NCBI GenBank assembly: GCA_014727845.1
Contig: WJMR01000221.1
Coordinates: 1-46,929, forward strand
Direction: 5' to 3'
Length of the DNA: 46,929 nucleotides
From: Ignavibacteriales bacterium
Lineage (GTDB): Bacteria; Bacteroidota; Ignavibacteria; Ignavibacteriales; Ignavibacteriaceae
Shown here: piece by piece, positions 1-46,929 of the stretch
How positions within the stretch are numbered: position 1 is the stretch's first letter
Layout of the letters: every line of letters begins with the position of its first letter
Program-made: the position numbers and the translations under genes
The notes under the pieces: generated by a model
What the model was told of the DNA's origin: nothing
Seen by the model: only the letters and a program-made list of their open reading frames with translations
The model's database searches: none

Positions 1-1
1 C

Positions 2-997
2 ATCGCGCAGGTCGCGGGCTACGCGTTTGCCAAGCCGCGCAAAGCCCCCGCGCCGGGAACGTATCATTACGGCGTTACCGCGCTCGATCGGAGCGGCAAC
101 GAGAGCGGGATGAGCGCCGAGATTGAAATGGCGCCGCCCGTCGTACCCGCGCTCGCCTTCCCCGCCGATCTCGCCGACGACGCGACCGACGACTTAATCT
201 TCGTGTGGAACTACGCGCCGGGCGCCTCGGAGTACGACCTCGTCGTTTCCGAAGACACCGCCTTCGACGCGACCCTCTATTCGGCAAATCGACTCGAGGA
301 CACCGCCTACGCCTCGCCGAAACTCGACGGCGAGACGACCTACTATTGGCGCGCCCGTTCGCGCAACGCCTCGGGCGAAAGCGCCTATTCGCCGACGCGC
401 TCATTTACGACGGCGTTCCCCGCCGCGCCCGAGTTGATCTCGCCCGCGCACGCCTCCATGGATGTCTCGCCCGATACGACGCTCGTTTGGGCGTCGAACC
501 CGATAGCCGAGACGTACCGATTGCGGATCGCCTCTTCCATCGCTTTCGGCGACGAGCAAATACTTCTTGATACGACCGGGCTATCCGATACGACGTACGC
601 CCTCGTAGATCTCGATCCCGGCGAAGTGTACTTCTGGCGCGTCGCCGCCTCGAACGCCTACGGCGAGAGCCAATGGTCGGACGGGAACGGGTTCAAGGTC
701 GTGAAGGTCGTCGAATCCGCCGACGGTTTACCGACCGACTACGCGCTCGATCAGAACTATCCTAACCCGTTCAACCCGACGACGACCATCCGTTTCGCCT
801 TGCCGGAAGCGGGTCTCGCGCGATTAACCGTGTACGATCTGCTCGGTCGCGAGGTGGAGGTGTTGGCGAACGAGCGACTCCGCGCGGGCGTGCACGAGTA
901 CCGCTTCGAGGCATCTCGCCTCGCGTCGGGACCGTATTTCTACGTTCTTTCCGTCAACGGCAAGCGTTTCGCCGACAAGATGCTTTTGGTAAAATAA
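2..997 (+). CDS. Secreted protein, 5' truncated by window edge; Fn3-like repeats and C-terminal T9SS type A sorting domain
   Basis: Frame is open back to base 2 (…GTYHYGVTALDRSGNESGMSAEIEM…); repeats with ETTYYWRARSRNASGESAYS; ends QNYPNPFNPTTTIRFALP…GLARLTVYDLLGREV…KMLLVK. Same architecture as the C-terminal half of the next gene. Confidence 0.85.
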   Translation: MAQVAGYAFAKPRKAPAPGTYHYGVTALDRSGNESGMSAEIEMAPPVVPALAFPADLADDATDDLIFVWNYAPGASEYDLVVSEDTAFDATLYSANRLEDTAYASPKLDGETTYYWRARSRNASGESAYSPTRSFTTAFPAAPELISPAHASMDVSPDTTLVWASNPIAETYRLRIASSIAFGDEQILLDTTGLSDTTYALVDLDPGEVYFWRVAASNAYGESQWSDGNGFKVVKVVESADGLPTDYALDQNYPNPFNPTTTIRFALPEAGLARLTVYDLLGREVEVLANERLRAGVHEYRFEASRLASGPYFYVLSVNGKRFADKMLLVK

Positions 998-1046
998 CTT
1001 TTAATCACGGCGCCGCCTCGTCCGACTCGCGGGGCGGCGCGTCACA

Positions 1047-3434
1047 TTGGGAGACGTTATGGGTAATCGCGTCATCGTTCTTTGCGCCCTCTTCACGCTC
1101 GCGGCGAATCTCGTCGCGCAAACCGACCATCCGAAAAGAGAGTTCCGCGGCGTGTGGGTGGCCACCGTCGTAAATCTCGATTGGCCCGACACGCGGTTCG
1201 AATCGACCGCCGAGCAGAAAGCCGATCTCGTTTCCCTCTTCGACCGACTTAAGGGGGAAAACATAAACGCGATTGTTTTTCAAGTTCGCGCCGAGTGCGA
1301 CGCCTACTACGACTCGCCGTACGAGCCGTGGAGCTATTGGCTTACGGGCGCGTCGGGAACCGCCCCCTCGCCGTATTACGACCCGCTCGCCTTCGCCGTC
1401 GAAGAGGCGCACAAGCGGGGGATGGAGTTGCACGCGTGGTTCAACCCGTATCGCGCCGAAGTGAGCGCGGGGAGCCACACGCTCGCCTCCTCCCATCCAA
1501 TCCACGAAAACCCCGAGTGGGTGTTGCAGTTCGGCGATCTGAAAGTTCTTAACCCGGGCATACCCGAAGTGCGCGACTATGTGGCGACGATCGTCGCGGA
1601 CGTTGTCAAGCGCTACGACGTGGACGGCGTTCACTTCGACGACTACTTTTATCCGAGCGCGATTAACGATCAGAACTCGATCGACGACGACGAGTTTAAC
1701 GCCGACCCCCGCGGCATCGCGAGCAAAGCCGACTGGCGCCGCGACAACGTCAACCTTTTGATGAAGCAAGTGCGCGACAGCGTGAAAGCGTATAAGCCGT
1801 ACGTCAAGTTCGGCGTCTCGCCTCCGGGCATCTATAAGAACGGCGTTCCCTCGGGCATCATCGGCAGGAGCAACTACGACGTGATCTACTGCGACCCGAT
1901 CGCGTGGTTGCGCGACGGCTCGATCGACTATCTGAATCCGCAGATGTACTGGGAGATCGGCGGGGGGCAGGACTACTACGCGCTCTCGCGGTTTTGGGCG
2001 GATAGCGCCGACCACTACGGCCGACACCTCTACGCCGGGCACGGTTCGTATCGGATCGTCTCAAGCGATTGGTCGCCGAGCGAGTTGCCGATGCAGCTCG
2101 ACGAGAACCGTCGGAACGACAAGGTGCAAGGGAGCGTGTTCTTCCGCGCGTTCGTCGGATTCCTCGACAACCAGAAGGGAATGCTCGACTCGCTGCGGAA
2201 CCGACATTATCATTATCCCGCGCTGATCGAGCCGATGGACTGGATCGAGACCGATCCACCGAACGCCGTCGCGAACCTCCGCTTCGATCGCGACGCCGGC
2301 GCCCCCGTCGCCTCGATGAGATGGGACGCGCCGACGCCCGCCTCCGACGGGGACACGGCGTTCTACTACGCAATTTACCAATTCGACGACGTTCCCGCGC
2401 TGCCCGGCGATCTCGACGACGCGACGAACCTTTTCGACTATACGGGCGAGGAAACGCTGTCGGTCGGTCCCTCGACGGCGAACGCGACCGAGCGATTCGT
2501 CGCGACGGCGCTCGATCGGAACCACAACGAGAGCGTCCCCTCGAACATTTTGACGATCGAACCGCCCGCGGCGCCCGAGCTTGTTTCGCCCGCGAACGGC
2601 GCGACCGACGCCGCCGACGATCTCGCGCTCGAGTGGCGCTACGCCGACGGCGCCTCCGAGTATTTCGCGCAAGCCGGCGCCGCGCCCGGCTTCGCCAACG
2701 AGCTGATCGCCTACGCCGACGGCTATCGAGACACGACCTTATCGATCGAAAATCTCCAAGGTGAAACGACCTACTACTGGCGCGTGAAATCGAAGAACCC
2801 CGCCGGCGAGAGCGATTGGACGACGACCCGATCCTTCACGACGGCGTTTCCCGCGAGCCCCGAACTACTCTCGCCGATTCATGCCTCGATCGACCTCCCC
2901 GCAAATTCGGTCGAGCTGGTGTGGAGCGACAACCCGATCGCGGAAAGCTACGACGTGCAGATCGCCGCGACGATGGGCTTCACCGACGCGACCATTCTCG
3001 ACACGATCGAAGGAATAGAGGACACGACGACGACGCTGACCAACCTCGATTACAACAAAGTGTATTTCTGGCGAGTGGCGGCGACGAACTCGTACGGAAC
3101 GAGTCGATATACGACGCCGTTCGGCTTCCGCACCGTGTCCGCGTCGGACGTGGACGAGCGGGGGATCCCGACCGATTTCGCGCTACGGCAGAACTATCCT
3201 AATCCCTTCAACCCCGTCACCTCGATCGAGTTCGCGTTGCCGCGCGCGTCTCGGGTAACCTTGCGGGTCTATTCGATTCTCGGCGAGTTGGTCGCCGCGC
3301 CGGTCGATCGGCGGATGACGCCCGGCGTTCATGTCGTCGCGTTCGACGCTTCGTCGCTCGCCTCGGGCGTGTACGTGTACGAGCTCCGCGCCGACGATTT
3401 TCGATTGGCGAAGAAAATGACCGTGTTGAAGTGA
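1047..3434 (+). CDS. Family 10 glycosyl hydrolase-like (GHL10/DUF187-type) secreted protein with Fn3-like repeats and T9SS sorting domain
   Basis: Signal peptide; KREFRGVWVATVVNLDWP, NAIVFQVRAECDAYY, ELHAWFNPYRAE motifs; C-term QNYPNPFNPVTSIEFALP…KKMTVLK. Confidence 0.88.
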   Translation: MGDVMGNRVIVLCALFTLAANLVAQTDHPKREFRGVWVATVVNLDWPDTRFESTAEQKADLVSLFDRLKGENINAIVFQVRAECDAYYDSPYEPWSYWLTGASGTAPSPYYDPLAFAVEEAHKRGMELHAWFNPYRAEVSAGSHTLASSHPIHENPEWVLQFGDLKVLNPGIPEVRDYVATIVADVVKRYDVDGVHFDDYFYPSAINDQNSIDDDEFNADPRGIASKADWRRDNVNLLMKQVRDSVKAYKPYVKFGVSPPGIYKNGVPSGIIGRSNYDVIYCDPIAWLRDGSIDYLNPQMYWEIGGGQDYYALSRFWADSADHYGRHLYAGHGSYRIVSSDWSPSELPMQLDENRRNDKVQGSVFFRAFVGFLDNQKGMLDSLRNRHYHYPALIEPMDWIETDPPNAVANLRFDRDAGAPVASMRWDAPTPASDGDTAFYYAIYQFDDVPALPGDLDDATNLFDYTGEETLSVGPSTANATERFVATALDRNHNESVPSNILTIEPPAAPELVSPANGATDAADDLALEWRYADGASEYFAQAGAAPGFANELIAYADGYRDTTLSIENLQGETTYYWRVKSKNPAGESDWTTTRSFTTAFPASPELLSPIHASIDLPANSVELVWSDNPIAESYDVQIAATMGFTDATILDTIEGIEDTTTTLTNLDYNKVYFWRVAATNSYGTSRYTTPFGFRTVSASDVDERGIPTDFALRQNYPNPFNPVTSIEFALPRASRVTLRVYSILGELVAAPVDRRMTPGVHVVAFDASSLASGVYVYELRADDFRLAKKMTVLK

Positions 3435-3443
3435 CGCCTTTCC

Positions 3444-3467
3444 GGGGGGCGTCTCGCGGCGTCCCCC
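3444..3467 (+). terminator. GC-rich stem-loop after the GHL10-like gene (possible terminator, no clear T-tract)
   Basis: GGGGGGCGTC-TCGC-GGCGTCCCCC, ~10 bp stem including two G-T wobbles, 10 nt after the stop codon. Confidence 0.4.
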
Positions 3468-3476
3468 GATTAACCC

Positions 3477-3911
3477 CTAAACGAGCGCGTCGCTTGTCGC
3501 GCCCTTCTCGCGCAATTATCCCGCGAGTCCCGAGCTCAGCTTATGACCGTTGTCGTAGAAACCGCTGTGTCTGTCGATTTTCGGATCGACGCCTTTTCGG
3601 AAAAACGCCTCGACTTTACTTGTGTCGAGGTCGTGGTGTAGTTCCGCGCCCTTCGACTCTTGGACGCAATGGTCGGGTCATAGGATTTATTCAGTCACGT
3701 CGAGTTCGACGACATCCATCGGTTTCTTACCCTTGTGATACGAGGCGAAGCCGACGTGTTCGGGCGGATGCCAGTCTTGCGTGCATACGATAAGATCGAA
3801 CCGGCTTTGGATTCGGCTTACTACGGACACGATCGCGTCGCCGTCTTCGACTTCCGGCGAGCCGCCCGGCATGAAATCGTTTTGCGCGTCTATTACGATT
3901 AGCGTTTTCAT
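3477..3911 (-). pseudogene. pncA: Decaying nicotinamidase (pncA) with three in-frame nonsense codons and a missing C-terminus
   Basis: Continuous minus frame: MKTLIVIDAQNDFMPGG…VCTQDWHPPEHVGFASYHKGKKPMDVVELDVTE*IL*PDHCVQESKGAELHHDLDTSKVEAFFRKGVDPKIDRHSGFYDNGHKLSSGLAG*LREKGATSDALV*. Confidence 0.88.
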
Positions 3912-5326
3912 GATTCCTTGCGATTATAATGTTCGATGAGTTTGTCTCGTTCTTCATAAAGGCCGTCGCTTAAGCCCACCTTATAAATATGCGGATTGTC
4001 GAACCGCCGATACTCGTCGGGAAGTTTCGCGAGACGCTCCGCGCGGAAGTCCGAAATCTCTTTCACCGTCCGGCGTTCGACGACGCGTTCGCCGTTCGTC
4101 ATCGCCGCGCGGAGCTGGGGTTCTCGTTTATACTTCGCCACGTTCATCCGCTTCCGTCTGTCGAACGGGTGTCGCATCGTCGAGAACGATTTCTCGTCCT
4201 CGAGCGCGACGAGATCCGCGCCGATCCAATCGCCGGATTCGTCGGAGAGTCGATAGACTTGTTTGCGATTGGGGAGCGTTATTTTTTCGGTCGTTTCGGA
4301 CAGCTTGAGGCGCGGATTGCCGCCCGAGCGGGCGAGTTTATAAACCCCGTCCAACGCCGCGTCCGGCGCGCCGACGGCGAGCTTCGTCCCGACGCCGAAT
4401 AGGTCGATCGGCGCGTTTTGTTCGAGCAAGCTTTTTATCACGTATTCGTCGAGTTGGTTGGAGACGGCGATGTTGACCTCCTCGAGCCCCGCTTCGTCGA
4501 GCGCCGCGCGACAACGTTTGGCGAGATAGGCGAGGTCCCCGCTGTCGAGCCGAACGCCCTTGAGTTTCTCGCCGCGTTCCGCCATTTCTTTCCCGACGAC
4601 GATCGCGTTCGGCAAGCCGCTTTCGAGCGTGTCGTACGTGTCGAGGAGGAGCGCGCAATCGTCGGCGCGCGCCTCGGCGAAGGCGCGAAAGGCGGCGAGC
4701 TCGTCGTCGAAGCTCTGCACGAACGAGTGCGCCATCGTTCCGGCGATCTCGACGCCGAAATCGCGTCCCGCGCGGACGTCGCTGGTCGAGTCGAAGCCGC
4801 CGATGATTGCGGCGCGACTCGCATGATAGCCGCCGGCGCTTTGCGCGCGCCGTAGTCCGAAATCCGAGAGCTTGCGTTCCCCCGCCGCCGCCCGCATCCG
4901 ACTCGCCTTGGTGGCGACGAGCGTTTGGAAATTAAGGAGATTCAGCGTCGCCGTTTCCACTATTTGCGCCTCGACGATGGTCGCCTCGATTTGCAGTATC
5001 GGACGCGTCGGAAACACGACGTCGCCCTCCGCCGAGGAGCGCATGTCGCCTCGAAAGCGAAAGTCGCGCAGGTAGTCGAGGAACTCGGTCGGAAAACCGA
5101 CCGTCTCGAGATACTCGAGGTCGGCGTCGTCGAATCGGAAATCCTCGAGAAGGTCGATTAGATTTTCCAATCCGGCGAACACCGCGTATCCTCCGCCGAA
5201 CGGAGGTTTCCGAAAGAAGTAGTCGAACACGGCGCGGTCCTCTCGCTTGCGGGATTTGAAGTAGGCGAGCGCCATCGCCAGTTGGTATTGATCGGTGTAG
5301 GTGGCGGTATAATCTATTAGACCCAT
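3908..5326 (-). CDS. pncB: Nicotinate phosphoribosyltransferase
   Basis: MGLIDYTATYTDQYQLAMALAYF…, GTMAHSFVQSF, KGVRLDSGDLAYLAK; start set at the internal Met of the 494-aa ORF. Confidence 0.92.
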   Translation of the reverse strand: MGLIDYTATYTDQYQLAMALAYFKSRKREDRAVFDYFFRKPPFGGGYAVFAGLENLIDLLEDFRFDDADLEYLETVGFPTEFLDYLRDFRFRGDMRSSAEGDVVFPTRPILQIEATIVEAQIVETATLNLLNFQTLVATKASRMRAAAGERKLSDFGLRRAQSAGGYHASRAAIIGGFDSTSDVRAGRDFGVEIAGTMAHSFVQSFDDELAAFRAFAEARADDCALLLDTYDTLESGLPNAIVVGKEMAERGEKLKGVRLDSGDLAYLAKRCRAALDEAGLEEVNIAVSNQLDEYVIKSLLEQNAPIDLFGVGTKLAVGAPDAALDGVYKLARSGGNPRLKLSETTEKITLPNRKQVYRLSDESGDWIGADLVALEDEKSFSTMRHPFDRRKRMNVAKYKREPQLRAAMTNGERVVERRTVKEISDFRAERLAKLPDEYRRFDNPHIYKVGLSDGLYEERDKLIEHYNRKES

Positions 5327-5507
5327 AATCGGTTCCGTGTTGTTGGGTGTCGAGTTAGGAAAGAATATAAGCGCTTGAAGTTGGGACGCCAATCGGATCG
5401 AAGGCGCGGGAGGCGCTTTGACGGGCGAACGTCGTCGCGCCCGCGCCGCGTCGGGGCGAGAGCCGATTGCGAGGTTGATCTTAAATGAACGAAAAGCGAG
5501 AGGCGCG

Positions 5508-6149
5508 TTATCGGCGCAACGAGTAGGAGACGCCCGCCGATACGTTGAAAACGACGTTGCGGAAATCGTAGGCGACGGACTCGTCGTCGATGTCCGCGAA
5601 GGCGTAGGTGTAGCCGCCGACGACGAAGAACTCGACGCCCGATTGCGCCGCGGGGATAGATAAACCGCCGCCGAGCGTGAGGCCCCAATCGGCGCTCGTC
5701 AAGTGTTTGATTGAGGATTCGCTCTCCGAGCCGTCGGCGTACTCGTCGTTCCTTACCCCGTCAACGAGCAATCCGAGCGTCGGACCCGCGAACGCCAACG
5801 CGAAGAGCTTCTCCTCGACGACGGGGAGCTTGGCGCGCGCCGTCAGCGCCACCTCGAAGTATTCGAGCGTCCACTCGGATTTGTCGAGGACGCCGAAGCT
5901 CGCGCTTCCCGAGTTAGGCCTCAGGAGCGCGCCCTTCTGTGTGTATGACCCTTCGAGTACCGCGCCATAGATCGGCGTCGGTTCGTAGACGAGGAAGCCG
6001 CCCGCGTTGACGCCAAACTGATCCGACACGATGTATTCGCCCGATCCGGAAGTGAATCCGGCGGAATTCAACCCCGCCTTGCCGCCGACGGTGATTTGCG
6101 CCGACGCGAGCGTCGCGCCGAACAATACGAGCGTCACAATTTTCTTCAT
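5508..6149 (-). CDS. Outer-membrane beta-barrel protein (PorT/OmpA-barrel-like)
   Basis: Signal peptide MKKIVTLVLFGATLASAQ, alternating hydrophobic beta-strand pattern, C-term …VVFNVSAGVSYSLRR. Confidence 0.7.
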   Translation of the reverse strand: MKKIVTLVLFGATLASAQITVGGKAGLNSAGFTSGSGEYIVSDQFGVNAGGFLVYEPTPIYGAVLEGSYTQKGALLRPNSGSASFGVLDKSEWTLEYFEVALTARAKLPVVEEKLFALAFAGPTLGLLVDGVRNDEYADGSESESSIKHLTSADWGLTLGGGLSIPAAQSGVEFFVVGGYTYAFADIDDESVAYDFRNVVFNVSAGVSYSLRR

Positions 6150-6282
6150 CGATGATCTCCGTGTTTCTTAAGCGACGAAATGTACGCATTCGGTGAAACT
6201 AACTCACGCGGATATCTGTTGTTTAAATTATACGCGAGAATCCGTACCTTGCTTATTACGCAATAAAAACGACGAAAAACCA

Positions 6283-6831
6283 ATGGCGACGCTACCCGTT
6301 AACTTATACGGCGACGAAATACTCCGACGAAAAGCCAAACACGTTGAATCGCTCGACGAGAAGACGCGAAAGTTCATCGACGATATGTTCGAGACGATGC
6401 GCGCAAGCGAGGGGGTCGGGCTGTCGGCGAATCAAGTCGGTTCGCGAGACGCGATATTTGTGATCGACGTATCTCCGCTCGAGGGCTACGAGGACGAGAA
6501 ACCGACGGTGTTTATCAATCCGAAAATTGTCGAACGCTCCGACGAGACCGATTACTATGAAGAGGGATGTCTCTCTCTACCCGGCTTGCGCGCCGAGGTC
6601 GAGCGTCCGACGCGGATCACGATCGAGTACCTCGACGAGGAATTCCAACCGAGAAAACTCACCCGCGACGATTTCGTGGCTCGCGTCGTCCAACACGAAT
6701 ACGACCATCTGCGCGGCGTCTTCTTCACCGATCTTTTAGAGGACGAGTCGCGGCGGCGGCTGAAGAAATCCCTCAACGCGATCAAGCGCCGGAAAGTTGA
6801 CGTCCACTACGAGGTGACCGAGCCGGCGTAG
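6283..6831 (+). CDS. def: Peptide deformylase
   Basis: GVGLSANQVG, EEGCLSLPG, VQHEYDHLRGVFF motifs; ATG at 6283. Confidence 0.95.
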   Translation: MATLPVNLYGDEILRRKAKHVESLDEKTRKFIDDMFETMRASEGVGLSANQVGSRDAIFVIDVSPLEGYEDEKPTVFINPKIVERSDETDYYEEGCLSLPGLRAEVERPTRITIEYLDEEFQPRKLTRDDFVARVVQHEYDHLRGVFFTDLLEDESRRRLKKSLNAIKRRKVDVHYEVTEPA

Positions 6832-6864
6832 CTTGACGGAGCGGCTCGGCGATAGAGAAAGTAT

Positions 6865-7770
6865 ATGGATATTGTTTTTTTCGGAACGCCCGAGTTCGCG
6901 TTGCCCGCGCTCGAAACGTTAATCGAAAGTCGGCACGTCGTCAAGGCGGTCGTCACCGCGCCGGATAAGCCGACGGGGCGAGGCAGGAAGACGCGGGCGT
7001 CCGCCGTCAAGCGATTCGCCGAAGAGCGAGGGATCCCCGTTCTCCAACCCGAACGACTCAAAGACGAGACATTCCTCGACGAGTTACGCGCTTTTCACGC
7101 GGATATGTTCGTCGTCGTGGCGTTCCGCATCCTTCCGCCGGAAGTCTTCGCTATGCCGCCCTTCGGATCCATCAACTTGCACGGATCGCTTCTGCCGAAG
7201 TATCGCGGCGCCGCGCCGATGCAGTGGGCGCTCATCAACGGGGAGCGGGAGACGGGCGTAACGACGTTCGCGCTCGCGAAGAAGGTGGACACGGGCGCGA
7301 CGATTCTTCGGCGCGCCGTCTCGATCGACGAGGACGACGACTTGGGGACGCTTCACGACAAGCTCGCCGACGTCGGCGCGAAGGCGACGCTCGATACGGT
7401 CGATCTCGTCGAGCGTGGAGCGGCGACGCCTCTCGAACAGAACCACGAGCTCGCCACGCCCGCCCCGAAGATTACCGGCGAGCATTGCGTGATCGACTGG
7501 ACGAAACCCGCGCGGGACGTGCGAAATCTCGTGCGCGGCTTATCGCCCGCGCCCGGCGCGCGTTTCGAGAGATCGGGGACGTCGTATAAAGTGTATCGAG
7601 CCGCCGTCGAGGATCGCGACGATCTTGCGCCCGGCGAAGTCGAGGAGACAAAGCGCTCTCTGACGATCGGTTGCGGCGAGAAGGCGCTCGCGGTCGAGGA
7701 GATCCAACCCGAGGGAAGAAAGCGGATGACCGCCGAGGAGTTCGTGCGGGGGTATTCTCTTAACGAATAA
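6865..7770 (+). CDS. fmt: Methionyl-tRNA formyltransferase
   Basis: MDIVFFGTPEFALPAL, INLHGSLLPKYRGAAPMQWALINGE. Confidence 0.95.
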   Translation: MDIVFFGTPEFALPALETLIESRHVVKAVVTAPDKPTGRGRKTRASAVKRFAEERGIPVLQPERLKDETFLDELRAFHADMFVVVAFRILPPEVFAMPPFGSINLHGSLLPKYRGAAPMQWALINGERETGVTTFALAKKVDTGATILRRAVSIDEDDDLGTLHDKLADVGAKATLDTVDLVERGAATPLEQNHELATPAPKITGEHCVIDWTKPARDVRNLVRGLSPAPGARFERSGTSYKVYRAAVEDRDDLAPGEVEETKRSLTIGCGEKALAVEEIQPEGRKRMTAEEFVRGYSLNE

Positions 7771-7783
7771 CCGAGAGACGACG

Positions 7784-8923
7784 ATGAAGTTTTCCACCAA
7801 AGCGTTGCACGTCGGGCAGGAGCCCGACCCTCACACGGGCGCGGTCGTTCCGCCGCCCTATCTGGTGAGTATCTACGAGAAGCCCTCCGCGTTGGAGATG
7901 AACGAGTACGAGTACAGTCGGTTGGATAATCCGACGCGAAGATCGTTGGAGGAGAACATCGCCGCGTTGGAAAACGCGAAGCGGGCGTTGTCGTTCGGAT
8001 CGGGTATGGCGGCGATAGCGGCGGTGGCGCAGTTGGCGAAGCCCGGCGAGCGAATCGTCGCGGCGCGGAACGTGTACGGCGGGGCCTATCGGTATTTTGA
8101 AACGGTCTCGAAACCCGCCGGCGTCGAGATCGAGTGGACGGACGTCAACGACGACGAGGCGCTCGAACGGGCGACGACCGACAACGCGAAAATGATCTTT
8201 TTCGAGACGCCGTCGAATCCTCTGCTCGAGATCACGGACGTCCGACGCGTCGTCGAGTTTGCGAAGTCGCGCGGCGTGTTGACCGTGTTGGACAACACCT
8301 TCGCGACGCCCTATCTGCAGAATCCGCTCGACCTCGGCGCGGACGTCGCGTTGCATAGCACGACGAAATATCTCAACGGGCATAGCGATTTACTGGGCGG
8401 CGCCGCGGCGACGAACGACGACGAGATCGCGAACGTTCTTTGGGCGCATCGCGCCTCGGCGGGTGCGATACCATCGGCGTTCGATTGTTGGCTCACGTTG
8501 CGCTCGATCAAGACGCTCTCGCTTCGGATGGAACGCCACGAGTCCAACGCGAGGAAAATCGCCGAGTTTATCGCCGACCAACCAAAGATCGAGAAAACGC
8601 TCTACCCCGGTTTGCCCGATCACCCTCGGAGGGAAATCGGGGAGCGGCAGTCGCGCGGTTACGGCGGGATGATCTCGTTCGAGTTGGCGAATAAAGACGC
8701 CGCCGTGCGGTTTCTCGACTCGCTCGAGCTGTTCGTCGTCGCGGAAAGCTTGGGCGGCGTGGAAAGCTTAATCGGATTGCCGTGGGAAATGTCGCACAAG
8801 ACGATGCCGCCGGAGTTCAAGGAGAAGGTCGGGATTACGGATCGACTCGTGCGGATGTCGGTCGGGATCGAGGACGTCGAAGATTTGCTCGCGGATATCG
8901 AGCGGGCGCTCGGCCGACTTTAA
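7784..8923 (+). CDS. PLP-dependent trans-sulfuration enzyme (cystathionine gamma-synthase/lyase family)
   Basis: YEYSRLDNPTRRSLEENIAALE, LTVLDNTFATPYLQNPLDLGADVALHSTTKYLNGHSDLLGG. Confidence 0.92.
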   Translation: MKFSTKALHVGQEPDPHTGAVVPPPYLVSIYEKPSALEMNEYEYSRLDNPTRRSLEENIAALENAKRALSFGSGMAAIAAVAQLAKPGERIVAARNVYGGAYRYFETVSKPAGVEIEWTDVNDDEALERATTDNAKMIFFETPSNPLLEITDVRRVVEFAKSRGVLTVLDNTFATPYLQNPLDLGADVALHSTTKYLNGHSDLLGGAAATNDDEIANVLWAHRASAGAIPSAFDCWLTLRSIKTLSLRMERHESNARKIAEFIADQPKIEKTLYPGLPDHPRREIGERQSRGYGGMISFELANKDAAVRFLDSLELFVVAESLGGVESLIGLPWEMSHKTMPPEFKEKVGITDRLVRMSVGIEDVEDLLADIERALGRL

Positions 8924-9510
8924 CGATACAGGCCGCGCTTCTCGATGTAGGCGCGAACGGAGTCGGTCGTCCAAAACGTAATCGGCAAGCCGCGTCGGAC
9001 GCGCTCGCGAACGGCGGTCGAGGATAGCTCGACGATAGGCGCGTCGAGGCGCACGGCGCGATCGACGTACGGATTCGCCTCGCGATCGAAGACGACGCCT
9101 CTCCTCGGAAGCGAGACGACCGTCGCCAACTCGAGAATCGTTTCCGGTTCCCGCCATTTGTGGAACTCCGCCAACTGATCGTCCCCGATAATCAGCTCAA
9201 TCTCGCCGTACTCGTTCGCCAATCGCCTCACCGTATCGACGGTGTAGGAGACGCCGCCCGCGCGAATCTCGATATCCGAACAATGCAAGCCGTCGTTCTC
9301 CTCGGCGGCGAGCTCGGTCATCGCGAGTCGGTCTTCGACGGAGGAGTGTCGTTCCTCGGTTTTGAAGGGAGAGACGGCGCTTGGAATGAGTAGGACTTCG
9401 TCGAGTTCGCGCGCCTCCCGCGCTAAGAGCGCGAGGAGGAGGTGCCCGATATGGGGCGGGTCAAACGTGCCGCCGTAGATTCCGACGCGACGGAGGGTTC
9501 GGGATTTCAT
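8920..9510 (-). CDS. nadD: Nicotinate-nucleotide adenylyltransferase
   Basis: GIYGGTFDPPHIGHLLLA; C-term LSSTAVRERVRRGLPITFWTTDSVRAYIEKRGLY. Confidence 0.93.
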   Translation of the reverse strand: MKSRTLRRVGIYGGTFDPPHIGHLLLALLAREARELDEVLLIPSAVSPFKTEERHSSVEDRLAMTELAAEENDGLHCSDIEIRAGGVSYTVDTVRRLANEYGEIELIIGDDQLAEFHKWREPETILELATVVSLPRRGVVFDREANPYVDRAVRLDAPIVELSSTAVRERVRRGLPITFWTTDSVRAYIEKRGLYR

Positions 9511-9547
9511 AACGCTTTAATATTAAAATATCGGAGACGAGACGCAA

Positions 9548-10498
9548 TCATTCCCGAGCGTTTTTGCCGAGTTCGGCGAGCCGGTCGAGTTTCTCCGCCA
9601 CAAGGGCGTCGAGTTTAGCGGCGCCCTTGGCGGACGCCGTCCGACTCCTACGCTTGAGAAGCGCGGCGTCTATGGCGACGCGGCGGTATTCGGCGCGGGC
9701 GCTTTCGTCGATCCAACCCCGTGTCGGTTTAATTGCGGCGAGGCGTGGCGGATAGGTCTCGGGGATAGCGCCCGACTCGGCGAAGGCGGCGGTTTCCTCC
9801 AAGATCGTTCGACGATCGTGTTTCAACGAGACGATCCACAATTGTCGGAAGAGGACGACCACCATAACGAAGAAGACGACGCCCGTCCCGATTTTAGACC
9901 CCGCTCCGACGCCGTAGTTCCACGCAAAGTGAATTAAGAACGCGACGAACAGACCAAGCGCGGGAAAGAAAACGCGGGCCGCCGTTTCTTGTCGCATTGC
10001 GAACGCGAGGAAGGATCCGAAGACGGCTCCGCAGAGGGCGTGCATACCGACGGTGAGCGTCGAGCGGATCGCGACCAGCTCCAGCCACGAGTCGAACGTC
10101 GAGGTTTGGAAAACGAAGTAGAGGAAGTTCTCGACCGCCGCGAATCCGACGCCCGCCGCCGCGCCGACGATCGTTCCCGCGACCGACGAACGTTTCTTCC
10201 CGAGGAAGAGCAGCGCCGCGATGAACGCGCTCTTGGCGACCTCCTCGGCGACGGGCGAAGCGAAAAACACCTCGCTTCTAAAAAGCTCTTGCTTATCGAA
10301 GATGAATAGCGCCAACGCGGCGCCGAGCCACGCCGCCCCGATCGAGGCGACGACGCCGCCGCCCAACGCGCCGACGACGGAGGCGACGACCGAGTCGCGA
10401 AAGCGAATCTTCTCAAAGGAGGGGAAGCTCCGCGCGCCGATCGCGAAGAGGACGACGGGGAGAACGGCTATGATCGCCGAGAGTTCGAAGCGACTCAT
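9548..10498 (-). CDS. PrsW-family intramembrane metalloprotease
   Basis: Multi-TM; SPVAEEVAKSAFIAALL (EExxK) and conserved-His helices HALCGAVFG, FLIHFAWNYG. Confidence 0.82.
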   Translation of the reverse strand: MSRFELSAIIAVLPVVLFAIGARSFPSFEKIRFRDSVVASVVGALGGGVVASIGAAWLGAALALFIFDKQELFRSEVFFASPVAEEVAKSAFIAALLFLGKKRSSVAGTIVGAAAGVGFAAVENFLYFVFQTSTFDSWLELVAIRSTLTVGMHALCGAVFGSFLAFAMRQETAARVFFPALGLFVAFLIHFAWNYGVGAGSKIGTGVVFFVMVVVLFRQLWIVSLKHDRRTILEETAAFAESGAIPETYPPRLAAIKPTRGWIDESARAEYRRVAIDAALLKRRSRTASAKGAAKLDALVAEKLDRLAELGKNARE

Positions 10499-11769
10499 TC
10501 GGGGCGAACGGATTCCGACGACCGACTCGCGGTGAGCGCGCGCTTGATCGTCGTAATCGTAATTTTAGAGCCGGCGGACATCATAGCGACGGCGAAAATC
10601 CTTGAAGACGCCCATAACGCGCCGACGGTGAACGCCGCCAACATCGCGCCCGAGGCGAGGATCCAACCAATCGACGGATCGGCGACAAACGAACGGATCA
10701 TCATCGTCGAGCCGGCGGTGAAGGGGACGATCGACAGAATTGTCGAGACGGCGCCCTCGGGGTTTTGCATAATCGGGACGAGCAGAACGACGGGGAACAC
10801 TAACGCCAACGTGAGGTAACCGGCGTATTGTTGCGACGACTGCTGGTCTTCCGCCAAGGCGCCGACGCCGACGAAGACGGCGGAATAAAAAAGGTAGCCG
10901 CCGACGAGGAACGCGCCCGCGACGGGGAGCGACTCGAGCGGCAACGCGACGGCGAGTTGGGGACCGAGAAAGGCGATCGCCAGCGCCGTCCACAATCCAA
11001 ACTGCGCGAACGCCAACCCCGCCATACCGATAAACTTGCCGAAGAGCAACTCCTCGGGCGCGCAACTGGAGAACAGTATCTCGATGATCCGATTCGACTT
11101 CTCCTCGCCGAGTCCGCGCGCCAACGGTAGGGCGGTGAAGACGACGAGGAAGAACATAGCGAGGTGCGCCGCCATAGCGGCGAAGAATTTCGTTTTGAAA
11201 TCGAACTCCTCGGCGCCCTCGCTTTCGACGGTGACGGTTTGCACGCGGTCGCGTTTGGCGAGGTCGTTCACGAGCGAGGGATCGACGTCGTATCGTGAGA
11301 GGAGGAACTCGACGCGGGCGGCGTTGAACGCCGTCTCGACTCGCGAAAGTGTGCGCGCGGCGGGCGCGCCGGCGGAGCGAAACTCGCAGGCGAAGGAGGA
11401 GTCGTCGGCGCGGCTAATTCGAACTACGGCGTCGTAGCGGCCGGCGAGAAGGGCGCGATCGGCGGAGTCGAGAAGGGCGGAGCGATCGGCGGGCAAGCGG
11501 GCGGCGTCGAGAATCTTGAAACGGGGCGCGCCTTTTGCCGGGGTGTCTTCGCCGAGCTCGCGCGCCATTGCGTCGAAAAGTAGCCCGGTCTCGTCGAGTA
11601 GCGCGAGCGTCGTCGTCTCCTTTCCTCCGTCCGTGACGAACATCGTCGGAAGCACGACGCTCGCGACGACGACGGCGGGGACGACGAGCATCGTCAGAAT
11701 GAATTGCTTGGATTTCGCTTGCCGCAGGAATTCCCATTTGGCGACGGCGAGCGTCTTACGCTTATTCAT
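10495..11769 (-). CDS. ABC-2 type transporter permease (NatB-like)
   Basis: MNKRKTLAVAKWEFLRQAKSKQFILTM…, EEKSNRIIEILFSSCAPEELLFGKFIGM. Confidence 0.9.
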   Translation of the reverse strand: MNKRKTLAVAKWEFLRQAKSKQFILTMLVVPAVVVASVVLPTMFVTDGGKETTTLALLDETGLLFDAMARELGEDTPAKGAPRFKILDAARLPADRSALLDSADRALLAGRYDAVVRISRADDSSFACEFRSAGAPAARTLSRVETAFNAARVEFLLSRYDVDPSLVNDLAKRDRVQTVTVESEGAEEFDFKTKFFAAMAAHLAMFFLVVFTALPLARGLGEEKSNRIIEILFSSCAPEELLFGKFIGMAGLAFAQFGLWTALAIAFLGPQLAVALPLESLPVAGAFLVGGYLFYSAVFVGVGALAEDQQSSQQYAGYLTLALVFPVVLLVPIMQNPEGAVSTILSIVPFTAGSTMMIRSFVADPSIGWILASGAMLAAFTVGALWASSRIFAVAMMSAGSKITITTIKRALTASRSSESVRPE

Positions 11770-12658
11770 CGTCGCCTCCCTTCACCGCGTCGAGGAAAAC
11801 GCGTCGTAGCGTCGGCGCCGACTCGGCGAACTCGATCACGTCGCGCGTCGCGGAAACGGCGCGGATGAACGCGGACGGTTCGACGCCGGGCTTCAGCGTA
11901 ATCCGGAATTCGTCGTCGAGCGTTTCAACCTCGGCGGCGTCGGGAAAGTCGGGACGCTCGGCGGGGTCCGCCAAACGTAGGCGCACGCGCGTCGCCTTGC
12001 CTTGGCGACGGAGTTCGCTCGGAGTTCCGCGCAACGCCACATCGCCTCGGTTCAGTAACGCGATCCGATCGCACAGCTCTTCGGCGAGCTCCATCTGATG
12101 CGTGGAGACGAGAATCGCTCTGCCTTTTGCGGCGAGTTCGCGGGTAAGCTCGAGGATCGTCTCTTGGTTGACGGGGTCAAAGCCCGAGAACGGTTCGTCG
12201 AGGATAACGAGGTCGGGGTCATGCGCCAGCGCGGCGACGATCTGCACCTTCTGTTGATTGCCCTTGGAAAGCTCGCCGATTTTCTTTTCCGCGATTTCGC
12301 CCATGCCGAATCGTTCAAAGTCGCGATCGACGTTTTTGGCGGCTTGGGCTGAGGAGAGCCCCTTCAGTTCGGCGAAGTAGATTGCGGCGTCGCGGGAAAC
12401 GCTGTTCCGATAGAGCCCGCGTTCTTCGGGCAGGTAGCCGACGCGATCGAGGTCGCCGCGCGAGATAGGCGGGCCGTTAAAGCGCACCTCCCCGCTCGTG
12501 GGCGCTATGATTCGCATAACGATTCTTAACGCGGTGGTCTTGCCCGCGCCGTTGGGCCCCAGCAATCCGAACACCTCGCCCGCGGGAACCTCGAGCGAGA
12601 GTCGGTCGAGCGCGCGAACGGTCGGGTAGTCTTTGGTGAGATTAGCGATTGTGAGCAT
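11762..12658 (-). CDS. ABC transporter ATP-binding protein (NatA-like)
   Basis: Walker A GPNGAGKTT, signature ELSKGNQQK, Walker B LVILDEPFSGFDP; start at MLTIANLTKDYPTV. Confidence 0.93.
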   Translation of the reverse strand: MLTIANLTKDYPTVRALDRLSLEVPAGEVFGLLGPNGAGKTTALRIVMRIIAPTSGEVRFNGPPISRGDLDRVGYLPEERGLYRNSVSRDAAIYFAELKGLSSAQAAKNVDRDFERFGMGEIAEKKIGELSKGNQQKVQIVAALAHDPDLVILDEPFSGFDPVNQETILELTRELAAKGRAILVSTHQMELAEELCDRIALLNRGDVALRGTPSELRRQGKATRVRLRLADPAERPDFPDAAEVETLDDEFRITLKPGVEPSAFIRAVSATRDVIEFAESAPTLRRVFLDAVKGGDDE

Positions 12659-12784
12659 CACGAATTCAAAATACAAATAATAGGAATATGGCTTATTAAA
12701 ATTGATGGGAACGAACGTCCAAAAGTTTTGGAAAACAATCTACTATAAAATATTTTTACATACTCGATTACCGAAAAGATACAT

Positions 12785-13660
12785 ATGAAAAACGCGCGCG
12801 CTTGGCTCCTTGCGAGCCGTCCGAAAACGTTGCCTGCCGCGTTCGTGCCCGTCGTAGTGGGCGCGTCGTTGGCGTACGCCGAGGGGGCGTTTGACCTCCT
12901 CCCGACGCTCGCCGCCGCCGTGTGCGCCGTTCTTATCCAAATTGGTACGAACTTCACGAACGACCTATACGACAAGTTGCGCGGCGCCGACGCCGAAGAT
13001 AGAATCGGACCGAGCCGCGCGATGAACGACGGACTGGTGAGCGAGCGGGCGATGAGGATCGCCGTCGGCGTCACGTTTGGCGCGGCGTTCCTCGTCGGCG
13101 GCTACCTTATATATATCGGAGGCCTTCCGATTTTCGCGATCGGCGTCGCCTCCATTCTCGCCGGCGCCGCCTATACGGCTGGACCGTTCCCGTTGGCGTA
13201 TCGCGGGCTGGGCGATCTTTTCGTGCTTCTCTTCTTCGGATTTGTCGGCACGATGGGGACCTACTACGTCAACGCGCTTGAATTCTCCGCGCTCTCGGCG
13301 TTGGCGGCGGCGCCCGTCGGAGCGCTGGTGACGAATATACTCGTCGTCAACAACTACCGCGACGTCGAGCAAGATCGGCGCGCGGGCAAGAACACGCTCG
13401 TCGTGTTGTGGGGGAAGAAATTCGCGCGGTTCGAATATGTCGGATTACTCGGCGCGTCGTTCCTCGTGCCCCTCATTATGTTTTTCGCCTACGACATCAG
13501 CGCGTGGATTTTCCTACCGTACCTCACGCTACCGTTCGCATATAAACTCGTCACCTCGCTCTTCACGCTCAGCGGCGCGCCGCTTAACCGAACGTTGGAG
13601 CTGACCGCGAAATTCTCGCTCGCGTTCGGCGCGCTCCTCTCCATCGGCATCGCGCTATGA
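12785..13660 (+). CDS. menA: 1,4-dihydroxy-2-naphthoate polyprenyltransferase
   Basis: LLASRPKTLPAAFVPVVVG, NFTNDLYDKLRGAD, VNNYRDVEQDRRAGKNTLVV; followed by menC and menE. Confidence 0.92.
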   Translation: MKNARAWLLASRPKTLPAAFVPVVVGASLAYAEGAFDLLPTLAAAVCAVLIQIGTNFTNDLYDKLRGADAEDRIGPSRAMNDGLVSERAMRIAVGVTFGAAFLVGGYLIYIGGLPIFAIGVASILAGAAYTAGPFPLAYRGLGDLFVLLFFGFVGTMGTYYVNALEFSALSALAAAPVGALVTNILVVNNYRDVEQDRRAGKNTLVVLWGKKFARFEYVGLLGASFLVPLIMFFAYDISAWIFLPYLTLPFAYKLVTSLFTLSGAPLNRTLELTAKFSLAFGALLSIGIAL

Positions 13661-14697
13661 CGCGCCTCCGAATCGAACTCAAACCCTACCGCCGCAATCT
13701 TCCCGTTCCCCTTCGCTTCGCGAGAGGCGCGATCGAGGAACGCGCGGGCGTTCTTGTGAGAATCGCCGACGACGCGGAGAACGTTTCCGAAGGAGACGCG
13801 GCGCCGCTTCCGGAAATTGGAACGGAAACCTTGCCCGAAACCGTCGCCGCGTTGGAGAGGGCGAAAACTTCTTTGAGAATTTCTTCGCCGTTCCAAACGC
13901 TCGACGAATTGAGGGACGCGCTCGCTCAGTTCGAGGGGACGCCCGCGGCGCGCGCGGGATTAGCGCAGGCGGCGCTCGCGCTTGGGAACCGCGGGGATAG
14001 CGGATGCGCCGAAGCGCCGTTGGGCGAACCGAGACGCGACCGCGTTCCCGTCAACGGATTGATTGGGTTGTCGTCGGCGGAGGAGGCGAGTCGCTCGGCG
14101 AGGAGGATCCTCGAAAGAGGAATCCGCACGATCAAATGTAAGCTCGGCTCGAGCGCGGAAGAGGACGCCGCGCGGATCGAGGCGGTCAAGTTTGCGGCGC
14201 CCGAAGCGACGCTCCGGCTCGACGCCAACGGAATGTGGACGCGCGACGAGGCGATAGATCGCCTGGGGCGTCTCGATCTCGCGCGTGTCGAATACGTAGA
14301 GCAGCCGACCGCCAATCCCGAAGATTTTCCCGAGATAAAAGCGAGGACGGGGGCGCGATGCGCTTCGGACGAATCGACGAAGTCGTTCGAGACGGCGCGG
14401 CGGATAATCGAGGCGCGCCTCACCGACGCGGTTGTGATTAAGCCGACGTTGGTCGGCGGAGTCGATCGCGCGGTCGCGCTAATTCGATTGTGCGAACGCG
14501 CCGGCGTCGATCCCGTCGTCACGCACGCGTTCGAGTCGTCCGTCGGATTCCGGGCGGCGATTATCGCGGCGGCGCGCGTCTCGGATCCGGCGCTCGCGGC
14601 GGGACTGGATTACGAGAACGTCCTTCCGCCCGAAGAGCGTCCCGAGGATCTCACAATCGAGAGAGGAAGGATAGACGCGCGAAATTTCGTACTTTAG
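13657..14697 (+). CDS. menC: o-succinylbenzoate synthase (enolase superfamily)
   Basis: TIKCKLGSSAEEDAARI, LRLDANGMW, EYVEQP, VIKPTLVGG; ATGA overlap with menA. Confidence 0.9.
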   Translation: MTRLRIELKPYRRNLPVPLRFARGAIEERAGVLVRIADDAENVSEGDAAPLPEIGTETLPETVAALERAKTSLRISSPFQTLDELRDALAQFEGTPAARAGLAQAALALGNRGDSGCAEAPLGEPRRDRVPVNGLIGLSSAEEASRSARRILERGIRTIKCKLGSSAEEDAARIEAVKFAAPEATLRLDANGMWTRDEAIDRLGRLDLARVEYVEQPTANPEDFPEIKARTGARCASDESTKSFETARRIIEARLTDAVVIKPTLVGGVDRAVALIRLCERAGVDPVVTHAFESSVGFRAAIIAAARVSDPALAAGLDYENVLPPEERPEDLTIERGRIDARNFVL

Positions 14698-14701
14698 CGC
14701 T

Positions 14702-16237
14702 ATGAATACGATGGATAATTGGCTGGCGGAAACCGCGGCGCGCTCCCCCCAAGCGTACGCGTTTCTCTTTAGCGAATCCCAGATCTCCGGTTTACACACA
14801 ACTTATCTAAGAGATTACTACTCCGCGACGCTAACGCGCGGCGTGGACGGCTATTACCGCGCCACCTACGAGGGCTTTCGCGAAGCGGTCGATCTTACGG
14901 CGAACGCGCTCTACCGCGAGGGAATTAAACCGGGCGACCGTTGCGCGGTGCTTTCCGATTGTCCGCTCGAAACCGTGACGGCAATATTCGCCCTCTGGCG
15001 GTTGCGCGCCGTGCCCGCGCCGCTCCACATCCGACAGACGGCGAAGGAGCTCCGCGACGCCGTCCGACGTATTGACGCGAACTTTGTGATTTGGCTCGGC
15101 GACCGCCGCCTACCGTTTGAGGATATGTACGACGAGGTTATTCCGCTCACCACGCTCGGCGCGCCGATGAGTCGGATGCAAATGCCGGGCGAGCAAGTCG
15201 TCGGCGCGGACGACACGGCGGTATTGCTGTTTACCTCCGGGTCGGGCGGACGCGCCAAAGCCGTCGCGCACACGTATCGGCGGCTGAGCGATTCCGCCGC
15301 TATCGCGGGCAACGCGCTTGGGTTGAGTTCGTCGGATCGATGGACGCTCTCGCTTCCGATCTACCACATCGGCGGGTTTATGATACTCGCGCGCGCCGTG
15401 CGTTTCGGTTCCTCGGTTGTGTTGGCGACGGGGTACGACACGATGTCCTTGGAGGCGGCGTTAAACGCGGCGGCGACCACGATCGTTTCGATCACCCCGA
15501 CGCAACTAAAACGCTTAATGGACGAGCGGGTCGAGCCGGGCGCGAAACATCGAGCGACGCTGGTGGGCGGCGGTGGAGCCGATCCGGAACTTATTAAACG
15601 AGCCGCCGACAAGGGATGGCAGCCCGTCGTCGTGTACGGCGCCACCGAGACGACCGCGTTCGTCGCCGCGCTCGACGCCGAGGACGCGACGCGCAAACCC
15701 GGCTCGGTCGGTAAGCCGCTACCGAGCGTGTCGATCTCGACGATCAACGATAACGGCGCCCCTTCCAACGGCGAGGGGGAGATCGTCGTCGCCTCGCCGA
15801 CCGTCGCGAAGGGATACTACCTCGACGAGAAGGAGACGATGCGGAAATTCGTAAAGGGCGCGTTTCGTACGGGCGATTACGGACGGATCGACGAAGACGG
15901 CTACATATATATAGAAGGGCGGATCGACGGGGGAATCGTCACGGGCGGCGAGAACGTCGATCCCGAGACGGTCGAACGCGCGGCGATGGAACTCGACGAG
16001 ATCGCCGACGCCGTCGCCTTCGGCGCCTCCGATCCCGAATGGGGCGAGGCGGTGTGCCTCGCGACAAGAGTAGCCGACGGCGCGCGGTTCGACGCCAAAG
16101 CGATTCGAGAACAACTCCGCGAACGACTCGCCGATTACCAAGTGCCGAAACGAATTTATCACATCCGCGGCGCGATCCGTAACGAAATGGGGAAACCGTT
16201 GCGTATGGAGTTGCGCAAGCGATACGACGCGAGATAA
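14702..16237 (+). CDS. menE: o-succinylbenzoate-CoA ligase (AMP-forming)
   Basis: LLFTSGSGGRAKAVAHT, VVYGATETTAFV, FRTGDYGRIDEDGYIYIEGRID; men context. Confidence 0.9.
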   Translation: MNTMDNWLAETAARSPQAYAFLFSESQISGLHTTYLRDYYSATLTRGVDGYYRATYEGFREAVDLTANALYREGIKPGDRCAVLSDCPLETVTAIFALWRLRAVPAPLHIRQTAKELRDAVRRIDANFVIWLGDRRLPFEDMYDEVIPLTTLGAPMSRMQMPGEQVVGADDTAVLLFTSGSGGRAKAVAHTYRRLSDSAAIAGNALGLSSSDRWTLSLPIYHIGGFMILARAVRFGSSVVLATGYDTMSLEAALNAAATTIVSITPTQLKRLMDERVEPGAKHRATLVGGGGADPELIKRAADKGWQPVVVYGATETTAFVAALDAEDATRKPGSVGKPLPSVSISTINDNGAPSNGEGEIVVASPTVAKGYYLDEKETMRKFVKGAFRTGDYGRIDEDGYIYIEGRIDGGIVTGGENVDPETVERAAMELDEIADAVAFGASDPEWGEAVCLATRVADGARFDAKAIREQLRERLADYQVPKRIYHIRGAIRNEMGKPLRMELRKRYDAR

Positions 16238-16349
16238 GCCGCCTCCGCCGGCGAGCGTTCCCAAATAATTACTTGACTCGGTAAGTCGCGAACGAGTATC
16301 TTACGTAAATTTTCGAGTCTATTTCAAACCAACCGAGAAGGTGAGAATA

Positions 16350-18674
16350 ATGAGTCGGTTTTTTATGATTATCGCTATAGTATCGGCGTTCGCCGCGGCA
16401 ATTTCGGCGCAACGTGCCGAACCGTATTTCGGTATGCAGACGCACTACGGGCAATGGCATGTGCGCGCGGATAAGGATTCCGCAAGCGTGATCCGCGAGC
16501 TCGACTCCCTCGTCGCCTTGGGCGCGCAAATTATCCGCGACGAATGCTACTGGGAATACGTCGAGACGACGAAGGGGGTCTATACCTTTCCGCCGCAGAA
16601 CGATTTCTTCGTCGAGGAGGCGTACAAGCGCGGCATCGAGGTGATGATGCTTCTCGACTACAACAACCCGCTCTACGCATCCGGCACCAACGCCGAGGTG
16701 GTGGATTCCGCAAACCGTCACGCCTACGCCGACTACTGCGTCGCGATGGTCGAGCATTTCGCGCCGATGGGAATAAAATATTTCGAGATGTGGAACGAGC
16801 CGAATCTCGACATCTTCTGGCAACCGACGCCGGGCGCGGACGAATACGTCGAGATGATCAAGGTCGCCTATCCCGCCATCAAAGCCGCCGACTCCTCGGT
16901 CGTCGTGCTGGGGTGCTCTACGTCGCCGTTGGAGGGCGATCCGCCGCCGCAAATCCAATGGGACACCTACATCACGAGCGTTTTCGATTTGGGCGGCGGC
17001 GACTATATGGACGCCGTGAGCTTCCACGTCTATCGGTTCGAGAACGGTCCCGAGGATTACATCACGCACTTCGTCAACACCGCCGCGTCGATCGCGGGAA
17101 CCGAGATGCCGTTCTACATCACCGAGACGGGATTACCCACCCATACGGGCTGGCCCTGGATCGACGAGGAGGAGCAGGCGGAATTCTTAACGCGCGTCTA
17201 TCTCGTCGGGGATTGGTACGACCAATTGAAATACATCATCTACTACGACTTCCGGAACGACGGCACGGACGCGAGTTACAACGAGATGAATTTTGGGATC
17301 ATCAACCACGACTTTACTCCCAAACGGGCGTACGGCGCGGTGAAAACGCTGACCTCGTTCGTCGGAGACAAAGTGTTGGTCGATCACGGCGTTATCAACG
17401 GAACATATATAAATAGATACTCGAACGGCGCCGACACCGTCACGGCGGTGTGGCGGAAAGAATACGTAAGAAGCGTGGAAGTGGCGCACGGCGCGCCGTT
17501 TGTTAAAATAGTTTCGATGGACGGGGAGACGGTCGGCTTTCACGCGAACGCCGACGGCAAAGTTCCCGCCACCGTCTTCGACCAACCGCGCTATATCGTT
17601 CCCCTGACGGAGCTCCCCGCGCTCGATAGCGCCGAGTTCATACCCGACACGGACACGATCGTCGTCGGCCAAGCCGTGCCGATGCAGTTGAAGGGGTACG
17701 CGCAAAACGGCGTCGAGACGTCGATCGATCCGCGAGCCGCCTCTTGGAGTTTTAGCGGATCCGAGGCGACCGTTGACGCGGACGGCTTACTCACGGGCGC
17801 CGCGGTCGGCGGCGGAACGCTCACGGCGACGTTCGACGGCGTCGATTACACGCGCCACATCGAGGTGATCGATCGCTTCGAGACGCTTGTGCTCGAACCG
17901 TTCGACGACGACTCTCGCTTTGACTTTGTCGTCGCCAATCTCGATTCGACGTCCTTCCACGCCTTCGTCGATACGAACGCGACGGAAGGTTCGACGGCGA
18001 TGCTCTACCACTATGAATACGACTACATCTCGCTCAACGCGCACCGAGTCGAGCTTATCGGCGACTACACGCTATTCGGCGACCCCGACACGGTCGCGTT
18101 CGACTTTCTCTCCAACGGCGGCACGCACGCGTTTCGCATCGGAATCACCGACGCGAAGGGCGACGAATACTTGACGAGCGTGGAGCGAATCGACACGAAC
18201 GCCGGGTGGAAGACGATTACGGGAACGATCTCATCCCTCGGGTCGGCGTTTCACTTCCCCGCGAGCGTTACGAAGATATTATTCTACGTCATCACCGACG
18301 ACGCCGCCTCGGGCGACACATGCGTCGGCGACGTAATGTTCGACAATCTTCGCGCCTATGGATTGCCCGCGCCCGTCGGCGTTCGGGAGAGCGCGCGCGT
18401 TGAGACGCCGACGGATTTCGCGCTCCGACAGAATTATCCGAATCCGTTCAATCCCGTGACGACCATTCGTTTCTCGACGCCCGAGCGCGCCGCGACGACG
18501 CTGAAAATCTTCGACGCCTTGGGGCGAGAGGTCGCGACGCTCGCCGACGGAACACTCGACGCGGGCGAACACCGGCGGACGTTCGACGCGAGAGACCTCG
18601 CGGGCGGCGTCTATTTCTATCGACTGACGGTCGGAGAACAATCCGCCGTTAAGAAAATGTTGCTGTTGAAATAA
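16350..18674 (+). CDS. Secreted clan GH-A-like glycoside hydrolase (GH39/GH5-like) with Big-like domain and T9SS sorting domain
   Basis: Signal peptide; FEMWNEPNLDIFW and FYITETGLPT (candidate acid/base and nucleophile Glu); C-term QNYPNPFNPVTTIRFSTP…KKMLLLK; ATG at 16350 preferred over GTG at 16341. Confidence 0.83.
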   Translation: MSRFFMIIAIVSAFAAAISAQRAEPYFGMQTHYGQWHVRADKDSASVIRELDSLVALGAQIIRDECYWEYVETTKGVYTFPPQNDFFVEEAYKRGIEVMMLLDYNNPLYASGTNAEVVDSANRHAYADYCVAMVEHFAPMGIKYFEMWNEPNLDIFWQPTPGADEYVEMIKVAYPAIKAADSSVVVLGCSTSPLEGDPPPQIQWDTYITSVFDLGGGDYMDAVSFHVYRFENGPEDYITHFVNTAASIAGTEMPFYITETGLPTHTGWPWIDEEEQAEFLTRVYLVGDWYDQLKYIIYYDFRNDGTDASYNEMNFGIINHDFTPKRAYGAVKTLTSFVGDKVLVDHGVINGTYINRYSNGADTVTAVWRKEYVRSVEVAHGAPFVKIVSMDGETVGFHANADGKVPATVFDQPRYIVPLTELPALDSAEFIPDTDTIVVGQAVPMQLKGYAQNGVETSIDPRAASWSFSGSEATVDADGLLTGAAVGGGTLTATFDGVDYTRHIEVIDRFETLVLEPFDDDSRFDFVVANLDSTSFHAFVDTNATEGSTAMLYHYEYDYISLNAHRVELIGDYTLFGDPDTVAFDFLSNGGTHAFRIGITDAKGDEYLTSVERIDTNAGWKTITGTISSLGSAFHFPASVTKILFYVITDDAASGDTCVGDVMFDNLRAYGLPAPVGVRESARVETPTDFALRQNYPNPFNPVTTIRFSTPERAATTLKIFDALGREVATLADGTLDAGEHRRTFDARDLAGGVYFYRLTVGEQSAVKKMLLLK

Positions 18675-18691
18675 TCCGGATATCGAGAAGA

Positions 18692-20524
18692 ATGAGCGAC
18701 TTCCGCGAACGACTTTCCGAAAACGTCGTCCTCTTCGACGGCGGCACGGGCACGTATCTTTATGAGAAGGGCGTGTTCATCAATAAGTGTTTCGACGAGC
18801 TGAACCTCCACAATCCCGACCTCGTCGCGGAAGTCCACCGCGAGTATCTGGACGCGGGCGCCGACGTGGTGGAGACGAACACGTTCGGCGCGAACAGTTT
18901 CAAGCTGGCGCCGCACGGTCTCGCCGATAAGGTAAAGGACATCAACCTCTCGGGCGCGAAATTGGCGCGGAGCGCGGCGGGCGATCGCGCGTTCGTCGCC
19001 GGCGCCGTCGGACCGCTCGGCATTCAGATCGAACCGTTGGGGCGCGTCTCGCTCGACGAGGCGAAGGACGCGTTCAAGGAGCAAATCTCCGCGCTCGTCG
19101 AGGGAGGCGTGGACATCATCGTCTTCGAGACGTTTCTGCTCGTCAAAGAGCTGGTGCAGGCGCTCCGAGCCGTGAAGGAGGTGGCGCCGGATATTCCCAC
19201 CGTCGCGCAGATCTCCACGAACGAGGAGGGAACGCTCTTGAGCGGCGCGCCCATCGAGCGCTTCGTCGAGGCGACGAACGATTTCAACGTGGACGTGATC
19301 GGCTTCAATTGTAGCGTCGGTCCCAAGGCGATGTTGGACGCGCTCGAGAAACTCAAAGGGCTCACAACCCAACGCGTATCCGTGCAACCGAACGCGGGCT
19401 ATCCGCAAAGTATCGGCGGACGAAATATCTATATGGCGTCGCCGGAATACATCGCCGAGTACGCCAAGCGGTTTGTGCAAACGGGCGCCGCGGTCGTCGG
19501 CGGATGCTGCGGCACCAACCCGACGCACATCCGCGCCTCGAGACGAGCGCTACAAGCCATATCGCCGCAACGGCGTTTCGAAATAAAAACCGAAAGCGAC
19601 GCTTCGACGAAAACCGCGCCCGACGTGCGCGCCTACGAGAAGAGCGAGAAATCGCGACTGGCGAACAAACTCGTACGCGGCGACTTCGTTCGTCTCGTCG
19701 AGTTGGTCTCTCCGCGCGGCGTCTCGGCGACGAAGACGATCGAGAAGGCGAAAAAGTTGTTCTATTTCGGGGTGGACGGAATCAACATTCCCGACGGTCC
19801 CCGCGCTTCGGCTCGGATGTCCGCCGCCGCGTTGGCGGTGCTCATACAACGCGACGTCGGCGTCGAGACGGTGCTGCACTTCGCCTGTCGGGATCGTAAC
19901 GTGATCGGGATGCAATCGGATTTGCTCGGCGCCTGGGCGCTCGGTATCCGCAATATCCTCGCCGTCACCGGCGATCCGCCGAAGCTCGGCAACTACCCCG
20001 ACGCCACCGCCGTTTTCGACGTGGACTCGATCGGGTTGACGAACCTCCTTACTCGCTTGAACAACGGGCTCGACATCGCGTCGAATCCGATCGGCGATCC
20101 GACGGGCTTCTCGATCGGCGTGGGCGTTAACCCCGGCGCCATCAACCTCGACGAGGAAATACGTCGGCTTGATTGGAAGATCGAAGCGGGCGCCGAGTAT
20201 ATGATCACGCAACCCGTCTTCGACTTACGTATCCTTGAGAACTTTGTGCGACGCATCGAGCATATGCGCATCCCGCTTGTTTGCGGCATTTGGCCCCTCG
20301 TATCGTACCGCAACGCCGAGTTTATGAACAACGAAGTGCCCGGCGCGAGCGTTCCGTCCGAGATAATGGATAGAATGCGAAAGGCGAACACGAAGGAGGA
20401 GGGCTTCCGCGAGGGCGTCGCCATCGCGAAGGAAACCTACGACCGCGTTAAGACGGAGGTCGCCGGCGTGCAAGCCGCCGCGCCGCTTGGAAAGATCGAG
20501 GCGATCACCGAACTGTTCGGTTAA
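18692..20524 (+). CDS. Bifunctional homocysteine S-methyltransferase / methylenetetrahydrofolate reductase (YitJ-like fusion)
   Basis: N-term VVLFDGGTGTYLYEKG, VVGGCCGTNPTHIRA; C-term MTHFR-like VLHFACRDRNVIGMQSDLLGAWALGIRNILAVTGDPPKLGNYP. Confidence 0.92.
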   Translation: MSDFRERLSENVVLFDGGTGTYLYEKGVFINKCFDELNLHNPDLVAEVHREYLDAGADVVETNTFGANSFKLAPHGLADKVKDINLSGAKLARSAAGDRAFVAGAVGPLGIQIEPLGRVSLDEAKDAFKEQISALVEGGVDIIVFETFLLVKELVQALRAVKEVAPDIPTVAQISTNEEGTLLSGAPIERFVEATNDFNVDVIGFNCSVGPKAMLDALEKLKGLTTQRVSVQPNAGYPQSIGGRNIYMASPEYIAEYAKRFVQTGAAVVGGCCGTNPTHIRASRRALQAISPQRRFEIKTESDASTKTAPDVRAYEKSEKSRLANKLVRGDFVRLVELVSPRGVSATKTIEKAKKLFYFGVDGINIPDGPRASARMSAAALAVLIQRDVGVETVLHFACRDRNVIGMQSDLLGAWALGIRNILAVTGDPPKLGNYPDATAVFDVDSIGLTNLLTRLNNGLDIASNPIGDPTGFSIGVGVNPGAINLDEEIRRLDWKIEAGAEYMITQPVFDLRILENFVRRIEHMRIPLVCGIWPLVSYRNAEFMNNEVPGASVPSEIMDRMRKANTKEEGFREGVAIAKETYDRVKTEVAGVQAAAPLGKIEAITELFG

Positions 20525-20551
20525 CCGAGGGCATCATCATCCGGAGTACTT

Positions 20552-22798
20552 ATGAACGACGCGACGCGCGCCGATTGGACGATTGTTGAAAACGAATTCT
20601 CGACCCGAACGAATCTCGCCTTCGAGGGAATGGCGACGCTCGGGAGCGGATACCTGCACGTAAGGAGCTCGCTCGAAGAGGCGCTCGAGGACGATCCGCA
20701 AAACCTCGATTTCATGCGGATGCCCGCCAACGTCACCGCCGAGAAATTCCGCCGACAGAAATCGAAGTGGGGCGCCTACGTTCCCGGCGTTTACGGAAAG
20801 CACCCGACGCTGAATCATGAGATTGTGAATGTGCCGCGGTTTATCGGCGTCGAGCCGGAGATTGACGGCGAACGGCTCTCGATGGAATCGAACCGCGTCT
20901 CGGATTATCGACGAGCGTTGCGGATGGACGTCGCCTCGCTCGAGCGTTCGTTCGTATGGAAGACCGAGAGCGGCGCCGCGGTGAGGACGACGTTCGAGCG
21001 GTTCGCGAGCGGAGCGCGGAAGAAAATCGTCGCGCAACGAATGACGATGACCTCCGACGCCAAGGCGACGTTGCGGCTCGTCTCAGGCGTGGACGCGGAC
21101 GTGCGCACCAACGGCTACAACCATTTCGAGCATATCGCCTTGGCGATCAAGCGCGATCATTCGATCGAGTGCAAGGCGACGACCGACCTAAACGAGGACG
21201 TCTCGATCGTCGCGAAACTGTTCGTCGAAGGCGGCGACTGGCGGCGACGGGAATCCTCGAGACGGGCTGAGCTGGAGGGGGAGTTCGAGCTTCGGCCGGG
21301 CGAGACATTCGTCTTCGAGAAGCGTTCGGCGGTTTCGACGAGTCGCGATCTCGACGATCTCTCGGCGCTCGACGCGCTCGCCGAAATCGAAGCCGCGACG
21401 TACGACGAGTTGTTTGAAGAGCACGCCGCCGTCTGGAAGGCGCGGTGGGAAGCGGCGGACGTCGAGATCGACGCCGACGACGAGAAGTCCCAATTAGCGA
21501 CGCGCCTCTCGATCTATCACTTGTTGCGCGCGCACGTCGAGGACGATCCGCGCGTGGCAATCGACGCGAAGGGCTACGCGGGCGACGCCTATTGGGGGCG
21601 CTTCTTCTGGGACACGGAAGTCTATCTTCTCCCGTTCTACGCGCACGTCGATCCGAAGCGGGCGAAAACGCTCGTGGATTTCCGCGTCCGAGCGTTGGCG
21701 GGCGCCAAGCAAAACGCGAAACAATACGGCTACAACGGCGCGCGCTTCCCGTGGGAGAGCGATCCGCGCGGGCTGGAAATGTGCCCCAACTGGCACTACG
21801 CCGACCACGAAACGCACGTCACCGCCGACGTCGTGTTCGGATTTCAATACTACGCCGCCGCGACGGGAGAGGACGACTACCCCGCGACCGAAGCCGCCGA
21901 GACGATCGTCGAGACGGCGCGCTACTGGTTGGAGAGGATCGATTATCTCGAAGGCGACGACAAACCGAGCATCCTCGGCGTGATGGGGCCCGACGAATAC
22001 AAGCCGATCGTCGATAATAATTTCTATACGAACCTGATCGTCGCCTACGCGATGCAAATAGCCGCGCGCGTCGGGGAGAAGGGGGGCGCGAGCGCGGAGG
22101 AAGTCAAAGAGTTCGAGCGCGTGAGCCGCGAACTCGAAACGCTAAAACGCGCGGACGGCCTTCACCTTCAGTGCGAGGGATTCGATCGCCTGCCCGATCC
22201 GCAATTCGACCTCCTTTGGAAGAACCGCGACAAACCGTTCGCCGCGCAAGTTTCGCAAGAGCGGATCTATCGAACCAAATGTCTCAAGCAAGCCGACGTG
22301 TTGATGGGGATGTTTCTCTTCCCGTCGCGCTATAGCGAGGAGGAAATCCGACGCGCCTACGACTACTACGTTCCCCTCACCACGCACGACTCGTCGCTCT
22401 CGGCGGGCGTGCACGCGATCGTCGCTAATTGGCTCGGCTACGAGGAGGACGCGTGGAATTTCTGGAAGCGCGCTTCGACGATCGATCTCGACGGCGGGGC
22501 GGAGCAGGGCGTGCACATTGCCGGCGCGGGCGCCGTGTGGATGATCGTCGCCTACGGCTTCGCGGGAATGCGCTCGCCGATCGAGTCGGAGCGCCCGACC
22601 TTCCGGCCGAGGTTCCCGAAGAACGTCGCGCGCGTGAAGCTACCGATTATGTTTCGCGGCGCCTCCCTCACGTTCGAGGCGACCGCCGAGGAGGCGAAGA
22701 TTGAAAACCGAGGCGACGACCCCGTCGAGGTCGCCGTCTTCGACGAAGTGCGAACGATTAAACCAAAGCAAACGGAAACATTTTCGATAAAAGGATAA
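20552..22798 (+). CDS. Glycoside hydrolase family 65 disaccharide phosphorylase
   Basis: GYAGDAYWGRFFWDTEVYLLPFY, ARFPWESDPRGLE, GVMGPDEYKPIVDNNFYTN; paired with beta-PGM. Confidence 0.9.
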   Translation: MNDATRADWTIVENEFSTRTNLAFEGMATLGSGYLHVRSSLEEALEDDPQNLDFMRMPANVTAEKFRRQKSKWGAYVPGVYGKHPTLNHEIVNVPRFIGVEPEIDGERLSMESNRVSDYRRALRMDVASLERSFVWKTESGAAVRTTFERFASGARKKIVAQRMTMTSDAKATLRLVSGVDADVRTNGYNHFEHIALAIKRDHSIECKATTDLNEDVSIVAKLFVEGGDWRRRESSRRAELEGEFELRPGETFVFEKRSAVSTSRDLDDLSALDALAEIEAATYDELFEEHAAVWKARWEAADVEIDADDEKSQLATRLSIYHLLRAHVEDDPRVAIDAKGYAGDAYWGRFFWDTEVYLLPFYAHVDPKRAKTLVDFRVRALAGAKQNAKQYGYNGARFPWESDPRGLEMCPNWHYADHETHVTADVVFGFQYYAAATGEDDYPATEAAETIVETARYWLERIDYLEGDDKPSILGVMGPDEYKPIVDNNFYTNLIVAYAMQIAARVGEKGGASAEEVKEFERVSRELETLKRADGLHLQCEGFDRLPDPQFDLLWKNRDKPFAAQVSQERIYRTKCLKQADVLMGMFLFPSRYSEEEIRRAYDYYVPLTTHDSSLSAGVHAIVANWLGYEEDAWNFWKRASTIDLDGGAEQGVHIAGAGAVWMIVAYGFAGMRSPIESERPTFRPRFPKNVARVKLPIMFRGASLTFEATAEEAKIENRGDDPVEVAVFDEVRTIKPKQTETFSIKG

Positions 22799-22800
22799 GT

Positions 22801-23448
22801 ATGCTATTACAAGGAGCGCTATTCGACTTAGACGGCGTGCTCGTTTCCACCGACGAGTACCACTATCGGTCGTGGAAGAAGATGACCGAAGAGGAGGGGA
22901 TCGCGTTCGATCGGAAAGTGAACCACCGCTTGCGCGGCGTGAGTCGCTTGGAGAGTTTGAACATCATCCTCGAGGAGGCGGGCGTCGAGGTTCCCGAGGA
23001 GAAAAAGTCGGCGCTCACCGATCGCAAGAACGCCTACTACCGCGAGCTCTTGAAGGACCTTACTCCCGATTCGACTCTGCCCGGCGCGCGCGAAATGTTG
23101 ACGGCGTTGGGCGAGCGCGGCGTCAAGATCGCCGTCGCCTCGTCGAGCAAGAACGCGCGAACCATCGTCGCGCAAATCGGAATCGAGGATATGCTCGACG
23201 CGATCGTGGACGGTACGGAGATCGAACGCTCGAAGCCCGACCCCGAAGTGTTTCTTAAAGCGGCGGAGCGCGTCGGATTGACGCCGTCGCAATGCGTTGT
23301 GATCGAGGACGCCGAGGCGGGGATCGAGGCGGCGAAGGCGGCGGGGATGAAGTTCGTCGGTATCGGAACCCCCGAGGGATTGCCGAACGCCGAGGGGCGC
23401 GTCGTCGCGTCGCTCGCGGAGATATCGCCGGACGCTTTGCTACAATAG
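22801..23448 (+). CDS. pgmB: Beta-phosphoglucomutase (HAD superfamily)
   Basis: GALFDLDGVLVSTDEYHYRSWKKM, NHRLRGVSRLESLNIIL, KPDPEVFLKAAERVG, CVVIEDAEAGIEAAKAAGM. Confidence 0.93.
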   Translation: MLLQGALFDLDGVLVSTDEYHYRSWKKMTEEEGIAFDRKVNHRLRGVSRLESLNIILEEAGVEVPEEKKSALTDRKNAYYRELLKDLTPDSTLPGAREMLTALGERGVKIAVASSSKNARTIVAQIGIEDMLDAIVDGTEIERSKPDPEVFLKAAERVGLTPSQCVVIEDAEAGIEAAKAAGMKFVGIGTPEGLPNAEGRVVASLAEISPDALLQ

Positions 23449-23452
23449 TCGG

Positions 23453-24385
23453 TTAATCGATAAGCTTCAACACCCGCTCCAAGCGGATGGAGCCGAGTAG
23501 CGCCAGCGGTTGCGTGAACGGGATGTCGCGATCCCACGAGAACAGCACGATGAACGCTTTGCCGACGACGAGATCGTCGGGCGCGGGTCCCCAGAACCGA
23601 CTGTCCATACTGTCGTCGCGATTATCCCCCATAAAGAAGTAGTAGTCCTTTTTGAAGACGTAGCGGTCGGCGGGTTTGCCGTTGATTCGCACGACGCCGT
23701 TTTGGATGGAGACGGCGGGCTCGCCGAGTTCGCGATCGATGATCGTCTTCCAACCGTAGGCGGTCCGCGAATCCAAACGAAGCGTGTCGCCCTTCTTCGG
23801 AATCACAAGCGGACCGTAGTTGTCCTCGTTCCACTTCGAGCCGCGCGGAAAGAGGCGCGGGTCGTGGCGGTAGTGCGGTTTCGGCGAGAGGTATTTCACG
23901 TAGGGCGGGATCGGCGCCTCTTCGCCGTTTACGAAGACCACTTTGTCGCGAATGACGATCGTGTCGCCGGGCATTCCCACGAGGCGCTTCACGTAATTGA
24001 CGTTGAGTTGCTTCGGCTCGAATTCGTCGCGGTCGCCCGGATACTCGAAGACGACGATATCGCCGCGTTCGGGATCGGCGAAGCCGGGCAGGGTGAAGTA
24101 GGGGAGCGCGACTTCCGTGAACGGGATGTAGCGCGGAGACGAGGCGCCGTAAACGAACTTGTTCACCAACACGAAGTCGCCGACGAGAATCGTGTCCTCC
24201 ATCGAACCCGTCGGGATGCGCGTGTTCTGAACGAGGAAGGTGATGATGAACAACGCCGCGACGCCCGCGAACAGCAACGACTTCGCAAAATCGATCGCGC
24301 GTTCTTTCGGTTCCTTCGGGGGGCGGTTGAGTTCCTCTTCCGTTTTGATGCCGACGAATCGGCGAAGCATGTTTTTCCAGTTCAC
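23453..24385 (-). CDS. lepB: Signal peptidase I
   Basis: RIPTGSMEDTILVGDFVLVNKFVYG, VNYVKRLVGMPGDTI, FFMGDNRDDSMDSRFWG. Confidence 0.95.
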   Translation of the reverse strand: MNWKNMLRRFVGIKTEEELNRPPKEPKERAIDFAKSLLFAGVAALFIITFLVQNTRIPTGSMEDTILVGDFVLVNKFVYGASSPRYIPFTEVALPYFTLPGFADPERGDIVVFEYPGDRDEFEPKQLNVNYVKRLVGMPGDTIVIRDKVVFVNGEEAPIPPYVKYLSPKPHYRHDPRLFPRGSKWNEDNYGPLVIPKKGDTLRLDSRTAYGWKTIIDRELGEPAVSIQNGVVRINGKPADRYVFKKDYYFFMGDNRDDSMDSRFWGPAPDDLVVGKAFIVLFSWDRDIPFTQPLALLGSIRLERVLKLID

Positions 24386-24417
24386 GGCGGATCCTCTAAA
24401 TCAAAAAGAATAATCGG

Positions 24418-25857
24418 CTACTTCATCGACTCGAGTTTTTGCCGAAGCGATTTGTTGAGAAGTTGCGGGTTGGCTTTGCCTCTCGAAAGCCGCATGGCTT
24501 GTCCGACAAGGAATCCGATCGCCTTCTCCTTGCCCGCGAGGTATTCCTCGACGGCGACGGTGTGTTCCTTTAATATTTGATCGATCATCTCGTCGAGTTC
24601 GGACGCGTCGGAAATCTGTCCGAGGTTTCGCTCTTCGACGATCGTCTTCGGCGACTTGTCCTCCTCGAGCGCCGCGACGAACACTTCTTTCGCCGCCGTC
24701 GCGCTGACGACATTGTCTTTAACAAGCGCGATAATTTCGGCGAGCCGCTCCGGGGAGAGGAGAAACTCGGCGATCTCGATTTTCCGTTCGCGGATTTCGC
24801 GGGCGACTTCGCCCATCGTCCAGTTGCTCGCCGCCTTCGCGTCGCCGGAGGCGTTCGCGACGCGCTCGAAATACTCGGCGACGTCGCGGCTTTGCGAAAG
24901 GACGTCGGCGTCGTAATCGGGTAGGCCGTAGTCGGAAACGAAACGCTCGCGCTTGGCGTCGGGAAGCTCGGGCAAGCGCGTTCGGATTTCCGCCAACCGC
25001 TCCTCCGACAACGCGACGGGAGGGAGATCCGGCTCGGGGAAATAGCGGTAGTCGTGCGCGCTTTCTTTACCGCGCATCGGAACGGCGACGTTGCGGTCGG
25101 CGTCCCAGAGGAGCGTTTGTTGCGTAACCTCGCCGCCGTCCTCGATCAAATCGATTTGTCGCTCGATCTCGAACTCGACCGCGCGCTCGACGCTCTTGAA
25201 GGAGTTCATGTTTTTGATCTCGGTTTTCACGCCGAGCTCGGTTTCGCCTTGCGGACGGACGGAGACGTTCGCGTCGCACCGAAGCGATCCCTCCTCCATG
25301 TTCCCGTCGCAGATACGCAAATAGCGCACGATTTGTCGGATCTTCTCGACGTAGAGGCGCGCCTCTTCGGCGGTTCGCAAGTCCGGCTCGCTCACAATCT
25401 CGATCAACGGCACGCCGCAACGGTTGACGTCAACCAAGGTGGCGTCGCTCCGGTCATGGATCGATTTGCCCGCGTCCTCCTCCATATGCGCGCGCGTCAC
25501 GCCGATCTCGCGCGCGACGCCGTCGGCGCGCGTCAGGGCTATTCGTCCGCCCGTGCATATGGGTTTATCGAATTGGGAAATTTGGTAGCCCTTGGGGAGA
25601 TCGGGATAGAAGTAGTTTTTACGCGCGAAGATCGAGACGGGATTAACGCGACTCTCGATCGCCATACCGAGAAGCGCGGCGAACTCGACGGCGCGCTCGT
25701 TGAGGACGGGCAACGCGCCGGGATGTCCCAGACAGACGGGGCACGCGTTCGCGTTCGGTTCGGCGCCGTAGGAGGCGTCGCATCCGCAGAAGAGTTTGCT
25801 CTCGGTTTTTAACTGCGCGTGGATCTCGAGTCCGATGACCGCTTCGTAGTCCGTCAT
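24418..25857 (-). CDS. gatB: Asp/Glu-tRNA(Asn/Gln) amidotransferase subunit B
   Basis: YEAVIGLEIHAQLKTESKLFCGC, CPVCLGHPGALPVLN, DVNRCGVPLIEIVSEPD, SAHDYRYFPEPDLPP. Confidence 0.97.
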   Translation of the reverse strand: MTDYEAVIGLEIHAQLKTESKLFCGCDASYGAEPNANACPVCLGHPGALPVLNERAVEFAALLGMAIESRVNPVSIFARKNYFYPDLPKGYQISQFDKPICTGGRIALTRADGVAREIGVTRAHMEEDAGKSIHDRSDATLVDVNRCGVPLIEIVSEPDLRTAEEARLYVEKIRQIVRYLRICDGNMEEGSLRCDANVSVRPQGETELGVKTEIKNMNSFKSVERAVEFEIERQIDLIEDGGEVTQQTLLWDADRNVAVPMRGKESAHDYRYFPEPDLPPVALSEERLAEIRTRLPELPDAKRERFVSDYGLPDYDADVLSQSRDVAEYFERVANASGDAKAASNWTMGEVAREIRERKIEIAEFLLSPERLAEIIALVKDNVVSATAAKEVFVAALEEDKSPKTIVEERNLGQISDASELDEMIDQILKEHTVAVEEYLAGKEKAIGFLVGQAMRLSRGKANPQLLNKSLRQKLESMK

Positions 25858-26041
25858 TACGCTTAATTACCGTAAGTTCACAAAACTTGTAATATACGAA
25901 AACACGGGCACTATCGGAACGTCGCGCGACTCGGAACGACGGGGCGTCGCGTATATTGCGATTGCGATAGCCGAAAAAAATTAGTTTATTATTGAAAACG
26001 GATTTCTAATCTATCGTAATCACGAAATCTTACGACCGATT

Positions 26042-26911
26042 ATGCGGCTACCAATAGCGACGTTCGCCACGCTACTACTACTCTCTATACCGTTTACGGG
26101 ATGCGGCCCAACCGTGTACGACAACGAGGTCCGGATCGTCGGGCAGCGGCGGGACGAAGTTCGCGTTCCGCTTAAATACTACGACGGTTTGGCGCGCGTT
26201 ATGGACGACGGGAAATGGGGATTCATCAACGAGCGACGCGAAGTCGTCGTGCCGTTGGACTACGACTACGCCGGCCATTTTCATAGCGGCGTCGCGGTGG
26301 TGATGAAGAACGACCGCTACGGTTTCGTGGACGTGACCGGCGCGGAGGTGGTCGATCTCCGTTTTGAGAAGGCGTACGACTTCAGCGAGGGTATGGCGCT
26401 GGTGAAAGAGGGCGTGTACTACGGATACGTGAACGACGACGGCGAGTTGCAAATTCCCACGATGTATTTGCGCGCCTGGTGCTTCAAGCACGGCGTCGCG
26501 GTGGTCTCGGAAGGGAGACACTACGGCTTGATCAATAAGCGAGGCGAACCGGTGACCGAATTCCGTTACGACCGAATCGGTCCGCCGATGCTCGAAAAAG
26601 ACAAGGCGGGATGTCGCCCCACATTCACCAACGGATTGGCGCTCGTCGAGAAAGGCGAACTATTTGGCTTCATCGACACCGCCGGCGTCGAAGTGATTCC
26701 TATCGTCTATAAAGACGCCGGCGTTTTTAGCGAGGGCTTGGCGAGCGTACGAAGGGACGATCTGTACGGCTACATCGATAGACAAGGCGAAACGGTTATT
26801 CCGTTTATCTACGAGGACGCGTGGGCGTTCCGAAAAGGCAAGGCGATGGTCAAGTATAACGGCGAGCGGGGCTACGTGTATCGCGACGGCTCCGACGACT
26901 GGGGAAACTAA
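26042..26911 (+). CDS. WG-repeat lipoprotein
   Basis: Lipobox LLLLSIPFTGCG; repeats DGKWGFINERREVVVPLDYDYAGHFHSGVAVV, NDRYGFVDVTGAEVVDLRFEKAYDFSEGMALV, etc. Confidence 0.85.
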   Translation: MRLPIATFATLLLLSIPFTGCGPTVYDNEVRIVGQRRDEVRVPLKYYDGLARVMDDGKWGFINERREVVVPLDYDYAGHFHSGVAVVMKNDRYGFVDVTGAEVVDLRFEKAYDFSEGMALVKEGVYYGYVNDDGELQIPTMYLRAWCFKHGVAVVSEGRHYGLINKRGEPVTEFRYDRIGPPMLEKDKAGCRPTFTNGLALVEKGELFGFIDTAGVEVIPIVYKDAGVFSEGLASVRRDDLYGYIDRQGETVIPFIYEDAWAFRKGKAMVKYNGERGYVYRDGSDDWGN

Positions 26912-26969
26912 TCGAACGCCGACCGATCGCGACGACCGCCGCGCTTTTTATCTCCGCGAGGAGGAGCGA

Positions 26970-27410
26970 GTGACGACGTTATTCTACGTATCGTCCATTA
27001 TCGACAAAATGGAATTCCGAGGCGAACGCCACAAGAAGGTTTTCGTGCGGTGGTTCTCTATGCGCCCCGAGCCGATCGCGAACGTAGATTATCGCGACGC
27101 CATCGTCGATTATGAGAAGAACAAACGCGAGGACGTCGAGCTCGGCTACGATAGCTACGAGCGGTGCGAGCTGGCGCTTAACGAGTATTTTACCCGCGAG
27201 GAAGCCGAACGACTGAAGTCGTATCTCGACGAGTTGAAAAACGGCCCCCCGTTCGCCGTCAAAGAAACGGTCGTGGAGCCGACGACGCTTCCGATCGAAT
27301 ACAACCTGTTTCCCTACGCGCACATCGAGCCGGACGAGCGGCGCGACTTCGTGTATCTCGACGACGCGTTGCCCTTTCGGGTCGGCGGATATTTTGAACT
27401 GAAGGCATGA
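26970..27410 (+). CDS. Hypothetical protein
   Basis: GTG start after GGAGGAG; ATGA overlap with the next gene; no family recognised. Confidence 0.65.
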   Translation: MTTLFYVSSIIDKMEFRGERHKKVFVRWFSMRPEPIANVDYRDAIVDYEKNKREDVELGYDSYERCELALNEYFTREEAERLKSYLDELKNGPPFAVKETVVEPTTLPIEYNLFPYAHIEPDERRDFVYLDDALPFRVGGYFELKA

Positions 27411-27616
27411 CCGAACCCCGTCGCGTTAATTGTCGAGCGTGCGTCTTCTTCGGAATTACGTGGAACCCGAGCTTTCCCTACTCCTGCGCCGCGCACGGAT
27501 TCAAATCGAAAAAACTTCCCTCCGTCGAAGTCTATCAAGCGTCGGGACGCGAATGCCTGGCGTTTAAGAAAAAGGAGCGTGGCGCGCGTCGCGGCGGGGT
27601 CAATCGGCGAGGATAG
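27407..27616 (+). CDS. Small Cys-containing conserved protein (family sometimes labelled uracil-DNA glycosylase)
   Basis: NCRACVFFGITWNPSFPYSCAAHGFKSKKLPSVEVYQASGRECLAFKKK; translationally coupled. Confidence 0.75.
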   Translation: MTEPRRVNCRACVFFGITWNPSFPYSCAAHGFKSKKLPSVEVYQASGRECLAFKKKERGARRGGVNRRG

Positions 27617-28637
27617 CGCGTTTCGAGGCGCCGTAGTCGAGCGCCTCCTCCACGAACGCCGCGACGTTCTCGAGCGGCGTGCCGCTCACGATTCCGTTAC
27701 CCGCCCCGAGAATCATTCCGCCGCGTTCCCCGTCGAACAAATCGATCATTCGTCGCGTTTCCTCGCGAACGCCCTCGGGCGACGCCTCCCGCAAGGTTTT
27801 CTGAACGTCGAAGCCCGCGAAAAACGAGAGCCGATCTCCGTAGCGCTCGACGATTTCGCGTTGGTCCATCGTGGATTTCTGCACGGGGTGAAAGACGTCC
27901 ACCCCCGCCTCGATTAAATCTTCAAAGTACGGTTCGTTGTTTCCGCAACTATGCAACCAGAAGTGGAGACCGCGTCGATCGAGGAATTCGCCGACGGCGC
28001 GATACGCGGGGAAGAAGAACTCGCGGAAGGTCTCGCCGCTCATCGTCGGGGCGCGCTGACCGCCGAGATCGTCGCTCGTGAAAAAGCCGTCGGGGCGAAG
28101 GAGATCCGCGGCGCGTTCGAGGTAGCGGAGGTAGTGGCGCCGCAACGCGTCGAGGAGGCGGCGCGTCGCGTCGGGTTCCGTGTAGAACTCGACGAGCGCG
28201 TTCTCCATTCCGCGCAACGACCAAAGCCGTTCGAAGAAAAAATTCCACCAACCGAATAGGGTGTAGCGATCGTCTTTTCGCGCGCGGTCGGCTTGGTCGG
28301 CGAGTCGCTCGAACTCGGCGTCTTCTTCCGGGAGCGGCAACTTCTCGACGAATTCCTCGAGCTTCGACCAATCGTCGAGAACGGCGCGAGCGTCGAGCGC
28401 GCCGTCGGTTCGGCGGCGCCAGGAGAGTCCCATCCGATCGAGCGGTATCGGCTCGATCCAGAGATGAACGACGTCTTGCGGAAATCGCTCGAACCGATCG
28501 AGGGTTTCTCCTTCGGGCGGCGCGAAGTCGTCGGCGAACCATGTCGCCAGCGCGAGCGGAATCCTCGACGGGTTTCGCTTTTCGATCGCCTTTGCCACCT
28601 CCTCGCGGGAGAGCGGCTCGAACGCGCGCGACGTCAC
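27600..28637 (-). CDS. Uroporphyrinogen decarboxylase (URO-D)-family protein, probably not HemE
   Basis: FTSDDLGGQRAPTMSGETFREFFFPAYRAVGEFLDRRGLHFWLHSCGNNEPYFEDLIEAGVDVFHPVQKSTMD, FFAGFDVQKTL. Confidence 0.78.
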   Translation of the reverse strand: MTSRAFEPLSREEVAKAIEKRNPSRIPLALATWFADDFAPPEGETLDRFERFPQDVVHLWIEPIPLDRMGLSWRRRTDGALDARAVLDDWSKLEEFVEKLPLPEEDAEFERLADQADRARKDDRYTLFGWWNFFFERLWSLRGMENALVEFYTEPDATRRLLDALRRHYLRYLERAADLLRPDGFFTSDDLGGQRAPTMSGETFREFFFPAYRAVGEFLDRRGLHFWLHSCGNNEPYFEDLIEAGVDVFHPVQKSTMDQREIVERYGDRLSFFAGFDVQKTLREASPEGVREETRRMIDLFDGERGGMILGAGNGIVSGTPLENVAAFVEEALDYGASKRAILAD

Positions 28638-28638
28638 G

Positions 28639-30141
28639 CTACCGGAGCGGCTTCATAAGCGGAAAGAGAATCACGTCGCGGATCGAGGGGCGATTCGCGA
28701 GAAGCATAACGAGGCGGTCGATTCCGATACCGAGACCCGCCGCGGGCGGCATGCCGTGCTCGAGCGCGGCGATGAAGTCCTCGTCGATCGGGTGCGCCTC
28801 GTCGTCGCCCGCGTCTTTGTCGCGAGACTGCGCCTCGAAGCGTTCGCGCTGATCGATCGGGTCGTTCAGCTCGCTAAAGGCGTTGCAGATTTCTCCGCCG
28901 AGCACGTAGCCCTCGAAACGCTCGACCAGCCCCGGCTTGCTCCGATGCTTCTTTGCGAGCGGCGAAGTCTCGATCGGGAAATCGATCACGAACGTCGGCT
29001 GCTCGATCGACGGTTCGATCAATTCGCCGAACAACTCGTCGATCAACCTGCCTCGGCTACCCGCCTTTTCGAGGTCGATGTCGTACTTCTTCGCCAGCTT
29101 CGCCAACTCGGCGTCGTCGGTGTTCAGAAGATCCACGCCCAGCTTCTCGCTCAGCGAGTCGGTCATCGAGAGGCGCTTCCACGGCGGCGAAAAGTCGATC
29201 TTCTTACCCGAGATCTCGACCGTCGTCGAACCGTTGACCTCCACGCACACCGACGAAATCATTTGCTCGACGAACTCCATCATCCACTCGTAGTCCTTGT
29301 AGGCGATGTAGGTCTCGAGCATCGTGAACTCGGGATTGTGGTTGCGGTCCATGCCCTCGTTGCGAAAGTCCTTCGCGATTTCGTACACGCCGTTGAAGCC
29401 GCCCACCAATAGCCGCTTTAGGTAAAGCTCGTCGGCGATGCGGAGGAAGAGGGGAATATCCAGCGCGTTGTGGTGCGTCAGGAAAGGCCTCGCCGCCGCG
29501 CCGCCGTAGAGGGGTTGCAGGGCGGGCGTCTCCACCTCGACCACGTCTCGGTCGTCGAGATACTTGCGGATCGCCGTCACTATCTTCGCGCGCTTACGGA
29601 ACGCCTCGCGCTCCTCGGGATTGACGACGAGGTCGAGATAGCGTTGGCGATAGCGCAACTCCTTGTCGGAGAACTGATCATGGACGACCTTTTCACCCTT
29701 CTCGTTCGTCGTCTCCTTCGCGATCGGCAAGGGTCGAAGCGACTTCGTGAGCAGCGTCAGCGTCTTCACGTGCACCGACGGTTCGCCCGTGCGCGTCTTA
29801 AAGACGACGCCCTTCGCGCCGACGATGTCGCCGATATCCATCAGCTTAAAGTTTTGGTAGTCGTCGCCCAGCTCGTCGCGTTTGAGGTAGAGCTGCAAGC
29901 GTCCCTTCTCGTCTTGGATGTGGCAGAAGGACGCTTTGCCCATCCGGCGAAGCGACATAATCCTGCCGGCGACGCGGACTTCCTTATCCTCGTATTCGTC
30001 GTAGCGATCGACGATCGTCGAGTCGGCGTCCACGTCGAACGAATAGGCGAACGGTTGAACGCCGCGTTCTCGTAGCTCGTCGAGCTCCTCGCGTCGGCGT
30101 TTGAGTAGGGCGTGCGTTTCTTCTTGCGGTGTTTGTGCCAC
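28639..30141 (-). CDS. lysS: Lysyl-tRNA synthetase (class II)
   Basis: [65 protein letters not shown]. Confidence 0.97.
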
Positions 30142-30154
30142 TGCGGGTCTCCGT

Positions 30155-31666
30155 TTATTTCCGTTTGAAGGACGCGAGCAAATCGACCACCGCGTCCTGA
30201 ACTTTATCGACCATCGCGTACGGCGCCGAGTAGTTGTTGGCGACGAGCGCGAACGCGACGGGTTCGCCGTCGCCCGTGTGAACGTAGCCCGAGAGAGCGC
30301 GCGCGGCGAGAACGTAGCCCGTCTTGGCGCGCGCGTTATCGCCGGCGCGCGAGCGTTTCAGACGGCTCGCCATCGTGCCGTCCACGCCGGCGACGGGCAG
30401 CGAATTGTAAAACTCTTGGAACACGTTCGAGCTATACATCCGAACGAGCACGGCGACGATTTGCTCCGGCGAAACGAAGTTCAATCGCGAAAGTCCGCTT
30501 CCATCCACGATGATCGCGTTCTCGAGCGGGACGCCGTTTTCCCTCAATCGCGCGGTCGCCGTCTCGACGCCCGCTTTCGCCGCCCCTTCGCCCGCGAACT
30601 CGAACCCGAGCGTTTTCAGCAACTGCTCGGCGTAGAAATTCTGGCTCGACTTGTTGACGACCTTTACGATCTCGGCGACGGTCGGGGAATAGTGGATGAA
30701 CAGCAGTCGCGCCTCCTCGTAGCCGATCGGATCGTCGAGGTCGTCCGCGTCGATCGCGTATCCCGTCACCGCGATCCCCTTGCGTTCCAGAATCGATTTG
30801 AGCGCGACGAGAAAATACTGCGTCGGATTAGTGACCGTCGCGTAGGTCGTCAAACGCTTGGCGCTCTCCTTCACGGAGCCGTACACGGTAACGAGGTTGG
30901 AGCCGCGCTCGCGGTTAACGACGACGGCGGTCGTCGAGTCGCGGGGAACGGTGGTCGCTCGATTGTTTACGACGACGTAATCGACGTCGGGGTCGAGAGT
31001 CAACTCGGGCGGCGCGCCGACTTCGGTCGGCTCTAAAAGTATCTCGACGCAGTTGTCGTTGAACGAGAGCGCCCCGCTCGGCGCGGCGTACCATAAGCTT
31101 TCGTAATCCCATTGCCAACCCGTCCCGAGTCCGCGGTCGTCGAAGGCGTTGTCGTCCCCGACGAGGTTGCCCGCGATTTCGTCCACGCCGAGCTCGACGA
31201 GGGAATCCGCCCAACTCTCGAAGATCGCGTCGATGTCGCCTTCGTGGAACCTGCCGCTAATCGTCGGATCGCCGTAGCCCTTTACGATCAAATCCCCGCG
31301 CAAGATTGTGCCGTCGAGTTCGCCGCTCGCGTAGAGTTCCGTGCGGTAGCGGTAGTCGGGTCCGAGCGCGAGAAGCGCGGCGGAGGTGGTGAAGAGCTTG
31401 AGATTAGAGGCGGGCATAAAGAGCTTCTCGGCGTTGCGCTCGTGGATCGTTTCGCCCGTCTCCAACGAGCGGATGACGACGCCTTGAAACCCGTCGCGCA
31501 ATTCCGGCGCGTCGAGCGTCGCTTCGATCGCCGAATCGAGTTGCGCGATCGACCCGACGAACCATGCCGGCTCGGGGATCGTATCGCGCGGTTCCTCCTG
31601 CGCGAAGACGATCGCGGGGAGCGCGAAAAGAAGGGCGAACTTACGAACCGTATTCCCGATACACAT
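30155..31666 (-). CDS. dacB: D-alanyl-D-alanine carboxypeptidase/endopeptidase (peptidase S13, PBP4)
   Basis: [54 protein letters not shown]; signal peptide. Confidence 0.92.
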
Positions 31667-32345
31667 ACTCGATCTCTTTTTTCGTCAACGCTCGGTACTC
31701 CCCTTTCGCCAATCCTTTCGCGGTGATCCCCCCGAACGACAATCGTTCGAGCGAACGGACGCGATAGCCGAGTTCGTGAAACATACGTTTTACAAAATGG
31801 TTCCTGCCCTCGTGACAGGAAATAATCCAGCGGTCGCCGCGCGAGCCGCCGGGTTTTATCTCGACGAACTTCCCGACGCCGTCCTTTAAGCGCACGCCCG
31901 CTAACGCGGCGCGGCGGTCGTCGCTTTCCAGCGGACGGTCGAGCGTTACTTTATAAACGCGCGGCGCCTCGTTCGAGGGATGCGTCAACGCGTTGGCGAA
32001 GTCGCCGTCGTTCGTAAGCAACAACACGCCCGTCGTGTTGTAGTCCAAGCGTCCGACGGGGAAGACGCGCTCGCGCGTTTCGAGCAGATCGACGACCGTC
32101 GTTCTACCGCGATCGTCCGAGACGGAGACGACGACTTCTTTCGGTTTGTTCATCGCGAAATACACGCGGTTCGCCAATCGGAGCGGTTTGCCGTCGAGTT
32201 TCACCTCGTCTTTGTTCGGATCGACGTCTATCGCCAACTCGCGCGCGGTTTCTCCGTTTACTTGAACGCGCCCCGCTTTCACGAGCGCCTCGACGTTCCG
32301 ACGAGAACCGACGCCCGCGGCGGCGAGAAACTTGTTAATCCTCAT
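31641..32345 (-). CDS. rluB: Ribosomal large-subunit pseudouridine synthase B type
   Basis: S4 domain MRINKFLAAAGVGSRRNVEALVKAGRVQVNG; VFPVGRLDYNTTGVLLLTNDGDFANALTHP. Confidence 0.93.
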   Translation of the reverse strand: MRINKFLAAAGVGSRRNVEALVKAGRVQVNGETARELAIDVDPNKDEVKLDGKPLRLANRVYFAMNKPKEVVVSVSDDRGRTTVVDLLETRERVFPVGRLDYNTTGVLLLTNDGDFANALTHPSNEAPRVYKVTLDRPLESDDRRAALAGVRLKDGVGKFVEIKPGGSRGDRWIISCHEGRNHFVKRMFHELGYRVRSLERLSFGGITAKGLAKGEYRALTKKEIEYVYREYGS

Positions 32346-33210
32346 CGTCCTCGGCGTCCGCGAGTTCCTTCTCGATTGTCTCCTCGATCTGGCTCATCAT
32401 GAGCTTACGCTTCTGCTCGACGAAATCCTCGTCGTTCATAATCTCGTCGATCTCGCGCGGCTTCGGTAAATCGGCGACGTCGCCGAGTCCGAAAAATTTC
32501 AGGAACTCCTCGGTAGTCTCGTAGAGGAGCGGCCTGCCGACGGATTCCGACCTACCCGCGATGGAGACCAGCCCCTTCTCGAGCAACGTGCCGATTATAT
32601 AATCGATGTTCACGCCTCGGATCGCCTCGATCTCGGGTTTGGTGATCGGCTGCTTGTAGGCGACGATCGCCAAGGTCTCGAGCGCGGCGGGGGAGAGGCG
32701 TTTGCGCGTTTTCTCGGAAGCGAGGTAGCCGAGATACTTGGCGTATTCCGGGCGGGTGCCGTAGGTATAGCCGCCCGCGATCTTCCGAATCCGAAACGCG
32801 ACGCCCGTTTCGCCGTAACGTTCGTTGAGTCGGTCGATCATCGTGTCGATCTCCTCGGGTTTCAGCTCCGTGTCGTCCCCGTCGATGCCCTTGATCGCTT
32901 TGACGATTTCCTTCGGCTTGAGGGGATCGTCGGAGGCGAAGACAAGCGCTTCGACGACGGGAGGGTACGCCTCTATCGGCGGAGCGTCGAGATCCGCGAT
33001 AAATTCCTCGTCAAACTCCGTTCGCCGTTGCGGCTCCATCGGCGCTTCGTCTTTCACGTCCTCGTCGGAGTCGTCGCTCGTCGGTTCGTCCGATTCGAGG
33101 GGATCTTCCGTCGCGTCGTTAGTCTTCAAAGGGGAGTTCGTCTCGGACGTCTCCGTCGTCTCGGGTGTCTCCCTCGTCTCCGGATGCTCGTTCGTCGTTT
33201 CGTCCGTCAT
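32335..33210 (-). CDS. scpB: Segregation and condensation protein B; start uncertain (33210 or 33042)
   Basis: VVEALVFASDDPLKPKEIVKAI, LSPAALETLAIVAYKQPITKPEIEAIRGVNIDYIIGTLLEKGLV, GRPLLYETTEEFLKFFGL. Confidence 0.92.
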   Translation of the reverse strand: MTDETTNEHPETRETPETTETSETNSPLKTNDATEDPLESDEPTSDDSDEDVKDEAPMEPQRRTEFDEEFIADLDAPPIEAYPPVVEALVFASDDPLKPKEIVKAIKGIDGDDTELKPEEIDTMIDRLNERYGETGVAFRIRKIAGGYTYGTRPEYAKYLGYLASEKTRKRLSPAALETLAIVAYKQPITKPEIEAIRGVNIDYIIGTLLEKGLVSIAGRSESVGRPLLYETTEEFLKFFGLGDVADLPKPREIDEIMNDEDFVEQKRKLMMSQIEETIEKELADAEDDED

Positions 33211-33931
33211 AATCTACGCCGTCGATTCGATACAGAAAAAAGTCGTTGAAATTCTCGGTCGGGTCGATCCCGACGCGATTCATCTTCGCCATCTCCAGAA
33301 TGGCGACAAAGGTGACGACCAATCGGATGCGCTCCTTGATTTCGAGGACCGCTTCGAGGAAGCTCACGCGCTCGCGCTCGGCGAGTTTGCGCTCGACGAA
33401 GGCGATTTGGTCGTCGATGGAGACGGGTATCCGCTTGATCTGATGCACGGGATCCGGTTTCGCCTTATCCAGCGCGCGTCGGAACGCCTTCGCCAAATCG
33501 AAGACGCCGACGTTTCTCAGATACGTCTCGAGTTCGGGCGGCTTCTCCACCTCGTCGGCGCCGAAGTTTCCGCGCGAGCGGATTTTCTTCTGGTTCGACT
33601 CGATGTAGCCGAGCTCCTCCGCCATTTCCTTATAGCGTTTGTATTCGAGGAGCCGTTCGACGAGCTCGTCTCGCGGATCTATCTCCTCGCCTTTCTCGTC
33701 CTTCTCGCGCGGCAGGAGCATCCGCGCTTTGATGTGCATCAAGGTGGAGGCGACGAGGAGGAAGTCGCCGGCGATCTCGAGATCGAGCTGTTGGATTAAG
33801 TGGAGATACTCGAGGAACTCGCCCGTGATGCGCGAGATGGGAATGTCGTAGATGTCGAGCTCGTCGCGTTTGATGAAAAACAGGAGCAGGTCGAGCGGTC
33901 CCTCGAACTGTTCGAGTTGTATCTTATACAT
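33119..33931 (-). CDS. scpA: Segregation and condensation protein A
   Basis: YKIQLEQFEGPLDLLLFFIKRDELDIYDIPISRITGEFLEYL, IAGDFLLVASTLMHIKARMLLP. Confidence 0.95.
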   Translation of the reverse strand: MYKIQLEQFEGPLDLLLFFIKRDELDIYDIPISRITGEFLEYLHLIQQLDLEIAGDFLLVASTLMHIKARMLLPREKDEKGEEIDPRDELVERLLEYKRYKEMAEELGYIESNQKKIRSRGNFGADEVEKPPELETYLRNVGVFDLAKAFRRALDKAKPDPVHQIKRIPVSIDDQIAFVERKLAERERVSFLEAVLEIKERIRLVVTFVAILEMAKMNRVGIDPTENFNDFFLYRIDGVDYDGRNDERASGDEGDTRDDGDVRDELPFED

Positions 33932-34922
33932 CGAGCGCGCCCATCTTCATTCCGTCGCGCGCCTCGCGCATCGTCGCCTCGGCGGTCTCTCGCGCGCGGG
34001 CTTCGCCGTCGATGACGATGCGCCGCACCTTCTCGCGGTCGGCTTCGAGCTCTTTTCGTCGCTCGATGATCGGCGCCAGCTCGTCGTTAATCTTCGCGGC
34101 CACGCGCATCTTGCAGTCGGCGCATCCAAGCGCGCCCGAGCGACAGTCGGCGTCGATCGCCTCGGTTTCGTCGGAATTAAAAACCTTTTGATACGAGTAG
34201 ATCAGACAAACGTCGGGTCTGCCGGGATCCCCTTTACGCACTTTTTGCGGATCGGTTTTCGCCTTCCGCAATTTCTTCTCCACCGTCTCGGGCGGATCGG
34301 AGAGGAGGACGGTGTTGTTGAGCGACTTGCTCATCTTCGCGTCGCCGTCCAACCCGACGAGCCGAGGGGCGCGGGAGAGGAGCGGTTCGGGATCGGGGAA
34401 CACCTCGCCGTAGTGGTTGTTGAAGCGCCGCGCGATCTCGCGGGTGATCTCGACGTGCGGCACTTGGTCCTCGCCGACGGGCACGCACTCTCCCTTATAG
34501 AGGAGGATGTCCGCCGCTTGGAGCGCGGGATAGCCGAGATGGCCGAAGACGACTTGCTTGATGTTCAGGTCGCGGATCTGATCCTTCAGCGTCGGGTTGC
34601 GTTCGAGGCGGTTCGCGGTCACGAGCATTCCGAAGATGAGATAGAGCTCGGCGTGCTGCTTGATCTGCGACTGCCGGAAGATCGGGCTCTTCTCGGGGTC
34701 TATGCCCGCGGCGATCCAGTCGATCGTCATCTCGATCGAGTCCTCCTCGACGTTCGAGGTGTCGAGATTCGTCGTAAGCGCGTGATAGTCGGCGATGAGG
34801 TGATAGTTGTCGTAGCCGTCGTCGTTCTGGAGCGCGACCCAATTTTGGAGCGCGCCGACGTAGTGTCCGATGTGCAGTTTCCCGCTCGGACGCATACCGC
34901 TTAATACGCGTTTAGCGTTCAT
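33924..34922 (-). CDS. trpS: Tryptophanyl-tRNA synthetase
   Basis: RVLSGMRPSGKLHIGHYVGALQNW, ADILLYKGECVPVGEDQVPHVE, KMSKSLNN. Confidence 0.97.
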   Translation of the reverse strand: MNAKRVLSGMRPSGKLHIGHYVGALQNWVALQNDDGYDNYHLIADYHALTTNLDTSNVEEDSIEMTIDWIAAGIDPEKSPIFRQSQIKQHAELYLIFGMLVTANRLERNPTLKDQIRDLNIKQVVFGHLGYPALQAADILLYKGECVPVGEDQVPHVEITREIARRFNNHYGEVFPDPEPLLSRAPRLVGLDGDAKMSKSLNNTVLLSDPPETVEKKLRKAKTDPQKVRKGDPGRPDVCLIYSYQKVFNSDETEAIDADCRSGALGCADCKMRVAAKINDELAPIIERRKELEADREKVRRIVIDGEARARETAEATMREARDGMKMGALDV

Positions 34923-34949
34923 CGTTGTCCGTGTCGGTTCAATGGAGAA

Positions 34950-35456
34950 TTAAACGAGATACAGATAGGGCTTCCAGCGTTCGTCCAAAAGGTTGACGGA
35001 ATTTCGGATGAACAGGATGTGCGTCGGTTTATAGGGTTTCACGCGCAATGTCATATTCGTTTCCGAAAGCAGCCGGTCGCCTTTTCTGTTGTTGCAAATG
35101 TGACACGCCGCCGCGAGATTCTTCCAGGAGTCCCGACCTCCGCGCGATTTCGGCACGACGTGGTCGATGGTCAGCGGAACGTCGCCTCTGCCGCAATAGA
35201 CGCAACGAAAGCGGTCGCGGCGGAGGATGTTCTTCCTCGTCAGCGAGACGTTCCGATACGGCGCCTTTACGTAGCGCGCCAATCGGATCACGCTGGGCCA
35301 TGGGTAGTCGCCGCTCACCGTTCGGATCGCTCGGCGCTCGTCTCGCGAGACGAGTTCGGCTTTGCGCGAAAAGACGAGCGTCGTCGCCCGCTTAATCGTG
35401 CACACCGTCAGCGGCTCGTAACTTTGATTCAGCACCAACGCTTTCGCGTTGAGCAT
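34950..35456 (-). CDS. HNH endonuclease
   Basis: ALVLNQSYEPLTVCTIKRATTLVFSRKAELV…RDRFRCVYCGRGDVPLTIDHVVPKSRGGRDSWKNLAAACHICNNRKGDRL. Confidence 0.92.
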   Translation of the reverse strand: MLNAKALVLNQSYEPLTVCTIKRATTLVFSRKAELVSRDERRAIRTVSGDYPWPSVIRLARYVKAPYRNVSLTRKNILRRDRFRCVYCGRGDVPLTIDHVVPKSRGGRDSWKNLAAACHICNNRKGDRLLSETNMTLRVKPYKPTHILFIRNSVNLLDERWKPYLYLV

Positions 35457-35585
35457 GTTCGGGACGCCTTTCGAAAGACTGAACGCGGACTCCTTTTCCG
35501 TTCCTATCCCTTTAACCCCGTCGCGTCGAACGATTAGCGACGGTAATCAAAAATACATATTTGCCAAATATAGAAATTCCAAGCG

Positions 35586-35977
35586 TAATATTACAATCCC
35601 TCCGTGATTTTCTCTCGCTCCTCGATTTGTGAGCTTGAGGCGCCCTATATAATAGATAGCAAAAAGTTCGGGCTCGGGAACGCCTATATGATCAGGAAAA
35701 CGGAGCGGCGCTCGGATTATGCGATTAAGAGATGTATGGATAGCCAACAGTCCGGAGTGTTGAGATTCTCAACAAAATATCGACCTGAATTGACGAGTGT
35801 GTTGAAATATCACACACATATAAAGGAGCGCCGAAAAATTGTGTATGAAATTTCAACAAAGTGGGTTTTCAGAGGATTCGGAGGGGGAAAGGAAAATGCT
35901 TGTATGATATTGTTATATAAGTGGATATGATGTGTCGCGTCCTCACTCCGAATTTTGGCACGGAGGTTGTAATATTA
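35586..35977. repeat. AT-rich island bounded by imperfect terminal inverted repeats (MITE-like or regulatory)
   Basis: Left 35586-35606 TAATATTACAATCCCTCCGTG; right 35959-35977 CACGGAGGTTGTAATATTA (reverse complement TAATATTACAACCTCCGTG); interior clearly more AT-rich than flanks. Confidence 0.65.
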
Positions 35978-36027
35978 GTGGCGTAAGCGAAAACAACTAC
36001 ATAACCTCTAAATAAAGGAATAAGAAA

Positions 36028-36231
36028 ATGGTCGCTATCTTTGTTGTTCTGACGTTCGCAACCTTCATCGCCGTTGATCTGATTGTCTTCCGCAAAAAAT
36101 GGGCGAAGACGCTTAGCGACGCTCCCGGCACGGCTGAAGTCGCCGGCGACAAGCTCTACAACATTCCCGAAGTTGGCTTGACGATGGCGGACGGTCAACC
36201 CGAAGAAGAAGACGAAGAGAAAAACCAATAA
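36028..36231 (+). CDS. Small single-TM acidic-tail protein, paralogue A
   Basis: MVAIFVVLTFATFIAVDLIVFRKKW…NIPEVGLTMADGQPEEEDEEKNQ; RBS AAAGGAATAAGAAAATG; tail shared with 36292..36495. Confidence 0.82.
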   Translation: MVAIFVVLTFATFIAVDLIVFRKKWAKTLSDAPGTAEVAGDKLYNIPEVGLTMADGQPEEEDEEKNQ

Positions 36232-36248
36232 CAACGACATAGTTCGGA

Positions 36249-36271
36249 CGCGCGGTCCTCGCGACCGCGCG
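36249..36271 (+). promoter_or_regulatory. Strong intergenic hairpin between the two small-protein paralogues
   Basis: CGCGCGGTC-CTCGC-GACCGCGCG, perfect 9-bp stem, 18 nt after stop of A; no T-tract. Confidence 0.7.
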
Positions 36272-36291
36272 AACGCGAAAGGAGCAAAACA

Positions 36292-36495
36292 ATGGTACTC
36301 GTATTGGCTATTATCGGAACCGCCTTATTGATGGGCGCGGGATATTTGATCTCGAAGAATAAGTCGCTCGCCGCGATGCGCGAAACGCCCGGCATGGGCG
36401 AAGCCGCGAGAGGCGAAACGATGCAAAACGTTCCGGAAGTCGGGCTTACGATGGCCGACGGCAAGCCGGAAGACGACGCCGAAGAGAAAAAGTAA
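36292..36495 (+). CDS. Small single-TM acidic-tail protein, paralogue B
   Basis: MVLVLAIIGTALLMGAGYLISKNKSL…NVPEVGLTMADGKPEDDAEEKK; RBS AAAGGAG. Confidence 0.82.
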   Translation: MVLVLAIIGTALLMGAGYLISKNKSLAAMRETPGMGEAARGETMQNVPEVGLTMADGKPEDDAEEKK

Positions 36496-36555
36496 GCGTA
36501 TTGTGGAACGCAACGATTCGCTCGCGATTAAAGGCGGGCGGGAGGCGTCCGAAAA

Positions 36556-37254
36556 ATGAGAACCTACAACAATTATCAATGTGTGTGGACGACGTCGAAG
36601 AGCGTCGAGTATCACCACTGCGATCGAAATTTTGACTGCGACGGATGCGAGTTCGACCGTCGGATGCGGGAGAAGCTGAGCCGCGACCGCGACCGCGAAC
36701 GAGGCGACGTCGTCTCCAAGGCGATCGCCGCGCTGGAAAGCGAGCGCTTCGAGACCTTCTATAAGTATCTGCCGAACGGTCTGTTCGCCAAGCCGCTCTT
36801 CGGGAACGCCTTCTATATCGGCGTATCCCCGACGGCGAGACACACGCTCGACAACGTTACCTCCGTCCGCGTTCCCAACAAAGGGAAGGACGTCGGGGCG
36901 GGAGAGACGCTCTTCCGACTCGAAGGCGAATGGGGTTCCGCCGCCGTCCTCGCGCCGATCGATTGCCGATTAGTGGACGCCGCCGACGAAGACAAATCGC
37001 CCGACTTATCCAAATGGATCGGATTGCTCGAGACCGATAAAAGCGTCGAACGGCTCGCCCTCGACGCCGATGGATTCGATCGGGAACGCGCCGCCGCCAA
37101 AGAGTTCTTGAGCGCCTACGCCGTCGAGGAGGTCGATCTACCGACCACGACGATGTTCGACGGCGGAGAACTAGCGACCTTCCTCTACCAAGTCGTCGGC
37201 GCACAAAACTATCTCCGCTTCCTCGAAGAACGATTCGGGGGAAAGACGATCTAA
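36556..37254 (+). CDS. Cys-rich N-terminus plus GcvH-like (biotinyl/lipoyl-like) domain protein
   Basis: YQCVWTTSKSVEYHHCDRNFDCDGCEFDRRM followed by FGNAFYIGVSPTARHTLDNVTSVRVPNKGKDVGAGETLFRLEGEWGSAAVLAPIDCRL. Confidence 0.78.
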   Translation: MRTYNNYQCVWTTSKSVEYHHCDRNFDCDGCEFDRRMREKLSRDRDRERGDVVSKAIAALESERFETFYKYLPNGLFAKPLFGNAFYIGVSPTARHTLDNVTSVRVPNKGKDVGAGETLFRLEGEWGSAAVLAPIDCRLVDAADEDKSPDLSKWIGLLETDKSVERLALDADGFDRERAAAKEFLSAYAVEEVDLPTTTMFDGGELATFLYQVVGAQNYLRFLEERFGGKTI

Positions 37255-37279
37255 ACGAACGACGTTATGTTTTGCTCCG

Positions 37280-37303
37280 GGCGCCCGCGTGGCGCCTTTT
37301 TTT
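37280..37303 (+). terminator. Rho-independent terminator downstream of the GcvH-like gene
   Basis: GGCGCC-CGCGT-GGCGCC-TTTTTTT. Confidence 0.85.
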
Positions 37304-37366
37304 ATTTTTACGCGTTTCTATTTGCCCGCCGCTTTTGTATTTTTACGGTTCTGAAAAATTATAACT

Positions 37367-37819
37367 ATGCCCGAACACGTTAAGGTTATCGTACGCAACA
37401 AGAAGGCGCGGTACGAATACCACATTTTGGATACGATCGAAGCGGGAATCGCTCTCGTCGGCTCGGAGGTGAAATCGCTCCGCGCCGGCAAAGCCAATCT
37501 CGCCGACGGCTACGCCTCGATTAAGAACGGCGAGGCGTTCCTTATGAATTTCCATATCAGCGAGTTCAAGCAGGCGAACGTCAACAACCACGAGCCGACG
37601 CGACCGAGAAAGCTGTTGCTCCACAAGAAGGAGATACGCAAACTCGAGAAGCAGACGAACGAGAAGGGCAACACGATCGTGCCGTTGAGCGTGTATCTGA
37701 AGAACGGCAAAGTGAAGGTGGAGCTGGCTATCGCCAGAGGCAAGAAGCTCTACGATAAGCGCGAGTCGATCGCGCGGAAGGATCTCGAACGAGATCAAGC
37801 CCGAAAAATTAAGCTGTAA
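37367..37819 (+). CDS. smpB: SsrA-binding protein
   Basis: ARYEYHILDTIEAGIALVGSEVKSLRAGKANLADGYA, RKLLLHKKEIRKLEKQ. Confidence 0.97.
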   Translation: MPEHVKVIVRNKKARYEYHILDTIEAGIALVGSEVKSLRAGKANLADGYASIKNGEAFLMNFHISEFKQANVNNHEPTRPRKLLLHKKEIRKLEKQTNEKGNTIVPLSVYLKNGKVKVELAIARGKKLYDKRESIARKDLERDQARKIKL

Positions 37820-37848
37820 TCACGAACGAATTCCGGAACCCCGACACT

Positions 37849-39078
37849 ATGGCGAAAACGAAATTCCCGCCCGTCGCCGAACAGATGGACGTAATTAAAC
37901 GCGGCGCCTCGGAGATCATACCCGAGGAGGAGCTGGTCGCGAAGCTCGAGAAGTCTCGCAAATCCGGCGAGCCGCTGATGGTGAAGCTCGGCTGCGATCC
38001 GAGCCGACCGGATCTCCACTTGGGGCACTCGGTCGCGCTTCGGAAGATGGCGCAGTTCCAACGGCTCGGGCATCAAGCCGTGTTGATCATCGGCGACTTC
38101 ACGGGGATGATCGGCGACCCTTCGGGAAGGAACGCCGCGCGACCCTCGCTTACGTTGGAGGAGACGCGCAAGAACGGGGAGACGTATTTCGCGCAGGCGT
38201 CGAAAATCCTCGACGCGGAAAAGACGCGCATCGTGCACAACTCCGACTGGCTCGGGAAGATGAGCTTCGAGGACGTGATCCGGCTCGCCTCGAAATACAC
38301 CGTGGCGCGGATGCTCGAGCGGGACGACTTCACTAAGCGCTATAAGCGAGGCGACGCGATTAGCTTGCACGAGTTCCTCTATCCGCTCGCGCAGGCGATG
38401 GACTCGGTCGCCATTAAGAGCGACGTGGAGCTTGGCGGCACCGACCAGAAGTTCAACCTCCTCGTCGGGCGCGACATTCAGCGCGAGCACGGCGTCGAGC
38501 CGCAGGCGATCCTCACGATGCCGCTCCTTGTCGGAACCGACGGCGTGGAGAAGATGAGCAAGTCGTACGACAACTACATCGGCGTCGCCGACGCGCCGCC
38601 GGAGATGTACGGCAAGACGCTCTCGATTCCCGACGAGTTGATCGCGACCTACTACGAGTTGACCACCGATATTCCGAACGAGGAGTTGGCGGAAATAAAA
38701 ACCGCGCTCGAGAAGGGCGAAGGGAATCCGCGAGATTTGAAGCGCCGACTCGCGCGCGAGATCGTGACGCTCTATCACGACGCCGACGCCGCGAAAGAGG
38801 CGGAAGAGAATTTCGATCGGGTGTTCGTTAAGAAGGGAACGCCCGACGATATGCCGACCACGCGCATCGACGCCGAGGGCGGGGAGCGCAACATCCTCGA
38901 CGCGATTCTCGACGCCGAGTTCGCGTCGTCGAAAAGCGAGGCGAAGCGCCTCGTTAAGCAGGGGGGCGTCGCTTACGACGGAGAGAAAATAACGAGCTTC
39001 GACGAGACGATCGCGTTGAAAGACGGCGCGGTGCTGAAAGTCGGGAAGCGGAAATTTATGAAATACGCGGCGTCGTAG
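37849..39078 (+). CDS. tyrS: Tyrosyl-tRNA synthetase (with S4 domain)
   Basis: [49 protein letters not shown]-terminal S4-like [18 protein letters not shown]. Confidence 0.96.
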
Positions 39079-39104
39079 TCGCGAGAAACACGAGGTCGAT
39101 ATCG

Positions 39105-39647
39105 GTGTTCGTTCCCAAAAAAGTATTCTTCACCAAAGGCGTCGGAAGGCATAAGGACTATCTGGCGTCGTTCGAGTTGGCGTTGCGGCACGCGGGAATA
39201 GAGAAGTGCAACTTGGTAACCGTCAGCTCGATTCTCCCTCCGGGGTGCAAACGGATTTCGCGAGAGGAAGGGTTGGACCTTCTGAAACCCGGCGAGATCA
39301 CATTCTGCGTTATGGCGCGCAACGCGACCAACGAGCCGAACCGTCTCGTCGCCGCCTCCATTGGCGCGGCGATTCCCGCGGGCGGAACGTACGGCTATCT
39401 CTCCGAGCATCATCCGCACGGGGAGACCGAGAAGGTCGCGGGCGAATACGCCGAAGATCTCGCCGCCACGATGCTCGCCACGACGCTCGGCGTGGAGTTC
39501 AACCCCGACACCGACTGGAGCGAGCGCGAGGATATTTATAAAATGTCCGGAAAAATCGTCCGCTCGTTTAACATAACGCAATCCGCCGAGGGCGAAAAGA
39601 ACGGCTTGTGGACGACCGTTCTCGCGACGGCGATCTTTATTCCGTAA
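39105..39647 (+). CDS. pdaD: Pyruvoyl-dependent arginine decarboxylase
   Basis: [47 protein letters not shown] start. Confidence 0.9.
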
Positions 39648-39772
39648 GACCGAAGGAACCGAAGGGCGCCACGCTCGTCCGATAGATATGACGTAAACGC
39701 TACCCGCTAACGCCGACCGCCCGCGAGCCGTCGGCGCCATTGACGAACAAAAACCGATTAAAAGGAGCGGCG

Positions 39773-41335
39773 ATGAGCGGCGGTAGAATTCTATGGGTGG
39801 ACGACGAGATCGATCTTCTCAAATCGCACATCATTCTGTTGAGCGAGAAGGGATACGACGTGAACACGGTGACCTCGGGCGAGGACGCGATCGCCTACGC
39901 GCGCGATAACGACGTCGATCTTGTGTTCCTCGACGAGATGATGCCCGGTATCGGCGGTCTCGAGGCGCTCGGGAAAATCAAGGAACTGAAGCCCGACGTC
40001 CCGGTCGTGATGATCACCAAGAACGAAGAGGAGTCGTTGATGGTCGAGGCGATCGGCGGTAAGATTTCCGACTACCTCACCAAGCCCGTCAACCCCAGCC
40101 AAGTCCTCCTCGCCTGTAAGAAATTTCTGGAAGCGAAGAAGATTACGGGCGAGCAAGCCGCGCGCGACTATCTCCGCGACTTCAACGAGATTTCCCAACG
40201 TTTGATGCAACCGCTCGATCACGACGAGTGGATCGACGTTTATCGCCAGCTCGTGCAGTGGGATATCGAACTCGACACGCACCCGGAAATCAACCTCCGC
40301 CAAACGCTCAACGATCAGAAGCGGGAGTGCAATAAAGAGTTCTCGAAATTTGTCGAGAAACGCTACCCGAAGTGGCTCGACGAACCGCGCGACGGCGACC
40401 GACCGACGTTAACCACGGACGTGACGCGAGAGAAGGTGGCGCCCCTCGTCGAAAAAGGGGGACCCGTTTTCTACGTCGTCGTTGATTGTCTTCGGCTCGA
40501 TCAGTGGGAGGCGATGGCGCGAATCCTGCGCGAGCTCTATAGAATCGAGACCGACTACTACTACTCGATCCTCCCGACCTCCACCGAGTACGCGCGCAAC
40601 GCCCTTTTCGCGGGGCTCTTCCCGAGCGAAATCGAAGCCGCCTACCCCGACTTGTGGCGCGGCGACGACGACGAGCGGAGTATGAACCAACACGAACAAG
40701 AGCATCTTGCGAAGGCGCTTGCAAGGGAGGGGATCGACCTCGCGAACGACTTGAAGTACGTGAAGCTCATCGATCCCGAATACGGTAAAAACTTCGAGCG
40801 GGACGCGCTCTCGTATCGCGACGCGCGCTTGACGGCGATCGTCGTGAACTACCTCGATATGATCGCGCACGGCAGGAGCGACTCGGACGTGCTGAAGGAG
40901 ATCGCGCCCGACGAGGCGGCGTATCGGTCGCTAACCGAGAGTTGGTTCCGGCACTCCTCGCTTTTGGGGATTTTCCGGAAGCTCGCGACTATCAAGGGCG
41001 CGCGCGTGGTCGTCACCACCGATCACGGGAGCGTCCGCTGTATGCGCGGCGCCAAGGCGCTCGGAGACCGCGAGACGTCGAAGAACCTCCGCTTCAAGCA
41101 CGGCAGGAACATCAAAGCCGACGCGAAGCGCGCCATCTACGTGAAGGATCCCGCATCCTACAAGTTGCCGAGGCGCGGCGTCACGACGAACTATATCATC
41201 GCCAAGGAAGACTACTACTTCGTCTATCCGACCGACTATCACCATTACTTAAGCCGATACAAGGACACGTTTCAACACGGCGGCGTTTCGATGGAGGAGA
41301 TGATCCTCCCCGTCGCGGTGATGGAGCCCAAATGA
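39773..41335 (+). CDS. porX: PorX-like T9SS regulator: response-regulator receiver plus PglZ/alkaline phosphatase-like domain
   Basis: ILWVDDEIDLLKSHIILLSEKGYDV…DLVFLDEMMPGIGGLEAL…YYYSILPTSTEYARNALFAGLFPSEI…VVVTTDHGS. Confidence 0.92.
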   Translation: MSGGRILWVDDEIDLLKSHIILLSEKGYDVNTVTSGEDAIAYARDNDVDLVFLDEMMPGIGGLEALGKIKELKPDVPVVMITKNEEESLMVEAIGGKISDYLTKPVNPSQVLLACKKFLEAKKITGEQAARDYLRDFNEISQRLMQPLDHDEWIDVYRQLVQWDIELDTHPEINLRQTLNDQKRECNKEFSKFVEKRYPKWLDEPRDGDRPTLTTDVTREKVAPLVEKGGPVFYVVVDCLRLDQWEAMARILRELYRIETDYYYSILPTSTEYARNALFAGLFPSEIEAAYPDLWRGDDDERSMNQHEQEHLAKALAREGIDLANDLKYVKLIDPEYGKNFERDALSYRDARLTAIVVNYLDMIAHGRSDSDVLKEIAPDEAAYRSLTESWFRHSSLLGIFRKLATIKGARVVVTTDHGSVRCMRGAKALGDRETSKNLRFKHGRNIKADAKRAIYVKDPASYKLPRRGVTTNYIIAKEDYYFVYPTDYHHYLSRYKDTFQHGGVSMEEMILPVAVMEPK

Positions 41336-41760
41336 AATCCGAGGAGACGATAACGACGCGCGACGAAGTCGAGACCGCCGAGGCGGCGCGCCGATTGGCG
41401 CGGCTGTTCACGCCCGGAACGTTCGCTGCGCTGATCGGCGACTTGGGCGCGGGTAAAACGTTCTTCGTGCGAGCCGTCGCCGAAACCCTTGGCGCGCGGG
41501 GCGTATCGAGCCCCACGTTCGCCATCGTCAACGAATATCAGGGCGATTGGCGGATCTATCACCTCGATTACTACCGAGTCGAGTCCGCGGACGAGCTCTA
41601 CGACGTGGGCGTCGAGGAGTATTTCGCCGACCCGGAGGCGATCTGCTTCGTCGAATGGGCGGATAAATTTCCGGAAACGCTCCCCGCGCGTCGCGTAGAA
41701 ATCGAGCTTGAACCGAACGAGGCGGGCGGACGAACCATACGCGTGAGGCGCTATGAGTAA
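41332..41760 (+). CDS. tsaE: tRNA t6A biosynthesis ATPase TsaE
   Basis: [56 protein letters not shown] overlap with porX. Confidence 0.95.
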
Positions 41761-42406
41761 ACCGATTTTGGCTATCGAGACTTCCGGCGCGCGATGCGCC
41801 GCGGCGGTGCGTATAGACGAGGAGACGACGTTCGAGATCGACGCGACGGCGCCGCGACGGTGCGCGGAGAAGATAGCGACGGTCGTCGAGCGCGCGCTCG
41901 AACTTGCGGAGGCGGGATTCGACGATCTCGGCGCCGTCGCCGTCTCGGCGGGACCCGGCTCGTTCACGGGGTTGCGCATCGGGATGTCCTTCGCCAAGGG
42001 CGTCGCGTTTGCGAGGAACCTGCCGATCGTCCCCGTTCCCACGCTCGAAGCGATCGCTTTGGAAATCCTCCCCGTCGTTCCCGACGGCGCGGAGTTCGCC
42101 GTCGCCAATCGCGCCGGTTCGCGGGACGCCTACTTCGCCGCGTTTCGAAAAGACGGAAATATTTATAACTTTGTGGGTTCGCCCGTCGTCGTCGGATTCG
42201 ACGACTTGGCGGAGCGGACGGCGGGCGCGACGCTCTTCGGCGAGCGATCGTCGAGCGGAGCGTTCGCCGCGCCTCGCGCTTCGACGGTCGCCGAGTGGGC
42301 GAAGAGATTCGGCGAGGAACACGCGACGTGCGACGCGGATTTTCCGGAACCGAACTATTTAAAAGACTTTATCGTTAAGAAACGGAAAAAGAAATCCGAA
42401 CTATGA
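41753..42406 (+). CDS. tsaB: tRNA t6A biosynthesis protein TsaB
   Basis: [41 protein letters not shown]. Confidence 0.94.
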
Positions 42407-43116
42407 GAACGCTATTGTTCGCTTTCATCGTCTTGTGCGGCGCGGCCTCGGCTCAACTTTCCGAACCGCAAATATCCTCGCAACAAACGGTGTACGATTT
42501 TGGGAGGATGTTCCAAGGCGATACGGTTAAGTACAGCTTCATCGTTTCGAATACGGGCGGAGATTTGCTGAAGATCGAGAAGGTGATCTCCACCTGCGGT
42601 TGCACCGTCGCCGAGCGTTCGAAGGACGAGTTGAAGCCCGGCGAGAGCGCGACGATCACGGTCGCTTTCGACACGCGCGATCGAATTGGTCCGCAGACGA
42701 AGCTCGTGGCGATCCAGACGAACGACCCGAACACGCGGTATTTTCGGCTCACGTTGCGCGGGGAGATCGTCGAGAAACCGATCGACGTCGAGAACGCGCC
42801 CGCGATCGCCTTCGAATCCAACGCGCACGACTTCGGGACCGTGACCGAAGGGGACGTACTGGAGTGTGAGTTTACGATTCGCAACGACGGCGCTTCGCCC
42901 TTGATCATCAAGGACGTAATGACGAGCTGCGGGTGCACCGTCGCCGCGCCGGAAAAGACGGCGCTCGATCCGGGTGAACGCGCGGGCTTGTTGGTGGAGT
43001 TCGACACGAAGAACCGCCACGGCAGAACGACGCGAACGATCACCGTCGTCAGCAACGATCCGCGCAAACCCTACGCGATCCTCACGGTGTACGCCGTCAT
43101 TCAGAACAAAGGATAA
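42403..43116 (+). CDS. DUF1573 protein, two tandem domains
   Basis: [42 protein letters not shown] and second copy [41 protein letters not shown]. Confidence 0.9.
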
Positions 43117-43120
43117 TAGT

Positions 43121-43963
43121 ATGGCTTGGTTTACTCGATCCAAAGAGAACATCGCTTCGGACTCTCAGAAGAAGGACATCCCGGACGGACTGTGGGAGAA
43201 GTGCCCCGCGTGCGACGAGATCGTCCACCGCCGGCAACTCGAGGCGAACTACTGGGTGTGCGTGAAGTGCGAGCACCATTTCCGCATCGGATCGCGCGAG
43301 TATCAGAAGATTTTACTGGACGACGGCGCCCTCAAGGAAACGAACCGAAAGATGCGCGCGGGCGATCCACTCGAATTCGAAGATACGAAAAAATACAAAG
43401 ATCGGATCGAGGCGACGATTAAGAAGTCCGGCTTATACGATGCGGTGCGCACGGGCACGGGCAAATTGGACGGCAGGGAGGTCGCGTTCGGATGTATGGA
43501 CTTCCGTTTTATCGGCGGCAGCATGGGCTCGGTCGTCGGGGAGAAATTAGCGCGACTCGCCGAGCGCGCGTGCAAGAACGAGATCCCGTTGATCATCGTT
43601 TCGCAAAGCGGCGGCGCGCGGATGCAAGAGGCGGCGCTCTCGCTGATGCAGATGGCGAAGACGAGCGCGCGACTGGCGAAGCTCGCCGAGGCGGGCGTGC
43701 CGTACATCTCCGTGCTCACCGATCCGACGACGGGCGGCACCTCCGCCAGCTACGCGATGTTGGGCGACGTGCACATCGCCGAGCCGAGGGCGCTTATCGG
43801 ATTCGCGGGACCGCGCGTCATCAAACAGACGATCGGTCGCGACTTGCCCGAAGGGTTCCAACGCTCCGAGTTTCTCCGCGAGCATGGATTCGTGGACATC
43901 ATCGCCCACCGCAAAGAGTTGAAGACCACCATTTCCACGACGCTCTCGTTGTTGATGGATTGA
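43121..43963 (+). CDS. accD: Acetyl-CoA carboxylase carboxyltransferase subunit beta
   Basis: CPACDEIVHRRQLEANYWVCVKCEHHFRI zinc ribbon; SQSGGARMQEAALSLMQMAKTSARL. Confidence 0.96.
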   Translation: MAWFTRSKENIASDSQKKDIPDGLWEKCPACDEIVHRRQLEANYWVCVKCEHHFRIGSREYQKILLDDGALKETNRKMRAGDPLEFEDTKKYKDRIEATIKKSGLYDAVRTGTGKLDGREVAFGCMDFRFIGGSMGSVVGEKLARLAERACKNEIPLIIVSQSGGARMQEAALSLMQMAKTSARLAKLAEAGVPYISVLTDPTTGGTSASYAMLGDVHIAEPRALIGFAGPRVIKQTIGRDLPEGFQRSEFLREHGFVDIIAHRKELKTTISTTLSLLMD

Positions 43964-43970
43964 GGCGCCG

Positions 43971-44828
43971 ATGCGCGTGATCGCCTCCACGGACGAGGCG
44001 CGCCGCTTCTCCGACGAGGCGAGACGCGCGGGCAAGATCGTCGGGTTTGTGCCGACGATGGGGTTCCTGCACGAAGGGCATCTGTCGCTCGTGCGGGCGA
44101 GTCGTCGCGAGTGCGGAACCACGATCGTCTCGATCTTCGTCAACCCCGCGCAGTTCGCGCCCGACGAGGATTTCGACGACTACCCGCGAAACTTCGAGCG
44201 CGACGCGAAACTCCTTGAAGCCGAGGGGGTGGACGCGATCTTCGCGCCGAAGCGGGAGGAATTCTACGCCGAGGGATTTCAAACCTACGTAACCGTCGAG
44301 GATATCACGCGTCCGCTCGAGGGCGCTTCGCGTCCGACGCACTTTCGAGGCGTAACGACGGTGGTCGCTATGCTCTTCAACGCGACGCGCCCCGACCGCG
44401 CCTACTTCGGCGGCAAGGACGCGCAACAAGCGGCGACGATCTCCCGTATGGCGGCGGACCTCAAGACGGGCGTCGATATCGTTGTTATGCCGATCGTCCG
44501 AGAATCCGACGGACTGGCGATGAGCTCCCGTAATACGTATCTCTCGCCCGAAGAGCGGAACGACGCGTTGGCGATCTCGCGCGCGTTGCGGGAGGCGAAA
44601 GCGGAGATCGAGGCGGGGGAGCGGGACGCCGGTAATATTCTGGCTCGGATGCGGGAGACGATCGAGCGTTCGGAACGCGCGAACGTCGATTACGTCGCCG
44701 CCGTCGAGCGCGAAACCTTCGAGTCGGTCGATACATTCCGCGCAGGGGGGCGCTACTATCTGCTCGTCGCTTGCCGCGTCGGAAAGACGCGACTGATCGA
44801 CAACGAACCGATCTCGATTCCGGGATAA
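43971..44828 (+). CDS. panC: Pantoate-beta-alanine ligase
   Basis: VPTMGFLHEGHLSLVRASR, FVNPAQFAPDEDFDDYPR, SRNTYLSPEER. Confidence 0.95.
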   Translation: MRVIASTDEARRFSDEARRAGKIVGFVPTMGFLHEGHLSLVRASRRECGTTIVSIFVNPAQFAPDEDFDDYPRNFERDAKLLEAEGVDAIFAPKREEFYAEGFQTYVTVEDITRPLEGASRPTHFRGVTTVVAMLFNATRPDRAYFGGKDAQQAATISRMAADLKTGVDIVVMPIVRESDGLAMSSRNTYLSPEERNDALAISRALREAKAEIEAGERDAGNILARMRETIERSERANVDYVAAVERETFESVDTFRAGGRYYLLVACRVGKTRLIDNEPISIPG

Positions 44829-44865
44829 TCGCCGTCCGAATGCGGAGAAAATCCGCGTCTCCACG

Positions 44866-44896
44866 TTGACTCTCGCGGCGGTATTCCTTATTTTGC
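44866..44896 (+). promoter_or_regulatory. Candidate FCB-type promoter for rplU-rpmA
   Basis: TTG-N20-TATTTTGC upstream of ATG 44930, resembling the Bacteroidota TTTG/TAnnTTTG pattern. Confidence 0.4.
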
Positions 44897-44929
44897 TTTT
44901 CTGTAAAAAATCGTAACAGAAGGAAAGAT

Positions 44930-45238
44930 ATGATCGCGATAGTCGATATTGCGGGCAAGCAAATCAAAGTTGAAGAGAACGGCGAGTACTACGTTCCGTT
45001 GATGAAGGCGGAGCCGGAGACCGATCTCGAATTCGACAAAGTGCTGTTGGTCGCCGATCAATCGGGTACGAAAGTCGGCGCGCCCTATGTGAGCGACGTG
45101 AAAGTAAAGGCGAAAGCGCTTGAGAACGTGAAGGACGATAAGATTCTCGTTCTGCACAAGAAGCGTCGCAAAGGATACCAGAAGCTGAACGGTCATCGTC
45201 AGTCGCTGACGAAGATCCAAGTAACGAAGATTGGCTAA
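44930..45238 (+). CDS. rplU: 50S ribosomal protein L21
   Basis: MIAIVDIAGKQIKVEENGEYYVPLM…HKKRRKGYQKLNGHRQSLTKIQVTKI. Confidence 0.96.
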   Translation: MIAIVDIAGKQIKVEENGEYYVPLMKAEPETDLEFDKVLLVADQSGTKVGAPYVSDVKVKAKALENVKDDKILVLHKKRRKGYQKLNGHRQSLTKIQVTKIG

Positions 45239-45252
45239 CGAGGTGATTACTT

Positions 45253-46462
<1,210 letters not shown>

Positions 46463-46487
46463 CGTAGCGCCGAATAGGTAAGCTTAT

Positions 46488-46518
46488 AAAAGCGTCGCGT
46501 TCAAAGCGCGGCGCTTTT
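46488..46518. terminator. Bidirectional terminator hairpin between convergent mdh and anti-sigma-type gene
   Basis: AAAAGCGTCGCG-TTCAAAG-CGCGGCGCTTTT, 12-bp stem with one T-G pair, A/T tracts both sides. Confidence 0.8.
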
Positions 46519-46921
46519 ACTTTTTAAAGGTGAGGATCGCCTCGACGCCGCGCTCCTCGGTTCGATACTCGAGGTTGTCCGCGTAAACGCGCATCAGATA
46601 CAGTCCTCGCCCCGAGTCGCGTAGCAGGTTCTCAGGCGCGGTCGGATCCGGCGTCTCATCGGGGTCGAACCCCTCCCCCTCGTCCAACACGGAAACGACG
46701 AACTTGTCGGGGTGATCGTAAATCGTAACGGTCGCGGATTTTGCGGGATCGTATTTATTGCCGTGCTTAAGCGCGTTCGTCGCCGCCTCGGAAACGGCGA
46801 GAAGGATGTCGTAGGTTTTATCCTCCGAGAACCCCGCCTCGAGCGCGCCGTCGCGAACGAAGCGTTCGACTTCGGCGAGTCGCTCGGGAGAGCTGGGAAC
46901 GGCGAGAGCGCTACTTTTCAT
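46517..46921 (-). CDS. RsbW-like ATP-binding protein (HATPase anti-sigma factor / serine kinase)
   Basis: YDILLAVSEAATNALKHGNKYDP, VSVLDEGEGFDPDETPDP, DSGRGLYLMRVYAD. Confidence 0.88.
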   Translation of the reverse strand: MKSSALAVPSSPERLAEVERFVRDGALEAGFSEDKTYDILLAVSEAATNALKHGNKYDPAKSATVTIYDHPDKFVVSVLDEGEGFDPDETPDPTAPENLLRDSGRGLYLMRVYADNLEYRTEERGVEAILTFKK

Positions 46922-46929
46922 AGCGGAAG

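Follow-up and report, generated by a model that had tools for sequence, protein, structure and literature searches.

The AT-rich island at 35457-36027 is most probably the region that controls the small-protein cassette beginning at 36028. We read it as a predicted sigma-54 promoter preceded by three predicted sites for an NtrC-type activator, which would act on the promoter through DNA looping and would be the regulator encoded on contig 79; we put the probability of this reading at about 0.88. The island lies in a window of 46,929 nucleotides (the whole stretch of DNA that was analyzed), where an earlier note had proposed either a MITE-like element or a long-range regulatory structure possibly supplying the cassette promoter. 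The promoter part of that second suggestion held up: the right arm of an inverted repeat coincides with the predicted promoter, and the predicted activator sites lie between the two arms. The long-range stem did not.

Predicted promoter and upstream sites

The features of the island and its flanks are as follows, in window coordinates.

34950-35456, minus strand: divergent gene for an HNH endonuclease-family protein, which the family conserves among different neighbors
35567-35596, minus strand: possible weak sigma-70-like promoter, TTGTAA-N18-TATATT (also TTG-N21-TATATTTG), directed at the HNH gene
35586-35606, minus strand: left arm of the inverted repeat, 21 nt including a 2-nt bulge (TC)
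35639-35660, no strand assigned: GGCGCCCTATATAATAGATAGC, which holds a 15-bp dispersed motif and is probably separate from the promoter
35758-35774, no strand assigned: predicted activator site 1, perfect palindrome TGTTGAGATTCTCAACA, the sole exact TGTTGA-N5-TCAACA in the genome
35800-35816, no strand assigned: predicted activator site 2, TGTTGAAATATCACACA, which keeps one of its two half-sites and follows site 1 at a spacing of 42 bp
35842-35858, no strand assigned: predicted activator site 3, TGTATGAAATTTCAACA, likewise with a single intact half-site, spaced 42 bp beyond site 2
35956-35971, plus strand: predicted sigma-54 (RpoN) -24/-12 promoter TGGCACGGAGGTTGTA, TGGCACG-GAGG-TTGTA (GG-N10-GT)
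35959-35977, plus strand: right arm of the inverted repeat, overlying positions -24 to -5 of the predicted sigma-54 promoter
36014-36020, plus strand: RBS-like AAAGGAA ahead of the first cassette gene, called from sequence
36028-36231, plus strand: small protein 1, 67 aa, with an N-terminal membrane anchor and the C-terminal motif of the GcvH-like first operon gene, lacking the lipoyl-like domain
36292-36495, plus strand: small protein 2, 67 aa, with similarity both to small protein 1 and to the small gene that opens the operon of one relative (L080)
36556-37254, plus strand: GcvH-like protein, 232 aa, related to gene 4 of the Ignavibacteria operon

The consensus for sigma-54 promoters is TGGCAC-N5-TTGCW, with GG-N10-GC as its minimal form (Barrios et al. 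1999, in the passages quoted by PMC9993120 and PMC6510779). Read on the plus strand with a few bases added, the right arm is TTGGCACGGAGGTTGTAAT, a -24/-12 element of this type with correct spacing. Its -24 box, TGGCACG at 35956-35962, contains the GG, while the properly spaced -12 box, TTGTA, carries GT in place of the consensus GC. The same GT is found at -12 in two orthologous loci, L103 and L111; it appears to be tolerated in the orthologous set, and the promoter may be weak. The element ends 56 nt before the ATG of the cassette, and transcription would be predicted to start near 35982. The genome encodes rpoN on contig 418, where both PF04552 and TIGR02395 score above cut-off.

How distinctive is this match? 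An exact TGGCAYRNNNNTTGYW occurs at 35956 and nowhere else in the window, and it is one of 3 in the 3.4-Mb genome. The pattern alone is not significant genome-wide, since a reversed control gives 4. Hence, the argument for a promoter rests on position and conservation. Sigma-54-like sites were also seen elsewhere. At L181 (G000:C263:27156-27171), a good element, TGGCATATTAATTGCT, stands soon before a gene beginning MARKATVLIDKELCKGCELCVIACPLEG (ferredoxin-type), which is likely another RpoN target. Near the match at 10258-10273 in L182 (G000:C288), a sigma-54-like site is preceded by several tandem ATATTGAGG/GCGCCCTC palindromic units, possibly another short repeat family.

Upstream of the promoter, the three predicted activator sites begin at 35758, 35800, and 35842, exactly 42 bp apart in each case, or about 4 helical turns. 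Shuffles of the control region give 0.2 sites of comparable quality. Sites 2 and 3 each have just one intact half-site, which counts against the reading. The TGTTGA-N5-TCAACA palindrome is also present upstream of orthologous operons. We consider the three most likely to be enhancer-type sites of an NtrC-type activator.

The island also contains a dispersed motif, TATATAATAGATAGC (35646-35660), with 41 genomic copies at no more than 2 mismatches (7 of them exact), compared to 3 in a reversed control. The conserved part spans about 18 to 20 bp, is often preceded by CCTA or GGCGCC, and occurs between genes and apparently inside them. It is not a long repeat, and it is not obviously a promoter.

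Orthologous operons and the candidate regulator

The same arrangement is found before orthologous operons. Among 25 Ignavibacteria-type loci, which are related to one another and so do not represent 25 independent events, 23 have a sigma-54 element at -90..-45 (shuffle mean, 0.22), and palindromic sites at -300..-130 number 44 in all (against a shuffle mean of 0.44). The pattern was formed on 14 of these loci; of the remaining 11, 9 also pass. Measured from the ATG of the orthologous first genes, the sigma-54 element lies 50 to 78 nt upstream and the palindromes at about -140 to -290. In many relatives the operon encodes GcvH-like, Fe-S, and NrfD proteins together with a histidine kinase and a Sigma54_activat response regulator.

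The cassette proteins are related to products of this operon. Small protein 1 matches the N terminus and, weakly, the C terminus of the GcvH-like membrane protein that opens the Ignavibacteria operon (40% over 47 aa in a small blastp comparison with gene 1 of L078, E = 8e-7). The tandem 67-aa membrane-anchored proteins (36028-36495) resemble a reduced GcvH-like gene in which the EVGLTMADG motif and the anchor were retained and the lipoyl-like domain was lost. The 232-aa protein scores just under the cut-off of Pfam GCV_H and matches gene 4 of L082 (blastp E = 1e-28, also a small comparison). A search of genome contigs with the cassette's GcvH-like protein returned no relative.

Which regulator might bind the predicted sites? 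Many orthologous loci have two genes after the operon, one for a histidine kinase that carries a periplasmic CxxCH and one for a response regulator with receiver, Sigma54_activat, and Fis-HTH domains. The genome of the window has a full-length ortholog of this activator on contig 79, with 68% identity, compared to 48% or less for 10 other homologues, and its helix-turn-helix is conserved. The closest NCBIfam model is AtoC, with a score below that model's cut-off. On contig 79 the activator gene adjoins a kinase gene (CQPCH) and an M54-like peptidase gene; it is not adjacent to the cassette. NrfC/NrfD-like genes are located on contig 30 behind a sigma-54-like element of their own, TGGTATGGATATTGCA. 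No clear activator site was found at contig 30 or 79. The operon appears to be split in this lineage. From the linkage in relatives and the conservation of the helix-turn-helix, we infer that the contig-79 regulator pairs with the three sites. In one relative's assembly (L075, 4364-5606, G076:C115), the activator gene seems to be broken in two, with the receiver in one piece and the C terminus in the other.

The inverted repeat and other readings of the island

The descriptive claims of the earlier note were borne out. The arms are present at 35586-35606 and 35959-35977, where TAATATTACAA pairs with CCTCCGTG in stems of 11 bp and 8 bp, with the 2-nt bulge (TC) in the left arm. The island is AT rich, with 43% GC in 35601-36000 compared to about 55 to 65% (around 60%) elsewhere in the window. 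No transposase was found inside it. The 108-aa frame within the island matched no Pfam family, and the island has no tRNA or tmRNA. Sampled genome regions from the same family are mostly 20 to 50% GC, with the window at about 60%.

The repeat itself is locally notable but, as the best of a 47-kb scan, not significant. Its score was reached in 1 of 2,000 dinucleotide shuffles of the 571-bp intergenic region in which it lies. However, tile-wise shuffles of the whole window gave about 2.3 tiles that match it, and a second real pair in the window, at 42072/42502, scores equally. For these two reasons, the inverted repeat taken alone is weak evidence for anything.

The reading of the island as a non-autonomous transposon (MITE), with terminal inverted repeats of 19 to 21 bp and a target-site duplication of 8 bp, can draw on the repeat, on the AT-richness, and on arms that outscore shuffles of the same region. 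It is nevertheless largely refuted already and is the least credible of the readings considered here. BLASTN of the island body across the genome it comes from (98.6% complete, 3.4 Mb), the check for further copies that the note had proposed, returned only the island itself and one 34-bp match, which is part of a short motif scattered over the genome; the right arm has no second copy in the genome at up to 3 mismatches. Both are therefore single copy. The supposed duplication, TAATATTA, is seen at both ends because TAATATTA is itself a palindrome, and its repetition is automatic. Repeats of equal score are expected about twice per shuffled window. Moreover, the right arm and the interior hold functional elements conserved at the same position before orthologous operons. 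No syntenic empty site was found in relatives; in the relative loci examined, gene order around the HNH neighbor differs, and those HNH loci yielded no alignable intergenic DNA. No alignable homologue of the island body was found.

It is very unlikely that the arms close a stem on a structured noncoding RNA or long leader of about 390 nt. The plus strand does fold better than shuffles (z = -3.8), but the z value falls to -2.6 without the arms, and shuffles are more stable than the left half (z = +1.0). Palindromes of the DNA type account for much of the remaining stability, and on the opposite strand they give z = -4.6 too. There is no match to an Rfam family. Transcription from the predicted sigma-54 promoter would start downstream of the right arm, so the RNA could not form the stem. 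Scarcely more credible than the transposon is a functional pairing of the arms, in which the left arm would be a second site for sigma-54 or polymerase, divergent and degenerate, that acts with the right arm. Here the match is specific to the pair, with an inverted promoter copy at the left arm scoring 15 against a shuffle mean of 7. As a sigma-54 site, however, the left arm scores 10.5 of 23.5, lacks the -24 GG, and has wrong spacing and a 2-nt insertion, and an inverted copy of this kind is absent from all 24 upstream regions examined at orthologous loci.

The left arm is not conserved. It overlaps the weak promoter-like match directed at the HNH gene, a sigma-70-like sequence that comes from a consensus scan alone (2 found, compared to 1.1 expected) and is not conserved upstream of relatives' HNH genes. 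We also rejected a Bacteroidetes-type -33/-7 promoter for the HNH gene: it occurs in 2 of 30 upstream regions, including the present one, the same as in shuffles. We regard the left arm as the product of chance or, alternatively, as a degenerate inverted copy. The terminal inverted repeat would then be a by-product, with the right arm serving as the predicted promoter and the left arm matching it by chance or as a degenerate inverted match.

Proposed mechanism and relation to known systems

For the preferred reading, a sigma-54 promoter under an NtrC-type activator, we propose the following. Sigma-54 RNA polymerase would bind the -24/-12 element at 35956-35971. An NtrC-type response regulator would bind the three phased palindromic sites, centered near positions -216, -174, and -132 relative to the predicted start, and would open the promoter through DNA looping in an ATP-driven step. 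The likely activator is the contig-79 ortholog, which would be under the control of the neighboring sensor kinase with its periplasmic CxxCH; the signal may be of a redox or haem type.

Such a mechanism is ordinary and the control region is of a known kind; the regulon is apparently undescribed. A limited literature search returned no description of this regulon or operon and no paper on Ignavibacterium with sigma-54. We somewhat favor the broader view that an undescribed sigma-54 regulon extends across the Ignavibacteria and partly into the Bacteroidales, in which a CxxCH (possibly haem-c) kinase and an NtrC-type activator acting on TGTTGA-N5-TCAACA control an NrfC/NrfD-like and GcvH-like membrane redox module. 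In the genome studied here, that module would be split to three places, and its first gene would be reduced to small membrane proteins.

A suspected mobile element is thereby replaced by a predicted promoter with a likely sigma factor, operator, and regulator named, and two orphan 67-aa proteins are linked with an operon of respiratory type that is conserved in the Ignavibacteria, a little-studied group. When a promoter has palindromic sites for its activator, it may mimic the anatomy of a MITE or of a structured RNA. The island does resemble MITEs and IS-derived non-autonomous elements in that an inverted repeat flanks a short AT-rich stretch; it differs from them in being single copy, in having a duplication that is no more than a palindrome, and in containing conserved regulatory elements.

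With sigma-54 promoters it shares the TGGCAC box, the TTG box, their spacing, a site upstream of the RBS, and distant palindromic activator sites, and it departs from them in the -12 GT, where the consensus has GC. The predicted regulatory pair is like the NtrC-family systems (NtrC, ZraR, and AtoC type) in its receiver, Sigma54_activat, and Fis-type HTH domains, in its paired sensor kinase, and in palindromic sites 100 to 220 bp upstream. It differs from those systems in its predicted operator, TGTTGA-N5-TCAACA, in the periplasmic CxxCH of the kinase, and in a target operon for GcvH-like, Fe-S, and NrfD proteins.

Follow-up and report, generated by a model that had tools for sequence, protein, structure and literature searches.

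A GcvH-like gene cassette of an Ignavibacteriales bacterium as a probable remodelled accessory part of a conserved NrfD-containing system, and its candidate docking motif

A three-gene cassette of an Ignavibacteriales bacterium is a remodelled accessory part of a conserved gene system, which occurs in part in other phyla as well. This respiratory-complex system is widespread but apparently undescribed. We consider it probable that the cassette supplies accessory subunits of an NrfD/4Fe-4S complex under haem-c kinase/sigma-54 control. ORF1 would be a transmembrane (TM)-anchored GcvH-like protein (mGcvH) without its domain, ORF2 a second anchor and ORF3 a partner with a four-cysteine (Cys4) segment, and the tails of these proteins would dock. 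The protein family, the operon context of the relatives, the promoter and activator sites, the absence of the lipoyl Lys and the identity of the ORF1 anchor and tail are established. The window, that is, the whole stretch of 46,929 nucleotides that was analyzed, corresponds to contig C162 of a 98.6% complete MAG (3.41 Mb, 429 contigs).

The cassette, its control region and the conserved operon

ORF1 and ORF2 (67 aa each) and ORF3 (232 aa) were all found where a preliminary description, made from the sequence alone, had placed them, and each is preceded by a Shine-Dalgarno-like AGGA, AGGAG or GGAGG sequence (Table 1). The terminator proposed in that description is present as a hairpin with a T run, but hits of this class in the region are no more common than expected by chance from shuffles. 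Inspection by eye also showed an HNH-endonuclease-like minus-strand ORF next to the cassette (window 34950-35456); no link between the two was found.

Table 1. Coordinates of the cassette features in the window
Feature	Position	Strand	Basis or remark
Sigma-54 (-24/-12) promoter TTGGCACGGAGGTTGTA	35955..35971	+	12/13 consensus positions; 0.2 expected per window
Three upstream activator sites, TGTTGA-N5-TCAACA type	35758..35858	.	Starts at 35758, 35800 and 35842
ORF1, 67 aa	36028..36231	+	mGcvH anchor helix (residues 1-24) and TMxDG tail (36166-36195), without lipoyl-like domain
ORF2, 67 aa	36292..36495	+	Second single-TM protein, same tail (36433-36462), different anchor
ORF3, 232 aa	36556..37254	+	Cys4/GcvH-like protein, TMxDGG near C terminus
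Cys4 segment of ORF3 (C9, C22, C28, C31)	36580..36648	+	Invariance; putative metal site
GcvH/lipoyl-like barrel of ORF3, W126 replacing lipoyl Lys	36781..37032	+	Alignment, AlphaFold model, Foldseek
TMFDGG motif of ORF3, as in ORF1/ORF2 tails	37150..37167	+	D202 G203 G204 nearly invariant, 56 sequences
Terminator-like hairpin (37279-37297) and T run	37279..37303	+	Directly 3' of ORF3 stop codon

The AT-rich island upstream of the cassette was confirmed (41% GC at 35560-36027, against about 59% in the surroundings), and it is a sigma-54 control region, which the preliminary description had overlooked. The activator sites are spaced exactly 42 bp apart, and the first of them is a perfect palindrome (TGTTGAGATTCTCAACA) whose sole exact occurrence in the 3.4-Mb genome is in this island. 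Among the relatives, 25 of 32 carry a sigma-54 element 51 to 81 bp before the first gene. Nearly all relatives also have the TGTTGA-N5-TCAACA element upstream of the operon, with 25 sites matching at 11/12 where shuffles gave an expectation of 0.1. A scan for sigma-70 promoters returned nothing above chance.

In the relatives, the operon consists, in this order, of a small TM protein (in some), mGcvH, an HmcB/HybA-like 4Fe-4S protein, NrfD, the ORF3 family protein, a histidine kinase, a sigma-54 response regulator, and an M54 peptidase-like protein. The 54 well-flanked loci contained an mGcvH-type gene in 40 cases, NrfD in 41, the kinase in 48, and the regulator in 46. The mGcvH protein (about 223 aa) is TM-anchored and GcvH-like (Pfam, 8e-10; PDB profile search, 1.6e-16; Foldseek, 1.4e-8), and no lipoyl Lys was found in its alignment. 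A profile search detected the ORF3 family in 45 of 164 genomes of Ignavibacteriales, 37 of which encode a full-length mGcvH and 7 another GcvH-like protein, the window genome being the only one with neither; at the genome level, the co-occurrence of mGcvH with the ORF3 family (37/45) gave a Fisher p of 3e-21. The other GcvH-like proteins of the seven genomes are mostly longer and, in the cases read, TM-REC-GcvH fusions. Two loci (L084:7672-8835 and L088:7751-8914) encode an mGcvH-related fusion of 387 aa comprising a TM segment, a receiver domain and a GcvH-like domain, and similar long matches are common throughout the order.

In 58 of 59 relatives, a single CxxCH lies in the sensor half of the kinase, suggesting a haem-c sensor kinase. 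An M54 archaemetzincin-like gene lies directly 3' of the sigma-54 regulator gene in most loci. NrfH/NrfA-like cytochrome genes were seen by eye 3' of the operon in L028 and L029, hinting at nitrite or similar respiration in some relatives.

The remaining genes of the system are present elsewhere in the same genome. Contig C30 carries the HybA-like and NrfD genes (L051:7209-9111, HybA at 7209-7976), followed by a cytochrome-like gene that is cut by the contig end; a weaker sigma-54-like site lies at L051:7106, with no clear activator palindrome. Contig C79 carries the kinase, sigma-54 regulator and M54 genes (L155:2658-6156). The kinase gene spans L155:2658-4259, the orthologous regulator between it and the M54 gene (L155:4259-5614) shows 65% identity, and the M54 gene (L155:5614-6156) has an intact HExxHxxGxxH motif. 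With parts on the window, C30 and C79, the system is therefore present but split over three loci.

Anchors of the two small membrane proteins

When searched against the whole genome, the mGcvH profile gave only two matches, namely, the canonical GcvH, which has the lipoyl Lys and is separately encoded on contig C291, and residues 1 to 24 of ORF1. The mGcvH domain was not found in this MAG by profile search, so that the genome retains of mGcvH just the anchor and the tail; a weak match to the mGcvH tail on contig C153 (E 0.5) proved on inspection to contain no related gene. The ORF1 anchor scored 39.1 bits against the mGcvH anchor profile; true members scored 44.9 to 69.7 bits, and 114 unrelated membrane helices reached 15.0 bits at most. 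Among 7712 short ORFs from the relatives' loci and the window, ORF1 was the only one with an mGcvH-type anchor. Because ORF1 combines an mGcvH anchor with an mGcvH tail in a genome without the domain, it looks like a domain-less mGcvH. We conclude that ORF1 is probably mGcvH minus the lipoyl-like domain, although a full gene could have escaped assembly, the MAG being split into 429 contigs.

Alternatively, ORF1 and ORF2 could belong to the family of small TM proteins encoded upstream of mGcvH in the relatives, with mGcvH lost and the tail doing the same job. The architecture, the size range, the motif and the first position behind the promoter are all shared with that family, and the ORF2 anchor fits neither anchor profile (0.3 bits for mGcvH and 4.6 bits for the small proteins). 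However, the score of 39.1 bits for the ORF1 anchor against the mGcvH profile contrasts with only 7.1 bits against the small-protein profile, and we regard this origin as unlikely. As judged by its sequence, ORF2 joins the same tail to a second anchor. A search of 58 relatives with the complete ORF2 (67 aa) gave no match beyond the genome itself because conservation is limited to the anchor and tail.

The Cys4 segment and GcvH-like domain of ORF3

ORF3 belongs to the system by its four Cys, its GcvH-like domain and its C-terminal TMxDGG. The Cys pattern of the preliminary description, C9-x12-C22-x5-C28-x2-C31, is correct, and C9, W11, C22, C28 and C31 are invariant in 21 ORF3 homologues that were found without using the Cys motif. 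Whole-genome searches found homologues in 26 of 59 genomes, including its own, mostly at 22 to 35% identity and mostly over the full length. A scan of 85,462 species for the pattern Y[KR]LCDxxF[DE]C, in which the pattern residues were not counted as conserved, gave 94 relatives. The 80 that were kept come from Ignavibacteria, Bacteroidota, Deltaproteobacteria/Desulfobacterales, Gemmatimonadales, Acidobacteria, Calditrichaeota, planctomycetes and others.

The suspected GcvH-like fold was borne out by the AlphaFold model (mean pLDDT 84), which resembles GcvH structures (Foldseek E 1.2e-7), GcvH being also the best PDB fold match; against Pfam GCV_H, ORF3 scored 20.5 bits, just under the cut-off of 22.2. 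In the model, a hairpin and a long helix with the Cys are followed by the GcvH barrel, the motif loop and a C-terminal helix, and the Cys4 segment is partly of low confidence. As had been noted, the lipoyl Lys is missing; the aligned residue is W126. This column holds Trp in 30 of 56 ORF3-family sequences and Asn, Asp or Gly in most mGcvH proteins. Judging from the absence of this Lys, the earlier proposal of a repurposed lipoyl domain appears sound, and the GcvH-like domain is probably non-lipoylated.

The preliminary description also suggested redox or metal sensing as a possible function; the cassette would then sense the redox state or a metal via the Cys4 segment and relay the signal through the tails. 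The four invariant Cys are compatible with such a sensor, and some family members in Desulfobacterota adjoin kinase-regulator-M54 genes without a membrane complex. Against it, the kinase has a haem-c motif of its own, ORF1 to ORF3 have no output domain, and the sole predicted sensor is the linked histidine kinase on another contig. We consider this function of the cassette improbable. The ORF3 relatives of these Desulfobacterota loci (L107:8947-9876 and similar ones) have two Cys-rich repeats before the GcvH-like domain.

ORF3 and mGcvH share their barrel fold with canonical GcvH, as indicated by the best Foldseek hits, but they differ from it in lacking the lipoyl Lys, in carrying a TM anchor or Cys4 segment and a TMxDGG tail, and in showing no linkage to gcvT or gcvP in the neighborhoods read. 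LbpA of sHdr sulfur oxidation (PMC6067878) is the nearest known case in which a redox enzyme system has recruited a GcvH-like protein. In LbpA the lipoyl Lys is strictly conserved (PMC6067878), whereas it is missing here, and the partner here is NrfD/4Fe-4S, not Hdr. The NCBIfam family NF045810, "GcvH-related protein" (GcvH_rel_desulf), gave 42 bits with the Desulfobacterota relative L107, far under the cut-off of 150 bits, and no match with ORF3 itself.

The TMxDG(G) tail and the proposed role of the cassette

The nearly identical tails reported for the two 67-aa proteins were confirmed in the shared core PEVGLTMADG, and ORF1 and ORF2 align from end to end (38% identity, E 3e-10). ORF3 also bears the motif, as TMFDGG near its C terminus, a copy that had been overlooked; all three genes thus encode TMxDG. 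From the sequences compared, the PEVGLTMADG tail is the TMxDGG motif of the wider system, located near the C terminus of mGcvH, the small TM proteins and ORF3. Among annotated neighbors, TMxDGG occurs in 60 of 89 mGcvH proteins, 54 of 81 ORF3-family proteins and 19 small TM proteins, against only 1 of 576 other ORFs of at least 130 aa. None was found among the kinase, regulator, NrfD, HybA and M54 proteins of the loci. A DNA pattern for TMxDG gave 13 genome-wide matches, of which the three in the cassette are relevant and the rest lie in genes such as that for GAPDH.

The mGcvH C terminus reads PELAGxTMxDGG...FExEFL, and the ORF1 tail, VGLTMADG, resembles such tails, for example, AGLTMADGG in L042. 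Small TM proteins directly upstream of mGcvH carry LASETMYDGG, LATETMYDGG or LVGATMYDGG followed by a polar tail. In two Desulfobacterales/Desulfobulbaceae loci, a small TM protein of another build ends in ELG[IV]TMPDGGEP[VI]EKE..., which is strikingly similar to the window tails. Tail-bearing small TM proteins are thus present in other genomes, where they co-occur with the GcvH-like gene, as the preliminary description expected. Its view that the tail is the selected part agrees with the recurrence of the motif in three protein types of one system. In both AlphaFold models (mGcvH and ORF3), the motif sits in a low-confidence loop, which is probably flexible.

The strict motif tracks the membrane GcvH. 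Loci whose ORF3-family protein has it contain mGcvH in 35 of 36 cases, compared with 4 of 22 where it is missing (p 3e-10, a value that is indicative only, as the genomes are related and shared ancestry enters the count). The tail might instead be a site that the M54 archaemetzincin-like protein recognizes or processes, and M54 would in that way control the turnover of the GcvH-like proteins. The position of the M54 gene after the regulator in most loci and the intact zincin motif of the copy in this genome fit such a site. However, the association of the strict motif with M54 is weaker (p 0.06), and in Desulfobacterota loci that have kinase, regulator and M54 without mGcvH, the motif has decayed to AADGG. 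Both the tracking of mGcvH and this decay favor a role in the membrane complex over an M54 role, and we find the M54 site quite improbable. Within the PEVGLTMADG core, 6 of 10 codons differ between ORF1 and ORF2, all synonymously and none non-synonymously, which indicates that the tail is under purifying selection. That ORF1 and ORF2 are functionless, decaying gene fragments is very improbable: ORF1 does resemble what is left of a larger protein after truncation, and among 58 relatives no homologue matches the 67-aa proteins in full, but the ORFs are intact, with ribosome-binding sites, a strong conserved promoter, and this synonymous-only core.

The 4Fe-4S and NrfD proteins on C30 match best the Hmc complex (HmcB/HmcC, NCBIfam NF045715/NF045714) and next best E. 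coli HybA/HybB (HybA and the Ni/Fe-hydrogenase cytochrome b subunit), but they remain under the Hmc equivalog cut-offs (253 versus 420 and 300 versus 550 bits). In the literature searched, GcvH-like or tail proteins were not described for Hmc or Hyb, NrfD was not mentioned together with GcvH, nor an archaemetzincin with a histidine kinase, and for the Tmc complex nothing but an unrelated RiPP system came up. Glycine cleavage and lipoyl proteins go unmentioned in a review of NrfD-like subunits (PMC8076601). The TMxDGG motif likewise appears undescribed, a negative result from the literature searched that is no proof.

The cassette is upheld as a membrane-associated module, as first proposed, and as accessory subunits it would work as follows. 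The complex would be of the Hmc/Hyb type, with a 4Fe-4S HybA-like subunit and an NrfD quinone subunit, and would be switched on by the haem-c sensor kinase and the sigma-54 response regulator. The anchor helices are predicted to be N-out/C-in because positive residues come after the helix, which would put the tails on the cytoplasmic side of the membrane. The anchors and ORF3, the putative cytoplasmic Cys4/GcvH-like partner, may dock by their TMxDG(G) tails to a common site on the HybA-NrfD complex, and ORF3 would thereby be tethered there. The Cys4 site could be structural or redox-active, and the lipoyl-like domain would serve as a scaffold, not as a lipoate carrier. We tentatively propose, as a reading that may well prove wrong, that TMxDGG is a new short docking motif that three protein types share within an undescribed NrfD respiratory system containing GcvH. 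The motif would recruit non-lipoylated GcvH-like scaffolds to the complex, one carrier being reduced here to bare membrane-anchored tail peptides.

The window represents a natural deletion experiment, in which the large domain was probably lost and the anchor and tail were kept. Since these persist with the domain gone, the essential part appears to be the motif of about 10 residues. If this is true, many of the anaerobes' proteins that carry the annotation "glycine cleavage system protein H" would fall outside glycine cleavage and would instead be non-lipoylated scaffold subunits of respiratory complexes of the NrfD type, controlled by haem sensing and sigma-54.
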